DNA of 64,000 nt from positions 1 to 64,000 of the forward strand of contig NZ_NFJC01000006.1 of NCBI RefSeq assembly GCF_002159665.1, written 5' to 3'. The first letter of the stretch is position 1, and every line of letters begins with the position of its first letter. The position numbers and the translations under genes were made by a program. The stretch is from Desulfovibrio sp. An276 (GTDB taxonomy: Bacteria > Desulfobacterota > Desulfovibrionia > Desulfovibrionales > Desulfovibrionaceae). This document shows, in pieces, positions 1 through 64,000 of the stretch. Under the pieces are notes generated by a model. It was not told the DNA's origin. It made no database searches and saw only the letters and a list, made by a program, of their open reading frames with translations.

Positions 1-85
1 CGTGTGATAGGTTAATCATTTAATTTCAAATAGCTATCATACATTTAGGCCGATGGGTAGATATGAATTTTTGACGTCACCTGTT

Positions 86-131
86 ACCTGATTTCAGGAA
101 ATTCACGTACCTGATTTCAGGAAATTCACGT
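86..131. repeat. two tandem copies of a 23-bp unit with an internal palindrome
   Basis: Two perfect head-to-tail copies of a 23-bp unit occupy 86-108 and 109-131. Each contains the inverted repeat CCTGATTTCAGG. A TTGACG hexamer lies just before them (71-76). The arrangement looks like a double operator, probably for a gene beyond the left edge, because the only nearby gene (fba) ends rather than begins here. No binding protein can be named from the sequence. Confidence 0.8.
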
Positions 132-144
132 ATATTGCAAGTCC

Positions 145-189
145 ACAAAAAAAGGACGCAAGCCTGCAGCCAATTGGTGCAGACCTGCG
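145..189 (-). terminator. intrinsic terminator of fba
   Basis: Read on the minus strand, arms CGCAGGTCTGCA and TGCAGGCTTGCG pair as a 12-bp stem with two G-U pairs. They are followed by TCC and seven T residues. It sits 28 bases after the fba stop codon, so it ends the fba transcript. Confidence 0.8.
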
Positions 190-216
190 CCCCGGATCTG
201 GGAAGACAGATGATTT

Positions 217-1152
217 TTAGAGCAGATCGGCCTTGCCGGAGGAGCCCATGACGTCGCGGATCTTGCGGGCCACCATCTTGTAGACGGCTTCGCGGGCAGG
301 CTTCAGATACTGGCGGGGATCAAAGGCCTCGGGATGTTCCACCATGAACTGACGGATGGAAGCTGTCAGGGCAAGGCGGATATCCGTGTCCACGTTGATC
401 TTGCACACTCCCATGCGGGCAGCCTCGCGCAGCATGTCTTCCGGCACGCCCTTGGCTCCGCCCACGTTGCCGCCGTATTTGTTGCACAGCTCGACAAATT
501 CCTGGGGAACGGAGGATGCTCCGTGCAGAACGAGGGGGTAGTTGGGCAGCTTTTCGCAGATGGTTTTCAGTCTGGGGAAATCCAGCTTGGCTTCGCCCTT
601 GAACTTGTAGGCGCCATGGCTTGTGCCAATGGCCACGGCAAGGGAGTCGCAGCCCGTCTTTTCCACGAATTCCACTGCCTCATCGGGATCCGTAAAGCTG
701 TGGCCCTCGGAAACCACATGTTCCTCGATGCCCGCAAGGCGGCCAAGTTCGGCCTCGACCCAGACACCGCGCGGATGTGCGTATTCCACCACCTTCTTGG
801 TCAGGGCGATGTTTTCCTCGAAGGGCAGGGAAGAGCCGTCGATCATGACGGAGGTGAAGCCGCCGTCAATGCAGTCGCGGCACATTTCAAAGGAGGGGCC
901 ATGGTCAAGATGCACGCAGACCGGAATGGACGGGTCCTCGGTGAGAGCAGCTTCCACGAGTTTCATGATGTAGGTCTGCCCGGCGTATTTGCGTGCACCG
1001 GCGGACACCTGCAGGATGAGGGGAGATTTCTCTTCAGAGGCAGCACGCATGATGCCCTGAATGATCTCCATGTTGTTCACATTGAATGCACCAATGGCAA
1101 ACTGTCCTGCGTAGGCAGCCTCGAACATTTTCTTTGGGCCGATAAGGGGCAT
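217..1152 (-). CDS. fba: class II fructose-bisphosphate aldolase
   Basis: This 311-residue protein is a zinc-dependent class II aldolase that interconverts fructose 1,6-bisphosphate with dihydroxyacetone phosphate and glyceraldehyde 3-phosphate in glycolysis and gluconeogenesis. Visible motifs are HLDHG (catalytic Asp83 and zinc ligand His84), EAELGRLAG, GTSHGAYK and LHGASS, which hold the remaining zinc and phosphate contacts. Length and order match the family. The ATG is preceded by GGAGGAG at close spacing, which supports the start. It lies downstream of surE on the same strand with a 158-bp gap, so it may have its own promoter. A clear terminator follows. Confidence 0.95.
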   Translation of the reverse strand: MPLIGPKKMFEAAYAGQFAIGAFNVNNMEIIQGIMRAASEEKSPLILQVSAGARKYAGQTYIMKLVEAALTEDPSIPVCVHLDHGPSFEMCRDCIDGGFTSVMIDGSSLPFEENIALTKKVVEYAHPRGVWVEAELGRLAGIEEHVVSEGHSFTDPDEAVEFVEKTGCDSLAVAIGTSHGAYKFKGEAKLDFPRLKTICEKLPNYPLVLHGASSVPQEFVELCNKYGGNVGGAKGVPEDMLREAARMGVCKINVDTDIRLALTASIRQFMVEHPEAFDPRQYLKPAREAVYKMVARKIRDVMGSSGKADLL

Positions 1153-1310
1153 TGGACTCCTCCATTATAAGGGATGCGTTGTGCTAAAAATGCCGTGTAC
1201 CCGAACAGGGCAGGCAAAGACGTTCTCTGCGGGCCCCTGTTTGAGAACACAATACGGTATCTTGAAATATTTTGCCACAATATGGAGGCGCAGGGAACAA
1301 AAAACCGCGT

Positions 1311-2075
1311 TCAGCGCACGTTGGGAAAGCTTTCTCTTTCGAGGATGCGCAATCCTGCATCATCCGTAAAGTTGAAGCACAGTGGCGTTATGGTGACAAA
1401 ACCACGATTGAGCAGATCCTTGTCCGAGCCGGAGTTGACCGTCTCCGGGGGAATGCTGCCCACAAGCCACCAGTAGCGTCCCCCGCGCGGATCCCTGCGC
1501 TCGAGGTAGCTGTTCTTCCACACGGCAGAAGTCTGCTTGCAGACGCGTACGCCCTTGCTCGAAGAGAGCAGGCCGCGTGGATAGTTCACATTGATGACGC
1601 GGCGGGTAGGCATGGCCTGCCAGTTGATGGTTTCTGCAATGCCCACGGCATGCCTGGCCTTGGCCAGAATATCGATGGGATCCTGCTCGTCGTCGGAAAT
1701 GGCCATGCTTGGCAGATCCTCGTGGCAGGCTTCTGTTGCAGCACCCACAGTGCCAGAGTAGAGAATGTCCGGGCCCACATTGGGGCCTGCGTTGATGCCG
1801 CTCATCACAAGATCCGGCCTTTTTTCAAGCAGGGAAGCCAGAGCCAGCTTGACGCAGTCCGTAGGTGTGCCGTACAGGCCAAGCCCTTCAAAGCCCGGCT
1901 GCTTGAAGTGCAGGCAGCGCAGTGGCTCAAACACTGTGAGCGAATGACCAACCCCGGACTGCTGTTCCATGGGGGCTACCACATGCACAGTGTGCCCGCG
2001 TTCTCTCAGGGCTGTATACAGAGCCATGAGACCCCTTGCGTGTATGCCGTCATCGTTTGTCAGAAGTACGTCCAT
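1311..2075 (-). CDS. surE: 5'/3'-nucleotidase SurE
   Basis: SurE is a metal-dependent nucleoside 5'/3'-monophosphatase linked to stationary-phase survival. The predicted 254-residue protein begins MDVLLTNDDGIHARG, in which Asp8 and Asp9 are the metal ligands, and it contains the family segment GINAGPNVGPDILYSGTVGAA. An in-frame upstream extension of 19 codons lacks family similarity, while AAAAGG lies just before the chosen ATG, so the shorter start is preferred. It is transcribed divergently from the OB/HD gene at 2355 across a 279-bp spacer that should hold promoters for both. Confidence 0.93.
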   Translation of the reverse strand: MDVLLTNDDGIHARGLMALYTALRERGHTVHVVAPMEQQSGVGHSLTVFEPLRCLHFKQPGFEGLGLYGTPTDCVKLALASLLEKRPDLVMSGINAGPNVGPDILYSGTVGAATEACHEDLPSMAISDDEQDPIDILAKARHAVGIAETINWQAMPTRRVINVNYPRGLLSSSKGVRVCKQTSAVWKNSYLERRDPRGGRYWWLVGSIPPETVNSGSDKDLLNRGFVTITPLCFNFTDDAGLRILERESFPNVR

Positions 2076-2354
2076 AACCTTTTCCGTGGGGATTGAAAGC
2101 TGTGTTTTGCCATCCCGTCGACACTTTGTCACAAAACCGTCCTACAATTGTGCCTCTCCCTGAGGCTGTGTCCGGGAGCGTGCGGGAAGGGGAAGAGTTC
2201 ATTTGACTTTTACCCAATTTCGGGGCAACTGCAGCCACAAGGCGCAGCAATGGGCGGTTTCCGCAAAATTTCACTGCCTTTTGTTGTGTTGTCAATCCCC
2301 CCGAAGGGCAAGGGAAATTCTGCTCTCCTTGCAGCAACAAAAAAAAGGCCGACC

Positions 2355-3710
2355 ATGGAAAAGGGAATCTTTGTATCGGATATCAATGAATTTACTCCCG
2401 TAATTGAAGGCATTTTCGTCACATGTGACGTAGCAAAGCTCAACGACAAGAACGGCAATCCCTACTGGTCGCTGGGCTTGAGCGATTCCACAGGAACAGT
2501 GCAGGCAAAGATCTGGTCCCAGCGTGGTGTCCTCCAGCCAAGGGAGTTGCAAAGCCGCAGCTTTGTGCATGTGCGGGGCCAGGCGAACAAGTTCCGCGAC
2601 AACCTGCAGGTCCGCATCGATGCTCTCACTGTACTTGCCCAGGCGGAGTGCGAGGGATTGCGCCTTGAGGACTATTTTCCTCCGTCGCCCTACGATGGCG
2701 AAAAGGGCATGGCAGAGCTCATGGATCTGGTCATGAAGGAAGTCGCAGGCACGCCCTGGGAGCGCCTTGTACAGGTCTTTTTCGGGGATGAGGAGAACAG
2801 AAGGGCCTTTGTCAATTCTTCGGCTGCCCGCAGCATGCACCATGCCGGACGTGGAGGGCTTGTGATCCATACCCTCGAGGTCTGCCGCATCTGCCTTGCC
2901 ATGGCCGATCTCTTTCCCGTCCTGGACAGGCCGACCCTTGTCACCGGAGCCCTTTTCCACGATATAGGCAAGCTTGAGGAGATGCACACAGATCCCTTCG
3001 AGGTCTCGTACACCATTCCCGGCAATCTCATAGGGCATATTGTCCTTGGCGTAGCCATGCTGGGCAAGGCCTGCGAGAAGGCGGACATCCCTGCCCCCAT
3101 GCGCGACCATCTCTTCCACCTTGTCCTGAGCCACCACGGACGCATCGAATTTGGGGCAGTCAGGGAGCCGGCAAGCATGGAAGCCATTGTTCTGGCTTCG
3201 GCCGACTACATGGATGCAAAGCTCAATACCATGCAAGGCTTGCTCGAAGACGTGGAGGAAGGGGCGCTGACGCCCATGCAGCGCGAATTTGGCAGGGCTC
3301 TCTACAGGGCTGTACGCAGCGATTCGGAGCACAGGGAAAACGTTGCGCCCGTGACGACATCAGCAAATATCTCACGTGCAGCGCGTGTCCCGCAGCCGGA
3401 AGCCGCGTCAAACATGGATGAACAGTTCAGGGCAACGCCAGCCGAGTTGCACGCACGCCTCGCAAGGCCTGCTTGCGCCGCCTCCAGGGGAAGGGGGCAG
3501 GCGCAGGCAGTAGAGGAGCACAGTCAGCCCGTGAGTTCTTCCGAACCGCCACAGTGGGAAGACGGCTATCTGGAGAGTCTTGCCTACAGCCTGGATGAAC
3601 AAGGCTCGCACAGGGCCCCAGACACAAACCAGGGCAAGCTACAGGGCAGGCATGCCGAGGAACGGGGCGCAGGCCCCAGGGACTCCCTGCTTGGCCTTCT
3701 CGGCAGATAA
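2355..3710 (+). CDS. OB-fold/HD-domain phosphohydrolase, YhaM-like nuclease
   Basis: The 451-residue protein has an N-terminal OB-fold nucleic-acid-binding segment (about residues 15-95, with the pattern LGLSDSTGTVQAKIW). An HD phosphohydrolase domain follows (about 155-320) with His172 and the HD pair His202-Asp203 in GALFHDIGKLEE. This domain order is that of YhaM-type 3'-5' exoribonucleases. The last 120 residues are Ala/Pro/Glu-rich and look disordered, which is longer than in YhaM. The start is the ATG that begins the conserved domain. An in-frame extension back to 2148 has no similarity to anything recognisable. It heads a tightly spaced operon with tmk 15 bases downstream. The exact substrate is inferred from family only. 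Confidence 0.8.
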   Translation: MEKGIFVSDINEFTPVIEGIFVTCDVAKLNDKNGNPYWSLGLSDSTGTVQAKIWSQRGVLQPRELQSRSFVHVRGQANKFRDNLQVRIDALTVLAQAECEGLRLEDYFPPSPYDGEKGMAELMDLVMKEVAGTPWERLVQVFFGDEENRRAFVNSSAARSMHHAGRGGLVIHTLEVCRICLAMADLFPVLDRPTLVTGALFHDIGKLEEMHTDPFEVSYTIPGNLIGHIVLGVAMLGKACEKADIPAPMRDHLFHLVLSHHGRIEFGAVREPASMEAIVLASADYMDAKLNTMQGLLEDVEEGALTPMQREFGRALYRAVRSDSEHRENVAPVTTSANISRAARVPQPEAASNMDEQFRATPAELHARLARPACAASRGRGQAQAVEEHSQPVSSSEPPQWEDGYLESLAYSLDEQGSHRAPDTNQGKLQGRHAEERGAGPRDSLLGLLGR

Positions 3711-3725
3711 CCGGGAGAGGAAACA

Positions 3726-4430
3726 ATGTTTGTCACCTTCGAAGGCATGGAAGGCTCCGGAAAGTCCACGGCCCTGGCCGGCGTTGCCGAACGTCTTGAA
3801 GCCATGGGAATGGATGTGGTTTGCACAAGGGAGCCTGGGGGGAGCGAGCTTGGGCGGACAGTGCGCACACTTTTGCTTGACGCGAAACGCAGCATGGTCC
3901 CGGAGGCCGAGCTCTTTCTCTTTCTTGCCGATAGGGCCCAGCATGTGGCCGAAGTCATACGTCCGGCCCTTGCGCGAGGGGCCATGGTGCTTTGCGATCG
4001 CTTTACCGATTCCACTCTGGCCTACCAGGGCCATGCCAGAAAGCTTGATCTGCAGGTTTTGGCAAGCTTCAATCAGGCAGCCACAGGAGGGCTTGAGCCG
4101 GACCTGACTCTCCTTTTCGATCTGCCTGTCGAGGAAGGGCTCAGGCGTGTCGAAGAGCGCAGGGCACAGTTGGGCGATGAGGGCTACGACAGACTCGACG
4201 CCGAGAAGCGGGCCTTCCACGAGGCTGTGCGCGCGGGCTTTCGCTTCATTGCCGAACAGGCACCTTCTAGGGTATGTGTCCTTGACGCAACCCTTTCAAA
4301 AGAGGAGGTCCTTTGCGCCTGCCTTGAGGCCATACAGGCTAGGGGGAGCACCGGAGAGGGTGAAGTTTTGTCTTCCGGTTTGAATAGTTTGCGAACACTT
4401 TTACAGGCCAGTGTGCCCGGAGAAAAATAA
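3726..4430 (+). CDS. tmk: thymidylate kinase
   Basis: Tmk phosphorylates dTMP to dTDP for DNA synthesis. The 234-residue protein has a P-loop GMEGSGKST (residues 7-15), the substrate motif TREPGGSELG, and the DRFTDSTLAYQG segment of the family. A strong Shine-Dalgarno (GGGAGAGGA) precedes the ATG. Its stop codon overlaps the next gene's ATG by one base, indicating translational coupling inside the 2355-8563 operon. Confidence 0.95.
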   Translation: MFVTFEGMEGSGKSTALAGVAERLEAMGMDVVCTREPGGSELGRTVRTLLLDAKRSMVPEAELFLFLADRAQHVAEVIRPALARGAMVLCDRFTDSTLAYQGHARKLDLQVLASFNQAATGGLEPDLTLLFDLPVEEGLRRVEERRAQLGDEGYDRLDAEKRAFHEAVRAGFRFIAEQAPSRVCVLDATLSKEEVLCACLEAIQARGSTGEGEVLSSGLNSLRTLLQASVPGEK

Positions 4431-4777
4431 TGAGGGAAATTTACGTTTTTGAAAACGTCGATGGCGGACGACTCACACCCCTTGCCAAGAGCGGCGCTGT
4501 GGATCCCTTGCTCAAGCAGGCTGCCGAGACGGACAATTTCGAGTGGATGGAACCCTTTATGGCAGCCGGGGATACCGAGCTTGTCTATACAAATGTCTTT
4601 CGCCAGCCCCAGAATCCCGGCGGTATAGTTGTCGTCTCTGCCATGGACGAGGTCCTTTTCTGCGCCATAGCCAATACCAATCTTGATCTTGTGGCCGCAG
4701 CATCCCATTTTGCCAGCATGGTTTCCAATATCCGCTACGGCCAGGATATCTTCGAGAATATCGAGGGTGAAGAATAG
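4430..4777 (+). CDS. conserved hypothetical protein, 115 residues
   Basis: I do not recognise a family. The protein is acidic, soluble-looking and without signal peptide, membrane segment or cysteine clusters. It has a single Cys in the segment VLFCAIANTNLDLVAAASHFASMV. The ATG overlaps the tmk stop by one base and the next gene starts 29 bases later. Codon use is like that of its neighbours, so it is very probably a real member of the operon. Position between tmk and the polyamine-related genes gives no firm hint of function. Confidence 0.8.
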   Translation: MREIYVFENVDGGRLTPLAKSGAVDPLLKQAAETDNFEWMEPFMAAGDTELVYTNVFRQPQNPGGIVVVSAMDEVLFCAIANTNLDLVAAASHFASMVSNIRYGQDIFENIEGEE

Positions 4778-4806
4778 TTCCGGCCAGGCACACAAGGGCA
4801 CAGGTC

Positions 4807-6177
4807 ATGCAAGCCTTTTCCAGAGCAAGGAATTCCCTTGGCGTGGTCTTCTTTCCCGCCTTTGACTGGGCCATTTCTCCCACCCATCCGGAGAGGGAGG
4901 AGCGCCTGCTCTACACGCGCGATCAGCTCAAGGAGGAAGGCCTTTTCGACATCGAGGGCATTCGCGAGTACCGGCCCCGCCTCATGCCTCTCGAGGATGT
5001 GGCACGAGTGCATTTTTGCCTGCCCTCCATACGCGATGTTGTCACAGACTCCCATCTTGCCGCAGCCGGAGGTGCCATAGAGGCAGCCCGTCTTGTGCTC
5101 GAAGGAAGGGAAAAGAAGGCCTTTGCCCTGGTGCGGCCACCAGGACACCATGCCATGCGCGTGGCCCATGGCAACAGGGGCTTTTGCAATATCAACAACG
5201 AGGCGCTCATGCTTGCCTGGATACGGGCCAACTACCGTATCCAGGGAAGGCCCCTGCGTCTTGCCATAGTGGATACGGACGTACACCATGGCGATGGCAG
5301 CCAGGACATTTTCTGGAATGATCCGGACACGCTCTTTATTTCCCTGCACCAGGATGGCCGCACGCTCTACCCGGGAACGGGCGCTGTGCGCGAATGCGGA
5401 GGGCCGGCTGCGCTCGGGCGCACAGTGAACATCCCCCTGCCGCCAGGGACCTGTGACGACGGCTATCTCTACGTCATGGAGCACGCAGTTTTGCCAATCC
5501 TGCGGGATTTTGCCCCGGATCTTGTGGTCAATTCTGCAGGCCAGGACAATCACTTCACGGATCCTTTGGCCAGCGAGCTTCTGACAGCCAGGGGCTACGC
5601 GGCTCTCAATACGCTGCTTGATCCAGATATCGCAGTCCTTGAGGGCGGGTACTCCATTCGTGGCGCGCTGCCCTATGTCAACATGGGTATTTGCCTGGCC
5701 CTGGCCGGGCTTGATGCCTCTGACATACGCGAGCCAGACTGGGACGAGAGGTATCTGCGTCAGTCCGCGAGGGTTACGGATCAGGTGTGCGCTGTGGCCG
5801 AAGAGGCCCTGGCCCAGTATTTCGATCCCCCCAAGGCTCCCTGGCGAGGCAGGGAAGAGCACGGTTTCTGGGTCGAGGACAAACAGATTTACTACGATAC
5901 GGACGGCATCAGCGAAGGGCAGCGCGTGTATTCGAAGCTCTGCTCCTCCTGTGCAGGCTACACCATGTGGTTTACGCAATCCACGCGCACGGCGCTATCC
6001 TTTTGCGTTCTTGTTCCCCGCGATGCCTGCGCATCCTGCCGCAACCAAGCCCATGAGCAAGTCCACGAGGCCCGCGCAAGCGGCAGATTTGCCCATGTCC
6101 TTTGCCTGGACGAAACATCATTCATCCCCAACAAATCCTGGCCCCTGGAGGAAAAAACATGGCCCAAGACATCTTGA
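4807..6177 (+). CDS. histone deacetylase/acetylpolyamine amidohydrolase-family protein with C-terminal CxxC pair
   Basis: The 456-residue protein has the arginase-fold deacetylase core (residues about 10-330). Visible are the active-site GHH (113-115), zinc ligands Asp158 and His160 in DTDVHHGDGSQ, Asp247 in SAGQDNH, and the transition-state Tyr282 in LEGGYS. Family members remove acetyl groups from lysine, acetylpolyamines or other amides. The C-terminal 90 residues carry CSSC (379-382) and CASC (408-411), a zinc-ribbon-like pair absent from classical family members. It is followed with a 19-base overlap by the two carboxyspermidine genes, so an acetylpolyamine substrate is the most economical inference. 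The Shine-Dalgarno is weak (ACAGG). Confidence 0.85.
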   Translation: MQAFSRARNSLGVVFFPAFDWAISPTHPEREERLLYTRDQLKEEGLFDIEGIREYRPRLMPLEDVARVHFCLPSIRDVVTDSHLAAAGGAIEAARLVLEGREKKAFALVRPPGHHAMRVAHGNRGFCNINNEALMLAWIRANYRIQGRPLRLAIVDTDVHHGDGSQDIFWNDPDTLFISLHQDGRTLYPGTGAVRECGGPAALGRTVNIPLPPGTCDDGYLYVMEHAVLPILRDFAPDLVVNSAGQDNHFTDPLASELLTARGYAALNTLLDPDIAVLEGGYSIRGALPYVNMGICLALAGLDASDIREPDWDERYLRQSARVTDQVCAVAEEALAQYFDPPKAPWRGREEHGFWVEDKQIYYDTDGISEGQRVYSKLCSSCAGYTMWFTQSTRTALSFCVLVPRDACASCRNQAHEQVHEARASGRFAHVLCLDETSFIPNKSWPLEEKTWPKTS

Positions 6178-7376
6178 TTATCGGAGCCGGCGGCGTCGGC
6201 AGCGTTGTTGCCCACAAGTGCGCCCAGGCGGCCACCAAGGGAGTTTTCGGCAAAATCGTGCTTGCCAGCAGGACAGAGTCGCGCTGCAAGGCAATTGCCG
6301 AATCCGTGAAGCAGCGTTACGGCGTGACCATCGAAACAGCACAGGTGGATGCGGACAACGTGCCCGAACTGTGCGCTCTCATCCGTTCTGTCAATCCCTT
6401 CATGGTGCTGAACATTGCTCTTCCCTACCAGGATCTGCACATCATGGACGCCTGCCTCGAGTGCGGGGTACATTATCTCGACACTGCCAACTACGAGCCG
6501 CTGGACACAGCCAAGTTCGAGTACAAGTGGCAGTGGGCCTACGATGGACGCTTCAGGGAAAGGGGGCTGTGCGCCCTGCTTGGCTCTGGCTTCGATCCCG
6601 GCGTTACCAACGTCTTTGCAGCCTGGGTCATGAAGCACGAGCTCGACGAAGTGCATGTGCTGGACATCATAGACTGCAATGCCGGTGACAATGGCCAGGC
6701 CTTTGCCACCAACTTCAACCCCGAAATCAACATCCGCGAGGTGTCCGCCCGTGGCCGCTACTGGGAGCGCGGCGAATGGGTGCAGACAGCTCCTCTTTCC
6801 TGGTCCATGGACTTTGATTTCCCGGATGGCATAGGCAGCAAAAAGTGCTACCTCATGTATCACGAGGAGCTCGAATCCCTGGCCCAGAATCTGAAGGGGC
6901 TGAAGCGCGCCCGCTTCTGGATGACCTTCTCGGACAATTACCTGAAGCATTTGTCCGTGCTGAAGAACGTGGGCATGACGCGTATCGACGAGGTCGAGTA
7001 CAAGGGCCAGAAGATTGTGCCCATCCAGTTCCTTTCCGCACTTTTGCCCGATCCGGCAACCCTTGGCCCCCTGACCAGGGGCAAGACTTGCATTGGCGAT
7101 GTCATGCAGGGCGTGAAGGACGGCAAGGCCAAGAGCGTCTACATCTACAATATCTGCTGCCACGAGGAATGCTTCAGCGAAGTGGGATCGCAGGCCATTT
7201 CCTACACTACCGGTGTGCCCGCCATGATAGGCGCCAAGATGATGTGCGAGGAAAAGTGGCTGCGTCCCGGCGTCTGGAACATGGAACAGTTCGACCCCGA
7301 TCCCTTCCTGCAGGATCTTGGCGATTACGGGCTGCCCTGGACCTGCATTGATGTGACCGGCAAGGAGCTTGTCTAG
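6159..7376 (+). CDS. carboxynorspermidine/carboxyspermidine synthase (saccharopine dehydrogenase-like)
   Basis: This 405-residue NAD(P)-dependent enzyme condenses aspartate semialdehyde with putrescine or diaminopropane to carboxyspermidine or carboxynorspermidine. It has an N-terminal Rossmann motif GAGGVGS (residues 9-15) and a family-typical centre including GSGFDPGVTNVF. The start at 6159 is set by GGAGG seven bases upstream. The reading frame is open further back, but only into the preceding gene. The partner decarboxylase begins at the overlapping stop codon. Saccharopine dehydrogenase of lysine metabolism is a relative, but the adjacent nspC makes the polyamine role much more likely. 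Confidence 0.9.
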   Translation: MAQDILIIGAGGVGSVVAHKCAQAATKGVFGKIVLASRTESRCKAIAESVKQRYGVTIETAQVDADNVPELCALIRSVNPFMVLNIALPYQDLHIMDACLECGVHYLDTANYEPLDTAKFEYKWQWAYDGRFRERGLCALLGSGFDPGVTNVFAAWVMKHELDEVHVLDIIDCNAGDNGQAFATNFNPEINIREVSARGRYWERGEWVQTAPLSWSMDFDFPDGIGSKKCYLMYHEELESLAQNLKGLKRARFWMTFSDNYLKHLSVLKNVGMTRIDEVEYKGQKIVPIQFLSALLPDPATLGPLTRGKTCIGDVMQGVKDGKAKSVYIYNICCHEECFSEVGSQAISYTTGVPAMIGAKMMCEEKWLRPGVWNMEQFDPDPFLQDLGDYGLPWTCIDVTGKELV

Positions 7377-8563
7377 TGGCTCACGAAGAACTGCTTTTGA
7401 GTGCAGACGTTCCCTCGCCCTGCTTTGTGGTGGATGTGGACAAGCTGCGCGCAAACGCCGCCATTCTGAACAGCGTGCAGGAGCGCACCGGCGCAAAGGT
7501 GCTGCTTGCCCTCAAGAGTTACGCCTGCTGGAAAACCTTTTCCCTGCTCTCAAGGGCCAAGGAGGGGCCCTTGTGGGGAACTTGCGCCAGCAGCGTTGAC
7601 GAGGCCAGGCTTGGCAGAGAGGAATTCGGCGGCGAGGTTCACGCCTTTGCCGCTGCCTGGACAAAGGCTGAAGTGAAAGAGCTGGTGAGCCTTGCGGACA
7701 CCATTGTCTTCAACTCCGTTGCCCAGTGGCGCACGTATCGCGATTTTCTTGCCAAAAAGGGTGTAGAGGCCGGGCTGCGCATCAATCCCGAGCACAGCGA
7801 AGGGACTGTGCCCATGTATGATCCCTGCTCGCCAGGGTCGCGTCTGGGCATTCGTCTGCGCCATTTGCCGGCAGGGATTATGGAAGAGGGGATAAGCGGA
7901 CTGCATTTCCACACGTTGTGTGAACAGAATGCAGACGCCTTTGCCCGCACTGCCGAGGTTGTGGAGCGAAATTTCGCTCCATTCCTGGAAAAGTGCAGCT
8001 GGATCAATGTTGGCGGAGGCCACCATATCACGAGGGCAGACTACGATATCGACCTGCTTTGCTCGACGCTTACGCGCCTGCACGAGCGCTGGGGGGCACA
8101 GATATACGTGGAGCCCGGCGAGGCCGTTGCCCTGAACGCAGGCGTGTTGGTGGCCACGGTGCTTGATATTACCGAGGCGGACATGCCCCTTGTTCAGCTC
8201 GATATCTCTGCTGCCTGCCATACTCCCGATGTGCTGGAAATGCCCTACAGACCGCGCATCATCTACGAGCATGGGGACAGGCTTTGCGAGAGCATGGACG
8301 AAAACGGCTTCTGGCGCTGCCGTCTGGGTGGCAAGAGCTGCCTTGCTGGCGACGTGTTCGGGGAATATGGCTTTGCCGCTCCCCTGAAAGTAGGGCAGCG
8401 CCTGCTTTTGCAGGATATGGCCATCTACAGTATGGTGAAGACAACGACCTTTAACGGCCTGCGTCTGCCCTCCATAGGCCTTGTGGACAGCGCAAGCGGC
8501 AGAGATGTCTTCAGCCTGCTCCATGTTTTCGGATACGAGGATTTCCGCGATCGCCTGGCGTAA
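7376..8563 (+). CDS. nspC: carboxynorspermidine/carboxyspermidine decarboxylase
   Basis: NspC is a PLP-dependent fold III decarboxylase that removes the carboxylate from carboxy(nor)spermidine, giving spermidine or norspermidine in the cytosol. The 395-residue protein has PLP Lys47 in ALKSYACWKTF, the glycine-rich INVGGGHH, the EPGEAV segment and the C-terminal catalytic region ISAACHTPDVLE. The start is a GTG whose first base is the last base of the upstream stop codon, which indicates coupling. It is the last gene of the operon. A perfect 18-bp hairpin lies 29 bases downstream. Confidence 0.93.
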   Translation: MAHEELLLSADVPSPCFVVDVDKLRANAAILNSVQERTGAKVLLALKSYACWKTFSLLSRAKEGPLWGTCASSVDEARLGREEFGGEVHAFAAAWTKAEVKELVSLADTIVFNSVAQWRTYRDFLAKKGVEAGLRINPEHSEGTVPMYDPCSPGSRLGIRLRHLPAGIMEEGISGLHFHTLCEQNADAFARTAEVVERNFAPFLEKCSWINVGGGHHITRADYDIDLLCSTLTRLHERWGAQIYVEPGEAVALNAGVLVATVLDITEADMPLVQLDISAACHTPDVLEMPYRPRIIYEHGDRLCESMDENGFWRCRLGGKSCLAGDVFGEYGFAAPLKVGQRLLLQDMAIYSMVKTTTFNGLRLPSIGLVDSASGRDVFSLLHVFGYEDFRDRLA

Positions 8564-8592
8564 GCCTTAAATCTGCAGAGGGAAAAATACAA

Positions 8593-8630
8593 CAGGGGGC
8601 CCGGTGCAAGCACTTGCACCGGGCCCCCTG
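8593..8630 (-). terminator. perfect 18-bp inverted repeat between convergent genes
   Basis: CAGGGGGCCCGGTGCAAG, two bases, then its exact reverse complement. On the minus strand it is followed by TTGTATTTTT, so it is best read as the terminator of the polysaccharide deacetylase gene. It may also block readthrough from nspC, although the plus-strand side lacks a T tract. Confidence 0.8.
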
Positions 8631-8650
8631 ATCGTTATGCGCAAGGCGCA

Positions 8651-9850
8651 TCAGAATTCGGGATCGCGCTGGGCTGTCTGGTGGCTCAAGGGACGCACAA
8701 TGTAGGATTTGCTGCCAATTTTGGGCAGGATCACCTGTTTTCCCACATGGAAGAAGGAAACCGGCCTGCCGGTCTTGGGAGCGTGGCTGAACACCTCACG
8801 GATTTTCCTGCTCAGGGAGACAAACTGGCTTGGGGGCGGGAGGATTTTGATGTCGTCCCTTGCGAAGCCATGCCAGGCCACAAGGGCGGGTGTCCCTTCG
8901 ACACTTGCATCTGCAATAAGGGGAGCTGCAGCAAGGGGAGCAGCCTGGCTTTCAGCTTCGGAGACAATCCTTGTGGCAAGCTCTCGGGCTCTCGCATGCG
9001 TGCTCATGCCGACTGTACTCACAGTTGCGGGCTCTATGTGGCCCTTTTTGCGCATAGTCATGTGCAGCGGCGGTTCCGGGTCCACAAAGAGTTCGTTCAT
9101 GTAGTCGCTGACTGTAACAAACCGGTCGCATCCACCGGCCTTGAGCTGGGCAATGACGCGGGGCATATCATCCACTGTGGTTTTGTGAATATCGTGAAAC
9201 AGGAAGATGCCGCGCAAATGTCCGCGCGCGGCAATGCGTCCGCGTGGATCACGAAGCTGGGCATAGTCTGCAGGCAGGTGTTTCCAGTCCTCTGTGTCGT
9301 AGGACCAGGTGACAATGCGCATGCCAAACTCCGCAGCCATCTGTGCGAGCGCGTGATCTTGTTCCCCATAGGGAGGACGAAAGAGCACGGGTTCGGCTCC
9401 ACAGGCGCGCAAAAGCCTGTCTGTCTTATCCAGCTCCTCCCATCTGCGCTGCTGGGAAATGCGCCTGAAATTCGGGTGCCGGTAGGAATGGCTGGCAACT
9501 TCATGGCCCTCGGCAACGACCCTGCGCACAACATGGGGGAGCTTGGCAACATTTGCGCCGAGCATGAAGAAGGTAGCGGGAACACCATAGTAGTCTAGGG
9601 TGTCCAGCAGCTGGGGCGTGTAGTTGGACGGGCCGTCGTCAAAGGTTATGGCACAGAGGTTCTCGCCCATGGTCTGCTCGTAGATGAGCCTGCCATGGTA
9701 GGGCGTATAATCCTGTGTCAGCTCTTCCTGCGCTTCGGAAGGAGTACTCTGGGGCATGGTTCCGGTCGCGCGGGCCAGATCTGTCCAAAGACAGGACAAT
9801 ACGAGAAGAGTCGAGAACAGGAAAAGGGAGAAAAATGTGCGTTGCAGCAT
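8651..9850 (-). CDS. secreted polysaccharide deacetylase (NodB homology domain)
   Basis: This 399-residue protein begins with a hydrophobic signal sequence (residues 1-28, possible cleavage after ARA). A carbohydrate esterase 4 domain follows (about 60-245). The metal triad is visible as Asp72 in TFDDGPS and His121 and His125 in HSYRHP. RPPYGEQ and FLFHDI complete the domain. Such enzymes remove N-acetyl groups from peptidoglycan or extracellular polysaccharide. The C-terminal 150 residues are rich in Ala and Ser, then basic, and match no domain I recognise. The start is chosen for the signal peptide since the ribosome binding site is weak. Nearby polysaccharide genes suggest an envelope role. 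Confidence 0.87.
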   Translation of the reverse strand: MLQRTFFSLFLFSTLLVLSCLWTDLARATGTMPQSTPSEAQEELTQDYTPYHGRLIYEQTMGENLCAITFDDGPSNYTPQLLDTLDYYGVPATFFMLGANVAKLPHVVRRVVAEGHEVASHSYRHPNFRRISQQRRWEELDKTDRLLRACGAEPVLFRPPYGEQDHALAQMAAEFGMRIVTWSYDTEDWKHLPADYAQLRDPRGRIAARGHLRGIFLFHDIHKTTVDDMPRVIAQLKAGGCDRFVTVSDYMNELFVDPEPPLHMTMRKKGHIEPATVSTVGMSTHARARELATRIVSEAESQAAPLAAAPLIADASVEGTPALVAWHGFARDDIKILPPPSQFVSLSRKIREVFSHAPKTGRPVSFFHVGKQVILPKIGSKSYIVRPLSHQTAQRDPEF

Positions 9851-10081
9851 TGGAGTACCGTCCGCTGAAAAATGACAGGCAGGTTTCTACTATCCCGAAA
9901 ACAAAACTGCAACTTTTTCCAAACCTGCGAGGCGCCCTGCGGAGGACTTTTTGTCGGAGTTTGCCTGTGTCCGGCGAAAAGTGTTCAGAGGTGGGAGGGG
10001 GGCTTCTTGCGCCATGCAGGCCCGTTTGCGAAATTTTTCGGGCAGAGGATGCGTCCCGGAAAATTTTTTGTCACAAAGTTG

Positions 10082-10110
10082 TTGACAAACAGCAAAAGTC
10101 TGCGTATCAC
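10082..10110 (+). promoter_or_regulatory. sigma70-type promoter of the tRNA-Val/tRNA-Asp operon
   Basis: TTGACA (10082-10087), a 17-base spacer and TATCAC (10105-10110) place a transcription start about seven bases before the mature tRNA-Val. Confidence 0.65.
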
Positions 10111-10124
10111 TACTCTTCGCATGG

Positions 10125-10200
10125 GGGCAGTTAGCTCAGTTGGTAGAGCATCGCCTTCACACGGCGGGGGTCACAAGTTCAAGTCTTGTACTGCCCACCA
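10125..10200 (+). tRNA. tRNA-Val (CAC)
   Basis: A complete cloverleaf: acceptor GGGCAGT/ACTGCCC, D-stem GCTC/GAGC, anticodon stem TCGCC/GGCGG with loop TTCACAC (anticodon CAC), T-stem ACAAG/CTTGT with loop TTCAAGT, encoded CCA. It is followed 15 bases later by tRNA-Asp in one transcript. Confidence 0.97.
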
Positions 10201-10215
10201 CCCCATGTCTACCGC

Positions 10216-10292
<77 letters not shown>

Positions 10293-10305
10293 ATACATTG
10301 AAATC

Positions 10306-10349
10306 AAAGGACTTTGTTCGACTTTGAAGGTCAACAAAGTCCTTTTTTT
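10306..10349 (+). terminator. terminator of the tRNA operon
   Basis: Arms AAAGGACTTTGTT and AACAAAGTCCTTT form a 13-bp stem followed by a T run ending at 10349, starting 13 bases after tRNA-Asp. Confidence 0.92.
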
Positions 10350-10965
10350 CATGCAGTTAGCTTTCATGGGCGTTTGTAGCTGTTCTTCTTCGACCACACG
10401 ACTTGGGTCGATTTGTGAAGGTGAATGTACAGGTTTTGCCCAAAGCCGCTCTGAGTACCTTAACCCGACCTTCACAAAAAAGCCTATTGTTAACAGCTAT
10501 AAAAATAAGATCTTGAGTTCCTTCACCAAGAAATTTCCGGCATTCCTTGTCAGCCCCAAACAGTCCACGGGACTGCTTTTGGGATTGTCTGAAGCACCTT
10601 GCGTGTTCTAGGGTCTCTCCTTTCATATCGAGCGTTTTACGGTATTTTGTGCGGTACTTCTCACTTTGGGCAGCAGGGAGCCGTCAAAGATACCGTAAAT
10701 GTGGTGCAACTACGCTGCATAACAAGCAATTTATGCTTCTGTTTGTCTCTGCATCATCAGAATTTGGTATGAGAAACGGTATGACCTGAGACTCGCAGGG
10801 CAGTTCACTTTTCTTCCTGTCATACCAATGGCAGGAAGCAGAGGCAGTCACTTATCGGGAAAATCTGGTCTAGGCACAGGTATACACCAAAAGAAGGCTG
10901 GCAGTCTCCAATGTATACCAGTCAGGGCAAGCCCTGCGCTGTGCACACTGCTACCCTTCATGGCG
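10350..10965. other. gene-poor zone downstream of tRNA operon with paired inverted repeats
   Basis: I find no supportable gene in these 616 bases. Short frames exist on both strands but have no recognisable content. Three inverted pairs built on GGTAT are present: TTTACGGTAT/ATACCGTAAA (10636-10645, 10690-10699), GGTATGAC/GTCATACC (10778-10785, 10819-10826) and GGTATACA/TGTATACC (10879-10886, 10912-10919). Position beside a tRNA operon is where integrated elements often leave scars, but no integrase remnant was recognised. Confidence 0.6.
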
Positions 10966-12333
10966 CTACACCATTGCCAGAAAGAGAAAGCTTGCGTGCA
11001 GAGCGGAAGCAAGGCTCACGAAAAGGCTTTCCGCGTATCCTTGCCAGCTTCTTCCAGCCCAAACCAGTTGCATTCCCTGATGAGGGCAGGCGTTGATACA
11101 GTTCCTGCACAAAACGCAGGACAGACCAGGGCTTCCCTTGCGTATTCTGTCCATGTCCAGGGCTCCGTAACGACAAACCCTGGTGCAGGCACCACACTGT
11201 GTGCAGGCTTTTGTTATGCGCACGCGCCAGGGAGCAATTTTGCCAGCCACGCAGGCGAGAAGTCCCAGAGGGCAGAAAAGAGTGCAGTAGCATGCCTGGC
11301 CATATCTGCGGCTCCAGAAGAGGGCACAGGGAAGCAGGAACAGGCCCAGAAGGAGAGCGCAGGCCATGGCGAGAGATAATGGGGCTCCACTCAATCTGAG
11401 CGCAAAGGTGCAGGCAATGACAAGCCCAAGCATGCACAGGCGCCAGAAAAGGGGGTGCAGGCGCTTTTCCGCCTGTCTTTTCCTGTCCGCCGCCGCAGCG
11501 TCCCAGGAGCCAAAGTAGCATAGATGGCTGCACCAGGCAGGGCCAAGCAGAAGGATGGTGGCAAGGAAGAGCATCAGCATGAAGCCAGTCTCGCCCCTGT
11601 AGATTGCGCCAGCGACAATGACCCCCGGAACAGGGATGTGCAGGGAGCCAGTCATGGCAAAAAGGCCATAGCCCAGGCACGCCAGGGCAAATTGCCCGAA
11701 AAAGACCACGGAGAAGAGTCTCCAGATCAGAAGGCGCCTTTTGTGGGCAAGGGAACGATTGCCAAGCCAGTCGCAGACAAGGGCAGCCCAGAAAGCTGCC
11801 AAGAGCACCTGCAGTATAGCTGCCCCGGGCACAAGTCTTTCCGCAAGCAGCATGTACGGCATCTTGAGCCAGATGGGCAGCATGATCAAAAGGACAAGCG
11901 CAAAGGCCGTGCACTGTCTGCCACAGCTTTCGGTCTTTTTGCAAAACCAGCTCTTTCCGGGGTTGAGGGTAAGGAGCAGGGCAGTTCCCAGAGCCAGGGC
12001 AGCAACAGTGCCCAGTATGAGAACAAGTCTCAGCCATGGCGCGCCCATGGCCATGCGAATCTGCATGAACTGGTTGCAGGTCACAAACCATTCGACTGCA
12101 ATGGCAAGCAGCGCGACAAAGGAGACAGGGCGCATCCAGGCCGAGCGAAACAGGGTGGCAATGCCCCAGACAATGGCGCATGCCGCAAGTCCCGCGAGCC
12201 CTGCCCTGTAGCAGTGGGCAGCAAAGAGCAGAAGGCAGGGAACAAGCAAAAGAGGGACAGCTATCTGGCAGCGAGAAGGAACAAGGGGAGGAGTTGCGGG
12301 TTCAGGACTCATGGACGGCGTTCCAGGGAACAT
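10966..12333 (-). CDS. membrane polyferredoxin, NapH/CcoG-like 4Fe-4S protein
   Basis: The 455-residue protein is largely hydrophobic, with about eight to ten membrane segments. It carries cysteine motifs CSHLCYFGSWD and CYCTLFCPLG (the paired CxxxCP-type motifs of NapH-like proteins). Two 4Fe-4S sites of ferredoxin type follow near residues 375-425 (CTQCGACTRVC and CVLCRNCINACP). Such proteins pass electrons between the quinone pool and periplasmic or cytoplasmic partners. It stands alone, without nap, nos or cco genes beside it, so the partner is unknown. A second ATG at 12312 is possible. Neither start has a clear ribosome binding site. Confidence 0.8.
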   Translation of the reverse strand: MFPGTPSMSPEPATPPLVPSRCQIAVPLLLVPCLLLFAAHCYRAGLAGLAACAIVWGIATLFRSAWMRPVSFVALLAIAVEWFVTCNQFMQIRMAMGAPWLRLVLILGTVAALALGTALLLTLNPGKSWFCKKTESCGRQCTAFALVLLIMLPIWLKMPYMLLAERLVPGAAILQVLLAAFWAALVCDWLGNRSLAHKRRLLIWRLFSVVFFGQFALACLGYGLFAMTGSLHIPVPGVIVAGAIYRGETGFMLMLFLATILLLGPAWCSHLCYFGSWDAAAADRKRQAEKRLHPLFWRLCMLGLVIACTFALRLSGAPLSLAMACALLLGLFLLPCALFWSRRYGQACYCTLFCPLGLLACVAGKIAPWRVRITKACTQCGACTRVCRYGALDMDRIRKGSPGLSCVLCRNCINACPHQGMQLVWAGRSWQGYAESLFVSLASALHASFLFLAMV

Positions 12334-12465
12334 GGCTCGATGAGGGAAGAAGACAAGGGATGCCCAAAAGGGCTATACCATTCATGGGCGCCTGCAGTCT
12401 GACAGTTGCGACAACAGGGTTTGCAAAAAGCAAGAACTTTCTCCACATCCTCAGGAGGTGTGACC

Positions 12466-12942
12466 GTGAGCGAGGCTTTCATCTACCATCCCATAGGCAT
12501 TATTCACAGCGAGCACACGGATCCGGCCCATGGGCCAATTCAGCCCTGCTATGCCGATGGCTGTCTGGGAACAGTGGATGTCTTTGAGCAGTATACGCAG
12601 GGTCTCCAGGATCTCGATGGTTTTTCCCACATCATTCTTCTCTACCATTGTCACAGGGCAAAGCCCTGCCCCATGCTGGTGAAACCCTTTTTACAGAACG
12701 TGGAGCGCGGTCTTTTTGCCACCCGCATGCCGGGAAGGCCAAACCCAATAGGCATGAGCATTGTCCAGCTGCTCGGGCGCGAGGGCAATGTGCTGCATGT
12801 GGGCTCCATAGATGTGCTGGACGGAACTCCTCTTCTCGATATCAAGCCGTATTCGCGTCGCTTTGATCGCGTGGACAACACGAAAAACGGCTGGCAGGAC
12901 GAGGTGGACGACGAAACCGCAGCCTTTCGGGGATGCAGATAG
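12466..12942 (+). CDS. trmO: tRNA (N6-threonylcarbamoyladenosine-37-N6)-methyltransferase TrmO family
   Basis: The 158-residue protein matches the TrmO/TsaA (UPF0066) family, which methylates t6A at position 37 of some tRNAs using S-adenosylmethionine. Typical features are the N-terminal HPIGIIHSEH, DLDGFSHIILLY, the highly conserved RPNPIGMSIV and the C-terminal DIKPYSRRFDR. The start is GTG, placed by AGGAGG seven bases upstream (12453-12458). It is divergent from the polyferredoxin gene and convergent with the Nudix gene, hence monocistronic. Confidence 0.92.
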   Translation: MSEAFIYHPIGIIHSEHTDPAHGPIQPCYADGCLGTVDVFEQYTQGLQDLDGFSHIILLYHCHRAKPCPMLVKPFLQNVERGLFATRMPGRPNPIGMSIVQLLGREGNVLHVGSIDVLDGTPLLDIKPYSRRFDRVDNTKNGWQDEVDDETAAFRGCR

Positions 12943-12984
12943 CAAGCAACAAAGGATGCGATCTGATGCCCGGGAAATGACGCG

Positions 12985-13389
12985 CTACGCTACATTTTGC
13001 CGGGTCAGCAACATCTTGAGCTTCTCCACGGCTGCAATGTCGGCAGGAAGCCAGGAAACCTCGTCCAGCTCTTCAGGGGCAAGCCAGCGGGCAGCCTCAT
13101 GCTCCAGAAGATGGACCTCACCGCTGCGTATGCTGGCCAAAAAGCAGTGCATGGTGATGTGAAAGGTCGGATAGTCATATTCGACTGTCGTGACCAGCTC
13201 CTCGGGGACGATATCCACACGAAGCTCTTCCCTGATTTCCCTGACAATGGCCTCAGCCGGACTTTCGCCCTGCTCGACCTTTCCTCCGGGAAATTCCCAG
13301 CCGTCCTTGAAGTCTCCGTACCCGCGCTGCGTGGCCAGAATGCGCCCGTTGTGGTGTATCATGGCTGCGGACACTGTTATGTGTTTCAT
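12985..13389 (-). CDS. Nudix hydrolase, MutT-like (deoxy)nucleoside triphosphate pyrophosphohydrolase
   Basis: The 134-residue protein has a Nudix box at residues 36-58 (GGKVEQGESPAEAIVREIREEL) with the metal-binding REIREE intact and the usual glycine after it replaced by Arg. MutT-type enzymes hydrolyse damaged or non-canonical nucleoside triphosphates. The gene starts two bases after the end of the helicase frame (13392), so both are one transcription unit. The pairing of this Nudix type with PLD-helicase-DUF3427 proteins is, to my knowledge, recurrent in other genomes, which suggests joint function. Confidence 0.88.
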   Translation of the reverse strand: MKHITVSAAMIHHNGRILATQRGYGDFKDGWEFPGGKVEQGESPAEAIVREIREELRVDIVPEELVTTVEYDYPTFHITMHCFLASIRSGEVHLLEHEAARWLAPEELDEVSWLPADIAAVEKLKMLLTRQNVA

Positions 13390-13391
13390 TG

Positions 13392-16321
13392 CTATTCTCC
13401 TGTGAGGTATTCGTATAGTCCCTGTTCAACCGCCTGCTGCAGTTTCCAGCGTATCTCGAAGGCCCTGCCTTTCCCGTCGCGCAGAGTGACATCGTGAGGG
13501 GCACCGCAGGCCTCTATTTCGCCCAGGAAATAAAAGCTCTTGGCCTCGTTGTCGTTCTTGTTCTTGCGCACGAAAAGATAGATTGTCGTGTCTTCATACG
13601 GATTCTGCCTTGTCATGCGCCTGGCGTCATCCGAGTCTGCCCGCCTGTTTGTCTTGGAGAGGAAGAGGAGCTCCTGCCTGGAAAGGAAGCGGTCTTCGTA
13701 GGGGATGGCGTCACTGGGCTTGTCGTAGTTGATGAATATGGGCAGGGTTTTTGTCCCGGCATGATAGAAGTAGCCGCCGATGTTTTGCGCGGGCATAAGC
13801 TTGTCCCAGTCCAGCAGCCTGCACACATCGTCGTAGGTGTAGGATGCACCCAGCGACAGCATGGTTGCCTTGTACCGTGCCGAGTAGAGCGCCTGCCAGC
13901 GCCTTTCCACGAATGTACAGAGCTCTTCGACCATATGTTTGAAGTTTGCATCCTCAAGGGCCTGCACAAAGCCCGGATCTGCCTCCCATTCTCCATTTGG
14001 AGACACTGCAATGAAGGTCATGCCCCATTGTCGCGCTCTGTCCTGCTCTGTGCGCTCAAAGTTGTTGGTCAGCATGTTTTCCACGGATTGCAGATGGGCC
14101 TGTGTGGCCTTGTAGCCACATGCAGCGGCAAGCCTGCGAACAAGGCTGGCTTTGAGATGGTGTTCTCCCTCTAGGATGGAACGCAGCACAATGGTTTCCG
14201 ACAGGCGGACTGCATTTCCGAGTTTTCTGGACAGCCAGGCAATGCGCCTTGTCGCGTCCTGTGTAAGCCGGATCTGATAGTTTCGTTCGACCCTAGCAAG
14301 AAAGCTGTGGTATGAGTAGCCTGTGCCTTTTTGCAAGAATTTCACTGCGTCGATTTGCCCGTGCTCCTCGTAGTCTGTCAGATCGGGCACACGGCCAAGC
14401 TTGTTTTTGAGGGCCAGATACGCTTCTCTCAGGAGCTCCATGGAACTGGTCTTTGCCCTGTCTATGGCCTGATAGATTCTTTCCTTGGCAATCCTGTCAA
14501 AATGGATGGAGGAAATGCCGGGAATGTGCCTGGATTCGACGCTTACGATGCGGCGCAGCCTGTCCTTCCTGTACGAGAGATCGCCGGAAAGGGCCACGGG
14601 GATAAGGTAGTTGTTGTCGTAGTCACCGATGAAGTCGAGGACGACCACAAAGTCCTTGCCTTCGTGCTTTCTCAGGCCGCGGCCGAGCTGCTGGACAAAA
14701 ATGATGGGGCTTTGGGTTGGGCGCAGCAACAGGATCTGATTGACTTCCGGCAGATCGACGCCTTCGTTGAAAATGTCCACGGTCACCAGATAGTCGAGGC
14801 GTTCTTCCCCATTGCCAGAGGTGAGCCTGCGCACTGCCTCGTCCCTGACATCCTGACTGTCGTCTCCGGAAAGGGCAAGGGCCTTGTACCCGTTCTCGTT
14901 GAGGCCCTGAGCAATGTCCCAAGCCTTTTGTCTGCTTGATGCAAAGACAAGTCCCTTGACTCTTTCCCCGCAGTATCCGTAGTATTTCGCCTTTTCTATG
15001 ATGTGTCGAATATATTCCTTTTTCTCAAGACGCATGAATTCAGATGGGGTATAAGCTCTGTATTGGCGATCTGTGTTCTGAACAGCAAGGTCACCAATTC
15101 CAAAATAATGGAAAGGACAGAGCAAATCGTTCTTCATTGCGTCCTGAAGACGGATTTCATAGACAATGTTGTAGTCGAACAGACCGTAGATGTCGAAGCC
15201 GTCCGGCCTGTCCGGACTGCCTGTCATGCCAAGCCAGAACCTGGGCTGGAAATGGGCCATGATTTTCTGATAGCTGGGCGCCCCGGCCCTGTGGACCTCG
15301 TCTATGATGATGAAATCGAAGTCCGAGACCGCAAAGTCGTTCAGTTTCCTGGCCAGGGTTTGCATGGTGGCAAAGACGTACCTTCTGTTCTCTTCATGAA
15401 CAGTTCCGGACATAATGCCGTACTCGCCCTTGTCGCCGCCAAGAACACGCATGAAGGAAGACCTGGCCTGCCTTGCAATTTGTTCCCTGTGCACACAAAG
15501 AGCAGGCGTCTGGGCTGAAAGTCGCGGACGGCAAAGGCGGCAGCATAGGTTTTGCCCGTGCCTGTGGCAGAGATGAGTAGGGCGCGTTTTTGTCCCAGCT
15601 TCCACGCTTTTGCAAGGCGTTCGAGGAAGGCCTGCTGCATGGAGTTGGGAACAGGCTTTTCGCGCACAGGCATGATCTTTTCACGCAGTTTTTCAAGAGC
15701 CCGCATTTGCACAAGACGGGCTTTGTATTCCTGTTCGTAGTCCGCGAGGATATCCCTGGCTGGACGTGTCTTTTCGTGATTCCAGAGTTCGTCGAATTCC
15801 TTGAGGACGCTTCTTGCAAACTCGCCTGTGCCAAGACAGACCAGACGCGTATTCCATTCCCTGCTCAGCGAAAGGGCCCTGTCCGTCAGATTGGAACTTC
15901 CAACGATCAGCCGCAGGGTTTCGTCCCTTTCGAAGATATAGCCCTTGGTGTGAAAGCCGTCGCTGTTGTCCGGGCCTGTGCGGTAGATGCGCAGTTCTAT
16001 GTTGCCGAGGCTCAAAAGCTTGTGCAGGGCTGCAGGCTGGGTGAATGACAGGTAGTCTGTGGTGAGGATGCGTCCGGGAACATTTCTTTCTTCGAGCTCC
16101 TTCAGAATCTGCAAAAGCGGTGTGATACCCCCGAGAGTGATGAAGGCCACGCTGATGGAAAAGCTCTCGCATCCGGAGAGCTCGCTTTCAAGGTCCTCGA
16201 GAACCTTGTGCTGCCCGGGAATGTTCGAAAGCAGGCTGACGCGCAAAAACTCGTCCGATGGATGTGTGACATCCATGAAGGACGTCTTGAGACTTTCTGT
16301 CAGCTGCCTTGGGTCTTCCAT
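13392..16321 (-). pseudogene. PLD nuclease-superfamily II helicase-DUF3427 protein, frameshifted
   Basis: Two overlapping frames encode one protein of about 976 residues broken by a single-base shift near 15495. The N-terminal part (start ATG 16321, AGGAG upstream) has a phospholipase D-type nuclease domain with HTKGYIF (His124, Lys126) and GSSNLT (Asn144), then Walker A ATGTGKT (252-258). The shift falls in helicase motif Ia: LLFV ends in one frame and VHREQIARQA continues in the other. The second part has DEVH, GMTGSP, QLGRGLRKHEGK and a C-terminal DUF3427 region. Restoring one base in the GTGTGCAC stretch rejoins the frames. It may be a recent mutation, a sequencing error or programmed frameshifting. 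The family is found in accessory loci and is suspected in defence or repair. Confidence 0.85.
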
Positions 16322-16390
16322 GGGTCTTGTGCTCCTGTTTGGTCTTCTGCCTGGGTACGGAAAGATTCCTGTCCTGTTGCGAACAGCAAA

Positions 16391-16432
16391 GACCGCCCGC
16401 ACCCGGGACTTGTACCAGGCGTGCGAGCGGTC
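16391..16432 (-). terminator. terminator after the sugar-phosphate transferase gene
   Basis: Arms GACCGCcCGCAC and GTGCGaGCGGTC form a 12-bp stem with one mismatch. On the minus strand TTTGCTG follows, a weak T tract. It separates the polysaccharide genes from the helicase-Nudix unit. Confidence 0.6.
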
Positions 16433-16456
16433 TAGCAATACTTTGAAGAATGGAAG

Positions 16457-17806
16457 CTATCTTGCGCCCTTGGGGAAGAGCACGACACCAATGGTCTTCA
16501 GAATAATGGTAATATCCAGCAGAATGGAGATGTTCTTGATGTAGTAGAGGTCGTACTCAAGCTTGCGCAGGCTGTCTTCCACCGATGCGCCGTAGGGGTA
16601 GCAGACCTGGGCCCAGCCGGTCAGCCCCGGCTTTACAGTGTGACGCAGACCGTAATAGGGAATCTGCTTTTTCAGTTCCTGGACAAAGGTCATGCGTTCG
16701 GGCCTTGGACCTATGAAGCTCATGTCGCCCTTCAGAATGTTCCAGATCTGGGGAAGCTCGTCTATGCGCACTTTGCGGATGATGCGACCAACGCGGGTCA
16801 CGCGGTCATCGTGCTCCTTGGCCCAGACAGCACCGTTTTTCTCGGCATCCGTGCGCATGGAACGGAATTTGTAGACAGTGAATTCCTTTTCGAAAAGTCC
16901 TACGCGGTCCTGCTTGTAGATGATGGGGCCCTTGGATTCCAGGCGTATGGCAAGGGCCGTGATGAGCATGATGGGCGCGGCAGGGATGAGCAGCACAATG
17001 GAAATGAGCACGTCCAAAGCTCTTTTCAGGCGGCGCAGGGAACCTCTGGTATTGAGGTTGAAGCCTTCGGTCTGCAAGAGCCACTCTTCCGTTATCTGCG
17101 AGATGGGCAGGCTCTTGACCACATGTTCGTAGAAGCTGCGGATATCGACCACCATGGCACCGTGCAGCTTGGCTTCAAGCAGGGAATGGGCAATGTCGTC
17201 GTCTATGGGCGCATCGGGCAGGAGCAATATCATGGTTGCCCCATGCTCCTTTGCGGCCTCAAGCACATTGAAGGGAGCTCCAAGGCAGGGACCTGCGTCC
17301 GGATCCATGTCCCTCTCGCCCACGTAGCCAATGATGCGGGCCTTGGGGAGTCCTTCGTTCAGAAGCTGGCGTACCTTGCCTGCCCTGTCCACACCTACGA
17401 GCAGAATGCGCAGGGGGTGGGTGAGCTCGTCTGTATTGCGGTTGTATATGTAGCGCCAGGCAAGACAGAGCAGCAGAGAGAGCAGAAAGAGCAGGCTCGT
17501 GGTTGTTCTGTCAAAGCGCCAGTGCTGAAATGCATAGGATGCCGTGGCAGAACTGATGATACCAAGCACACAGGCTACCGAGACCCTGCCTATGGTCTCC
17601 TTGAAATCCTCGTTGCCGACATTGTAGGCGTCAAGAATGTAGAAGAAGAGCAGGTAAAAGAAGATGGTAAACAGGCAGGCGCCCGTATAGTCCTTGAGGA
17701 TATTGAGATCCGGCGCAATTGTCAGAAGTTCACAGGCAAGGAGTGCGATGAGTATGCACAAGAGATCCACTGCCTGCAGCAGCGCTCTGCGATAATTGCT
17801 GATCAT
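16457..17806 (-). CDS. undecaprenyl-phosphate sugar phosphotransferase (polyprenyl glycosylphosphotransferase)
   Basis: This 449-residue membrane enzyme starts exopolysaccharide or O-antigen repeat synthesis by moving a sugar phosphate from a UDP-sugar onto undecaprenyl phosphate. Four N-terminal membrane segments (residues 10-115) precede a CoA-binding-like Rossmann region. A fifth membrane segment (about 265-290) leads into the catalytic bacterial sugar transferase domain with YKFRSMRTDAE, RKVRIDELPQIWNILKGDMSFIGPRPE and PGLTGWAQV. The ATG start is preferred over an in-frame GTG 11 codons upstream. It follows the glycosyltransferase gene at 17895 in the same direction, with an 88-base gap. 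Confidence 0.9.
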   Translation of the reverse strand: MISNYRRALLQAVDLLCILIALLACELLTIAPDLNILKDYTGACLFTIFFYLLFFYILDAYNVGNEDFKETIGRVSVACVLGIISSATASYAFQHWRFDRTTTSLLFLLSLLLCLAWRYIYNRNTDELTHPLRILLVGVDRAGKVRQLLNEGLPKARIIGYVGERDMDPDAGPCLGAPFNVLEAAKEHGATMILLLPDAPIDDDIAHSLLEAKLHGAMVVDIRSFYEHVVKSLPISQITEEWLLQTEGFNLNTRGSLRRLKRALDVLISIVLLIPAAPIMLITALAIRLESKGPIIYKQDRVGLFEKEFTVYKFRSMRTDAEKNGAVWAKEHDDRVTRVGRIIRKVRIDELPQIWNILKGDMSFIGPRPERMTFVQELKKQIPYYGLRHTVKPGLTGWAQVCYPYGASVEDSLRKLEYDLYYIKNISILLDITIILKTIGVVLFPKGAR

Positions 17807-17894
17807 GGTGGATAAACCCTTTGTTTCGTGGAAATGCACTGCCCCGTGTATCCGGGGCCCAGATTTGTCGAATTGTTTTCAGGCCAACGTCCGC

Positions 17895-19019
17895 TCAGGT
17901 AAGGTCAGGGACATGCATGTCGTCCAGGATGCCATTTGCCACCACATTGGCGTCAAACTTTTCTGCAGCAAGTTCCCTGCCACATGCACCCATCGAGACA
18001 AGAAGTTCGGGATTTGCGCAAAGCCGTTCCATGGCTTCGGCAAGAGCAGCAGGGTTCTTTAAGGGAACAAGCAGACCGTTCTTGCCGTCCTCGACCACTT
18101 CCCTGCAGCCGGGAACATCCGTCACGATACAGGGTCTTGCCATGCTCATGGCTTCCATGATGGCAGTAGGCGTGCCCTCGCGCCAGGAGGCAAGCACGAT
18201 GACGTGGGCTGCCTGAACTTCGGGGCGCACATCGCTTGTTGCCCCGAGGTAGTCCACGCTTCCCTTCCAGGAAGCTATCTCTTCTTCACCTATGCTGCCC
18301 AGCCCCTGCTCTTTGGGGCCCAGGATGCGGAAGAGAGTATCTGGGTACTTTTGTCTGACTATTTTTGCAGCCTCGACAAATTCGCGAAAGCCCTTGGCTT
18401 CAAGCAGACGACCTATGCTCAGAAAAACAAGGCCATTGTCCCTGTTCGGCAGAGGCAGGGGAGCAAAATGACTGCAGTCCACCCCTGTTCCCCTGGCAAA
18501 GAGCACGCGGGCATTCTTCTTGAGGATGCCGCAGCTGGCAAAGAGCTCTGCATCGTCCCTGTTCTGGAAAAAGACACCTTCGATACCAGAGAGGGCTGTA
18601 TGGTACAGAACAATGCTCAGCCTGTTGATGAGCTTCTTGAAGAGAGAATCTGCCTCAAAGGCATATCCCAGGCCGGTGATTGTCGCATAGATATGTCGAA
18701 TACCGGCGCTTTTTGCCGCAAGACATCCGTAGATCACCGGCTTTATGGTGCTGGCAAAAAGCAGATCTATGCGTTCTTTTCCAAAAATCTTCTTGAGTTC
18801 AAGAAAGGTTCTGATGTCGTTTGACGGGCTCAGCCCCTTGCGATCCAGACTGTAGTGGCGCAGGTCTACGCCCAGGTCACGAATACGCTGGTTGCTTTCC
18901 GTGTCCCCATCCGGGACAAGACACAGAACGCTGTGCCCCCTTGCCTTTGCGGCAAGCATGAGCACGCGCCAGAAGAGAAAGGTAGCTCTGGCCTGATTGC
19001 CGAGTACGCAGATGCGCAT
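17895..19019 (-). CDS. glycosyltransferase family 4
   Basis: The 374-residue GT-B enzyme probably adds a sugar from a nucleotide donor to a lipid-linked saccharide. It has the N-terminal donor-domain region and the C-terminal motifs LSIGRLLEAKGFREFVEAA and SWREGTPTAIMEAMSMARPCIVTDVPG, where the ExxxE-type Glu residues contact the donor sugar. AAAGGAAAAGG just upstream supports the ATG at 19019. It resembles the PglA/WbnK-like enzymes that act right after the first sugar, which fits with the initiating transferase encoded next. Confidence 0.88.
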   Translation of the reverse strand: MRICVLGNQARATFLFWRVLMLAAKARGHSVLCLVPDGDTESNQRIRDLGVDLRHYSLDRKGLSPSNDIRTFLELKKIFGKERIDLLFASTIKPVIYGCLAAKSAGIRHIYATITGLGYAFEADSLFKKLINRLSIVLYHTALSGIEGVFFQNRDDAELFASCGILKKNARVLFARGTGVDCSHFAPLPLPNRDNGLVFLSIGRLLEAKGFREFVEAAKIVRQKYPDTLFRILGPKEQGLGSIGEEEIASWKGSVDYLGATSDVRPEVQAAHVIVLASWREGTPTAIMEAMSMARPCIVTDVPGCREVVEDGKNGLLVPLKNPAALAEAMERLCANPELLVSMGACGRELAAEKFDANVVANGILDDMHVPDLT

Positions 19020-19494
19020 GGCCTTTTCCTTTGCTGATTGTTTCTGCTTCCTCTTCCCTGAACCGGGAAGGCGGCAGAAAGAAGGGGAAATATCCTTGAG
19101 TTGCAAAAGTGAAAGAGCGCCAGGTGATGCTCTGGTATGTCCTGGAATGCGCCCTATTCCGGCAAGGTCCTACCACAAGGCAACCAAGAAGGAAACAGGG
19201 AGTCCAAGTTCTTGAAATAAGATGAAAAGTTTTTTGTCCGTTCCAGCAGATTACAAATGGGTTCTGCAATCCGTCAATCTAGCTTTTTTTGCCTGCCTGT
19301 GTCACATTCACGAAAAAGAACTGCACTCATCGCAAGTCCTCGCCAGTCTTGTCGCGCCCGCTCTGTTCAAAGGCTGTGCGCGGCAATCTGTGGCAAGGCA
19401 CAAAGAGGCCTGCCGCCCTGTCAGTGACTGTCTGCGGTGCAGCACACAAGACAACAGACAATGCCCCAAAAGGGGGTTCTGAAGGAGCAGAATC
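19020..19494. other. divergent intergenic region between glycosyltransferase and epimerase genes
   Basis: These 475 bases separate two genes read away from each other and must contain their promoters. I see no gene, strong hairpin or clear -35/-10 pair on either strand. The 5' side is rich in CTTCC/GGAAG runs. The first 60 bases upstream of the epimerase are ordinary leader. Confidence 0.6.
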
Positions 19495-20520
19495 ATGGCT
19501 GCAAAAAACTACGAGCAACTGTGCTCACAGATGCAGGAGAAACCCGGATACTGGCTTGTGACCGGCTGCGCCGGCTTCATAGGCTCCAATCTGATTGAGC
19601 GGCTGCTCAAGCTCGGTCAGAAGGTAATTGGTCTCGACAACTTTCTGACTGGCTATCAGAAAAACCTTGATATGGTGGAAGCCCTTGTCGGTCCCGAGGC
19701 CTGGAGTCGCTTCACCTTTGTCGAGGGTGATATCCGTGACATCGATACCTGCCACAAGGTTTGCGAAAATGTGGATCATGTCCTTCACGAGGCAGCCCTG
19801 GGCTCTGTTCCCCGTTCCATTGACGATCCTCTTCTGTCCAACAGCTGCAACATCACTGGCTTTCTCAACATGCTGGTGGCTGCCCGTGACGCAGGCGTGA
19901 AGAGCTTTGTCTATGCAGCCTCTTCGTCGACCTATGGCGACAGTCCCGAGCTTCCCAAGGTGGAGGACCACATAGGACATCCCCTTTCTCCCTATGCAGT
20001 GACCAAATACGTGGATGAACTCTATGGTGACGTGTTTGCACGCTGCTACGGCTTTACCACGGTTGGCCTGCGCTACTTCAATGTCTTTGGGCAGCGTCAG
20101 GATCCCTTTGGCGCCTATGCAGCCGTCATCCCCCAGTGGTTTGCCAGCCTTTTGCGCAACGAAACAGTCTATGTCAACGGCGACGGCGAGACAAGCCGCG
20201 ACTTCTGCTACATCGACAACGTTGTACAGGCCAACCTTTTGGCAAGCTTCGCGGAAGGGAAGGCACGCAACCAGATCTACAATGTGGCATTCGGAGAGAG
20301 GACAACGCTCAACGAACTCTTTGATCTCATCAAGGAGGAAGTGATGCGCCACAAGGATGTAGCAAACGCCATGCCCGTGCATCGTGACTTCAGAGCCGGC
20401 GATGTTCGCCACTCCCTGGCCAATATAGACAAGGCCAAAACACTTCTGGGCTACGAGCCGCACTTCAATGTCCGCCAGGGATTGCGTCTGGCAGGTGACT
20501 GGTACGCAGCCAATCTCTAG
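19495..20520 (+). CDS. wbpP: UDP-N-acetylglucosamine 4-epimerase, WbpP/TviC group
   Basis: The 341-residue short-chain dehydrogenase-type epimerase interconverts UDP-GlcNAc and UDP-GalNAc (or the uronic acids) for surface polysaccharide. It has the NAD motif GCAGFIGSN (residues about 24-32), SSSTYGD and the catalytic SPYAVTKY (Tyr-x3-Lys). It also has the group-specific runs [10 protein letters not shown] and [22 protein letters not shown], which are diagnostic for the WbpP group rather than GalE. AAGGAG upstream supports the ATG. It faces away from the glycosyltransferase operon, and a hairpin follows its stop. Confidence 0.92.
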
Positions 20521-20531
20521 TTTTTTTGCCG

Positions 20532-20567
20532 GGGCCTGTCAGAACGCTTTGACGTTTTGGCAGGCCC
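20532..20567 (+). terminator. hairpin after the epimerase gene
   Basis: A 15-bp stem (arms beginning GGGCCTG and ending CAGGCCC, two G-U pairs) lies 11 bases after the stop codon and is followed by TGTGTCTTTT. It probably limits readthrough into the AsmA-like gene. Confidence 0.65.
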
Positions 20568-20590
20568 TGTGTCTTTTGCGAGGAAACAGC

Positions 20591-22576
20591 ATGGCAGCCA
20601 AGAAAATAGTGAAGTTCACCCTGATTGGCCTGTGCGCCATCGTGATTGTGGCAATCGCGGCAGTGTATCTCGCGGGACCGAGCATTTTGGAAAAGGTCCT
20701 TGCCAGAGCCAACGAGATTTCCCAGAAATCCACAGGCAAGGCCCTGACCTTTGCCAAGCAGCCGGTTATTTCCATAATCCCCCTTGGGGTGCGTTTTGAG
20801 GGTGTCCGCTGGGGAGACGACAAGTCGGACTTGTCCGTCTATGCCAAAAGCGGCCATGCGAGCGTAGCCCTTGGTTCCATATTCAGTGGAACCCCGGAAG
20901 TACAGGATGTGGAACTGCAGGAGCCTGTGGTAACCATACGCCAGAACCAGTCCGGGGCATCACTGGGACCGGTCGCCGAGGCTGACAAGGATGAAAAGGC
21001 CAAGGCGGTAACCGAACAGCATCCTGCCTCCTCGATGAGCTTGCCGATATCTTTGAGACGGCTTGTCCTGCAGGACGGAAAGTTTACGCTGGTACAGGAA
21101 GGGGGCGACGAGATATCGATTTCCAGCCTGAATCTCTCCATACGCAACATCGGGCAGGGAGAGACAGGCGAGCTTGAATGCGACTTTGTTGCTGCCCTGC
21201 AAAAGGCAACGGGCGAATACATTGAGGCAAACATGGCTTTGCAAGGCGCGGCAAAGCTTAATCTGCCAGAAATCGGTCTGCCCATGCTGCAGGTGACAAT
21301 CACGCCGGTGAAGGGGCTCTATGACAGGAATCTGGGCCCGGCTAGCTTCACAGTGAAGGGTAATGTGTCCCTCGCAAGCGGTGATTTTGCCCTGGAGAAG
21401 CTTGATGCAGGCATTACCAGCGCCAGGGTCTCCCTGAAAGGAACCGGCAACATGCACAATCCGGCCTTTGCCGGAGACGTGTCCGTGAATGCCTCTCCTG
21501 CAAAACTCGCCCTGATTCCGGCTCTCGCTTCCGTACAGACCCTCACGGTCAATGCTAGGGCGGATTTCTCCGACAATGTCCTGAAAATCCCCTCTCTTGC
21601 GGTTGCTGCGGACAAGGCGAGTCTCAAGGGCAATCTTGAGTTGGGTCTGTCTTCCCTGGCCATCAGGGGCGCTCTGCATTGCTCTTCCCTGGATGTGAAC
21701 GCCCTGCTTGGCAAGCAGGGGCAGGAAAAGAAAGACGGCGCCAAGGAACAGGCCCAGGCCAGCGAAGAATCGGCAAATACCGATGAGGATACAGAGGACA
21801 CAATCCTGCCGGATGTGAATTTGACCATCACGGGTGAGGGCATTGTCTATAATGGCGTGAGCGTGAACAAACTCACCTGCACTATTTTGGGCAAGAATGG
21901 CAATTATGCTGTTTCGCCCCTTACTGCCATGGTTGATGGCAGCGCGGCTGTGGATATCAGGGCAAAGGCCAATCTGAAAAACAGCAGTTATCAGACAAGC
22001 GGCTCTGTCAAGAATCTTTCCCTTGCCACCATACAAAAGGCTGCGGCGCAGGACTTCAATATTCAGGGAACCGGCAGCTTCAACTGGGATGTTTCTGCAC
22101 GTGGCAAGAATGGAGATGTTCTTGCAAAGTCCGCAGCAGGCAAGGGACAGGTCAATCTTGTCAGCGTCCGTATTCCCGGCATCACCAAGGCAATCAAGGG
22201 AACAAAGCAGCTTTCGTCCATTGTGTTGCCTGAGCAGATAGACAGCATAACAGTGCCCTTTACGCTGCAAAAGGGACATTGCCTGTGGAACGCAAGGCTT
22301 GTGAGCGATGGGCTTGGCGGCAAGGGATCCGGTGATCTCGACTATGTTGGCAAGCGCATAGACGCAAATGTCGATGTGACAGTGCAGGGGCAGACAATTC
22401 CTCTCAAGATCAATGGGCCCTTGAGCGATATTTCCTACTCTGTGGACATGGAGAAGCTTTTGAAGAATATGGGCAAGGGTCTGCTTCAGGCGCCGCAAAA
22501 TCTGCGTCCCACTGAAGGTGGAATACGCAAGATTCTTCCCGGGTCTGGCGGCAATCCCTTGAAGGGGCTTTTCTAA
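20591..22576 (+). CDS. AsmA-family protein
   Basis: The 661-residue protein has a single N-terminal membrane anchor (residues 8-30). A long repeat-rich beta-structured periplasmic part follows, ending in an AsmA C-terminal domain (TGSFNWDVSARG ... KAIKGTKQL ... LNDS-like GKGSGDLDYVGKRIDANVDVTVQG). AsmA-like proteins are thought to bridge inner and outer membranes and carry phospholipids. A low-complexity acidic/Ala-rich insert sits near residues 380-400. The ATG at 20591 follows GAGGA. It appears monocistronic, and a metallo-hydrolase gene starts 60 bases further. Confidence 0.85.
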   Translation: MAAKKIVKFTLIGLCAIVIVAIAAVYLAGPSILEKVLARANEISQKSTGKALTFAKQPVISIIPLGVRFEGVRWGDDKSDLSVYAKSGHASVALGSIFSGTPEVQDVELQEPVVTIRQNQSGASLGPVAEADKDEKAKAVTEQHPASSMSLPISLRRLVLQDGKFTLVQEGGDEISISSLNLSIRNIGQGETGELECDFVAALQKATGEYIEANMALQGAAKLNLPEIGLPMLQVTITPVKGLYDRNLGPASFTVKGNVSLASGDFALEKLDAGITSARVSLKGTGNMHNPAFAGDVSVNASPAKLALIPALASVQTLTVNARADFSDNVLKIPSLAVAADKASLKGNLELGLSSLAIRGALHCSSLDVNALLGKQGQEKKDGAKEQAQASEESANTDEDTEDTILPDVNLTITGEGIVYNGVSVNKLTCTILGKNGNYAVSPLTAMVDGSAAVDIRAKANLKNSSYQTSGSVKNLSLATIQKAAAQDFNIQGTGSFNWDVSARGKNGDVLAKSAAGKGQVNLVSVRIPGITKAIKGTKQLSSIVLPEQIDSITVPFTLQKGHCLWNARLVSDGLGGKGSGDLDYVGKRIDANVDVTVQGQTIPLKINGPLSDISYSVDMEKLLKNMGKGLLQAPQNLRPTEGGIRKILPGSGGNPLKGLF

Positions 22577-22636
22577 TGCAATCAGGGGGAGGAATTGCTC
22601 TCTCCCCCTTTGGCAAGCAAACAAAGAGGAGCATAT

Positions 22637-23323
22637 ATGAGCAATATCACATGGTATGGTCATGCGGCCTTTGGTCTTGAATGCTCAGGCGTGCGTATTC
22701 TGATCGATCCGTTTTTTGCCGATCCCCAGATGGCTGCTTTGGCTGAAAAGGGAGGTGTTGACCTCATTCTGATCACGCACGATCATGGGGATCACACCGG
22801 TGACGTGGCTGGTATCGCCCAGAGAACGAAAGCCGGCGTGGGTGCCATTGTCGGAACAACGGAGCACTTGCAGGAAATGGGCGTGCCGGCAGAACAGATT
22901 CTCTACGGCGGATTCAACATGGGTGGCACCATGGAGTACAGGGGCGTCAAGGTAACCATGACGCAGGCCTATCATACCAGCATGACGGGCTCTCCCGCAG
23001 GTTATATAATCACAATGCCTGACGGACTGGTTGTCTACCATGCCGGCGACACGTGCATTTTCAGCGGCATGGCCCTGTGGGGCAAATTGTATCCCATTGA
23101 CGTTGCCCTTTTGCCCGTGGGTGGGCACTACACCATGGATGCGCGTCAGGCAGCCATGGCATGTGGTCTGCTCAAATGCAGCCATGTTGTGCCCATGCAT
23201 TACGGAACTTTCCCGATTCTGGCTCAGAACACGGACGAGTTCGAGCAGCTCCTTGGCTCACAGGTCCCGTCCTGTCGCTGTGTACCCATGAAGATTGGCG
23301 ATACAGTCGAATTCAGCAAATAG
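22637..23323 (+). CDS. UPF0173-family metallo-beta-lactamase-fold hydrolase
   Basis: The 228-residue protein has the metal-binding signature THDHGDHTGD (residues about 48-57), then AYHTS, HAGDT and the C-terminal MHYGTFP. These are the ligand positions of the UPF0173 branch of the MBL fold. The substrate of this widespread family is not established. AGAGGAG six bases upstream sets the ATG. It follows the AsmA-like gene by 60 bases in the same direction and may be cotranscribed. Confidence 0.9.
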   Translation: MSNITWYGHAAFGLECSGVRILIDPFFADPQMAALAEKGGVDLILITHDHGDHTGDVAGIAQRTKAGVGAIVGTTEHLQEMGVPAEQILYGGFNMGGTMEYRGVKVTMTQAYHTSMTGSPAGYIITMPDGLVVYHAGDTCIFSGMALWGKLYPIDVALLPVGGHYTMDARQAAMACGLLKCSHVVPMHYGTFPILAQNTDEFEQLLGSQVPSCRCVPMKIGDTVEFSK

Positions 23324-23412
23324 GCAATCGAACCTGGTGTGTTTGCGCTTAAGGGCAAGTCTGGAACATTCCGTATTCCTTGGTCCGGCTTCGATTTTTG
23401 CCAAAATTCTGC

Positions 23413-23441
23413 TTGAAAGTCTTTGTGCAAGGATCTACTCT
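23413..23441 (+). promoter_or_regulatory. sigma70-type promoter of tRNA-Arg
   Basis: TTGAAA (23413-23418), 17-base spacer and TACTCT (23436-23441) lie 30 bases before tRNA-Arg. Confidence 0.6.
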
Positions 23442-23471
23442 GTGCCCATGGGAATTCTCAGATGGACTTCT

Positions 23472-23548
23472 GTGCCCGTGGCTCAGCTGGATAGAGCGTT
23501 GGCCTCCGGAGCCGAAGATCGGGAGTTCGAATCTCCCCGGGCACACCA
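23472..23548 (+). tRNA. tRNA-Arg (CCG)
   Basis: Acceptor GTGCCCG/CGGGCAC, D-stem GCTC/GAGC, anticodon stem TTGGC/GCCGA with loop CTCCGGA (anticodon CCG), T-stem GGGAG/CTCCC with loop TTCGAAT, discriminator A and encoded CCA. All helices pair. It is a single-gene transcript ended by a strong terminator. Confidence 0.97.
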
Positions 23549-23556
23549 TCTTTCAG

Positions 23557-23597
23557 GGACGGAGTATGGCTTGAAGGTCATACTCCGTCCTGCTTTT
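23557..23597 (+). terminator. terminator of tRNA-Arg
   Basis: Perfect 12-bp arms GGACGGAGTATG and CATACTCCGTCC, then TGCTTTTTG. Confidence 0.9.
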
Positions 23598-23838
23598 TGT
23601 CCACCTTCCAAAAGAGTCGGAAAGACGTATCATTTTGGTTGGAACCATTGACTTTTTTCAAGGGGGAGTTTGTAATAAAGCCGCTTTGCACCACTTGAGT
23701 ACTGTCTGTCAGAAAGGCGCTTTCCTCATCTTGAAAGGGTGAGGTACACAAATTTCTGCCCATGCTTGTCGCGTGCAATGTATCGAACAACCATGCGTGC
23801 CTTGGGCACTGCAAAACAACTCGAACCGCGGGAGCACC

Positions 23839-25080
23839 ATGGGCACACCCCTGTCCACAGTATCGTCCTTGCCAAAGACTGTGTATTTGGCACTGTGGTT
23901 TCCGCTTTTGTCGGAAACATTTGTATTTTATGAGGTACAGGGTTTGTGGAGAAGGGGCTTTCCCGTATCTGTTGTCACTCTGTACGGTGAACGCAAAAAG
24001 TATCTGGCAGAACACATGCGCAATACGCAAGTACCTGTCAGGCATCTGGGCATACCCCATATCCTGCCCATTGCTGCAGCCGTTATCGCAAGACTTGTCA
24101 GACAGCCTCGCCTGGTAGGCGGCATATTGCGCAGGATTCTCTTTGCAAAATGGCGTGATGCGGAAATGCGCCTGGAAAACTACTGGGCTTTCTGCTGTGG
24201 TGTCTATCTGGCAGACAGATTTCGCAAGGAAGGCGTCAGGCACATACACGGGGCCTGGGCATCAGGGCCTGCTACAGCGGCCTGGGTCATACATCAGCTT
24301 GAGGGCATACCCTATTCCTTCACTGCCAGAGCTACGGATGTGCGTCCCCCGGACGGCTTTTTGGGGGAAAAGTTGGCGGACTGCGCCTTTGCAAGAGCGG
24401 ACTCCTCCTTCAACGTGCCGCACATGCGCTCCTTTCTCCCCGACGACAAGTGGGACAAGGTGCATCTTGTGTACAACACCCTGACCATGTCTTCCGAAGG
24501 CACAGCTGCGGTGCCGATGCAAAGTCCCTGCAGAATCATCTGCATTGGCAGGCTTATCGAGAAGAAGGGTTTTGCGTATCTCATCAGGGCTGCCATACGC
24601 CTTTACGGGGAAGGTGTCCCGGTAGATGTGACCATTGTAGGTGGGGGCGGACTCATGCACACCCTGAAGAGCGAAGCACAGCCCATACACGAACACGTGC
24701 ACTTTACCGGTGCCCTGCCACACGACAGGATTGCGGGAATGCTTCGCGAAAGTGACATACTGGTCATGCCTTCCATTATTCCTGAAGGAACGGAACAGTC
24801 TGACGGGCTGCCTACGGTTATTGTCGAAGCCATGCGCATGGGTGTGCCGGTGGTGAGCACAAGAGTGGCAAGCATAGGGGATGTGGTCATAGACAATGAA
24901 ACAGGCTGTCTTGTCCCGCAAAAGGACGTCCCGGCCCTGGCAGAGGCCATCAAGGGCCTGATTTTTGACAGGGAAAGAGCCCTACGTTTGGCACAAAACG
25001 CGAGGGCTCTGGTCAACGACATCCTTTCCGAGGAAAAGACTTTGGGACGCATGGAAGAACTTTTCGAATCCGCCAGCTGA
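23839..25080 (+). CDS. glycosyltransferase family 4
   Basis: The 413-residue GT-B enzyme has an N-terminal acceptor half (LALWFPLLSETFVFYEVQGL, typical of capsule/EPS glycosyltransferases). The C-terminal donor half has CIGRLIEKKGFAYLIRAA, VTIVGGGGL and the catalytic EGTEQSDGLPTVIVEAMRMGVPVV. The start at 23839 has GGGAG nine bases upstream. An in-frame extension of 22 codons has no family similarity. It is isolated from the cluster at 16-20 kb by the tRNA gene and converges with queE, so the acceptor cannot be guessed. Confidence 0.88.
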   Translation: MGTPLSTVSSLPKTVYLALWFPLLSETFVFYEVQGLWRRGFPVSVVTLYGERKKYLAEHMRNTQVPVRHLGIPHILPIAAAVIARLVRQPRLVGGILRRILFAKWRDAEMRLENYWAFCCGVYLADRFRKEGVRHIHGAWASGPATAAWVIHQLEGIPYSFTARATDVRPPDGFLGEKLADCAFARADSSFNVPHMRSFLPDDKWDKVHLVYNTLTMSSEGTAAVPMQSPCRIICIGRLIEKKGFAYLIRAAIRLYGEGVPVDVTIVGGGGLMHTLKSEAQPIHEHVHFTGALPHDRIAGMLRESDILVMPSIIPEGTEQSDGLPTVIVEAMRMGVPVVSTRVASIGDVVIDNETGCLVPQKDVPALAEAIKGLIFDRERALRLAQNARALVNDILSEEKTLGRMEELFESAS

Positions 25081-25108
25081 ATGCCTGTCATTGGCTGGCA
25101 GCAGTGGT

Positions 25109-25792
25109 TCAGCGAAAATCCGTGTATTTGTGCGTCTGCAGGGACAGATGCAGATTGTGCTTCAGGCACAGTTTGAAACAAAGTCTTGTCGCTTCTCTGT
25201 CCTGGCTCACAGGCTGCAGGGCGATGATGGGGCTTTGTGCGCTTTTGCGATCCACACGTTCGAAAACTTCGGAAAGAAGAAAGTCTGCGTCCTCTTCGCT
25301 GGCGATGGGGATCTTTATTTCGTTGGCCCTTGACCAGTTTTCCGCGAGAGGCATCCTTGCCCGCTTGGGCGAGAGGGTGATCCACAGGTTTTCCTCATTG
25401 TACACGGACAGGGGCCTTGTGCCACTTGTTTCTACCTGTACGTAAAATCCCCTGCCCTGCAAAAGGCGTATGAAGGGCGCAACGTCCTGCATAAATGGCT
25501 CACCACCAGTAAGCACAACGTGGCGAATACTTTTGTGCAGCCCTGAAAGATAGTTGCACAGGATTTCTGGATCCATTGACGTGTACAGGCCAGAGGCAGT
25601 CTCTTTTGCCAGGACAGAAAAATCGTTGTCTTTGGTGCGCAAATCTCGTGCAAGAGACATGGCATAGCCTGTGTCACACCATGGACAATGGACATCGCAG
25701 CCCTGCAGTCGGACAAAAATGGCGGGTGTGCCGGTAAAGTGTCCTTCTCCCTGCAGAGAAACAAAAACCTCGTTAACAAAAAGTATTTGCAT
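25109..25792 (-). CDS. queE: 7-carboxy-7-deazaguanine synthase QueE
   Basis: QueE is a radical SAM enzyme that contracts 6-carboxytetrahydropterin to 7-carboxy-7-deazaguanine in the route to preQ0 and queuosine. The 227-residue protein has the cluster motif Cys32-x3-Cys36-x2-Cys39 in GCDVHCPWCDT, the LQGEG substrate region at the N terminus and VLTGGEPF. It lies 37 bases downstream of queD on the same strand, so the two steps are cotranscribed. queC and queF are not in the window. Confidence 0.94.
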   Translation of the reverse strand: MQILFVNEVFVSLQGEGHFTGTPAIFVRLQGCDVHCPWCDTGYAMSLARDLRTKDNDFSVLAKETASGLYTSMDPEILCNYLSGLHKSIRHVVLTGGEPFMQDVAPFIRLLQGRGFYVQVETSGTRPLSVYNEENLWITLSPKRARMPLAENWSRANEIKIPIASEEDADFLLSEVFERVDRKSAQSPIIALQPVSQDREATRLCFKLCLKHNLHLSLQTHKYTDFR

Positions 25793-25829
25793 CTCCCACC
25801 AAGTTTCAGATCAATACGTTGACAGACAA

Positions 25830-26264
25830 CTATTTTTCCCAAGTAGCGTAGCTTTTTTCTGTTTCAAAGACAGTGACCGAGCTGACAAAGACATCCTTGT
25901 CTATGTCATATTCCTCCAATATTTTGGGAAAGAACGTAGTTCCAAGATAGGCTGCCATGTTTTCCGCAGTAGGATTGAAGGGAATCGCGACTAGGGATTC
26001 GTCTTCCTTGAGTACAGTCAGTTGCTCTACCAGGGGATCAATGTCGTAGAGCAAGGTCCTGTGGTCCCAGGCTTCGTCCAGGGCGCCAAAAAGAAGGCGT
26101 TTTACTTCGCCAAAGTCCAGGATCATGCCCAGGTGATCCAGTTTTTGCGCGGAGAGTGTCAGCAGGATGGTGTAATTGTGACCGTGCAGGCGTTCGCATT
26201 TGCCGCTGTGCTCGTAGATTCTGTGGGCTGTGGAAATTTCGTGTTTGCGGGTTATGTGCATCAT
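25830..26264 (-). CDS. queD: 6-carboxytetrahydropterin synthase QueD
   Basis: QueD converts dihydroneopterin triphosphate to 6-carboxytetrahydropterin, the step before QueE. The 144-residue protein has the zinc ligands His14 (STAHRI), His27 and His29 (LHGHNY) with the catalytic Cys23, and the C-terminal ETEKSYATW. Two adjacent ATG codons (26264 and 26261) can serve as start and an upstream in-frame TTG is less likely. No clear ribosome binding site is seen. It is separated from dsrD by a terminator. Confidence 0.92.
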   Translation of the reverse strand: MMHITRKHEISTAHRIYEHSGKCERLHGHNYTILLTLSAQKLDHLGMILDFGEVKRLLFGALDEAWDHRTLLYDIDPLVEQLTVLKEDESLVAIPFNPTAENMAAYLGTTFFPKILEEYDIDKDVFVSSVTVFETEKSYATWEK

Positions 26265-26319
26265 GGCTGTAAACAAGGATTTGATGGTTCAGGTTGACAG
26301 GATGAGAGCCTGAAAGACA

Positions 26320-26356
26320 AAAAACAACGGACAGCCTGCAAAAACAGACTGTCCGC
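26320..26356 (-). terminator. terminator of the dsr operon
   Basis: On the minus strand CGGACAGTCTG and CAGGCTGTCCG form an 11-bp stem with one G-U pair, followed by TTGTTTTTTG. It lies 23 bases after the dsrD stop and closes the dsrABD transcript. Confidence 0.88.
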
Positions 26357-26378
26357 TGGAGAAAATGTCTGGAGGACG

Positions 26379-26624
26379 TTAGGCTACAGGATTGCCCTCT
26401 TCGGCTTCTTCCTGCTTGCCAAGGCCCTTCATGCCGTACATGGTGGTAGAGCCGGAGGACCAGTATTCGATGACACCCTGCTTGACGAGATCGCTGAGGA
26501 TCTTCTTCACTTCGCGGGGCTTCTTGTCGGGGAACAGGTCCAGGAAGTCGTTGAAGTAGTGCTTGGACTTTGTTTTAGCCTTGGACTTGAAGTATTCGAT
26601 GATGACTTCTTTTTCGTCTGCCAT
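26379..26624 (-). CDS. dsrD: dissimilatory sulfite reductase-associated protein DsrD
   Basis: DsrD is a small winged-helix protein encoded beside dsrAB in sulfate reducers and reported to stimulate sulfite reduction by DsrAB. The 81-residue product has the family helices EVIIEYFKSKAKTKSKHYFNDFL and KPREVKKILSDLVKQGVIEYW and an acidic tail. GGAG six bases before the ATG at 26624 sets the start, four codons inside the longer frame. It is third gene of the operon, separated from dsrB by a strong mRNA hairpin. Confidence 0.95.
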   Translation of the reverse strand: MADEKEVIIEYFKSKAKTKSKHYFNDFLDLFPDKKPREVKKILSDLVKQGVIEYWSSGSTTMYGMKGLGKQEEAEEGNPVA

Positions 26625-26639
26625 GACGGGCTCCATAAG

Positions 26640-26668
26640 CGTGACAGCGGACAGTGCCCGCTGTCACG
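26640..26668 (-). promoter_or_regulatory. intergenic mRNA hairpin between dsrB and dsrD
   Basis: A perfect 11-bp stem (CGTGACAGCGG with CCGCTGTCACG) and 7-base loop lies between dsrB and dsrD. No T tract follows on the minus strand, so it looks like a stability or processing element rather than a full terminator. Confidence 0.75.
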
Positions 26669-26689
26669 AAAGAGTTGAGGGGGACAGGA

Positions 26690-27835
26690 TTAGAACTTGA
26701 ACTGCGTGCTCTGGCGCCAAGTGTAGTAGGCGGGATCACGGAAGTCATCAATCAGATGATGGCTAAATTCCAGACCTGTCAGCTTGAAGAAGTCCTGCCA
26801 GCCGATACGTTCGGCCCAGTCACCCAGACGCTCGTACTTGCGGGCATGCTGGGCGTAGGTGTCGACGATCTTGCGCACAGTGGCGGTAAGGGTAGGCCAG
26901 CGAGGAGGCTCGTTGGGGATGTAGGCCACAACGACCTTGGAGAATTTGGGGAAGGTCATACGGTTGGAGACCTTGCCGCCAACCATGATGGCAATACCGT
27001 CGCCTTCCTTGTCGGCGATGGGCAGTGCGGGGCACATGGTGTAGCAGTTGCCGCAGTACATGCAGCGGTCTTCCTTGATGGCGATGGAGTTCACCTTCTG
27101 GCCTTCAAAGTCAACCTTGGTGGGACGCACGGCTGCCATGGGGCAGGCGGCCACGGCAAGCGGGATTTCGCACAGCTTGTCGGCCCACTTGTGGTCGATC
27201 ATGGGAGGCTTGCGGTGGATACCCACAAGGCCGATGTCCGAGCAGTGCACTGCGCCGCACATGTTGATGCAGCAGGCCAGAGACACACGCACGGGGGCGG
27301 GCAGACGCATGTCCTTGAATTCGTCGAACAGGGCGTCCATGACCACCTTCACAGGACCGGTGGAGTCGGTAGCGGGGGTGTGGCAGTGCAGCCAGCCCTG
27401 GGTATGCACAGGGTTGCTGATACCGGCACCGGTGCCGCCCACGGGGAACTTGTAGGAGCCGCCAGCGAACTTGCGGGAGTTCAGGTCGTCTTTCAGGGCC
27501 TTGGCAGTTTCAAGGTTGTCGGTGATGAACTCAATGTTGTTACGGGTGGTCCAGCGCACGAAGCCGCCAGTGTACTTGTCGGCGATATCGCAAACTTCAC
27601 GGATGGCGGTGATGGACATGGTACGGGAGCCAGCGCAACGGACCGTGTAGGCCTTGTCGCCGGACTCGGCCACGTGCATCAAAAGGCCGGGCTCAAGAAT
27701 TTCGTGGTACTGCCATTTGCCAAAGTTCTTGGCAATGACGGGCGGGAACATGGAGTCGTACTTGTGGGGACCAATGTCGGTGATACGACCTTCCATGGGT
27801 TTTTGAGGATTGTAGCCGGAAGAAATAAAGGCCAT
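26690..27835 (-). CDS. dsrB: dissimilatory sulfite reductase beta subunit DsrB
   Basis: DsrB carries the catalytic sirohaem-[4Fe-4S] unit of the cytoplasmic enzyme that reduces sulfite in energy metabolism. The 381-residue protein has sirohaem-cluster ligands at Cys151 (LHCHTP), Cys188, Cys189 and Cys193 (CCINMC). It also has a ferredoxin-type cluster at Cys231, Cys258, Cys261 and Cys264 (ACPMAA and CMYCGNC), at the same numbers as in Desulfovibrio vulgaris. It starts 18 bases after the dsrA stop, with a G-rich ribosome binding site. Confidence 0.98.
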
Positions 27836-27853
27836 TTTCGTTTCCCCCTAATC

Positions 27854-29164
27854 TTAGCGTTGATGACGAGAACGGTAATCAGCGAGGTCGCGCTTGAAGC
27901 CGCCGGGAACCTCATCTTCCTTGAAGAAGATGTAGGGGTTGTTACGGGGTTCTTTCACATGGAAGGCCTGGGCCTCGGTGTTCGTCACTTCGAGCAGCTT
28001 CTGGAAGGAAGCACGCTTCATCAGTTCGCCAAGACGCTCACGGTTCTTGCCTTCTTCAATCCACCAGTCCCAAATGTTTTCGATGATCTCTTTGAGTTCA
28101 TCGTAGGGCTGCTCGACCTTCACGAAGGGCACGAGCAGGGAGCCCATCTGGGCGCCGTCAACGACAGGGGCCTTAGCGCCGCAGAGGACGGAAGCGCCGC
28201 GGTCGTCGCCGATGTGCAGGGCGCGGGGCATGGTATCGATGCAGTGCATGCAGCGCACGCAGTTGGCATTGTCGATGGTCAGCTTCTGGCCATCCCAGCT
28301 CATGCAGTGGCTCGGGCAGCGATCGATGACTTCGGCCTGGATGTCGAACTTGCCCCAGTCACGGCCGCTGTGAGCGCCGGCATTGGGGGTGAATTCGCCG
28401 CCCACATAGGCCTTCACTGCGTCCTGATCAATCTTGATGTCGTCGCGCCAGGTGCCCACGACTGCGAAGTCGGAACGGGCCATGGCACAGACGCAGCCGT
28501 TGGGACAGCCGTCAAATTTGAACTTGAACTTGTAGGGGAAGGCGGGACGGTGCAGTTCGTCCTGGTAGTCTTCGGTCAGCTGGTAACATACGTCCTGGGT
28601 GTTGTAGCAGGCATATTCGCAGCGGGACATACCCATACAGGCAGCAGGAGTACGCAGGTTGGAGCCAGAACCACCAAGGTCGTTGTTCATCTCATGGGTG
28701 AGCTGGTAGAACACTTCCTCGAGCTGGGGAGTGGTGGTACCAATAAGAACGATATCGCCTGTGGAACCGTGCATGTTGGTAAGACCGGAGCCACGCAGAT
28801 CCCAAATGTCACACAGCTGACGGAGGAACTTGGTGCTGTAGAATTTGCCGGAAGGCTGGGCAACACGCATGGTGTGGAAATGGGCCACACCGGGGAACAT
28901 TTCGGGCTGGTCGCAGTAACGGCCGATAACGCCGCCGCCGTAACCGAAGACACCCACGATGCCACCGTGTTTCCAGTGTGTCTCCATGTCCTTGTAGCTC
29001 AGTTCAAGAAGGCCAAGCAGATCTTCACAGCAGTCCTGGGGAATCTGATAATCCAATCCGTCGGGGTTAGCTGCGCGATGGGCGGCCTCTTGTTTGATGT
29101 CAGACACAACGCTCGGCCAGGGGCCTTGTTCGAGTTGGTCCAACAGAGGGGTCTCAAATTTCAT
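27854..29164 (-). CDS. dsrA: dissimilatory sulfite reductase alpha subunit DsrA
   Basis: DsrA pairs with DsrB in the alpha2beta2 sulfite reductase, the last enzyme of dissimilatory sulfate respiration. The 436-residue protein starts MKFETPLLDQLEQGPWPS, as family members do, with GGAGG seven bases upstream. In-frame codons further back are noise. Ligands of the sirohaem-linked cluster are Cys176, Cys182, Cys220 and Cys224 (CMGMSRC, CPNGC). Ferredoxin-domain ligands are Cys283 and Cys302, Cys305, Cys308 (CVRCMHC). It is the first gene of dsrABD and has a long gene-free upstream region. Confidence 0.98.
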   Translation of the reverse strand: MKFETPLLDQLEQGPWPSVVSDIKQEAAHRAANPDGLDYQIPQDCCEDLLGLLELSYKDMETHWKHGGIVGVFGYGGGVIGRYCDQPEMFPGVAHFHTMRVAQPSGKFYSTKFLRQLCDIWDLRGSGLTNMHGSTGDIVLIGTTTPQLEEVFYQLTHEMNNDLGGSGSNLRTPAACMGMSRCEYACYNTQDVCYQLTEDYQDELHRPAFPYKFKFKFDGCPNGCVCAMARSDFAVVGTWRDDIKIDQDAVKAYVGGEFTPNAGAHSGRDWGKFDIQAEVIDRCPSHCMSWDGQKLTIDNANCVRCMHCIDTMPRALHIGDDRGASVLCGAKAPVVDGAQMGSLLVPFVKVEQPYDELKEIIENIWDWWIEEGKNRERLGELMKRASFQKLLEVTNTEAQAFHVKEPRNNPYIFFKEDEVPGGFKRDLADYRSRHQR

Positions 29165-29918
29165 TACCTTACCTCCACGTGGTTTGGGCAATATCATTTT
29201 GGGCCATCTTGGGACTGATGAAATTGTTCTCAAGCACGCCTTTATGCGTAATCTCGGACTTTCCAAACAGACCCATATAAATCAATGAATGCGAAAGCAA
29301 TAGCCAATTTTTACTGCCTTGGCAACTGTTCTTCATTTTTGCCGCGCAAGCTGTGAAAAAAGTATCATGCTGCTTTCGGGAAGGAGTTTTTTTCTTGTGC
29401 ATTTGGCCTGGTGCATCCCGCAAAAGCCCTTTTGGGCATTAGTTTCTGGCCTTGACCTGGGCGATTTTCCCGCGAAGCGCGCTGCATTTTGTCTGCAATG
29501 CAGGGCTTGAATATAAGGACAATGAACAAGGATACCCGAGCCAGAAAGAAAGTCAACAAAAGTTTTTGAGACGAGTTGTTTCTTGCTTTTAACATATTGA
29601 AATAATACAATTATTAGCCGAAAGAGGCCGTTGCGGGCATGCAACTGCAAGTTTTTTTGCTCTGCAAGCTGTGAAAAACAGAACAAGAAGGGGTTTGCGG
29701 GATCTGTTTGTGCTTGTTCCCGCTGGATCAAGCCTCGGGGCAGGCTGTGCATACGCTCTGTCTTGCCTGTGCGCTTTTTTACAAAAGTGCCCTGCAGTAC
29801 GCCTACCAAAGACGCGACAAAGCTTCTTGCCAGAAGCGGGGGGCAAAAGCTACATTGAGGCTCCTTCGTGAAGGCAGAGAATGTCTTCACAGATTCATGC
29901 TCAAAGAGGAACTCTCTC
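29165..29918. other. gene-free dsrA upstream region with a 25-bp imperfect direct repeat
   Basis: No gene is supportable in these 754 bases. Two copies of TTTTTGC-n3-GCAAGCTGTGAAAAA occur at 29336-29360 and 29654-29678, identical outside the three middle bases and 318 bp apart. A small inverted repeat CTGCATT/AATGCAG lies at 29482-29503. The region separates dsrA (leftward) from the unknown genes starting at 29919 (rightward) and should carry both promoters. Confidence 0.65.
29297..29325 (-). promoter_or_regulatory. candidate dsrA promoter
   Basis: On the minus strand TTGCCA, a 17-base spacer and TATTGC lie about 130 bases before the dsrA ATG. The match is moderate and no other pair in the first 150 bases is better. 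Confidence 0.35.
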
Positions 29919-30191
29919 ATGGAAGACGCAAACGGCATTTACTACTATCCAAACCCCAGCCTGCCCCAGGTGCGTGTCTATGTTCGCAGGGCAGAGGATG
30001 GCACAATAGAATTTCGCATGTGGGATGCAGAGCACGATGAAGTGTGGGAAAAGCACGGCTGGATCTCCATGGATGTGGTCAATGCAGCCATCGAGCTCTT
30101 CGGCACCGAGCGTGGCGACAACTGGCATCCAGAAGCCATCTATGATGCCTCTGTGGCAGAGGCCCTTTTGCAGGACAAGGAAAGGAAGTGA
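29919..30191 (+). CDS. hypothetical protein, 90 residues
   Basis: I do not recognise this family. The protein is acidic and soluble-looking, with aromatic-rich N-terminal strands (IYYYPNPSLPQVRVYVRR, IEFRMWDAEHDEVWEKHGW) and a helical C terminus. GAGGA eight bases before the ATG and a four-base overlap (GTGA) with the next gene support that it is expressed. It has no signal peptide or membrane segment. Confidence 0.8.
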   Translation: MEDANGIYYYPNPSLPQVRVYVRRAEDGTIEFRMWDAEHDEVWEKHGWISMDVVNAAIELFGTERGDNWHPEAIYDASVAEALLQDKERK

Positions 30192-30991
30192 GCAACTACA
30201 GGCTTGCCAGCAATCACGAATTTTTCGTGCGTGATCTCTTGCGCGATTATTGTGTAGTCTACCTTGCTGTAGATGAACAGCAGGTTCGTTGCCGAAAGGA
30301 CGGCAATATCTCCTACACACAGGTTCGCAATCTGATTGGCGAATCCATGAGCAAGGGAGTTCTCTGGCGTCTGAAGGATACAGCACACTATCTCTTCCGC
30401 AATGAAGAAAGCGTCCAGCAGGACAATTCTGCGGCAAGCTATACAAACATAGGCCGTCTTATAGACTGGTGCATAGGCTATGCCTTTCACGAGTGCTGCA
30501 AATTGCGCGAGGATGCCTTTCAGGGACAGCATTATGCAACAAGGCTGGTGCAACTTTCCTGCGAAAATCCCCTGACCATGCGTCTGTCTGCCCCGCTCAT
30601 GCCTCTTGCCGGGCAGACGGCTGAAAGCGTCAAAAGGGAGATCACGCGTATTTTGCATGTCTTGCGGGCAGGAATGCTTCTGCTTATACGTTTTCTTCCC
30701 TCTGCATCCGAGAACTGCAGTCTCGCCCGCTGGCTGGCTACGGACGAGGAAAGGGCGCGCAAAACCTTCCAGAATCTCTATCCTGCCCTGCTCAAGGCTC
30801 TCTACAAGAACAATCCCGAGCGCATGTACACTCTTGCGGCTGTGGATTTTCTGGATTGCGGCAGAACCTCTGAGGCTATGGCCCTGCTTGAGCACGCAAG
30901 GGGCATTGGCTCTTTGGACGAAGACGGGGTCAGGCTTGAGGATGCCCTGCGGGCGCGTGCAGAGGCGACATCTGCCCAAAAGGGACGTTGA
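30188..30991 (+). CDS. hypothetical protein, 267 residues
   Basis: No known domain was recognised. The protein is mainly alpha-helical by residue pattern. It has a hydrophobic helix near residues 150-170 (ILHVLRAGMLLLIRFL) that is too weak for a sure membrane segment, and a repeat-like C-terminal region. The start is GTG, overlapping the stop of the 90-residue gene in GTGA, which signals translational coupling. The two genes form a unit of unknown role. RlpA follows after 124 bases. Confidence 0.78.
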   Translation: MSNYRLASNHEFFVRDLLRDYCVVYLAVDEQQVRCRKDGNISYTQVRNLIGESMSKGVLWRLKDTAHYLFRNEESVQQDNSAASYTNIGRLIDWCIGYAFHECCKLREDAFQGQHYATRLVQLSCENPLTMRLSAPLMPLAGQTAESVKREITRILHVLRAGMLLLIRFLPSASENCSLARWLATDEERARKTFQNLYPALLKALYKNNPERMYTLAAVDFLDCGRTSEAMALLEHARGIGSLDEDGVRLEDALRARAEATSAQKGR

Positions 30992-31115
30992 GCAAAAAAG
31001 GCCCGCTTTTGTCCGGGGCGTGCAGCGTCAACTGGGTACGGGCAAGATACAAATAAAACGCTAAGGGAGGCGGCGTCCTTATCCCCTGTAAACAAGGGGG
31101 ACGCGCCGAAATTTG

Positions 31116-31868
31116 ATGAAGGCTGAAACTTCTCGATCGACGTATGCTACCGCCATTCTTGCGCTTGTACTGACCATGCTTTTCCTCCTGGCCGGTTGTG
31201 GAAGCAAGGAGCCTTCCATACGCACGCACGGACCGGGAGTGGATGAGCCCTACGTGGTTAATGGCAAAAAATACTATCCGCTTCTTTCTGCCGAAGGTTT
31301 CGAGCAGGAGGGCATTGCTTCCTGGTATGGCCCGGGCTTTCATGGCAAATCCACCTCTTCCGGGGAAATATTCAACCAGAATGCCATGACTGCAGCCCAT
31401 ACCATCCTGCCCTTTCAGAGCGAGATCGAAGTGACGAATTTACGCAATGGTCGCTCCATTGTGGTTCGCATCAATGACCGTGGCCCCTTCACGGATTCGC
31501 GCATCATTGATCTCTCGAAGGCCGCTGCGACAAAGCTCGATATCATAGGCACAGGCACAGCCAGGGTGCGCCTGCGCCATGTGGGGGGAGCAGAAGAGGC
31601 AAGAAGACCCTTGCCTCCGGCAGTGCAGCCCGTACAGGTGGAAGGAACGTTCTATATCCAGGTTGGCGTTTTTGGCAAAAGAGGCAATGCCCTGTCCGCC
31701 ATGCGCAAGACAAGGCGTCTGGACATGGAGTCCAGAGTGGATTACAGGCGCAGCCGCTGGTATGTGCTGCTTGGGCCATGGTCTGATCTCAACACTGCCA
31801 ACGACAATCTCTGGCGCGTTCGCGATGTTTTCCCCGATGCCTTTGTTGTCAGTGACGACAAGGTTTGA
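31116..31868 (+). CDS. rlpA: RlpA-like septal ring lipoprotein, DPBB and SPOR domains
   Basis: RlpA is an outer-membrane lipoprotein with lytic transglycosylase activity on denuded peptidoglycan in some bacteria. The 250-residue precursor has a lipobox LLAGC (lipidated Cys28). A double-psi beta-barrel domain (about 70-160) includes GIASWYGPGFHGKSTSSGE and the conserved VRINDRGPF. A C-terminal SPOR domain (about 180-250) contains YIQVGVFGKRGNA and WYVLLGPW. ATG 31116 is preferred over the adjacent TTG. The ribosome binding site is weak. A DegT-type gene starts 32 bases after its stop. Confidence 0.92.
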   Translation: MKAETSRSTYATAILALVLTMLFLLAGCGSKEPSIRTHGPGVDEPYVVNGKKYYPLLSAEGFEQEGIASWYGPGFHGKSTSSGEIFNQNAMTAAHTILPFQSEIEVTNLRNGRSIVVRINDRGPFTDSRIIDLSKAAATKLDIIGTGTARVRLRHVGGAEEARRPLPPAVQPVQVEGTFYIQVGVFGKRGNALSAMRKTRRLDMESRVDYRRSRWYVLLGPWSDLNTANDNLWRVRDVFPDAFVVSDDKV

Positions 31869-31900
31869 TGCGAAAACCCTTTTTTGAAGGAGTTTCTTAC

Positions 31901-33052
31901 ATGGCTATGCGTTTATCCCGCTCCATTGTCGGCAAGGCCGAAGCCGATGCCGTAGCAAGAATAATCATTGAGGACGGCTATCTTGGCATGGGCAAGGAAG
32001 TGCAGTGCCTTGAAGAGGATATTGCGGCCTATCTGGGCGTGCCGGCATCAAGGCTTGCTGCCGTGAATACCGGAACCGCAGCCCTGACCCTGGCAGTGGA
32101 TGCCACGGCTCCGGGAACCTTTGGCAAGGGTGTGCGAGGATCAGTCCTTGTCCCCTCGCTGACCTTTGTGGCGTCCTTTCAGGCCGTAACTGCCGCAGGA
32201 TGCAGACCCATAGCCTGCGAGGTCTTGCCTGAAACAGGGACCATTGATCTTGATGACGCAAAAAAGCGCCTGCAGGAAGACACCTTTGCCATCATGCCCG
32301 TACACTACGCCAGCAATCCCTGGGGTGTGGATGAGGAATACGCCTTTGCCAGGGAACACGGCCTCAGGGTCATAGAGGACGCAGCCCATGCCTTTGGCTG
32401 CAAGCATGATGGCAAAAGGATAGGCAGCTTTGGCGATGTCGTCTGCTTCAGTTTCGACGGCATCAAGAACATTACCTGCGGCGAAGGTGGCCTTGTGGTT
32501 GCCTTTGACGAGAAAGAGGCCAAGATCATACAGGACGCGCGTCTTTTGTCCGTGAACAAGGATACGGAAGCACGTTTTTGCGGGGGCAGAACCTGGGATC
32601 CCAGTGTCATGCGGCAGGGATGGCGTTTTCACATGAGCAATATCATGGCTGCAATAGGTCGTGTGCAGCTCTCCCGTTTTGAAAACGAATTTGTTCCCAC
32701 AAGAAAGCATCTCGCGCAGTTGTATCGCGACTGTCTGGCTGACGTACCCCTGATCAGATTCCTTGCAAGCGATGCGCGCGACGACATAGTGCCGCATATT
32801 CAGCCTGTACGCGTGCTGGATGGTCATATGCCAAGGGTTCGTCAGGCCCTGCTGGATGCAGGCATCCCTGTTGGCGTGCACTATAAGCCGAATCATCTGC
32901 TTGCCTATTTCCACGATGAAAACGCGGCTCCCTTGCCTGCAACCGAGGCTCTTTTTGGTGAACTCATGACGCTGCCCCTGCACCCAGGCCTTTCGGACCA
33001 GGATGTGCAGGATGTCTGCGCTGCCCTCAAGGCAGCTTGCGAAAACCTTTAG
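31901..33052 (+). CDS. DegT/DnrJ/EryC1/StrS-family aminotransferase
   Basis: The 383-residue PLP enzyme probably transfers an amino group onto a keto-sugar nucleotide for surface polysaccharide. PLP contacts are visible as NTGTAALTLA near residues 56-65, VIEDAAHAFG (Asp160) and the Schiff-base Lys189 in SFDGIKNITCGEGG. GAAGGAG eight bases upstream sets the ATG. It lies between rlpA and a family 2 glycosyltransferase on the same strand, suggesting a small glycan-modifying unit. The sugar substrate cannot be told. Confidence 0.9.
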   Translation: MAMRLSRSIVGKAEADAVARIIIEDGYLGMGKEVQCLEEDIAAYLGVPASRLAAVNTGTAALTLAVDATAPGTFGKGVRGSVLVPSLTFVASFQAVTAAGCRPIACEVLPETGTIDLDDAKKRLQEDTFAIMPVHYASNPWGVDEEYAFAREHGLRVIEDAAHAFGCKHDGKRIGSFGDVVCFSFDGIKNITCGEGGLVVAFDEKEAKIIQDARLLSVNKDTEARFCGGRTWDPSVMRQGWRFHMSNIMAAIGRVQLSRFENEFVPTRKHLAQLYRDCLADVPLIRFLASDARDDIVPHIQPVRVLDGHMPRVRQALLDAGIPVGVHYKPNHLLAYFHDENAAPLPATEALFGELMTLPLHPGLSDQDVQDVCAALKAACENL

Positions 33053-33061
33053 TCTTCATGC

Positions 33062-33083
33062 CGCCCGGCCTCCAAGCCGGGCG
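33062..33083 (+). terminator. GC-rich hairpin between aminotransferase and glycosyltransferase
   Basis: CGCCCGGC/GCCGGGCG, 8-bp stem with a 6-base loop, 9 bases after a stop codon. No T run follows, so termination is doubtful. Confidence 0.4.
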
Positions 33084-33103
33084 ACTTCATCAAGGAATAC
33101 CCC

Positions 33104-34072
33104 ATGAGCGAGAATACGGCCACTCCCAGGGTTTCAGTGATCATGAACTGTCTTGATGGCGAAAAGCATCTGGCAAGTGCCATGGACAGCGTGATGAACC
33201 AGAGTTTCCAGGATTTCGAAATTGTTTTCTGGGACAATTGCTCCACAGACTCAAGCCCTGAAATAGCCAAGAGTTATAAGGACAAGGTGCGCTATTTTCG
33301 CGGTGAAAAAAAGGTGCGTCTGGGGGCAGGTAGAAATCTGGCCATAGCCCAGGCAAGGGGTGAATTCATAGCCTTTCTGGACTGCGACGACTTGTGGAAA
33401 CCGACAAAGCTGGCAAAGCAGATTGCGCTTTTCGACAAAAATCCCCGCATTGGACTGGTGACAACGGACACCGAGGTCTTTAGCGGGGACAAGGTCATGC
33501 GTCGTGTGTTTGAAGGCGCAAGGCCCGCTCGGGGCATGGTTTTTTCCGAGCTGATCAAAAGGCAGTGGATATCCATGTCCTCGGCCATAGTGCGCAGAAA
33601 GGCCCTTGAGGATCTGGTTCCGGGAACAGGCTGGAGCGGCGGCTGGTTTGACGAGGAGCTCAACGTCTCCGAAGAGGCGGATGTTTTCTACCGCATAGCC
33701 CACGACTGGGAGCTCGACTATGTGGACGAGCCTCTGACACGCTGGCGTGTACACGGGCAGAACACCACTCTGCGGCGCTTTGGGGAATTTGCCAGAGAAA
33801 CGCGTATCATCCTCGAAAAGCACAGAAAGCTGTACCCGAACTACGACATTGAACACGCGGACTTGTGCGAACTTCTACAGACAAGGGCCGATTTTGAAGA
33901 GGCTGTCTCCCTGTGGCAGAAGGGTGACGGGGCAAGGGCTCGCAGCCTTCTTGCCCCCTATGGCAAGAAAAACAGGAAGATCGTGGCCTTTCGCCTGCTG
34001 AGCTACCTGCCGGGTTCGCTTTTTGACGTTGCCGCAAGTATCTACTACAGACTGCCCAAACTGTTTTCCTAA
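33104..34072 (+). CDS. glycosyltransferase family 2
   Basis: The 322-residue protein has a GT-A domain with [31 protein letters not shown] at the N terminus. It also has the acceptor-side [25 protein letters not shown], where Asp-x-Asp binds the metal-nucleotide sugar. A helical C-terminal part follows without clear membrane segments. It probably adds one sugar in the same pathway as the aminotransferase before it. Its stop overlaps the stop of lepA on the other strand by four bases. Confidence 0.88.
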
Positions 34073-35877
34073 TCGTCCTTGCCCACGGTAAGCGCAGCAA
34101 GGAAGGCTTCCTGGGGCAATTCTACGTTGCCCATGCGCTTCATGCGGCGCTTGCCTTCCTTCTGCTTCTCCAAAAGCTTGCGTTTGCGGGTAATGTCACC
34201 ACCGTAGCATTTTGCGGTCACGTTCTTGCGGAAGGGCGGGACGGTTTCCCTGGCTATAACCTTGGTACCGATGGCAGCCTGAATGGCCACCTCAAAGAGT
34301 TGGCGGGGGATGGTACGCTTGAGCTTCAGGGCAAGGCTTCTGCCATAGGGATAGGCGCTTTGCCTGTGCACAATGACAGCCAGGGCATCCACAGGATCGC
34401 CGTTGAGCAGGATGTCCAGGCGCACAAGGTCGGATTCCTTGTAGCCGACAGGACGATAGTCCATGGACGCGTAGCCCTTGGTCATGGATTTCATCTTGTC
34501 AAAGAAGTCGTAAACAATTTCAGCAAAGGGCATCTCGTAGGTAATGATGACGCGATTTGCGGCAGCGTACTGGAGATTCTTCTGTATTCCACGCTTGTCT
34601 TCGCACAATTTCAGGATGTTACCCACGTATTCGTTGGGAACGTGAATGTCCAGTTCCACAAAGGGCTCGTAGAGGGTCTGGATTTTGCCAGCATCTGGCA
34701 GATGGGCAGGGTTGTGGATCTCCAGCAATTCGTTGCCCGTTGTCAGGCAGCGGTAGATCACCGAGGGAGCAGTGGCTATGAGATCGACTTCGAATTCCCT
34801 CTCAAGGCGCTCCTGAATGATTTCCATGTGCAAAAGCCCCAGAAAGCCGCAGCGAAAGCCAAAACCAAGGGCCTGGCTGGTTTCTGGTTCAAAGCGGAAG
34901 GCCGCATCATTGAGCTGCAGTTTTTCCAGGGCAAACTTCAGTGCCTCGTACTTGTCTGACTCCGAAGGATAGAAGCCGCAGAAAACCATGGGCTGCACTT
35001 CCTTGAAGCCAGGCACGGGTTCTGCAGCAGGATTCAGGGCATGGGTAATGGTATCGCCCACACGTGCGTCGCCAAGCTCCTTGATGGATCCGCACAAAAA
35101 GCCCACTTCGCCCGCGTGCAGTTCGGGAATATCCATTGCCTCCGGGGAGAAGACGCCAAGGCGCAGCACCTCATATTCCTTGCCCGTGTTCATGAGGCGC
35201 ACCTTTTCGTTGAGACGCAGTGTGCCGTCTATAATACGGAAAAGGACCACTACACCTTGGTAGCTGTCGTACCAGGAATCGAAGATGAGGGCCTTGAGCG
35301 GAGCATTGATGTCACCCTTCGGGGCAGGCAGGCGCTCTACGATGGCTTCCAGAATGTCACCCACGCCCTGGCCTGTCTTTGCGGAACATTCGAGGGCGTC
35401 TGTGCAGTCAATGCCGATAATGTCCTCGATCTCTTCCTTTACAACGTCCGGCTGGGCGGAAGGAAGATCAATCTTGTTCAGAACGGGAATGATTTCCACA
35501 TTCTGGTCCATGGCGAGATAGACATTGCCAAGGGTCTGTGCCTCCACACCCTGGGTGGCGTCCACGACCAGCAATGCTCCCTCGCATGCAGCAAGAGATC
35601 TGGAAACCTCGTAGTTGAAGTCAACGTGCCCGGGGGTATCGAGCAGGTTGAATTCGTACAGCTCGCCATTTCTGGACCTGTAGGGAATGCGCACAGTTTG
35701 TGCCTTAATGGTGATGCCTCTTTCGCGCTCTATGTCCATGCGGTCCAGGTACTGTTCCTTGGCCTCTCGGGCGCTGACAAGCTTTGTCAGTTCCAGAATG
35801 CGGTCCGCAAGGGTCGATTTCCCGTGGTCGATGTGGGCAATGATGCAGAAATTCCTGATGTTGCTTAAGGCTGTCAT
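34069..35877 (-). CDS. lepA: elongation factor 4 (LepA)
   Basis: LepA is a ribosome-dependent GTPase related to EF-G. The 602-residue protein has the P-loop AHIDHGKST (residues 14-22), the switch region [18 protein letters not shown] and NKIDLPSA. These are followed by EF-G-like domains and the unique C-terminal domain (about 490-600) with [31 protein letters not shown] precedes the ATG, and a sigma70-type promoter is found 72-100 bases further upstream. Confidence 0.97.
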
Positions 35878-35948
35878 GCGTTTTCCCTATGAAGTCTTGT
35901 GCGTGCTTTGGCTGCTTGTGCAAAAGCCTGCCCTATGTCGGGCAAGGT

Positions 35949-35977
35949 CTGATACTATAGCCCCCCATTTCCGTCAA
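35949..35977 (-). promoter_or_regulatory. candidate lepA promoter
   Basis: On the minus strand TTGACG, 17 bases, TATCAG, placed about 75-100 bases before the lepA ATG. Confidence 0.55.
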
Positions 35978-36021
35978 ATGCATCTGATACCCGCGAGCAG
36001 GGGGCTGGAGCAGGGATAAAG

Positions 36022-36050
36022 AAAAAGGCCGGAAACGAATTCCGGCCTTT
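36022..36050 (-). terminator. terminator of the ATP synthase operon
   Basis: AAAGGCCGGAA and TTCCGGCCTTT form an 11-bp stem with a 5-base loop. On the minus strand TTTTTC follows. It lies 22 bases beyond the atpC stop. Confidence 0.9.
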
Positions 36051-36071
36051 AAAGAGTGGGTCTTGACTCGT

Positions 36072-36473
36072 CTAGTGACGTGCCAGACTCAGGCGAACCA
36101 GGGCACGGTTGAGTGCAGCCTGTGCCCTAGCATGGTCGATGTTGTCGGACTTGTCTGCCAGGCGCTCTTCGGCGCGTCTTTTGGCGGCTTCGGCTCTTGC
36201 GGCGTCAATGTCTTCCGCCAGTTCCGCAGATTCCACCAGGACGGTGACCACATTGTTGTTCACATCGGCAAAGCCCTGGTTGACGAACACCTTCTGTTCC
36301 TCTCTGGACTCTGTCCTGTAGCGCAGTACGCCGACTTTCAAGGCAGACAGGAGCGAGATGTGATTCTTCAGGACCGCAAACTCGCCAGCCATGCCGGGGC
36401 ACACGGCCACGGCAACGGGGGTGCTGACAACTGTCCGGTCCGGCGTCACAACTTCAAGAGTAAGTTCGCTCAT
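36072..36473 (-). CDS. atpC: ATP synthase F1 epsilon subunit
   Basis: Epsilon is part of the central stalk and regulates ATP hydrolysis. The 133-residue protein has the N-terminal beta-sandwich (LTLEVVTPDRTVVSTPVAV, GMAGEFAVLKNHISLLSALKVG) and the C-terminal helical hairpin rich in Ala, Glu and Arg. It is last gene of the atp operon, 30 bases after atpD. Confidence 0.96.
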   Translation of the reverse strand: MSELTLEVVTPDRTVVSTPVAVAVCPGMAGEFAVLKNHISLLSALKVGVLRYRTESREEQKVFVNQGFADVNNNVVTVLVESAELAEDIDAARAEAAKRRAEERLADKSDNIDHARAQAALNRALVRLSLARH

Positions 36474-36503
36474 TGAATACTCCTTCTGTGCCCGTTAAAG
36501 CGG

Positions 36504-37934
<1,431 letters not shown>

Positions 37935-38822
37935 TTACCCATTCTGCGCTTCCGCTCCACCGACGATGTCGATGAGCTCACTGGTGATGGAAGCCTGCCT
38001 AGTCTTGTTAAACAGCAAGGTCAGCGAGTTGATAAGATCCGTGCAGTTGCGTGTGGCGTTGTCCATGGCTGCCATACGGGCTGCATGTTCGCTGGCCGAG
38101 GTGTCCAGCATTCCCCTGTACGTCTGAACCTTGAGGTACTGCGGCAGGATGACTCCAAGCAGCTGTTCCTCGGCAGGTTCATAGAGGTATTCGCAATGGG
38201 GCCCCTCGGGGGCCTTTTCGCTCTCTTCCGTCTGAGGCTTTTCGAAAGGCAGAAGCTGGATGGTGCGCGGAGGCTGATGGGCCATGGAGACAAATTCTCC
38301 GTAGACCATGTAGACTTCATCCAGTTCGCCTGTTTCATAGCCGTGAATAACGGTCTGGGCCACACTGCTTGCCAGCGCAAAATCCAGACTGCCCATGCGG
38401 TCGCCGTAGCTGTCGAGCATTTCAACACCCTCCATGCGGCGCAGGGCGTCACGGCCCTTGCGACCCACACAGATTGCCTTGATCTGCTGACCCTGGCTCT
38501 GTTTTTCACGGACAATGCGGGCTGCTGCATCGATGATGGAGGCATTGAAACTGCCGCACAGGCCTCTGTCGGAGGTGATCACAATCAGGGCGCAGGTCTT
38601 GTGCTCCTGATGGACCTCGAACAGGGGATGAGCAGCACCTTCAACCTTGCCTGCCAGCTCGGTGAGGACCGCCTTGTATTTGCTTGCGTAGGGCCGGAAG
38701 CGCTCAATACGGCTTTGTGCGCCGCGCAGTTTCGCGGAGGCCACCATGTTCATGGCCTTCGTGATCTGCTGGGTCTTTCCGACACCCGCAATTTTCATCT
38801 TGACATCTTTCAGAGAAGGCAT
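37935..38822 (-). CDS. atpG: ATP synthase F1 gamma subunit
   Basis: Gamma is the rotor shaft inside the alpha3beta3 ring. The 295-residue protein has the N-terminal coiled coil with KITKAMNMVASAKLR-like QQITKAMNMVASAKLRGAQ, SDRGLCGSFN and the C-terminal ASEHAARMAAMDNATRN with LTLLFNKTRQASITSELIDIVGGAEA. The order alpha-gamma-beta-epsilon is standard. A small insertion near residues 195-215 (Glu/Pro/Lys rich) makes it slightly long. Confidence 0.97.
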   Translation of the reverse strand: MPSLKDVKMKIAGVGKTQQITKAMNMVASAKLRGAQSRIERFRPYASKYKAVLTELAGKVEGAAHPLFEVHQEHKTCALIVITSDRGLCGSFNASIIDAAARIVREKQSQGQQIKAICVGRKGRDALRRMEGVEMLDSYGDRMGSLDFALASSVAQTVIHGYETGELDEVYMVYGEFVSMAHQPPRTIQLLPFEKPQTEESEKAPEGPHCEYLYEPAEEQLLGVILPQYLKVQTYRGMLDTSASEHAARMAAMDNATRNCTDLINSLTLLFNKTRQASITSELIDIVGGAEAQNG

Positions 38823-38835
38823 GGCACCTCCTTAA

Positions 38836-40344
<1,509 letters not shown>

Positions 40345-40347
40345 GTG

Positions 40348-40899
40348 CTAATTACCCCTCTTGAGCGTACTCCTCAGGATCTCCAACTGTGCACGCAGGC
40401 TCGAATCCAGGATTCGATCGCCCACCTTAAGGACGACACCGCCCAGGATGGCAGGATCCACATCAAAGGTGAGTTCCAGTGCTGCACCGGCCTTTGCTTC
40501 GATTTCCCCGCGAACGGCCTTCTGCTTGGCCGGAGTCAGGGGAATGGCGGTCGTTAGCGTACCGCGGATGATGCCCTTGGCCTCGTCAAGAAGCTTGGTG
40601 TAGGCAAGGACAATGCTACGATACCAGGGCAGGCGCTCCTTGTCTGCCAGAAGATAGCAGAAATTGCGCGTGACTGTATCGCATCCTATTTTGTCAAGAA
40701 TGTCGGAAAGGACCTTCTTTTTTTCGGCAACGGTAAAAATGGGGCTCTTGAAGACATTGTCCAGACTGGAGTTTTCGTCGAGCATCTGATTGAGCTGAAC
40801 GAACCATTCGCCGCGTCTGGAAATGGCGTCACCGCCTTCCTGCATGCTCACCTTGAAGACAGCACTGGCATAGCGACGGGCAATACGAGTGTCGTTCAT
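40348..40899 (-). CDS. atpH: ATP synthase F1 delta subunit
   Basis: Delta links F1 to the peripheral stalk. The 183-residue protein starts with ARRYASAVFKVS and ends with VDPAILGGVVLKVGDRILDSSLRAQLEILRSTL, both typical of OSCP/delta. Its ATG overlaps the atpF stop codon in ATGA. Confidence 0.95.
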   Translation of the reverse strand: MNDTRIARRYASAVFKVSMQEGGDAISRRGEWFVQLNQMLDENSSLDNVFKSPIFTVAEKKKVLSDILDKIGCDTVTRNFCYLLADKERLPWYRSIVLAYTKLLDEAKGIIRGTLTTAIPLTPAKQKAVRGEIEAKAGAALELTFDVDPAILGGVVLKVGDRILDSSLRAQLEILRSTLKRGN

Positions 40900-41471
40900 T
40901 GCAGCACCACCTTTTTCAGCGAGTTTTCAATGAGCTTTTCATGCTTGCTCTTGTTCAGGGACTTCTCAAGGTGCTCGCGCGTGGCATCAATGAGCTCGTC
41001 GGCAATGGTGGCACGCATCTGCTGCAGCATGCTCTGGCCTTCACTTTCGGCAGTGACGTGGGCCATGGCAACAATCTGCTGCGCCTGCACCTTAGCCTTG
41101 GCAATGATGTCTTCCTTGAGGGCTTCAGCCTGAGCCTTGCTTTCTGCCAGAATGGCCTCGCGCTCTTCTTCGAGATTCGCTATGCGTTTCTCGATTTCGG
41201 CAAGGCGCTGCTGGGCCTGCTCGCGCCGCGCAGTCAGATCGTCAATGCCGTCCTTTATCCCCTGCTTGCGTCCGCGGAAGTAGTTGACGCACAGCTTGCC
41301 GATAAAGTGCCACAGAATGGCAACAAAGACGATGATGTTGACCACGCGCCAGGCAAAGTCTCCCCAGGGGAGATCATGCCCTTCTGCGGCCATGGCAGGG
41401 TCGGCAGCAAGGAGACTCAAGGCAAGGCCCCCTGCGGCCAGCATGGCTGTACACACTAGTTTCTTCCTCAA
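40896..41471 (-). CDS. atpF: ATP synthase Fo b subunit with signal-peptide-like N terminus
   Basis: The b subunit forms one half of the peripheral stalk. I place the start at a TTG (41471) because AGGAGG lies nine bases upstream. The resulting 191-residue protein begins MRKKLVCTAMLAAGG...AMAAEG, a signal-peptide-like segment. A membrane helix (NIIVFVAILWHFIGKLCV) and a long charged coiled coil follow. An ATG at 41507 in the same frame is the alternative, but it overlaps the end of the b' gene and has no ribosome binding site. Signal-like N termini on b subunits occur in related sulfate reducers, to my knowledge. Confidence 0.9.
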   Translation of the reverse strand: MRKKLVCTAMLAAGGLALSLLAADPAMAAEGHDLPWGDFAWRVVNIIVFVAILWHFIGKLCVNYFRGRKQGIKDGIDDLTARREQAQQRLAEIEKRIANLEEEREAILAESKAQAEALKEDIIAKAKVQAQQIVAMAHVTAESEGQSMLQQMRATIADELIDATREHLEKSLNKSKHEKLIENSLKKVVLQ

Positions 41472-41514
41472 TGCATCCCACCTCCTGTTATGGTCAGACT
41501 CGCTCATGGCCCGC

Positions 41515-41934
41515 TTAACCATTGAGAATGCGAGCGGCGAGCTGCTGAGAGAAGCCCTCGATTTTGCCACGCAGTTCCTTGAGAGAACTTTCCGCCTCGG
41601 CATTGAGCTGGGCGCGGGCTGCACCAAGGATGCCCTGAGCTTGCTGCTGCGCTTCGTCAAGAACAGCCTGCTGTTCCTTCAGACCGGCATTGCGGCCGTC
41701 CTCGCGGTTGACAGCAGCATCCTGACGTGCCTTTACCAGCTGGGCCTCGTAGTCATCCAGGCTGCTCTGGGCCTTGGCTTCAAAGCCCTCGGCCTCGCTC
41801 CCCAGCTCTGCCATCATGGCCTTTCTTTCGCGCATGATTTTGCGAAGGGGTTTGATGAGCAGATAGTTGAGAACGACTATGGAGACCAAGAAGTTCACCA
41901 GCTGAAAAAGCAGTGTTATGTTGAGATCCAGCAC
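41515..41934 (-). CDS. atpF': ATP synthase Fo b' subunit
   Basis: A second, shorter b-type subunit (139 residues) with an N-terminal membrane helix (ITLLFQLVNFLVSIVVLNYLLIKPL) and a coiled coil. It pairs with b as a heterodimer, as in photosynthetic bacteria and Desulfovibrio. The start is GTG preceded by GGAGG. It is first gene of this operon. Subunits a and c must be encoded elsewhere. Confidence 0.93.
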   Translation of the reverse strand: MLDLNITLLFQLVNFLVSIVVLNYLLIKPLRKIMRERKAMMAELGSEAEGFEAKAQSSLDDYEAQLVKARQDAAVNREDGRNAGLKEQQAVLDEAQQQAQGILGAARAQLNAEAESSLKELRGKIEGFSQQLAARILNG

Positions 41935-42203
41935 GTTCCATCCTCCATCTGGAAAAGATTGGCGGGCATTACGATGAACTGCCTTCCACTTGCGTGTACG
42001 GCTTCATGGGTGACCCCACTTTGCGGCATTCCGCAGAACGGAAGGCCGCGGGCATGTCCACAATGCCCCTATCAAGTCAGGACCATTAGTCCTTTCCTGA
42101 ATGCTTATACGATACCCCCTGGTCAAAAGATGGGGAGGGGTGTCAGGTCGCCCGCACTCCCATGCCAGAGCATAGGGTTGCACGCGGCATAAGTTAATTT
42201 GCA

Positions 42204-42232
42204 CTTATACTAGACGCATCTTGTTGTGTCAA
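42204..42232 (-). promoter_or_regulatory. sigma70-type promoter of the ATP synthase operon
   Basis: On the minus strand a perfect TTGACA, a 17-base spacer and TATAAG. The implied start near 42197 gives a leader of about 260 bases before the b' gene. Confidence 0.8.
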
Positions 42233-42624
42233 CGAGTTAATGAGACATGCTGCGGTTGTGAGCGTTTTTTTTAAACTTTCTTCCCCGACTTAAGCAAAGG
42301 ATCTCAGAATTTCTTTTGTAACTTATTGGCAACACGTATCATTATGGTTATTGAACTGGGCTTGTGGCGCTTCGTTACCCTGTCTGCCCGGGGGAGCGCC
42401 CCAAATTGCCTCTTTTCTTTATATTTTAGGTAAATCAATAAAAGTACATAAGGGACTTTGGCAATATGCGTACTAATGATGGCGTTTAATCACATATTTA
42501 AATATGAAATGCATTGAGAACTTTTTTAAGTTGCAATTGCCACCCGCTTTCCTTCTGTCTGGCGCGTATTACTCTTTTTGTCGAATAGGCGCGCATGCGA
42601 TCTGCAACTTCTCGTTTATACAGG

Positions 42625-42658
42625 AAAAGCCCGCTTGAGTCCGATCGGGTCAGCGGGC
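42625..42658 (-). terminator. terminator of the aroK-side operon
   Basis: GCCCGCT/AGCGGGC arms with a 16-base loop region, followed on the minus strand by TTTTCC, about 90 bases after the aroK stop. Confidence 0.7.
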
Positions 42659-42745
42659 CTTCCTCGTGAAACCTGGAACAAAAAGGTGTTCTATTTGTCT
42701 TTTTCGTGCCTGCAGTAGTGATATTTTTCACGGACTGTCAGGCGG

Positions 42746-43291
42746 CTACACCTGCTCCCTGTCAGGCAGGATGTGCAGTATGGCGCAGCAGATGTCCTCT
42801 GGGCTCTGGTCTGCGGGAACAATACTGTGGCAGGCTTCCTGGTAGAGGCTTTCGCGTGCGGCAAGGACCTCTTCCAGTTCCTCGATGAGCCCTCGTCCTG
42901 TCAGCGAGGGGCGTTGAGCTGCGTTGGGGCTTTTGGCAAGCCTTTCGGCCAGGATGGCGACAGGCGCTTTGAGATAGATACAAAAGCCCTCCTTCTGCAG
43001 GAGCTTCCTGTTGGCTTCTCCAAGGACTATGCCGCCGCCGGTGGAGACGACGTGCGGGCACTGGACATCGGCCTTTTCAAGCACGAGACAAAGGGCCTTG
43101 TGTTCCTCCTCGCGAAATCGCTCCCAGCCCTCGCTGGCGACAAAGTCGGCGATGCTTCTTCCAAGCAGATCCTGGAGCACAAGGTCCGTGTCCCAGAACC
43201 TGGCTCCCAGTTTCGTGGCAAGCATAAGTCCTATGGTTGTCTTGCCGCATCCCCTCGGGCCAACGAGAAAGATACGTTGCGTCCTTTGCAT
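42746..43291 (-). CDS. aroK: shikimate kinase
   Basis: The 181-residue P-loop kinase phosphorylates shikimate in aromatic amino acid synthesis. Visible are Walker A GPRGCGKTT (residues about 11-19), the substrate Asp in FWDTDLVLQDLLGRSIADF, STGGGIVL (shikimate binding) and the lid RPSLTGRG. The gene is preceded on the same strand by the peptidase at 43302 with a 10-base gap, so it closes an operon. AroL would be an equally acceptable name. Confidence 0.93.
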   Translation of the reverse strand: MQRTQRIFLVGPRGCGKTTIGLMLATKLGARFWDTDLVLQDLLGRSIADFVASEGWERFREEEHKALCLVLEKADVQCPHVVSTGGGIVLGEANRKLLQKEGFCIYLKAPVAILAERLAKSPNAAQRPSLTGRGLIEELEEVLAARESLYQEACHSIVPADQSPEDICCAILHILPDREQV

Positions 43292-43301
43292 GCTGTGCCC
43301 C

Positions 43302-44360
43302 CTACAAAACCGTGATACCGTTTTCTTCCACCAGCACTGTGACTTCCAGGCGTATGCCGAGCTTGTCAGTATAGTAGAGGCCCGGCTCCACAGTCACAGT
43401 CATGCCTGGCTCAAGAACAGCCTTCGAGCCCGTGTTGAAGGAGGGCTGCTCGTGGGTGTCCAGACCAACTCCGTGTCCAAGACCATGGGTAAAGTGGTCC
43501 GCTACCCCGGCATCCTCGAAAATGTGCTGGGCCTTCCAGGCGAGCTTCGAGAGGGGCACTCCGGGTTCCATGCTCTTTATGACCTCTTCCTGCACCCTTG
43601 CGACAATGTCCCTTGTGAGCAAGAAGAAATCGCTCTCCTTCTCGCCAAACCAGAAGGATCTGGTCTGATCCGAGCAGTAGCTGTCCACCCTGCAGCCAAC
43701 GTCGAGCAAAATACCCGTATTCTCCTGCAGAGGCCTTTCGGAAGGAATGGCGTGGGGCAGGGCAGCGTTGCCCCCAAAGGCCACGATACTCGGGAAAGCC
43801 AGCTCGCTTGCGCCGTTTTCGCGGAAGTAGTGCTCTATTTTCCAGGCAAGCTCCCTTTCGGTCATGCCCTCCTTCAGTATGGTCGGCACCCATTTCAGCA
43901 TTGCGTGGTTCAGGGCAAAGGATTTCTTCAGTGCGGCAATTTCGTCTGCGTCCTTGTGCAGACGCAGGCGTTCCACAAGGCCATTGCAGGGCTCGAGCCT
44001 GCGTCTGGCCTGCATGAGGCCTGCCCGACGGGCGCTGACGGAATCAGATTCAAAGCCAATGCGCACTCCGCACATGGAGAGTACCAGGTTCAGGGTATGG
44101 ATGTAGTTTCTCCTGTAGATGTAGATTTCGTCCTCGGAGAAGAATTGCCTGGCAGCGTCCTCGTAGCGCCCGTCGGTGATGAGGTAATCTCTGCCGGATC
44201 TCGTGACCACAAGGGTCCCCGAGCTTTCGTTGAACTGCACGTCGTGCAGTTCGAAGCCAGAGAGATAGTAGCGGTTGCTCGGATAGGTCACTACAAGTGC
44301 ATCCAGCGCACGCTCTGCGAGAAGTTTGCGCAGGCGTTCGCGTCTTTCGCGGAATGACAT
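43302..44360 (-). CDS. M24B aminopeptidase, Xaa-Pro type
   Basis: The 352-residue protein has a creatinase-like N-terminal domain and a pita-bread metallopeptidase domain. Ligands are in LLDVGCRVDSYCSDQTRSF (two Asp), THGLGHGVGLDTHEQP (His), EPGMTVTVEPGLYY (Glu) and GIRLEVTVLVEENG (Glu). It removes N-terminal residues next to proline. The start at 44360 is chosen because GAGGA lies eight bases upstream. An ATG six codons earlier has none. It is cotranscribed with aroK and probably with the Nudix gene upstream. Confidence 0.92.
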   Translation of the reverse strand: MSFRERRERLRKLLAERALDALVVTYPSNRYYLSGFELHDVQFNESSGTLVVTRSGRDYLITDGRYEDAARQFFSEDEIYIYRRNYIHTLNLVLSMCGVRIGFESDSVSARRAGLMQARRRLEPCNGLVERLRLHKDADEIAALKKSFALNHAMLKWVPTILKEGMTERELAWKIEHYFRENGASELAFPSIVAFGGNAALPHAIPSERPLQENTGILLDVGCRVDSYCSDQTRSFWFGEKESDFFLLTRDIVARVQEEVIKSMEPGVPLSKLAWKAQHIFEDAGVADHFTHGLGHGVGLDTHEQPSFNTGSKAVLEPGMTVTVEPGLYYTDKLGIRLEVTVLVEENGITVL

Positions 44361-44374
44361 ATGCTTTGTCCTCA

Positions 44375-44845
44375 TCAACGAAGATTGTTTCCGGCATGTA
44401 TCCCCACGCCTTGTGGGGACAGTTCCTGTACCCTCTCACCTGCTTGATCCTGACAAGGCAGGGAGAGATTGGCGAGAAGCTCCCTGTTTGCGGCCAGAAA
44501 GGGGAGCTCCCTTGCCCTGTCGTAGCGTGTCCACATAAAGTGCTGCCCCTCAAGCCCGCGGGGAGAGCCAGCAAAGTCTGTCACGTGGAAAAAATACAGC
44601 AAGACTGCCAGATCTTCCTTTGGATAGACGTGGCGCAGCGTCCTGTAGAGGCTGCAGTGCCTGACCTCAAGGCCAAGCTCTTCCTGCAATTCGCGGCAAA
44701 GGGCCATTTGGGGTGTTTCCCCTGCTTCCAGCTTGCCTCCGGGGAATTCATACCAGCCTCCCTGCTCCTTGTCTGCAGGACGCAGACAGCAGAGAATGTC
44801 CATGTCTTTCCAGACAATGCCGCAGGAAACGGCGATTTCACGCAT
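44375..44845 (-). CDS. Nudix hydrolase, MutT-like
   Basis: The 156-residue protein has a canonical Nudix box (GGKLEAGETPQMALCRELQEELGLEV, about residues 37-62), with RELQEELG intact, and resembles MutT-type 8-oxo-dGTP diphosphatases and CTP-pyrophosphohydrolases. The last 25 residues are unlike the family. It lies 18 bases downstream of the ABC-F gene and 14 bases before the peptidase, all on one strand. Confidence 0.88.
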   Translation of the reverse strand: MREIAVSCGIVWKDMDILCCLRPADKEQGGWYEFPGGKLEAGETPQMALCRELQEELGLEVRHCSLYRTLRHVYPKEDLAVLLYFFHVTDFAGSPRGLEGQHFMWTRYDRARELPFLAANRELLANLSLPCQDQAGERVQELSPQGVGIHAGNNLR

Positions 44846-44863
44846 GCTTTCTCCTCCCGAAGC

Positions 44864-46858
44864 TCAGGCAGTTTCGCCCTTTCCTGCTTCTTCCTCGATG
44901 GTTCGGATCTGACCCTCGAGCTCCTCGAGATCAAGGAAGAGTTTTTCGCAAAGCAGCTTTAGCTCGTTGTAGCGGGCTAGAAGCGTAGTCGAAAGATTTT
45001 TGTCCGCGTAGGTCTCGGGATCGGCAAGCTTGTGCTCGGTTTCCTGCTCTTCCTCCATTGCCCTGTTCAGTTCTTCCTCCAGTTTGGCGTATTTTTCCTT
45101 CAGGGGCTTGAGTTTCTTGTGCAGGGCATTGCGGGCCTCTGCCTGTTCCCTGCGCAGGCGCTTTTGCTCTTCCCTGCTCAAGGATTTCGGCTGTGCCTGG
45201 GATTTGGCTGCCTGCTGCGGCTGGACAGGTTTTGGTGCGCCCGAAGCTTCCTTTGCGGGCAGGCTGTGGCGCGCCTCGTCGTAGGCTGCAAAGGAGGCGT
45301 AGTCGTGTATGCCCTCCCTATCCAGAGCCCAGATTTCGCAATTGGTCTCGCCAAGCAGCCAGCGGTCGTGGGCCACCATGATCAGCGTGCCTTCGAATCG
45401 TTTGAGCGCATTGGCCAGTGCCTCGCGGCTTTCCAGATCCAGGTGGTTGGTCGGCTCGTCCAACAAGAGCACATTGCAGCGTTTCAAAAAGAGCGAGGCC
45501 AGGACTAGTCGGCATTTCTCGCCACCAGACAGATTCGAGACCTGTCTGTCAAAAAAGTTCTGACCCAGCAGGAAGAGGCCTAGCACGCTCATGAGCTCTT
45601 CTTCCGTTGTATGTGGATCACTCATGCTGCGTATGCAGGCAAGCACTGTCATATCCTCGCGCAAAAGCTCCATCTGATGCTGGGCGTAGTAGCCAACCCT
45701 TGCGGAAGTGCTTCTTTGCACAACGCCATGGGTAGGGGCAAGGCGTTCAGCCATGAGCTTGATAAGCGTGGACTTGCCACAGCCGTTGTGGCCCACAAAG
45801 GCCACCCTCTGGCCATTATAGATACTGAAGTTGAGCCTGGGCCACATGAATTTGCCGTCCGGAAAGTGGAATTCCAGGTCGACTGCGTGGTAGATGAGCT
45901 TTTCAGCGTGCGGGGCTTCCGGCCAGCTGAACCTGAGTTCCTTGCGCTTTGGTTCCGGGCGCAGTCCGTCAAGCTCCTTTTCCAGCTTCTTGGCCTGCTT
46001 GAGTCTTGAGCCTGCCTGTCTTGCCTTGGTTGCCTTGTAGCGGAAGCGATCCACAAAGGCCATCTTTCTCTGCAGATCTTCCTGCACGGCCTTGCGTTCC
46101 CGCTCGCGCTGCAGTTCGTATTCTTCCTGCAGATGCAGAAACTGGGTATAGGTTGCCTTGCGGAAGACCGGTTTCTGGCCTCCGAGATAGAGTATGTGCG
46201 TGCTCATGTGGTCCATGAACACCCTGTCGTGGGCAACGAAAACCAGGACACCCTGAAAGCTCTTGAGAAAATCCTCAAGCCACTCCACTGCGTCTATGTC
46301 CAGGTGGTTGGTGGGCTCGTCCAAAAGCAGGACGTCTGCGCCAGCAGTGAGCACCCTGGCCAGTTTGGCCCGCTCGCGCCAGCCGCCAGAAAGCTCTCCC
46401 AGGGTACGCGTCCACTTTCTTTCGGAAAAGCCCAAGCCCGAGAGCACGGTCTTGGCTCTCTGTTCCGGGTTGTAGCCTACGCTTGCCTCAAGCTCGGCCT
46501 GCTTGTGCATGAGTTCTTTGATGCGGGCCTCGTCTCCCTTTGCCTGCGCCTCTTCCCAGTCCAGCCAGAATTCGTTCCAGTCGTGGACCACATCCAGAAC
46601 ATAGGTGATAAGTGGCGTTTCCAGGGCCTTTGCGTCCAGCTCCTGTTCCACATAGCCCAAGCGCACGCCGGAAGGGATCAGAACCCTGCCCGCATCCGGC
46701 ACTTCAAGGCCTGCAACAAGACGCAACAGCGTTGACTTGCCCATGCCGTTGGGGCCGCATACGCACAAATGCATGCCGGATTCAATGTCCAAGGAGAAGT
46801 TGGTAAAAATGTCCCTGCCGCCAAAGGCCTTGGAGATTTCGTGCAATGTGATTTTCAT
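44864..46858 (-). CDS. ABC-F family ATPase (YheS/Uup-like)
   Basis: ABC-F proteins lack membrane segments and act on ribosomes in translation or antibiotic protection. The 664-residue protein has two ATPase domains (Walker A GPNGMGKST and GHNGCGKST, signatures LSGGW and LSGGEK, Walker B LLLDEPTNHLD in both). It also has the inter-domain linker rich in Arg/Lys (about 235-305) and a C-terminal coiled coil (about 555-650) as in YheS and Uup. It heads a leftward unit with the Nudix, peptidase and aroK genes. Confidence 0.93.
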   Translation of the reverse strand: MKITLHEISKAFGGRDIFTNFSLDIESGMHLCVCGPNGMGKSTLLRLVAGLEVPDAGRVLIPSGVRLGYVEQELDAKALETPLITYVLDVVHDWNEFWLDWEEAQAKGDEARIKELMHKQAELEASVGYNPEQRAKTVLSGLGFSERKWTRTLGELSGGWRERAKLARVLTAGADVLLLDEPTNHLDIDAVEWLEDFLKSFQGVLVFVAHDRVFMDHMSTHILYLGGQKPVFRKATYTQFLHLQEEYELQRERERKAVQEDLQRKMAFVDRFRYKATKARQAGSRLKQAKKLEKELDGLRPEPKRKELRFSWPEAPHAEKLIYHAVDLEFHFPDGKFMWPRLNFSIYNGQRVAFVGHNGCGKSTLIKLMAERLAPTHGVVQRSTSARVGYYAQHQMELLREDMTVLACIRSMSDPHTTEEELMSVLGLFLLGQNFFDRQVSNLSGGEKCRLVLASLFLKRCNVLLLDEPTNHLDLESREALANALKRFEGTLIMVAHDRWLLGETNCEIWALDREGIHDYASFAAYDEARHSLPAKEASGAPKPVQPQQAAKSQAQPKSLSREEQKRLRREQAEARNALHKKLKPLKEKYAKLEEELNRAMEEEQETEHKLADPETYADKNLSTTLLARYNELKLLCEKLFLDLEELEGQIRTIEEEAGKGETA

Positions 46859-46928
46859 GTGTTTTTGTTCTGTCCCGGATGGGAATCCGTTGTCTTGGAA
46901 AAAGCGATTTTTGCGGGGAAATTCGAAA

Positions 46929-46957
46929 CAGCAAGGCCCTCTTCAAGGGCCTTGCTG
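46929..46957 (-). terminator. hairpin after the reductase gene
   Basis: CAGCAAGGCCCT and AGGGCCTTGCTG form a perfect 12-bp stem with a CTTCA loop. On the minus strand TTTCG follows. It is 31 bases beyond the stop at 46989. Confidence 0.75.
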
Positions 46958-46988
46958 CTAATAGTACCAGGCTGTGCTGGAACAAGTA

Positions 46989-48008
46989 CTATAAAAGATT
47001 GAAAGACTTGTAGCCGGCAATAGTTTCGGCCATGCCGCTTTCAAGGTTTTGGGTAGGCCTGAACCCAAGTTCTTCAACAATACGTCTGTTGGAGGCGACC
47101 CAGCCGCACTGGCTGGCCTCGCGATACTTGTCCAAATTCCAGTTCGGCGCCCTGTTGTTGGTGGCAAGGATGATGCGCACCAGTTGCGCGAAACCGGTGG
47201 AGGCTAGGGCCGTCATGCCCATGAGCCACAAGGGCAAATGGAAGATATGGGCCCTGCACTCCAGGGCTTTTGCCGCAGCTGCATAGAATTCGGCCATGCT
47301 CCATACGTCGCCGTCGCTCAAATGGTAGATGCCGTGGGCCTCGTCCATACAGGCCAGGAAAATGGCCTGAGCCATGTCGTCTACGTGCAGGATGGAAACG
47401 GGAAAGCGTCTGCCAACGCCGGGCACTGCGCCTACACCCTTTGCAAGGCCCCTGTACACGGGCAGAAGCCCCAGATCGCCCGAACCATAGATAATGGGGG
47501 GACGCAGGATCACGAGGCGGTCCTGGGCTGCGCCGCGAAAGATGTTTTCCGTGAGCACCTTGGACCAGCCGTAGGCGGAAACAGGCTCGCAGGGCTGGTT
47601 TTCGCTTCGTCCCTCATTTTGATCACATGGGCCTGCCGCTGCAAGCGAGGAAACAAGGATGACGCGTTTCGGGCCCCTGTCGCCTGCAGCGCGCAGCATG
47701 GACGCCAGATTCTGGGCTGCGCCGCAGTTTGCCTTGAGGTAATCCTGCCAACCCAGGCCAAAGAGCAGGGCTGCCATGTGGATAAAGATGTCGCATTCAC
47801 AAAGGGCAGGGAGGAAATCCTGGCTCTTGCACAGGTCCGTGCGCAGGACACGGACCGAGGAGGGATAGTTTTCCGTATGCGAGGATTTTCTGCACAGCAG
47901 TGTAACCTTCGCCCCAGCGCGCAGCAGCATGGGCACAACCCGGCTTCCCACAAAGCCGGTACCGCCTGTGACAAGAATGCGCTTGTCGCGCACAATATCG
48001 TAATTCAC
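46989..48008 (-). CDS. NAD-dependent epimerase/dehydratase-family reductase
   Basis: The 339-residue extended short-chain dehydrogenase has the NAD motif TGGTGFVGS (residues 14-22), VSSLAAAGP and the catalytic SAYGWSK (Tyr-x3-Lys). It overlaps the upstream acyltransferase gene by four bases (ATGA). The pairing with a YghO-like GNAT protein recalls bacterial ceramide genes, where an epimerase-like reductase (CerR) and a GNAT-type ceramide synthase cooperate. That role is inference. A sugar or hopanoid-related reductase cannot be excluded. Confidence 0.8.
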   Translation of the reverse strand: MNYDIVRDKRILVTGGTGFVGSRVVPMLLRAGAKVTLLCRKSSHTENYPSSVRVLRTDLCKSQDFLPALCECDIFIHMAALLFGLGWQDYLKANCGAAQNLASMLRAAGDRGPKRVILVSSLAAAGPCDQNEGRSENQPCEPVSAYGWSKVLTENIFRGAAQDRLVILRPPIIYGSGDLGLLPVYRGLAKGVGAVPGVGRRFPVSILHVDDMAQAIFLACMDEAHGIYHLSDGDVWSMAEFYAAAAKALECRAHIFHLPLWLMGMTALASTGFAQLVRIILATNNRAPNWNLDKYREASQCGWVASNRRIVEELGFRPTQNLESGMAETIAGYKSFNLL

Positions 48009-49138
48009 AACAAGTCCTTGCGATAGATTCTGTACCGCTTGCAGGCTTCTCCGCCGAAATCCTCGATGAGATCGTCCACAGCCGCGTTGTCCTCCAGAAC
48101 CCAGGATCCTTCAACCCACCTGAAGTCTGCCTGGGAGCGGGCCTGTGCGAGCATGTAGTCGAAAAGAAGCAGGGGAAGGCCAAGCAGGCGGAACTTTTCC
48201 CGTATGCCGAACAGCATGATGCGATAGCTTTCGCGTATCTTCCTTCTGGTCACAAGGTAGTGCCAGACTGCAGACAGTCCCATGCGGCCGTTGAGGCGCT
48301 TGAGCAGAGGGTTGAAGTTTGGCAGGGCTACCATGCCTCCGGCAGGCTCGTTTCCATGGAAGAAGAGCACGAAAAAGCGGGGATCCAGGAAGGAGACCAG
48401 TTCCTTGACCAGTGCCTTGGATTCTGCTTCCGACAGGGGGGAGAAGGCAAAGTTTTTGGCCCAGGACTCACCGTAGATCTGCAGCATGATTTCTACGTCT
48501 TGAGCCAGGGTACTCCTTTTTGAGCGTCTGAAGGTGAAGTCCCCTTTTTCCTTCAGTCTGGCAAGCTCGGTTTCAAGCCAGGATGCCACCTTTACCCTGT
48601 CCTTGTAGATGTGGTAGGCCAAGAGATCCTGTTCCTTGCGCATGCAGAATCTGTGGAACATCTGGGCGTAGTAGGGCGGATTCCAGGGCATCATGAGCCC
48701 CGGGGGCACATCAAAGCCGTCCACAAGCAGGCCGCATGTGTAGTTCGTTGACGGATTCAATGGCCCGCGCATGAAGGTCATGCCCTGACTGTGCAACCAG
48801 TTCGCTGCACTGCCCAGCAGTTCTATTGCCGCTTCATTGTCCGGGAGGCATTCGAAAAAGCCGAAGGCGCCGCATTTTTCCTGCCAGTACCGATTGGACT
48901 TGTCGTCAACAATGGCAGCAATGCGTCCTACGGGCTTGTTGCCACGCAGGGCAAGGAAAAGTTCACGCCTTGCCGTTTCCCAGAAGGGGTGCTTTCCCGG
49001 TGTCAGAAGAGCGATATCTTCCTTTCTGATGGGGGGAACCCACAAAGGGAAATCCCGATAGATCTCCCAGGGAAGGGAGACAAAGGTCTCGAGCTCGCTT
49101 TGCGTGGAAACGGGAACTATGGAGACTGGAAGGGGCAT
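48005..49138 (-). CDS. GNAT-fold N-acyltransferase, YghO-like
   Basis: The 377-residue protein resembles the YghO family, which includes bacterial ceramide synthases that N-acylate a sphingoid base. Features that I recall as family-typical are FVSLPWEIYRDFPLWVPP at the N terminus and GPLNPSTNYTCGLLVDGFDVPPGLMMPWNPPYY near residues 125-157. C-terminal GNAT-like strands with ARSQADFRWVEGSWVLEDN complete it. No serine palmitoyltransferase gene is in the window. Start ATG 49138. It forms a two-gene operon with the reductase. Confidence 0.75.
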   Translation of the reverse strand: MPLPVSIVPVSTQSELETFVSLPWEIYRDFPLWVPPIRKEDIALLTPGKHPFWETARRELFLALRGNKPVGRIAAIVDDKSNRYWQEKCGAFGFFECLPDNEAAIELLGSAANWLHSQGMTFMRGPLNPSTNYTCGLLVDGFDVPPGLMMPWNPPYYAQMFHRFCMRKEQDLLAYHIYKDRVKVASWLETELARLKEKGDFTFRRSKRSTLAQDVEIMLQIYGESWAKNFAFSPLSEAESKALVKELVSFLDPRFFVLFFHGNEPAGGMVALPNFNPLLKRLNGRMGLSAVWHYLVTRRKIRESYRIMLFGIREKFRLLGLPLLLFDYMLAQARSQADFRWVEGSWVLEDNAAVDDLIEDFGGEACKRYRIYRKDLL

Positions 49139-49315
49139 CTCAAGATATCGGCGCGCCCCCTTTCGCGTATGCGATTGCGAGGATGCGCCTTCCTCCTTAA
49201 TCTGGGGTGTTCAGGATTTCACAAGGCTTTGTGCTCGCAAGAATGCGCGCTCGGGTGAACACTGGATTTGCAGTCTCCTGCCCGAAGATGAACCCGCCTT
49301 GCCGGTCCTGAAGGA

Positions 49316-50251
49316 TTAGCCGAGCGACAGCATGCCGCGTATGTCGTCAAGGTGGCGGATACCGTATTTTTCCATGGTCTTCGGCAATTCTTCCACGATG
49401 TGGAATGCCGCGTCTGGACGCATGAATGTTGCAGTGCCTATTTCCACAGCACTGGCTCCCACCAGGAGGAATTCCAGAACGTCTTCGGCAGAACAGATGC
49501 CCCCAATGCCTATGACAGGAATGTTGACCGCGTTGGCCACCTGCCACACGCAGCGCAGCGCCACGGGCTTAATGCAGGGGCCGGAAAGTCCGCCAATGAT
49601 GTTGGCAAGCCTGGGCTTGCGCGTGCGCAAGTCAACGCTCATGCCGATCAGGGTGTTGATGCAGGAAATCATGTCTGCTCCTGCGTCCTCCACGCTGTGG
49701 GCAATTTCGGCAATGCTGGTCACATTGGGAGAAAGTTTGATGATGACAGGTTTGTTCGGGGCGTTTTCGCGCACAGCCTTTGTGACTCTGGCCGCCTGGA
49801 CGGGATCTGCTCCGAAAATGGAGCCCCCTTCCTTCACGTTGGGGCAGGAAATGTTGACCTCCAGGGCTGCAACACCTTCCATGGCGTTGAGCTCTGCAGC
49901 CAGTTCCCCGAATTCTTCTGCCGATGTGGCGTACATGTTCACAATAATGGGAACATCCTTCCAGGGAAGCTGCGGCAGCTTGTGATCGCGAAAGGCCTCG
50001 AGCCCATCGTTTTGCAAGCCAATGGAATTGAGCATGCCGCAGGGAGTTTCGGCAATGCGCGGGCAGGGATTGCCGTGCCTGGGCTTCAGGGAAATGCCTT
50101 TGACGATGATTCCCCCAAGGGTGGCGAGATCGCCGAATCTGGCAAATTCCATCCCGTAGCCAAAGGTCCCGGAGGCAGTCATGACTGGGTTTTTCATGGA
50201 CAGGGTGTGCTTCGGGCCCGTAAGGGTGACAGCAAGTTCGTTGTGCTTCAC
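49316..50251 (-). CDS. pyrD: dihydroorotate dehydrogenase, class 1B catalytic subunit
   Basis: PyrD oxidises dihydroorotate to orotate in pyrimidine synthesis, using FMN and, with PyrK, NAD. The 311-residue protein has NPVMTASGTFGYG, GISLKPRHGN, the catalytic-loop NISCPNVKEGG with Cys as base (typical of 1B), and the FMN-phosphate site GIGGICSAEDV. The start is a GTG without a visible ribosome binding site, 82 bases after the pyrK stop. The N-terminal strand LAVTLTG supports this start over the Met 18 codons later. Confidence 0.93.
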   Translation of the reverse strand: MKHNELAVTLTGPKHTLSMKNPVMTASGTFGYGMEFARFGDLATLGGIIVKGISLKPRHGNPCPRIAETPCGMLNSIGLQNDGLEAFRDHKLPQLPWKDVPIIVNMYATSAEEFGELAAELNAMEGVAALEVNISCPNVKEGGSIFGADPVQAARVTKAVRENAPNKPVIIKLSPNVTSIAEIAHSVEDAGADMISCINTLIGMSVDLRTRKPRLANIIGGLSGPCIKPVALRCVWQVANAVNIPVIGIGGICSAEDVLEFLLVGASAVEIGTATFMRPDAAFHIVEELPKTMEKYGIRHLDDIRGMLSLG

Positions 50252-50333
50252 TTTGTGTTCGGCCAGCAGGGCTGTGCCGCCTCCAACATCTCTTTATCCT
50301 GGATCAGGTGCAAATGGACGCGCTGCCTTGCCA

Positions 50334-51149
50334 TCAGGCCAGCTCAATCTGGTTTGACCAGAACACCGGTCCCTGAGTGCAGCATTGCACAGGAGCGTTG
50401 CGGTGTGCAGGATCCGGCCAGGCGTCCGTTGTGCGAACGACACAGCCGAGGCAGGCTCCCACGCCGCAGGCCATCTTGTTTTCCAGCGAAAGCTGTACTC
50501 TCGCGTGGTATTCCCTGGCAAAGCTTTGCACGGTCTTGAGGAAGGGCAGGGGGCCGCAGGCCAGAATGAGACCGTTTTGCGAGGCGTACTCCTTGATCCT
50601 TTCCTGCAGGGTAAAGATGAAGTTGTCGAGATCTCCGGGCACTGTCTCGCGCAAGGTGTCCACAGGAATGTGTTCGTTGATGCTGTCTACCGGGTAGCAT
50701 TCGATTGGATCCCTGTGTCCGAAGAGCATGCTGACATTCCAGGCTTTGGGGTGCTGCGCCACGTAGCCGATGAAGGGGACAATGCCCATGCCTCCGGCAA
50801 GCAGCAGGGTGGGAGTGTCTGGCTCGACAGCAAAGCCATTGCCAAGAGGTCCCCAGACCTGTACGGGATCCTGGGGGCGGAGCTGTGCCATCAGCTCTGT
50901 CCCACGGCCTGCAACCTGGAAAAAGCAGATGAGGTGTTGCGGACGAATCAGGCAGATGCCGAGAGGGCGTCCCCAGGGAAGCTCCAGGCCAAAGGATTTG
51001 GGGCGGATCATGAGAAATTGCCCGGGTTTCCAGTCCGGCCAGTTTGGCGGCGAAAGGCGCAGGGCAAAATATCTGTGTACAGGATCGGCCAATCCGAAGG
51101 GGACAAGATCCAGGACGGAGAGTTCACAGCAGTCGGTGGTAGGGACCAT
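50334..51149 (-). CDS. pyrK: dihydroorotate dehydrogenase electron transfer subunit
   Basis: PyrK carries FAD and a [2Fe-2S] cluster and passes electrons from PyrD to NAD. The 271-residue protein has the FAD-binding region RPLGICLI, the NAD-side LLAGGMGIVPF and cluster ligands Cys228, Cys233, Cys236 and Cys256 or Cys257 (C-x4-C-x2-C...C). GAGG six bases upstream sets the ATG. It is first in a pyrK-pyrD unit. Confidence 0.92.
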   Translation of the reverse strand: MVPTTDCCELSVLDLVPFGLADPVHRYFALRLSPPNWPDWKPGQFLMIRPKSFGLELPWGRPLGICLIRPQHLICFFQVAGRGTELMAQLRPQDPVQVWGPLGNGFAVEPDTPTLLLAGGMGIVPFIGYVAQHPKAWNVSMLFGHRDPIECYPVDSINEHIPVDTLRETVPGDLDNFIFTLQERIKEYASQNGLILACGPLPFLKTVQSFAREYHARVQLSLENKMACGVGACLGCVVRTTDAWPDPAHRNAPVQCCTQGPVFWSNQIELA

Positions 51150-51719
51150 AGGTTACCTCGGGAGAAGAGCGGCACTGCAGGGAACAAAGCGGGTGCAGGG
51201 CGTGCAGGTGTGCGTCTTCAGTGTATCTTTTTATAGGTCTGCAACGGGGTTCACTATGGCACAGCAGGGCAAAAAAGGCAAAATATCCCATCCCTGCAAA
51301 AAGTGTCTGCTCTGAACCATGTAAGAAGGGGAACATTGTGTTTTTCGCCCCAAAATCTTGCTTGTCTCCATCCTATCCATTGGGAAAAAGGGAAAGCTCT
51401 GTGGTTCGAATGCCGGAAAAATGACTGCCCTTCATATTGACGCGTTTTGGGGGGAAAGAGTAAGAAAAACTTTCATTTTACACTGCGCCACAAGCCTTTC
51501 CTCTGTATGGGGATGGGCTCATGTCCAGACGAAGCCACAGGCTTTGAGCTTTCTCTTTTGGGGGTGGAACACCAGAAAGAGGGGAGACGAAGAGCATATG
51601 GGTGCTTTGAGCACAATCTGGCCTTGTGTGGCGCATATCGCATTGACATTTTCAGGAAAAACATGGAGGCGGCGCTTCCTCCCCTGTATTTCGTCAGGGC
51701 CTTTGCGCCGGTTTTTTAG
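51150..51719. other. spacer between pyrK and asd with a possible small gene
   Basis: Between the divergent pyrK and asd genes I see no certain gene. The first 300 bases contain only very short frames. The last 273 bases form an open frame that ends exactly where asd begins and is listed separately as a candidate. Confidence 0.5.
51507..51719 (+). CDS. candidate small protein upstream of asd (70 residues)
   Basis: An open frame can start at ATG 51507, or at TTG 51447 for 90 residues. It ends with a TAG directly abutting the asd ATG. asd itself has no ribosome binding site, so translation of this frame could feed ribosomes to asd. About 60 percent of third codon positions are G or C, close to neighbouring genes. 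The product has no signal peptide or recognised motif, and its own ribosome binding site is poor. It may be chance. Confidence 0.35.
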   Translation: MGMGSCPDEATGFELSLLGVEHQKEGRRRAYGCFEHNLALCGAYRIDIFRKNMEAALPPLYFVRAFAPVF

Positions 51720-52769
51720 ATGAGCAAGTTGACTGTTGCGGTCTGTGGTGCCACCGGTGCCGTGGGCAGAGAAATGCTGAACACGCTGCATCAGCGTGCC
51801 TTTCCTGCTACCGAAGTACTGGCCTTTGCCTCTTCGAGAAGCGCGGGGAGCAAGGTTGAATTTGGCGACCAGGAACTGACCGTACGCGAACTGAAGGAAG
51901 ACAGCTTTGAAGGAGTGGATATCGCCATCTTTTCCGCTGGTGGTGCCACTTCCCTCAAGTTTGCTCCCTACGCCGCCAAGGCTGGCTGTGTGGTCGTGGA
52001 CAATTCCGCTGCCTGGCGTATGGACGATCGCTGCCCCCTGGTCGTGCCGGAAGTGAATCCCGAGGATCTTTCCTGGCACAAGGGCATTATCGCCAACCCC
52101 AACTGCTCAACCATACAGATGCTTGTGGCCTTGAAGCCCATCTACGACGCAGTGGGCATCAAGCGCATTGTGGTCTCCACTTATCAGGCTGTTTCCGGTA
52201 CAGGACAGAAGGGCATTGCGGAGCTCGAAAAGCAGGTTCGCGACCTCTTCAATGCCAGGTACGTCGAATGCAAGGCCTATCCCTACCAGATTGCCTTCAA
52301 CATCCTGCCCCATATCGATGTCTTCCTCGACAATGACTACACCAAGGAAGAGATGAAGATGGTCAATGAGACACGCAAGATGTTCCATGACCCGCTCATC
52401 CGCGTGACTGCCACCTGTGCCCGCGTGCCCGTTTTCTACGGCCATGCCGAGTCTGTAAACGTCGAGACCGAGAAGAAGCTGACCGCCAAGGAATGCCGCG
52501 TGCTCCTTTCGCAGGCTCCGGGTGTCAGGGTCTACGACAACCCCCGCGAGCTCATGTACCCCATGCCTCTCATGGGCGCGGGCAAGGACGAGACCTTTGT
52601 GGGACGCATCCGCGATGACGAGTCCATTGAAAATGGTCTCAACATGTGGATTGTCGCGGACAATATCCGCAAGGGCGCAGCTCTGAATGCCGTGCAGATT
52701 GCCGAGGAACTCGTGAAGCGCGACCTTGTCCGCGTGAACGAACAGGATCGCGACACCTTCCTTGCCTAA
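51720..52769 (+). CDS. asd: aspartate-semialdehyde dehydrogenase
   Basis: Asd reduces aspartyl phosphate to aspartate semialdehyde, precursor of lysine, threonine, methionine and, in this organism, of carboxyspermidine. The 349-residue protein has the NADP motif GATGAVGREML (residues 10-20), SAGGATS, the active-site Cys129 in NPNCSTIQ and the C-terminal GAGKDETFVGRIR region. The start matches the family although no Shine-Dalgarno is seen. Coupling to an upstream frame is possible. Confidence 0.96.
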   Translation: MSKLTVAVCGATGAVGREMLNTLHQRAFPATEVLAFASSRSAGSKVEFGDQELTVRELKEDSFEGVDIAIFSAGGATSLKFAPYAAKAGCVVVDNSAAWRMDDRCPLVVPEVNPEDLSWHKGIIANPNCSTIQMLVALKPIYDAVGIKRIVVSTYQAVSGTGQKGIAELEKQVRDLFNARYVECKAYPYQIAFNILPHIDVFLDNDYTKEEMKMVNETRKMFHDPLIRVTATCARVPVFYGHAESVNVETEKKLTAKECRVLLSQAPGVRVYDNPRELMYPMPLMGAGKDETFVGRIRDDESIENGLNMWIVADNIRKGAALNAVQIAEELVKRDLVRVNEQDRDTFLA

Positions 52770-52823
52770 TCGCCTAAGCCAGCAACGAACGATTCAAGCC
52801 CTGTAACGGGGACAAAAAAGTCT

Positions 52824-52857
52824 GCTGCCGCTTTCCCTTCGCGGGGGAGGCGGCAGC
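52824..52857 (+). terminator. hairpin after asd
   Basis: GCTGCCGC and GCGGCAGC arms with additional inner C/G pairing, 54 bases after the asd stop, followed by TTCTGTCC. The T tract is weak on the plus strand. On the minus side TTTTTT occurs a few bases off. Confidence 0.55.
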
Positions 52858-52897
52858 TTCTGTCCCAAAGGACAGAACAGGGCCTTGGGGGAATGCC

Positions 52898-53815
52898 GTG
52901 AAGTGCAAGATTTGCAAGCGTGACGCCGTAGTCAAGCTGCGCGCGCACAATGCCGCCTTTTGCCGCGACTGCTTTTTGAATTTTTTTTCCCGTCAGGTAC
53001 AGCGCGGGATCGAGCAGGAGCATTTGTGCACCAAGGAGGACAAGATCCTTGTAGCCGTGTCCGGCGGCAAGGACAGTCTTTCCCTGCTCTACGAGCTCAC
53101 AAGGCAGGGCTATGATGCGACTGGTCTTTTCATTGACCTTGCCATTCCCAAATCCTCGGAGTCGGCCAGGGCCACTGTCGAGGATTTTTGTGTCCGGCAG
53201 GGTCTGAAGCTGCATGTGTGCGAAATGAAGAAGGAGGGGCTTGCCATTCCCGATGTCAAGGCAGCCCTAAAGCGCCCAGTGTGCTCGGTCTGCGGCAAGA
53301 TTAAAAGGCACTATTTCAACAAAATCGCCATGGAAGGCGGCTACACCGTGCTTGCTACAGGACACAATCTCGACGATGAGGTGGCCCGGCTGTTCAGCAA
53401 CACCCTGCGCTGGGACATTTCCTATCTTTCCTGTGACGGCCCCTGCTTGCCTGCAAGTGGAAAGTTTGTGCGCAAGATCAAGCCATTGTGGCGCCTTACG
53501 GAATTCGAGACAGCAAACTATGCCTTTTTGACAGGCATAGAGCCGCATATTGCACCCTGTCCGTACAGTCCGGGAGCCAGCTTTACCACCCTGAAGTCCG
53601 TGTTGCAGCGTCTCGAATATGCCATGCCCGGTCGCAAGCTTGATTTCTATCAGGGCTTTATCCATCGCGGTCGCAAGGGATTCGAGAACATGGAACAGGA
53701 CAGGGGGAATCCCCTGCACGACTGTCCAGAGTGCGGCTATCCGACATCCGGCGAGGCCATATGTGGTGTGTGTCGCATACGGCATCAGCTTGAGGAAAAG
53801 AGGGTAGAGGCATGA
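52898..53815 (+). CDS. TtuA/TtcA-type tRNA thiolation protein with two zinc fingers
   Basis: The 305-residue PP-loop ATPase has an N-terminal zinc finger (Cys3, Cys6, Cys22, Cys25), the pyrophosphatase motif SGGKDS (55-60) and the catalytic CSVCGKIKR. TGHNLDDEVA and a C-terminal zinc finger (CPECGYPTSGEAICGVC) follow. This two-finger plan is that of the TtuA/Ncs6 group, which makes thiolated uridines, rather than of TtcA itself. The exact nucleotide is unknown. The start is GTG at 52898. Its stop overlaps the next gene's ATG. Confidence 0.85.
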   Translation: MKCKICKRDAVVKLRAHNAAFCRDCFLNFFSRQVQRGIEQEHLCTKEDKILVAVSGGKDSLSLLYELTRQGYDATGLFIDLAIPKSSESARATVEDFCVRQGLKLHVCEMKKEGLAIPDVKAALKRPVCSVCGKIKRHYFNKIAMEGGYTVLATGHNLDDEVARLFSNTLRWDISYLSCDGPCLPASGKFVRKIKPLWRLTEFETANYAFLTGIEPHIAPCPYSPGASFTTLKSVLQRLEYAMPGRKLDFYQGFIHRGRKGFENMEQDRGNPLHDCPECGYPTSGEAICGVCRIRHQLEEKRVEA

Positions 53816-54474
53816 GGGAATTCATGCGCAAGGCTCTTGATCGGGGTCTGACAGTGCCCAATGTGGCAAGCTATCTCTCTCTTGATATCATGCGTCGCTG
53901 GGGTGTTGTGTGGGGCACATGCTGCCTTGGTCTCAAGGCAAGACTTTTGGGCGCAAGCCTAGGACATGGAGTGACAGCCCACGGGCCTGTAGCCATCATG
54001 CGCTGGCCTCAAAGCCGCATTGTCATAGGAAATGACGTGCACCTCATCTCGTCCTGGCGCAGGGCAACTGCGGCAGCACTCTCGCACCCCGTGCGTCTGC
54101 GCACCTTTGGTCCAGATGCGCTCATATCCATTGGTGAGGGGTGCGAGCTCTCGGGCACATCTATCACCTGCAGATCTACCTCCATTACCCTTGGCAAAAA
54201 GGTGCTTGTCGCCCCGGACGTCATCATCGTCGACAGCGACTTTCACGCTCCCTGGCCCATGGAATCGAGGAGCACGGATCCGGGCCTTGAGAACGACAGG
54301 CCCGTGGTTATCGAGGATTATGCCTGGATTGGCATGCGTTCCATTATATTGAAGGGCGTTACCATTGGGCGCGGAGCCATTGTTGGAGCCGGCAGCGTGG
54401 TGACCAGGGACATTCCGCCGTTTGCCGTAGCCTGCGGTTCTCCGGCACGGGTCGTTAAAATACAGGAGCAGTAA
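53812..54474 (+). CDS. left-handed beta-helix (hexapeptide) acyltransferase
   Basis: The 220-residue protein has imperfect hexapeptide repeats ([LIV]-G-x4 pattern) from about residue 60, including IVIGNDVHL, the catalytic-type His in DSDFHAPWP and the C-terminal IGRGAIVGAGSVVTRDIPPFAVACGSPARVVK. It is typical of WcaF/maltose-acetyltransferase-like O-acetyltransferases acting on sugars of surface polysaccharide. Its ATG overlaps the preceding stop in ATGA, so it is cotranscribed with the tRNA thiolase although no functional link is evident. Confidence 0.87.
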   Translation: MREFMRKALDRGLTVPNVASYLSLDIMRRWGVVWGTCCLGLKARLLGASLGHGVTAHGPVAIMRWPQSRIVIGNDVHLISSWRRATAAALSHPVRLRTFGPDALISIGEGCELSGTSITCRSTSITLGKKVLVAPDVIIVDSDFHAPWPMESRSTDPGLENDRPVVIEDYAWIGMRSIILKGVTIGRGAIVGAGSVVTRDIPPFAVACGSPARVVKIQEQ

Positions 54475-54482
54475 AAGCAGAA

Positions 54483-54504
54483 GGGGAGCCCCAAGAGGCT
54501 CCCC
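54483..54504. terminator. bidirectional hairpin between convergent genes
   Basis: GGGGAGCC/GGCTCCCC, 8-bp stem with 6-base loop, lies between the acyltransferase and agmatinase stops. T-rich bases occur downstream on both strands (CATCTGTTTT and TTCTGCTTTT). Confidence 0.65.
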
Positions 54505-54538
54505 CATCTGTTTTGCAAAGCTGCTGAAAGTCTGGTGG

Positions 54539-55402
54539 CTACTTTTTGCTGCGCTGAGCCATGCCCATGAGGGCGTGGACCAACTTGGCAGCCGTGAAAT
54601 CCGCGTGGTGCAGAGACTCAATGGGTGCCAGCTCCACCACGTCAAAGCCTATGAGTCTTCTGCCCTTGAGACAGGTGGCAAGAATGTGCATGGCATCATT
54701 CCAGAAGAGGCCTCCGGGGGAGGGTGTGCCTGTGGCCGGCATGAGCGAGGAATCCAGACCATCCACGTCGAAAGTGACATAGACGTTTTGGGGGAAGCGT
54801 TTGGGCAGCGGTTTCCTGGGCAGTCCCTTGCGGGCAAGGAAGGCAGCATCGTAGGCAGTGATGCCTGCCTTTTTGCGGAATTCGGCCTCTTCCTCGCTGT
54901 AGTCTCTGGTGCCGAACTGGACAAGGGGCAGCCCGCAGTCTTCGACTACGCGCCTCAGGACACAGGCGTGACTGAATGCATCGCCTTCGTAGATGTTGCG
55001 CAGATCCGCGTGCGCGTCAAAGTGCAGTATGCCAAATTCCTTGCCTTCGTCGTGCAGGGCCCGGATGGGAGCGTAGCTGACTGTGTGCTCACCACCAAGG
55101 GTGACGGGAATTGCTCCGTGATCCAGGGCCGTGCGCACTTTGGCCATGATATCTGCAAATACCGCGTCGAGCGATTGTTCGCAGTTTATAGGCTCACAGG
55201 TGTGGAAGCCCAGAGTGCCAGGGGAGGAAATTCCATCCCAGGCCTCGAGCTGCTGCGAGGCCTCGAGAATGGCCGCAGGGCCGAGGTGCGTGCCAGCTCC
55301 GTAGGAGACTGTGCGTTCCAGTGGTACGGGGATTATGTGAAAGCCCGCGTTTTCCGGAGTGGTATCGGGAAATTCCGAGGCGAGAAATGAAGAAAAATCC
55401 AT
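54539..55402 (-). CDS. speB: agmatinase (ureohydrolase family)
   Basis: SpeB hydrolyses agmatine to putrescine and urea. The 287-residue protein has the manganese-binding motifs GGEHT, FDAHADLR and FDVDGLDSS, and the family run PATGTPSPGG. Together with the carboxyspermidine genes at 6-8.5 kb it completes a plausible path from agmatine to spermidine. Formiminoglutamase or guanidinobutyrase activity is possible in this family. It stands alone and faces a strongly AT-rich upstream region. Confidence 0.88.
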   Translation of the reverse strand: MDFSSFLASEFPDTTPENAGFHIIPVPLERTVSYGAGTHLGPAAILEASQQLEAWDGISSPGTLGFHTCEPINCEQSLDAVFADIMAKVRTALDHGAIPVTLGGEHTVSYAPIRALHDEGKEFGILHFDAHADLRNIYEGDAFSHACVLRRVVEDCGLPLVQFGTRDYSEEEAEFRKKAGITAYDAAFLARKGLPRKPLPKRFPQNVYVTFDVDGLDSSLMPATGTPSPGGLFWNDAMHILATCLKGRRLIGFDVVELAPIESLHHADFTAAKLVHALMGMAQRSKK

Positions 55403-55757
55403 GAGTCCTCCGAAGAATCTGATGAACTAATTGGAACAAAAAATATTGTTTCCCGTAATTTGTCAATAAACTGTCATAAAGTCAATACAAAAATAATTTT
55501 ATTGCATAATATAAAAATATTTTAAACATTATTTGTAATATAGTTTTTCAATATATATGATATATATTAATTGATATTACAGTGTTATATGTTGGGTGTT
55601 TATTTTTCATACACTTGAAAACCTGTCAAACATGTCTATCTTTCCGACATACGGGCAAGAAAGCGGACTTGGTTGCTGACGCTTTTAGTCAGACGAAAAA
55701 ATCTGTTTCCCTGCCCAGCTCCAGTACACCCAGGAAAACACATGCACGAGGTACATA
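55403..55757. other. AT-rich divergent intergenic region
   Basis: These 355 bases separate speB (leftward) from the DUF533 gene (rightward). About 55440-55620 is extremely AT-rich, with runs such as ATATATATGATATATAT, in sharp contrast to the GC-rich surroundings. It contains no gene. Promoters of both flanking genes probably lie here. A TTGACA on the minus strand (about 55455-55465) is one candidate -35. Confidence 0.65.
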
Positions 55758-56561
55758 ATGTCCATTTTCAGTATTTTGAAGTCTGACAGCTTCAGCTCTA
55801 CCCTGCAGTCTCTGTCCGGCAAGGCCATGGAAGTGGCCGGAACTGTCGGCAAAAATATTCCCCAGTCGGTTCAGGATCTTGGCAACAGAGCCAAGGACGC
55901 GGCCGGAAGCGTTGGCAAGAATATCCCCCAGTCTGTGCAGGACCTTGGCGCTAGGGCCAAGGACGCAGTTGGAACCGTAAGCAACAATTTGCCCAAGAAT
56001 ACCGGAACCCTGCTTGGTGTGGGATCCCTTGTTGCCCTGCTTGGCGCAGTCCTCCCCAAGGATGTTGTCAAGACCGCTGCCGTGGTGGGAGCCGGAGCAA
56101 TTGCCTGGAATTTCTACAAAAAGTGGTCTACCAACAAGGAACAGCAGGCAGCGGAAATCCCTGCTGCGCAGGAAGCGCTCCCTCCGGCAGAAGATCCCGC
56201 GGCCATGCTCATGCTCAGAGCCATGGTCTATGCAGCGCGAGCCGACGGCCACATTGATGCTGCCGAACAGGAAAGAATAGGCAAGCTGACCCAGCAGTTT
56301 TTGCCTGGCCGCAACTCTCAGGCCATTGTGGACGAGCTTGTGCGGGAACCTCTGAATCTCGACCTTCTCGCCTCCCAGATGCAGTCCCAGGAACAGCGTG
56401 AAGACCTCTATCGTCTCTCCTGCCTTGTGCTCGACATAGATCACTTTATGGAAAGAGGCTATCTCGACGCCCTTGCAGGGGCCCTTGCCATAGACAAGGT
56501 GCGTCAGGCACTTCTTGAAAAGGAAGCCGAGGACGCCAAGGCCCAGCTCGACGCCATGTAG
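55758..56561 (+). CDS. DUF533/YebE-family protein with N-terminal tandem repeats
   Basis: The 267-residue protein has a TerB-like helical DUF533 domain in its C-terminal half (MLMLRAMVYAARADGHIDAAEQERI, with the typical ARADGHID). A glycine-rich hydrophobic segment lies before it (about 85-115). Residues 28-75 hold two near-identical 22-residue repeats (VGKNIPQSVQDLG-x-RAKDA) and a degenerate third. Family members are inner-membrane-associated proteins of unknown function, sometimes stress-induced. Start ATG 55758 is supported by family length. Confidence 0.85.
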   Translation: MSIFSILKSDSFSSTLQSLSGKAMEVAGTVGKNIPQSVQDLGNRAKDAAGSVGKNIPQSVQDLGARAKDAVGTVSNNLPKNTGTLLGVGSLVALLGAVLPKDVVKTAAVVGAGAIAWNFYKKWSTNKEQQAAEIPAAQEALPPAEDPAAMLMLRAMVYAARADGHIDAAEQERIGKLTQQFLPGRNSQAIVDELVREPLNLDLLASQMQSQEQREDLYRLSCLVLDIDHFMERGYLDALAGALAIDKVRQALLEKEAEDAKAQLDAM

Positions 56562-56590
56562 ACATGCGGCAAACTTCCTTCTGATTATAC

Positions 56591-56632
56591 GGATCCGGTG
56601 TGACACCCAAGTGCACGCCGGATCCTTTTTTA
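56591..56632 (+). terminator. terminator of the DUF533 gene
   Basis: GGATCCGG and CCGGATCC arms, extended by further pairing, then TTTTTT. It lies 30 bases after the stop. Confidence 0.88.
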
Positions 56633-56816
56633 TGCCTGTGCCCTGGGCTTTGTTCATGCTCTTGGGTCTTTTCGGGCATCTTGCAAAATCCGGAAAAATC
56701 CGGGAAGAGACAAAAAGGGCCTCTTGGATGCCCGTCCCTCCACGTACAACTCTAACCCAGGGAGGCAGCGCAGTATCCCCTGCGGAAAGCAGGGGCTTTG
56801 CACTGTGGTATTTGTG

Positions 56817-58310
56817 ATGAAGCGTTATGTTCTTGCTCTCGACCAGGGAACGACCAGCTCCAGAGCCATTCTCTTTGACCATCGCGGCAATATTGTGCGG
56901 ATAGCCCAGCAGGAGTTCACCCAGATTTACCCCAAACCAGGCTGGGTAGAACACAATCCCAACGAGATTTTTGACAGCCAGCTTGCCGTGGCCCAGGAAT
57001 GCGTGCGTGCGGCAAACATCCCGCTGGAAGAGATAGCCGCAATAGGGATTACGAATCAGAGGGAAACAACCATTGTCTGGGACAGGCGAACGGGAGCGCC
57101 CATTTGCAATGCCATAGTCTGGCAGGACAGGCGCAGCGCTGCCATAAGCGACGTGCTGAAAAGGGATGGCAAGGCAGAGCTTGTAGCCTCAAGGACAGGG
57201 CTTTTGCCCGACGCCTACTTCTCGGGAACAAAGCTTCGCTGGATTCTGGACAATATCCCGAACACAAGAAGCGAGGCGGAAGCAGGACATTTGCTGTTCG
57301 GAACCGTCGATACCTGGCTCATCTGGAATCTGACCAAGGGAGCCGTACACGCAACGGATCCCTCAAATGCCAGCAGGACCATGCTGTTTAACATCCACAC
57401 AATGGACTGGGACGACGAACTTCTTGCCCTGCTTGGCATACCCCGCTCTATGCTGCCCAGCGTTGTGCCCTCTTCCGGCGTCATGGGCGAGGTGCATCCC
57501 GAATTTTTTGGCAGGGCCATTCCCCTGGCAGGCGACGCGGGGGATCAGCAGGCCGCAACCTTCGGCAATGCCTGTCTTTGCGAGGGGATGGCAAAGAATA
57601 CCTATGGCACGGGCTGTTTTCTACTTCTCAATACAGGCAACTCTGTGCGCATGAGTAGCAACAGCCTGCTTGCCACTGTTGCCTGGGAGAGGGAACACGT
57701 GACCAGCTATGCCTTGGAAGGCAGCGTTTTCATCGCTGGCGCCGTAGTACAGTGGCTACGTGATGGTCTTGGCCTTGTGCAATCCGCCTCGGAGATTGAG
57801 AGTCTTGCGTCTACCGTATTTGACAACGGGGGTGTCTACTTTGTGCCGGCCTTTGCCGGGCTTGGCGCTCCCTACTGGGACCAGTATGCCCGGGGAACCA
57901 TGGTAGGCCTGACCAGAGGGGTGAGACGCGGGCACATTGCAAGGGCTGCTCTTGAAGCCATAGCTTTGCAAACACTGGATATTGTGCAGTGCATGGAAAG
58001 CGACAGCAAGATGCCGCTGGCAACGCTGCGTGTTGATGGCGGAGCAAGTCGCAACAACATGCTCATGCAGTATCAGGCGGATCTTTTGGGGGTGGCAGTG
58101 GAGAGGCCTGTCATCACCGAAACAACGGCGCTTGGGGCAGCCTTTTTGGCCGGCCTTGCCACAGGAGTGTGGGAAAGCGAGGAGGAAGTGGCTTCCCTGT
58201 GGCGTCTCGAGCGTAGATTCGAGCCTCTCATGGCCGAGGAGCAAAGGCAGGAGCTTCTGGACAACTGGCACAGGGCCGTGGAGCGCTCACGCGCGTGGGA
58301 AGAGCAGTAA
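56817..58310 (+). CDS. glpK: glycerol kinase
   Basis: GlpK phosphorylates glycerol to sn-glycerol 3-phosphate. The 497-residue protein of the FGGY family has [15 protein letters not shown] at the N terminus, [19 protein letters not shown], the substrate region DAYFSGTK, and the FGGY signature [22 protein letters not shown]. The start is set by the family N terminus. No ribosome binding site is visible and a longer frame exists upstream. No glpF or glpD is adjacent. Confidence 0.95.
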
Positions 58311-58344
58311 TCTGGCCTTCGGATAGCAAGGGACAGCAAAAAGA

Positions 58345-58378
58345 CAGGGGGAAGAAGTACAAGGACTTCTTCCCCCTT
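58345..58378. terminator. bidirectional terminator between glpK and the dehydrogenase gene
   Basis: AGGGGGAAGAAGT and ACTTCTTCCCCCT form a 13-bp stem with a 6-base loop. On the minus strand GTCTTTTT follows. On the plus strand TGTGTATATAG follows. Confidence 0.8.
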
Positions 58379-58399
58379 GTGTATATAGATTGCTTGCTG

Positions 58400-59320
58400 C
58401 TAGGCAAAAGTCTTTTTCAGTGCGTCAACACACATCTGACCCATACAGTTGGTTGTGCCGACAGTCGATGAGGATGTGTGGGAACCAAGAACCACGTTGT
58501 CAAGCTCATACCAGCGCTTGTCTTCCGGCGGTTCCTTGCTGAAGACATCAAGCCCCGCTCCGTAGATGCGCTTTTGTTCCAGCGCGTCCAGAAGGGCCGC
58601 TTCGTCCACAAGTTCGCCTCTGGCCGTGTTCACAAGAATGGCGTTTTTCTTCATGGCAGCCAAACGTTCGCTGTTGACAAGATGCCTTGTGTCGTCATTG
58701 AGCAGGCAGTGCAGGGTAATGACATCGCACTCCGTGCAGATTTCATCAATGCTGGCCTTTTTGATATTATATTTGGCTGCGAAGTCTTCATCCATATAGG
58801 GATCGTAGGCAAGAATCTTCATGCCAAAACCCGTGGCTCTCTGGGCGACACACTTTCCAACAGCGCCAAGGCCAATAATGCCCAAAGTCTTGCCAAAGAT
58901 GTCGATGCCTGTTTCCTTGCCCCAGTCCTTTTGGCGGCAGCGGCCGTCAATCTGGACCACCTTGCGGGCTACGGCCAGCATGAGGGCGAAGGCAAAGTCT
59001 GCCACTGCATTGGAGTTCGCGCCTACAGTACGGCTCAGGGCAATGCCCCTGCGTTCGCATTCTGCTACGTCCACATTGTCGAGTCCTACGCCATAGCGGG
59101 CAATGGCCTTGAGTTTGGAAGCATGGGCAAGGACATTCGCGTTGCAGGGGTCCACACCCAGGATGAGAGCCTCACAGTCTGCGATCTTCTCGCACATTGC
59201 CTGTTCGGAGAGGATGGCTCCCGTATCATTGCGAACAATTTCAAAACCCAGGCTTTCGAGCTGCGCAAAAAGATCGGGATTGCTCTTGCCAAAAGAACGG
59301 GGGGTGATGAGAACTTTCAT
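58400..59320 (-). CDS. D-2-hydroxyacid dehydrogenase (phosphoglycerate dehydrogenase-like)
   Basis: The 306-residue NAD-dependent enzyme has the catalytic-domain N terminus MKVLITPRSFGK, RYGVGLDNVD, the Rossmann motif GLGAVGKCVA, catalytic Arg in NTARGELVD, Glu in DVFSKEPP and His in LGSHTSSS. It lacks the ACT domain of SerA, so serine synthesis is not the first guess. Its neighbours, an EamA permease and a TRAP system, suggest that it oxidises or reduces an imported hydroxyacid. The ATG at 59320 fits the family length. Confidence 0.85.
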   Translation of the reverse strand: MKVLITPRSFGKSNPDLFAQLESLGFEIVRNDTGAILSEQAMCEKIADCEALILGVDPCNANVLAHASKLKAIARYGVGLDNVDVAECERRGIALSRTVGANSNAVADFAFALMLAVARKVVQIDGRCRQKDWGKETGIDIFGKTLGIIGLGAVGKCVAQRATGFGMKILAYDPYMDEDFAAKYNIKKASIDEICTECDVITLHCLLNDDTRHLVNSERLAAMKKNAILVNTARGELVDEAALLDALEQKRIYGAGLDVFSKEPPEDKRWYELDNVVLGSHTSSSTVGTTNCMGQMCVDALKKTFA

Positions 59321-59726
59321 TATCAAATCCGGCGCTACCCTGTATGTCTTGGGATATTGCGCCGCCTCCTTGATTGAATTCAAATGCCGAAATATACCTT
59401 TCCTGCAAAGGCGCAAACACTTGTAGCCCGCATGGACAGGCAGCGCAATCCCCGCAGAAAGGCTCTTGACGTTCCAGCCAGGGAATAGCTATCTCACAAC
59501 AAGACTGAGTCGAGACGGACATTCCCGCCTTCTCCAACCAGCGTACACCGGCTTCCCCGGCATCCGGAAATCTTTTGCATCGGAAAAATTTGGGGACTTT
59601 GGGCCGGTGTCTTTTTCTTGCATTTTCAGTGCTGGCATCCGGCAAGCTGGGCTTTTTTGCTCTCAAGCCGATACTGCTCTTGTGTGCCAAACGCTGGCAC
59701 AGCTGTTCAAGGAAATTTGCAAAACA
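59321..59726. other. divergent spacer with an inverted repeat before the EamA gene
   Basis: Between the dehydrogenase and EamA genes these 406 bases hold no recognised gene, although a frame on the plus strand is open through much of it. A perfect inverted repeat TGTGCCA-n5-TGGCACA lies at 59683-59701, 25 bases before the EamA start, in a position suitable for an operator. Confidence 0.55.
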
Positions 59727-60605
59727 ATGTATCTCGCTTGTCTTACTATTTTTTGTCTCTCTATCTTTGCTGGAAATTCAATATTTTGTCGGGCGGCACT
59801 GGTGGCCTGCGACATGGGGCCTCTACAATATACTGGTGTGCGGGCGCTCTCTGCTGCGCTCATTCTGGCAATACTGTGCGGCATAAAGGTAATAAAACCT
59901 CTGCCGCAAGGTGAAGGCAATGTCTGGCGGGATGCCTGGCAACAGAGTTCTTGGACCGGAGCCTTGGGGCTTTTCATGTACATGGTTTGCTTCTCTACAG
60001 GCTACGTTGCCATGCCATCGGCTCCGGGAACACTCATTCTCAATATGAGTGTTCAGGTCTGTATGATTGGCTGGGGCATACTGCATGGTGTTTATCCCAA
60101 TAAAAAGCAGTATATTGGCTATGCCATAGCAACAGCTGGTCTCATTCTTCTCCTTTCTCCAGGGTTGACAGCCCCGCCGCTTCTCCATTCCCTTTTTATG
60201 GCAGGTAGCGGTTTTGCATGGGGGGTCTTTACTGTGGCTGGCAAAGACGCAAAATCAGCTGCTTTGGCTACTGCCGGGTGTTTTTGGCGGGCCGCTTTGC
60301 CAGGTCTTTTCTGTGTCATTGCTGGTTTTGTGTTTGAAGCACAACCACAGTCTATGGCTTGGATATTTGTCCTTGCAGGAGGATTGGCTTCATCCCTTGG
60401 ATATATACTTTGGTATGCCATAGTCCCCAGATATACTCTGATCAACTTATCAATCATTCAGCTGGCAATACCTGTGATTACAGCAATTCAGGGTTTTATT
60501 TTTCTTGAGGAAGAAGTAACTGTACGATTTGTGATTTCAACATGTCTGATTTTAGGAGGAATATACCAGACGATAAGAACTAATCATATACATATAAGAA
60601 AATAA
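59727..60605 (+). CDS. EamA-family (drug/metabolite transporter) permease
   Basis: The 292-residue protein has about ten hydrophobic segments in two halves, as in the EamA branch of the DMT superfamily, which exports or imports amino acids, sugars or other metabolites. The start is the ATG where the first membrane segment begins (MYLACLTIFCLSIF), with AAGGAAA 11 bases upstream. The preceding in-frame codons are not membrane-like. Its C-terminal third is more AT-rich than the neighbourhood. It is convergent with the TRAP genes. Confidence 0.82.
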   Translation: MYLACLTIFCLSIFAGNSIFCRAALVACDMGPLQYTGVRALSAALILAILCGIKVIKPLPQGEGNVWRDAWQQSSWTGALGLFMYMVCFSTGYVAMPSAPGTLILNMSVQVCMIGWGILHGVYPNKKQYIGYAIATAGLILLLSPGLTAPPLLHSLFMAGSGFAWGVFTVAGKDAKSAALATAGCFWRAALPGLFCVIAGFVFEAQPQSMAWIFVLAGGLASSLGYILWYAIVPRYTLINLSIIQLAIPVITAIQGFIFLEEEVTVRFVISTCLILGGIYQTIRTNHIHIRK

Positions 60606-60640
60606 ATTTTGTTAAAAATATTTATAATATAAATTAAATA

Positions 60641-60689
60641 AAGCCTGGCCATTTTTTTTCTTTTACACAAAGAGAAAATGATCAGGCTT
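60641..60689. terminator. bidirectional hairpin between EamA and dctM
   Basis: AAGCCTG and CAGGCTT outer arms with inner CATTTT/AAAATG and TTCTTT/AAAGA-type pairing form a long stem between convergent genes. Confidence 0.75.
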
Positions 60690-60718
60690 GTTTCTTATTC
60701 AAAAAAGTATTTGCAGTA

Positions 60719-62014
60719 CTATGCCAGTCCAAGTGCCTTGGGAAGGAATGTCGAAATCTCCGGAAAGATAATCAGTACAGCCAAGGCCATGATGGCAGCT
60801 ATAATCAGAGGAATGCAAGAGCGACTGATTTCCTCCATGGATAGCTTGCTTATGTGTGCTGCCACGTACAGATTGACTGCCACGGGTGGTGTGACCTGCC
60901 CAATGGCCAAGTTAACGGTCATGACAATGCCGAACCAGATTGGATCCCATCCAAAGTGTGCCATCAGGGGGATCATGAAGGGCAGAAAGACGTAGTAGAT
61001 GGAGATGGCGTCCAAGAGCATGCCTGCAATAAGCAGTATGATGTTGATTAAAAAGAGCAGAACATACTGGTTGTCGGAGAGCGACAACAGCAGTGAGGAG
61101 CCCTTTTCAATCAGACCAACTGTAGAAGCGACCCAGCTGAAGAGACCAGCGCAGGTCACCACAATCATAACAACTGCAGTGGCACGTACCGACTGACCGA
61201 AGATCTCCAACAGATCGTTCAGGCTGCGTATTGTCTTGTAGATAAAGATGCCGACAAAAAGTCCATAGAAAACAGTAACGGCAGCAGCTTCGGTCGGGGT
61301 AAAGATGCCGCCATAGATGCCGCCAAGGATAACCACAGGCGTCATGATGGCCCAGAAGGATTCCCTGAAAATCTGTCTTATGGGGCGGGTGCGCTTGACG
61401 CCGTGATAGCCGCGTCTGCGAGATATCAGAGCAACTGCGGCCAGAATGAAGCCAGCGACAACGAGGCCAGGCAAGAAGCCGGCTGCGAAAAGAGCCGGGA
61501 CAGAGACGTCGGTGATGCCCCCGTAGACAATAAAGGCAATGCTCGGAGGGATAACGATGGCGAGCCCGGATGTCACGGCAACTGTCGATGCGGCAAATGC
61601 CTTGTCGTATCCGGCATTGGCCATACCCGGGATCAGCACCAGTCCAAGGGCTGCCACAGTTGCAGGTCCGGAACCGCTGACAGCTCCCCAGAAGGTACAT
61701 ACGGCAACTGCTGCCATGGCCAGACCTCCGGTTCTTTCACCGACCAGGGCCTCCATGAGATTGATGATTCTGGCTGCAATACCGGCTTTTTCCATAATGT
61801 AGCCAGCCAAAATAAAGAACGGAATGGCCAAAAGCGGGAATTTGGCGATACCTGCAAAAAAGTTCAGGGAGAGCATGCCTATGCCCATATCCCATACCCA
61901 GACAATCGCCAGAGCGGCAAATCCCAAGGCCACGGCAATGGGTACTTTGATGGCAAGTGTACCAATAAAAACGACCATCATCCAGAAGGCGGGATCATTG
62001 AAAAGATTTTCCAT
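60719..62014 (-). CDS. dctM: TRAP transporter large permease (DctM)
   Basis: The 431-residue integral membrane protein has about 12 segments and the family marks AIPFFILAGYIME, SGSGPATVAALG, PPSIAFIVYGGIT and ANLAIGQVTPPVAVNLYV-like VNLAIGQVTPPVAVNLYV. With DctQ and the periplasmic DctP it imports a carboxylate or sulfonate-type solute using the sodium gradient. It starts three bases after the dctQ stop. Confidence 0.95.
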   Translation of the reverse strand: MENLFNDPAFWMMVVFIGTLAIKVPIAVALGFAALAIVWVWDMGIGMLSLNFFAGIAKFPLLAIPFFILAGYIMEKAGIAARIINLMEALVGERTGGLAMAAVAVCTFWGAVSGSGPATVAALGLVLIPGMANAGYDKAFAASTVAVTSGLAIVIPPSIAFIVYGGITDVSVPALFAAGFLPGLVVAGFILAAVALISRRRGYHGVKRTRPIRQIFRESFWAIMTPVVILGGIYGGIFTPTEAAAVTVFYGLFVGIFIYKTIRSLNDLLEIFGQSVRATAVVMIVVTCAGLFSWVASTVGLIEKGSSLLLSLSDNQYVLLFLINIILLIAGMLLDAISIYYVFLPFMIPLMAHFGWDPIWFGIVMTVNLAIGQVTPPVAVNLYVAAHISKLSMEEISRSCIPLIIAAIMALAVLIIFPEISTFLPKALGLA

Positions 62015-62017
62015 TTG

Positions 62018-62491
62018 TTATTTCTCCCCGCCTTTTTTGAGTGAGCTCACAAAATTTTGCAGGATGCGGAAAATAACCAGCAAGGAAAGGAGTGGTGTGG
62101 CGCAGGTGTAATACCAGACAGGAAGTTCCAAAGCCTCCGACGTTGCTTCCAGCTCGATTTCGTCCAGTACTTCCAGATATCCTGTCCAGACGAGAGACGC
62201 AAAAAAGATGATGCAGACAATGGTTCCCACTAGTCTGAACAGAAACTGCAACTTGCGCGGACATGCATCATAGAGCATGCTCATGCAGAGGTTGCTGCCA
62301 TCCCGAAAGGAGCGGGCAGTGCCAAGCAAAACAACCCAGACAAAAAAATTGACTGTCAATTCTTCTGTCCAAGCAAAGGAAAAAGATGTGCAGTAACGGA
62401 CTACGACGTTAATAAAAGCTACGGTTGCCATTACTGCCAGAAGTATTGCGCCGAGTATGTCCTCAAAACGCTCGTCAAGAAAGCGCCACAT
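62018..62491 (-). CDS. dctQ: TRAP transporter small permease (DctQ)
   Basis: The 157-residue protein has four membrane segments, RYCTSFSFAWTEELTVNFFVWVVLLGTA (the conserved W-x-EE region) and a charged C terminus. AAGGA eight bases before ATG 62491 sets the start. An upstream in-frame extension of 20 codons is unlikely. It lies 121 bases after dctP, from which it is separated by a terminator-like hairpin. Confidence 0.92.
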   Translation of the reverse strand: MWRFLDERFEDILGAILLAVMATVAFINVVVRYCTSFSFAWTEELTVNFFVWVVLLGTARSFRDGSNLCMSMLYDACPRKLQFLFRLVGTIVCIIFFASLVWTGYLEVLDEIELEATSEALELPVWYYTCATPLLSLLVIFRILQNFVSSLKKGGEK

Positions 62492-62562
62492 TGAATTAAA
62501 TCCTTGTCGACAAGAGTGATTACAGCGAGAATTCAGGTCTGAAAAATTCACTCTCTTCTAGC

Positions 62563-62595
62563 TGAAAAATCGGGCCGAAGTTTTTTTCGGCCCGA
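62563..62595 (-). terminator. intra-operonic terminator/attenuator between dctP and dctQ
   Basis: TCGGGCCGAA and TTCGGCCCGA form a perfect 10-bp stem. On the minus strand TTTTTC follows. It lies 18 bases after the dctP stop and would reduce readthrough into dctQM, giving excess binding protein. Confidence 0.88.
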
Positions 62596-62612
62596 CATAC
62601 TGATGATTGCTA

Positions 62613-63698
62613 CTAGCGAACAGAAGCCATGTCGGCTTCGGCAGCCTTCACAAGCTCTGCTCCAATCTTTTTGGTCCATTTGTCCCGGACGGACTTGGTA
62701 GCATCGAAAAACACCTTGATCTGTTCAGGAGTGAGTCTGGTCACTGTCATGCCATTGCTTTCCATGCAGCCGAACGGATCGCTGATTTCGGGCTTGGCAT
62801 TGAGGCTTTCGAGATAGCTCAACGCCCAACCGTCATCAATGCCAACTCGGGACAATGCCTTGCTGTACTTTTCGCTGTCTGCCACGCAAGACATGATGAT
62901 CTTCTGGTCTTCCTCGCTGAAGCTCTTCCAGACCTTGGGATTCACGGAGACAAGCAGGGGATCGATGATGTAGTGCCAGTCACAGTGATACTTCTGATAC
63001 ATCCAAATCTTGATTGGGATGTTGATGCCGTTGGTGGGGTTTTCCTGACCATCAACGATACCCTGCTGGAAGCCTGTGATAGCTTCGGACCAGTTCATGT
63101 TAATGGGATTGGCACCCAGAGCCTTGAATGTCTCGATAAAGATCGGGCTGCCGACAACACGGATCTTGAGACCCGAGAGATCTTCGGGCTTGGTAATGGG
63201 CCCCTTGTTGGTGGTCAGTTCACGGAAACCATTTTCAGCCCAGCCTAAGACGCGTACGCCCTTTTTTTCCACCGCAGCCTTCATCATAGTGCCAGCCTTG
63301 CCTGCAAGGATGGCGTCCATGGCTTTGTAGGGATTAGGCTGGGAGCCAATGAAGAAGGGCAGGGCTGGCAAGTTGAGTTCCTTGATCTGAGGCGACCAGT
63401 TGATGGTCGATGCAAAGGCAAAATCAATGCTGCCCTGACGCAGGAGCAAGAATTCGTTGGTTTGTTTGCCAGCAAAGAGCTGACCAGAGCAGTATACTTT
63501 TATATTAATGCGGCCGTTGGTGCGCTCGCGGACCAGATCCGCAAAGTAAGCAGCAGAAAGCCCCCAGCCTGTGGTGGGGCCGGGAACGACACTGAGTTTG
63601 TACTCTTCTTTATACTTTGCTGCATTGGCTGGCATGGCAATGGCCAGACAGAGGCAGGCACAGGCCACACTCAGCAAGATATGTGAAAGACGCGACAT
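62613..63698 (-). CDS. dctP: TRAP transporter substrate-binding protein (DctP)
   Basis: The 361-residue precursor has a signal peptide (residues 1-26, ending AMPANA). It has the DctP fold with KVYCSGQLFAGKQTNEFLLLRQGSIDFAFAS and the conserved ligand-binding loop GLKIRVVGSPIFIETFKALGANPINMNWSEAITGFQQGIVDGQENP. The Arg in KIRV contacts the substrate carboxylate in known members. AGGAGG precedes the ATG. The solute is unknown. Confidence 0.95.
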   Translation of the reverse strand: MSRLSHILLSVACACLCLAIAMPANAAKYKEEYKLSVVPGPTTGWGLSAAYFADLVRERTNGRINIKVYCSGQLFAGKQTNEFLLLRQGSIDFAFASTINWSPQIKELNLPALPFFIGSQPNPYKAMDAILAGKAGTMMKAAVEKKGVRVLGWAENGFRELTTNKGPITKPEDLSGLKIRVVGSPIFIETFKALGANPINMNWSEAITGFQQGIVDGQENPTNGINIPIKIWMYQKYHCDWHYIIDPLLVSVNPKVWKSFSEEDQKIIMSCVADSEKYSKALSRVGIDDGWALSYLESLNAKPEISDPFGCMESNGMTVTRLTPEQIKVFFDATKSVRDKWTKKIGAELVKAAEADMASVR

Positions 63699-63732
63699 TC
63701 AAAGTCCTCCTCGAGTGATAAAATGGGAAGTA

Positions 63733-63747
63733 CGGTAAGAAATACCG
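63733..63747 (-). promoter_or_regulatory. candidate operator overlapping the dctP transcription start
   Basis: CGGTA-n5-TACCG is a perfect inverted repeat that begins 5 bases downstream of the proposed -10 box, a position typical for a repressor site. Confidence 0.5.
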
Positions 63748-63751
63748 AATT

Positions 63752-63780
63752 ATTATGTGAAAGATGCAAAAAAAATTCAA
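63752..63780 (-). promoter_or_regulatory. candidate dctP promoter
   Basis: On the minus strand TTGAAT, a 17-base T-rich spacer and CATAAT give a start about 45 bases before the dctP ATG. Confidence 0.55.
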
Positions 63781-64000
63781 GATCTTAAAGAGGCTGCATG
63801 ATTTTGGACCACTGCGGGGTGGCACATGAACACGGCAGGAGCATAGAATTCTGCCCTATAGCTGCTTGTCACAATTTTCGGCGCCACAACGCTTTGTCCA
63901 TATGTCGCCTCTGCACGCTCACCCTGCATGAAAGAGTGACTTGCCTGTGCTTTACCGAGAGTGGTAAATCGCAGTTGGTTCTTCTGGTATAGACGTCAAA

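What the first reader, a model, noticed from the sequence alone, without database searches (positions are those of the whole stretch)
12985..16321. Nudix hydrolase coupled to a PLD nuclease-helicase-DUF3427 protein: candidate defence or repair module
The two genes are two bases apart on one strand and stand between ordinary housekeeping genes. The large protein joins a phospholipase D-type nuclease (HTK at 124-126, Asn144), a superfamily II helicase and DUF3427. The Nudix partner has an intact REIREE core but an Arg in place of the usual box glycine. A nuclease-helicase with a nucleotide-cleaning enzyme would suit sensing of foreign DNA plus control of nucleotide pools. I recall this pairing in other genomes, but I know of no settled mechanism.
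Basis: partly seen in the sequence, partly recalled or inferred. Interest (0 to 1): 0.75.

Follow-up and report, generated by a model that had tools for sequence, protein, structure and literature searches.

The report
Methyl-DNA cutter with modified-nucleotide cleaner
Many bacteria and archaea that carry an enzyme which cuts DNA bearing methylated cytosine keep, right beside its gene, a small enzyme whose best-studied relative destroys methylated-cytosine building blocks, which suggests that these defence systems act on the nucleotide pool as well as on DNA.

Summary
In detail: a Nudix gene (12985-13389) lies two bases downstream of a PLD-helicase-DUF3427 gene (13392-16321), which is broken by one frame change near 15.49 kb. 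The large protein is not an unknown: both pieces match SauUSI, the Type IV enzyme that cuts 5mC/5hmC DNA (PDB 7CLG, 1.6e-131 and 1e-40). What I did not find in print is the partner. A Nudix gene of this subfamily adjoins the nuclease in 73 of 80 SauUSI-like loci (query-biased); in evenly drawn genomes in 8 of 8 (Bacteroidota) and 11 of 14 (Bacillota), in several gene orders. S. aureus SauUSI itself has it (PDB 5X1X). Within the subfamily lies B. fragilis 3GWY, which hydrolyses 5-Me-dCTP and 5-hydroxymethyl-dCTP at about 5e6 /M/s (published), matching the two bases SauUSI attacks. Such Nudix genes also adjoin McrA-like HNH and, once, SRA-HNH nucleases; three loci add a MazG-like enzyme, one checked as DCTPP1-like. 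Best reading: a pool-cleaning partner that removes modified dCTPs, most likely so the host does not build them into its own DNA and cut itself. A pool-level attack on modified phages is the main rival. Substrate and role are inferred for the window's copy.

The parts
15341..16321 (-). N piece of the SauUSI-type gene: PLD nuclease domain (H124, K126, N144) and start of the motor (GTGKT, K257)
   Evidence: Pfam PLDc_2 and ResIII; PDB 7CLG 1e-40, residues 10-277; PADLOC mREase_IV; motif positions. Reading frame is real only to about 15490.
13392..15605 (-). C piece of the SauUSI-type gene: rest of the motor (DEVH), Helicase_C and DUF3427 (SRA-fold target domain in SauUSI)
   Evidence: Pfam; PDB 7CLG 1.6e-131, residues 254-952; PADLOC mREase_IV 441.9 bits. 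Reading frame is real from about 15500 downwards.
15490..15500 (-). place where the reading frame changes and the large gene is broken
   Evidence: ORF list and alignment of both pieces with the intact relative L312
12985..13389 (-). Nudix hydrolase of the NudG/3GWY kind, intact, catalytic residues and Asp117 present
   Evidence: Pfam NUDIX; PDB hits 5X1X, 3GWY, MutT2, NudG; residues; model pLDDT 96.2 and structural matches

Best explanation
[quoted passage not shown] The SauUSI-type protein binds 5mC/5hmC in foreign DNA by its C-terminal SRA-fold domain, moves along it with its ATPase and cuts it with its PLD nuclease (shown for SauUSI; inferred here, and this copy is broken). The Nudix protein hydrolyses the matching free precursors, 5-methyl-dCTP and 5-hydroxymethyl-dCTP, to monophosphates (shown for the relative 3GWY; inferred here). 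Most likely role: it keeps modified cytosine, whether released from shredded foreign DNA, made by a modified phage or salvaged from outside, out of the host's own new DNA, which would otherwise become a target of the neighbouring nuclease (inferred). It would be a metabolic safeguard against self-cutting in a system that has no methylase to mark self.
For: SauUSI identity. Adjacency 73 of 80, 8 of 8 and 11 of 14. In 296 Bacteroidota genomes 20 of the 26 subfamily Nudix hits of at least 130 bits lie beside a DUF3427 or SRA-HNH nuclease. Prototype S. aureus SauUSI has the Nudix one base upstream. 3GWY, in a 41-row clade otherwise of 39 SauUSI-linked and one type-C-linked sequence, hydrolyses 5-Me-dCTP and 5-HOMe-dCTP. 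Same Nudix kind beside McrA-like HNH and once SRA-HNH. MazG-like genes in three SauUSI loci, one matching DCTPP1. Structural matches led by MutT2, with a 5mdCTP complex among them.
Against: No activity was measured for any linked Nudix except 3GWY, whose own gene neighbours I could not see. The window's Nudix lies in another clade than 3GWY. Housekeeping relatives have the same Asp117 (11 of 11), so the residue does not mark the linkage. Of five SauUSI-type genomes without an adjacent Nudix only two have a subfamily member elsewhere, so it is not indispensable. SauUSI alone works in vitro and as a clone in E. coli, though E. coli has NudG. In the window the nuclease is broken but the Nudix intact, which self-protection does not require.
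Confidence: 0.5

Rival explanations
1. Pool-level attack: the Nudix destroys the 5hm-dCTP or 5m-dCTP that modified phages make, starving them of their base or forcing unmodified DNA on them, while the nuclease destroys what has been built: two layers of one defence.
For: Same adjacency and substrate evidence; the pair also rides on viral contigs with an McrA-like nuclease; a 2025 review suggests the 5hmdCTP pool as a possible cue for phage detection (PMC12707154, passage).
Against: Removing modified precursors would make phage DNA less visible to the partner nuclease, so the two arms would work against each other unless other restriction takes over.
Confidence: 0.27
2. General pool sanitation: the Nudix is an ordinary 8-oxo-dGTP or oxidised-CTP cleaner kept near the nuclease because DNA breakage and stress go together.
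For: NCBIfam's top hit is MutT, 95.0 bits against a cut-off of 97.9; related genes stand in housekeeping settings.
Against: Linkage is to modification-dependent nucleases in several builds; Asp117 in place of MutT's Asn; 3GWY is about 50-fold less active on 5-OH-dCTP than on 5-Me-dCTP.
Confidence: 0.11
3. Regulatory partner: the Nudix protein binds the nuclease or removes a nucleotide that inhibits or activates it, and catalysis on free dCTP analogues is incidental.
For: Nuclease and Nudix distances covary (r = 0.78 over 77 pairs).
Against: Host descent was not removed from that correlation; the Nudix goes with nucleases of different build; SauUSI is active alone.
Confidence: 0.09
4. Chance neighbours in this window, without functional link.
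For: DUF3427 is found in none of the 11 other same-genus genomes listed, so one transfer may have brought both genes here.
Against: The eight best-scoring subfamily Nudix genes in 296 Bacteroidota genomes are exactly the neighbours of the eight SauUSI-type genes; several gene orders.
Confidence: 0.02

Closest known systems
[quoted passage not shown] PADLOC mREase_IV PDLC03658)
   Same: Same domain order and motifs over almost the whole length; the S. aureus gene also has the Nudix neighbour
   Different: The window's copy is broken; its Nudix lies downstream, not upstream; the enzyme has been described as a single gene in the texts I could search
3GWY / Q5LBB1, 5-methyl-(d)CTP and 5-hydroxymethyl-dCTP hydrolase of Bacteroides fragilis
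   Same: Same subfamily, 42% identity in the structural alignment, Asp at the same place
   Different: Falls in another clade of linked Nudix than the window's; its own gene neighbours were not seen
NudG (Orf135) and MutT2, CTP/5-methyl-dCTP Nudix hydrolases
   Same: Fold, catalytic residues and Asp117; Z 20.2 and 21.3
   Different: E. coli nudG has no nuclease neighbour; NudG scores 104.2 bits against the linked profile, below every linked SauUSI member; the NCBIfam NudG cut-off is not met
PDC-S07, PADLOC phage-defence candidate
   Same: Only PADLOC hit of the window's Nudix, 164.5 bits
   Different: The model also matches E. coli MutT (130.7 bits) and NudG (147.3 bits), so it does not define the linked group

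Membership tests
SauUSI (Type IV restriction) | PLD nuclease, SF2 motor and DUF3427/SRA-type target domain in that order | tested here: met
   both pieces together cover 10-952 of 953 residues of 7CLG
SauUSI (Type IV restriction) | PLD catalytic HxK and Asn; Walker A and DExH motifs | tested here: met
   Window H124, N144, K257 and DEVH; S. aureus H119, N139, K255 and DEAH
SauUSI (Type IV restriction) | One intact reading frame | tested here: not met
   Frame change at about 15490-15500: a broken gene of the family, not a working member
SauUSI (Type IV restriction) | No methylase partner beside it | tested here: met
   Three flanking genes scanned are Fe-S protein, TrmO and sugar transferase; C5-methylase matches lie on other contigs
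SauUSI (Type IV restriction) | ATP-dependent cutting of 5mC/5hmC DNA | not testable with these tools
   Needs protein
MutT (8-oxo-dGTP diphosphatase) | NCBIfam TIGR00586 above its cut-off | tested here: not met
   95.0 bits against 97.9
MutT (8-oxo-dGTP diphosphatase) | Asn at the base-recognition position (role recalled) | tested here: not met
   Asp117 in the window; Asn in E. coli MutT
NudG (NCBIfam PRK10546) | Score above cut-off | tested here: not met
   89.8 bits against 156
5-Me-dCTP hydrolases of the 3GWY kind | Nudix catalytic residues and Asp117 | tested here: met
   99 of 99 SauUSI-linked sequences including the window's
5-Me-dCTP hydrolases of the 3GWY kind | Same clade as 3GWY | tested here: inconclusive
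   3GWY and the window's copy sit in two different SauUSI-linked clades of a poorly resolved tree
5-Me-dCTP hydrolases of the 3GWY kind | Hydrolysis of 5-methyl- and 5-hydroxymethyl-dCTP | not testable with these tools
   Needs protein
PDC-S07 (PADLOC candidate) | Specific match to the model | tested here: inconclusive
   164.5 bits, but MutT 130.7 and NudG 147.3 also match

The most novel reading that the evidence does not exclude
Modification-dependent restriction is widely a two-level system: nucleases of different build (SauUSI-type, McrA-like HNH, SRA-HNH) are paired with a dedicated 5-modified-dCTP hydrolase (a Nudix, sometimes plus a MazG-like enzyme), so that self and non-self are kept apart in the nucleotide pool as well as in DNA. 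Methylase-free Type IV systems would then have an antidote of their own, a pool cleaner in place of a methylase.
Probability: 0.5. Interest if true: 0.82.

Novelty: new variant of a known kind. Interest (0 to 1): 0.68.

Why it matters
SauUSI is described as a major barrier to gene transfer in S. aureus and, in the texts I could search, is treated as a single gene; it was shown active as a clone in E. coli, which has NudG of its own. If its conserved neighbour is a 5-modified-dCTP hydrolase, Type IV systems have an overlooked second component, the question of how methylase-free restriction avoids self-damage becomes testable with two purified enzymes and one set of laboratory strains, and a published activity without a known purpose (3GWY on 5-Me-dCTP and 5-HOMe-dCTP) gains a likely one.

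Tried and rejected
Unknown-nuclease reading: rejected, both pieces match SauUSI over almost its full length. Odd Nudix box as a sign of lost function: rejected, the position varies in relatives and is Asp in the active 3GWY. Defence island: not seen; five neighbouring proteins have no PADLOC match. PDC-S07 as proof of defence: rejected as unspecific. Nudix-nuclease fusion: none found in the ORF sets scanned; the only two Nudix ORFs over 195 aa (L221 with 200 aa, L292 with 205 aa) are separate ORFs from the nuclease ORFs, and a suspected fusion in L338 had no Nudix hit. Type B (about 1050 aa) DUF3427 proteins as a negative control: failed as a control, since they carry the Nudix too: own phylum 11 of 15 fetched (18 listed besides the window); Bacteroidota 9 of 27 fetched, 5 of them not evaluable (37 listed); Bacillota 6 of 23 fetched, 4 not evaluable (28 listed). 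General SRA-HNH link: weak, 1 of 6 Bacteroidota genomes, none in one Janthinobacterium record. McrA-like HNH on plasmids: Nudix in 1 of 10 fetched, of 23 records. B. fragilis neighbourhood: not reached; 384 genomes of the order gave three hits of 49-54% identity, two of them beside DUF3427 nucleases in the fetched regions; the third genome is that of L037, already in the 80 set with its Nudix next door, but its fetched region L335 showed none, so that region was off the locus. Viral-contig scan with the window's large protein: no relative. Phage records with the McrA-like protein: none.

Rows dropped or choices made before a count: MutY-type hits (about 92-106 bits, mostly 350-396 aa frames) and others under 110 bits are outside the 57. 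L221 (gene cut by contig end, Nudix 1562 bp away) counts as not adjacent in 11 of 14. The survey centres G395 and G396 came from SauUSI-linked loci; without them the counts are 7 of 7 and 10 of 13. L228 is the L068 locus, and L224 and L230 lie on contigs of the same length as those of L056 and L089, so the surveys overlap the 80 set. L036 was scored 'downstream' by the script because a second nuclease ORF lies before it; I count it as upstream. 'Adjacent' means within 400 bp in the 80 set (71 of 73 within 113 bp) and within 450 bp.
Full report
WHAT IS THERE. On the minus strand lie a large gene (16321 down to 13392) and, two bases further, a Nudix gene (13389 to 12985). The large gene is in two frames: a PLD nuclease plus the first part of a helicase-type motor in one, the rest of the motor plus DUF3427 in the other, meeting at about 15490-15500. 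Three flanking genes scanned are an Fe-S protein, TrmO and a sugar transferase; none of five neighbours matches a PADLOC family. The genome has one DUF3427 and C5-methylase matches on two other contigs, one nearly full-length and one partial. In its phylum 19 of 395 genomes have a DUF3427 match, and none of the 11 other same-genus genomes listed, so the module is probably acquired.

THE LARGE GENE IS A BROKEN SauUSI. Both pieces, taken apart, match PDB 7CLG (SauUSI) at 1.6e-131 and 1e-40, and together cover PADLOC's mREase_IV model of 953 positions almost end to end. SauUSI recognises 5mC and 5hmC with an SRA-fold domain at its C-terminus, moves on ATP and shreds DNA (PMC7913695 and PMC3874153, passages seen). 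A human-faecal scaffold (L312, recorded as 'Bacteriophage sp.', unverified, probably bacterial) carries an intact relative, 50% identical to both pieces, with the same gene order and a Nudix 73% identical to the window's. Intact copies thus exist. Of five such scaffolds fetched (of 18 records), four have the Nudix behind a PLD-helicase-DUF3427 nuclease and one behind a Schlafen-type helicase.

THE PAIRING IS REAL AND WIDE. In 73 of 80 a Nudix ORF adjoins the nuclease gene: 62 upstream on the same strand, 4 downstream, 7 downstream and convergent. Of the seven without, four are cut by a contig end (L039, L058, L075, L091), L052 has only 450 bp on one side, L064 lacks its N-terminal part, and L090 lacks the Nudix within 0.7 and 2.9 kb. 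One other Nudix hit, a weak one, lay elsewhere in all flanks. Of the four plasmid loci with annotation or clear ORFs at the top of the plasmid search (L020-L023) all four have it; L024 and L025 do not. That sample leans towards the query, which was itself Nudix-linked, so I surveyed evenly drawn genomes. In 296 Bacteroidota genomes there are 8 SauUSI-type genes and all 8 have the Nudix next door; in 299 Bacillota genomes there are 14, of which 11 have it, two lack it, and one is cut by a contig end with a Nudix 1.6 kb away. Run the other way, of 57 Nudix hits of this subfamily (at least 110 bits) in those Bacteroidota, the eight best-scoring are exactly the SauUSI neighbours, and 20 of the 26 with at least 130 bits lie beside a DUF3427 or SRA-HNH nuclease; the other six were in no such setting. 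A related group of about 1050-aa DUF3427 nucleases ('type B'; one member checked is PADLOC mREase_IV PDLC03659) has the Nudix in part: 11 of 15, 9 of 27 and 6 of 23 loci fetched in three phyla, the last two including 5 and 4 that could not be judged. Across 77 pairs nuclease and Nudix distances covary (r = 0.78; 0 of 2000 permutations as high), though host descent was not removed.

THE PROTOTYPE HAS IT TOO. In an S. aureus record the SauUSI ORF is preceded, one base away, by a Nudix gene whose product equals the chain of PDB 5X1X over the aligned residues. The SauUSI mechanism paper has no occurrence of mutT, Nudix, pyrophosph or operon, and a 2025 review of restriction has none of Nudix. Library searches for SauUSI with Nudix (one paper, passages seen, unrelated), type IV restriction with Nudix (two papers, one seen in passages, unrelated, the other in the listing only) and a wider two-of-six search (83 papers, 25 listed, listing only) showed none that describes the link. 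Xu 2011 was not held; preprints and most subscription papers are not in the library. PADLOC lists a Nudix candidate, PDC-S07; a search for its origin paper found none, six papers hold the label (listing; one seen in passages), and the model is unspecific.

WHAT THE NUDIX DOES. The best solved relatives by sequence are 5X1X, 3GWY and MutT2. 3GWY is Q5LBB1 of B. fragilis, with kcat/Km 4.8e6 for 5-Me-dCTP, 4.4e6 for 5-HOMe-dCTP and 8.5e4 per M per s for 5-OH-dCTP (PMC5158307, passages). It scores 167.9 bits against the profile of linked Nudix, within their range (143-201) and above the 11 housekeeping relatives (121-145). In the tree it lies in a 41-row clade (SH-aLRT 95) with 39 SauUSI-linked and one type-C-linked sequence (135 columns, quick method, 48 of 101 inner branches under 80). 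The window's copy lies in a second linked clade (13 rows, 99) and S. aureus's in a third, near housekeeping and type B sequences; well-supported branches force at least four changes of the SauUSI label, so the link has been gained or lost more than once. All 99 SauUSI-linked sequences (some duplicates between the two samples) keep the catalytic glutamates and Asp117, where E. coli MutT has Asn; the 11 housekeeping relatives also have Asp, so this fits a cytosine-type subfamily (role of the residue recalled) and does not mark the linkage. A confident model of the window's Nudix (pLDDT 96.2) matches MutT2 complexes best (Z 21.3 to 21.2; the 5mdCTP complex 1.7 A over 126 residues), then NudG (20.2), 3GWY (19.3; 2.5 A over 127) and MutT (18.7; 1.8 A over 125); these differences are modest and fold alone shows no function.

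FURTHER PAIRINGS. Thirteen IMG/VR contigs with a 3GWY-like Nudix, one close group, were found by searching with 3GWY. Right behind the Nudix, 12 of them carry (11 intact, one broken; the thirteenth contig ends there) a 271-278 aa HNH protein; the one tested matches EcoKMcrA, ScoMcrA and TagI in the PDB, mainly by its HNH part, with a weak SRA hit. A Priestia plasmid has the same order, but it is 1 of 10 such plasmid loci fetched. One Bacteroidota genome has the Nudix overlapping an SRA-HNH gene, 1 of 6 with SRA. Three of 86 SauUSI-like loci (L022, L023, L034) have a MazG-like gene right behind the nuclease; the one in L023 matches a bacterial pyrophosphatase best and then human and mouse dCTP pyrophosphatase 1, for which 5-methyl-dCTP hydrolysis is published (PMC10742078, passages). 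Two unrelated pyrophosphohydrolase folds and nucleases of several builds meeting on one modified base is, to me, the strongest sign that the shared theme is 5-modified cytosine.

MECHANISM. Shown elsewhere: SauUSI cuts 5mC/5hmC DNA; 3GWY hydrolyses the matching triphosphates. Shown here: the genes travel together. Inferred: the window's Nudix has that substrate, and it protects the host from building in modified cytosine that the nuclease would then attack. The rival, an attack on phage precursors, fits the same data; I rank it second because it would hide the phage from the partner nuclease. SauUSI was shown active as a clone in E. coli (PMC3874153), a species with its own NudG, so the nuclease without any such hydrolase may not have been examined. 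Against strict need: of five Nudix-less SauUSI genomes searched, only two have a subfamily Nudix elsewhere.

VERDICT. For the window itself: a broken member of a known family with an intact partner. For the field: a recurrent two-gene arrangement that I did not find described, with a specific and cheap test.

Noticed in passing
L023:7426-9168 and L315:647-2644: Schlafen-group-3 helicase proteins (PF09848; L315's is PADLOC PDC-S41, L023's also has a GIY-YIG hit) lie in the same gene row as the Nudix; in L315 the helicase stands where the nuclease usually is, in a stretch with Vsr and Z1 genes.
   Followed up: partly
L022:7259-7570, L023:7088-7408, L034:3585-3959: MazG-like gene directly behind the SauUSI-type gene, in addition to the Nudix.
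   Followed up: partly
G000:C9:1749-2942 and G000:C13:5618-5893: The window's genome has C5-methylase matches of its own; a working 5mC-dependent nuclease with an overlapping target would be harmful there, which fits the broken gene.
   Followed up: no
L036 and L233: Two SauUSI-like ORFs in one locus, with the Nudix between them in L036.
   Followed up: no
L106 (NZ_CP077890.1): An S. aureus 'plasmid' record of 30 kb that holds the SauUSI gene in several ORFs and the same Nudix twice in opposite directions; it looks like an assembly artefact.
   Followed up: no
window 10125-10292: tRNA-Val and tRNA-Asp genes about 2.7 kb beyond the Nudix end of the module.
   Followed up: no
window 60000-64000: G+C falls to 0.48-0.49 from about 0.55; the ORFs there look like a TRAP-type transporter set (by eye).
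   Followed up: no
L316:3201-5972: A third, shorter (923 aa) PLD-helicase-DUF3427 type with a Nudix right behind it; its score to the SauUSI profile (563 bits) lies between SauUSI-type and type B.
   Followed up: partly
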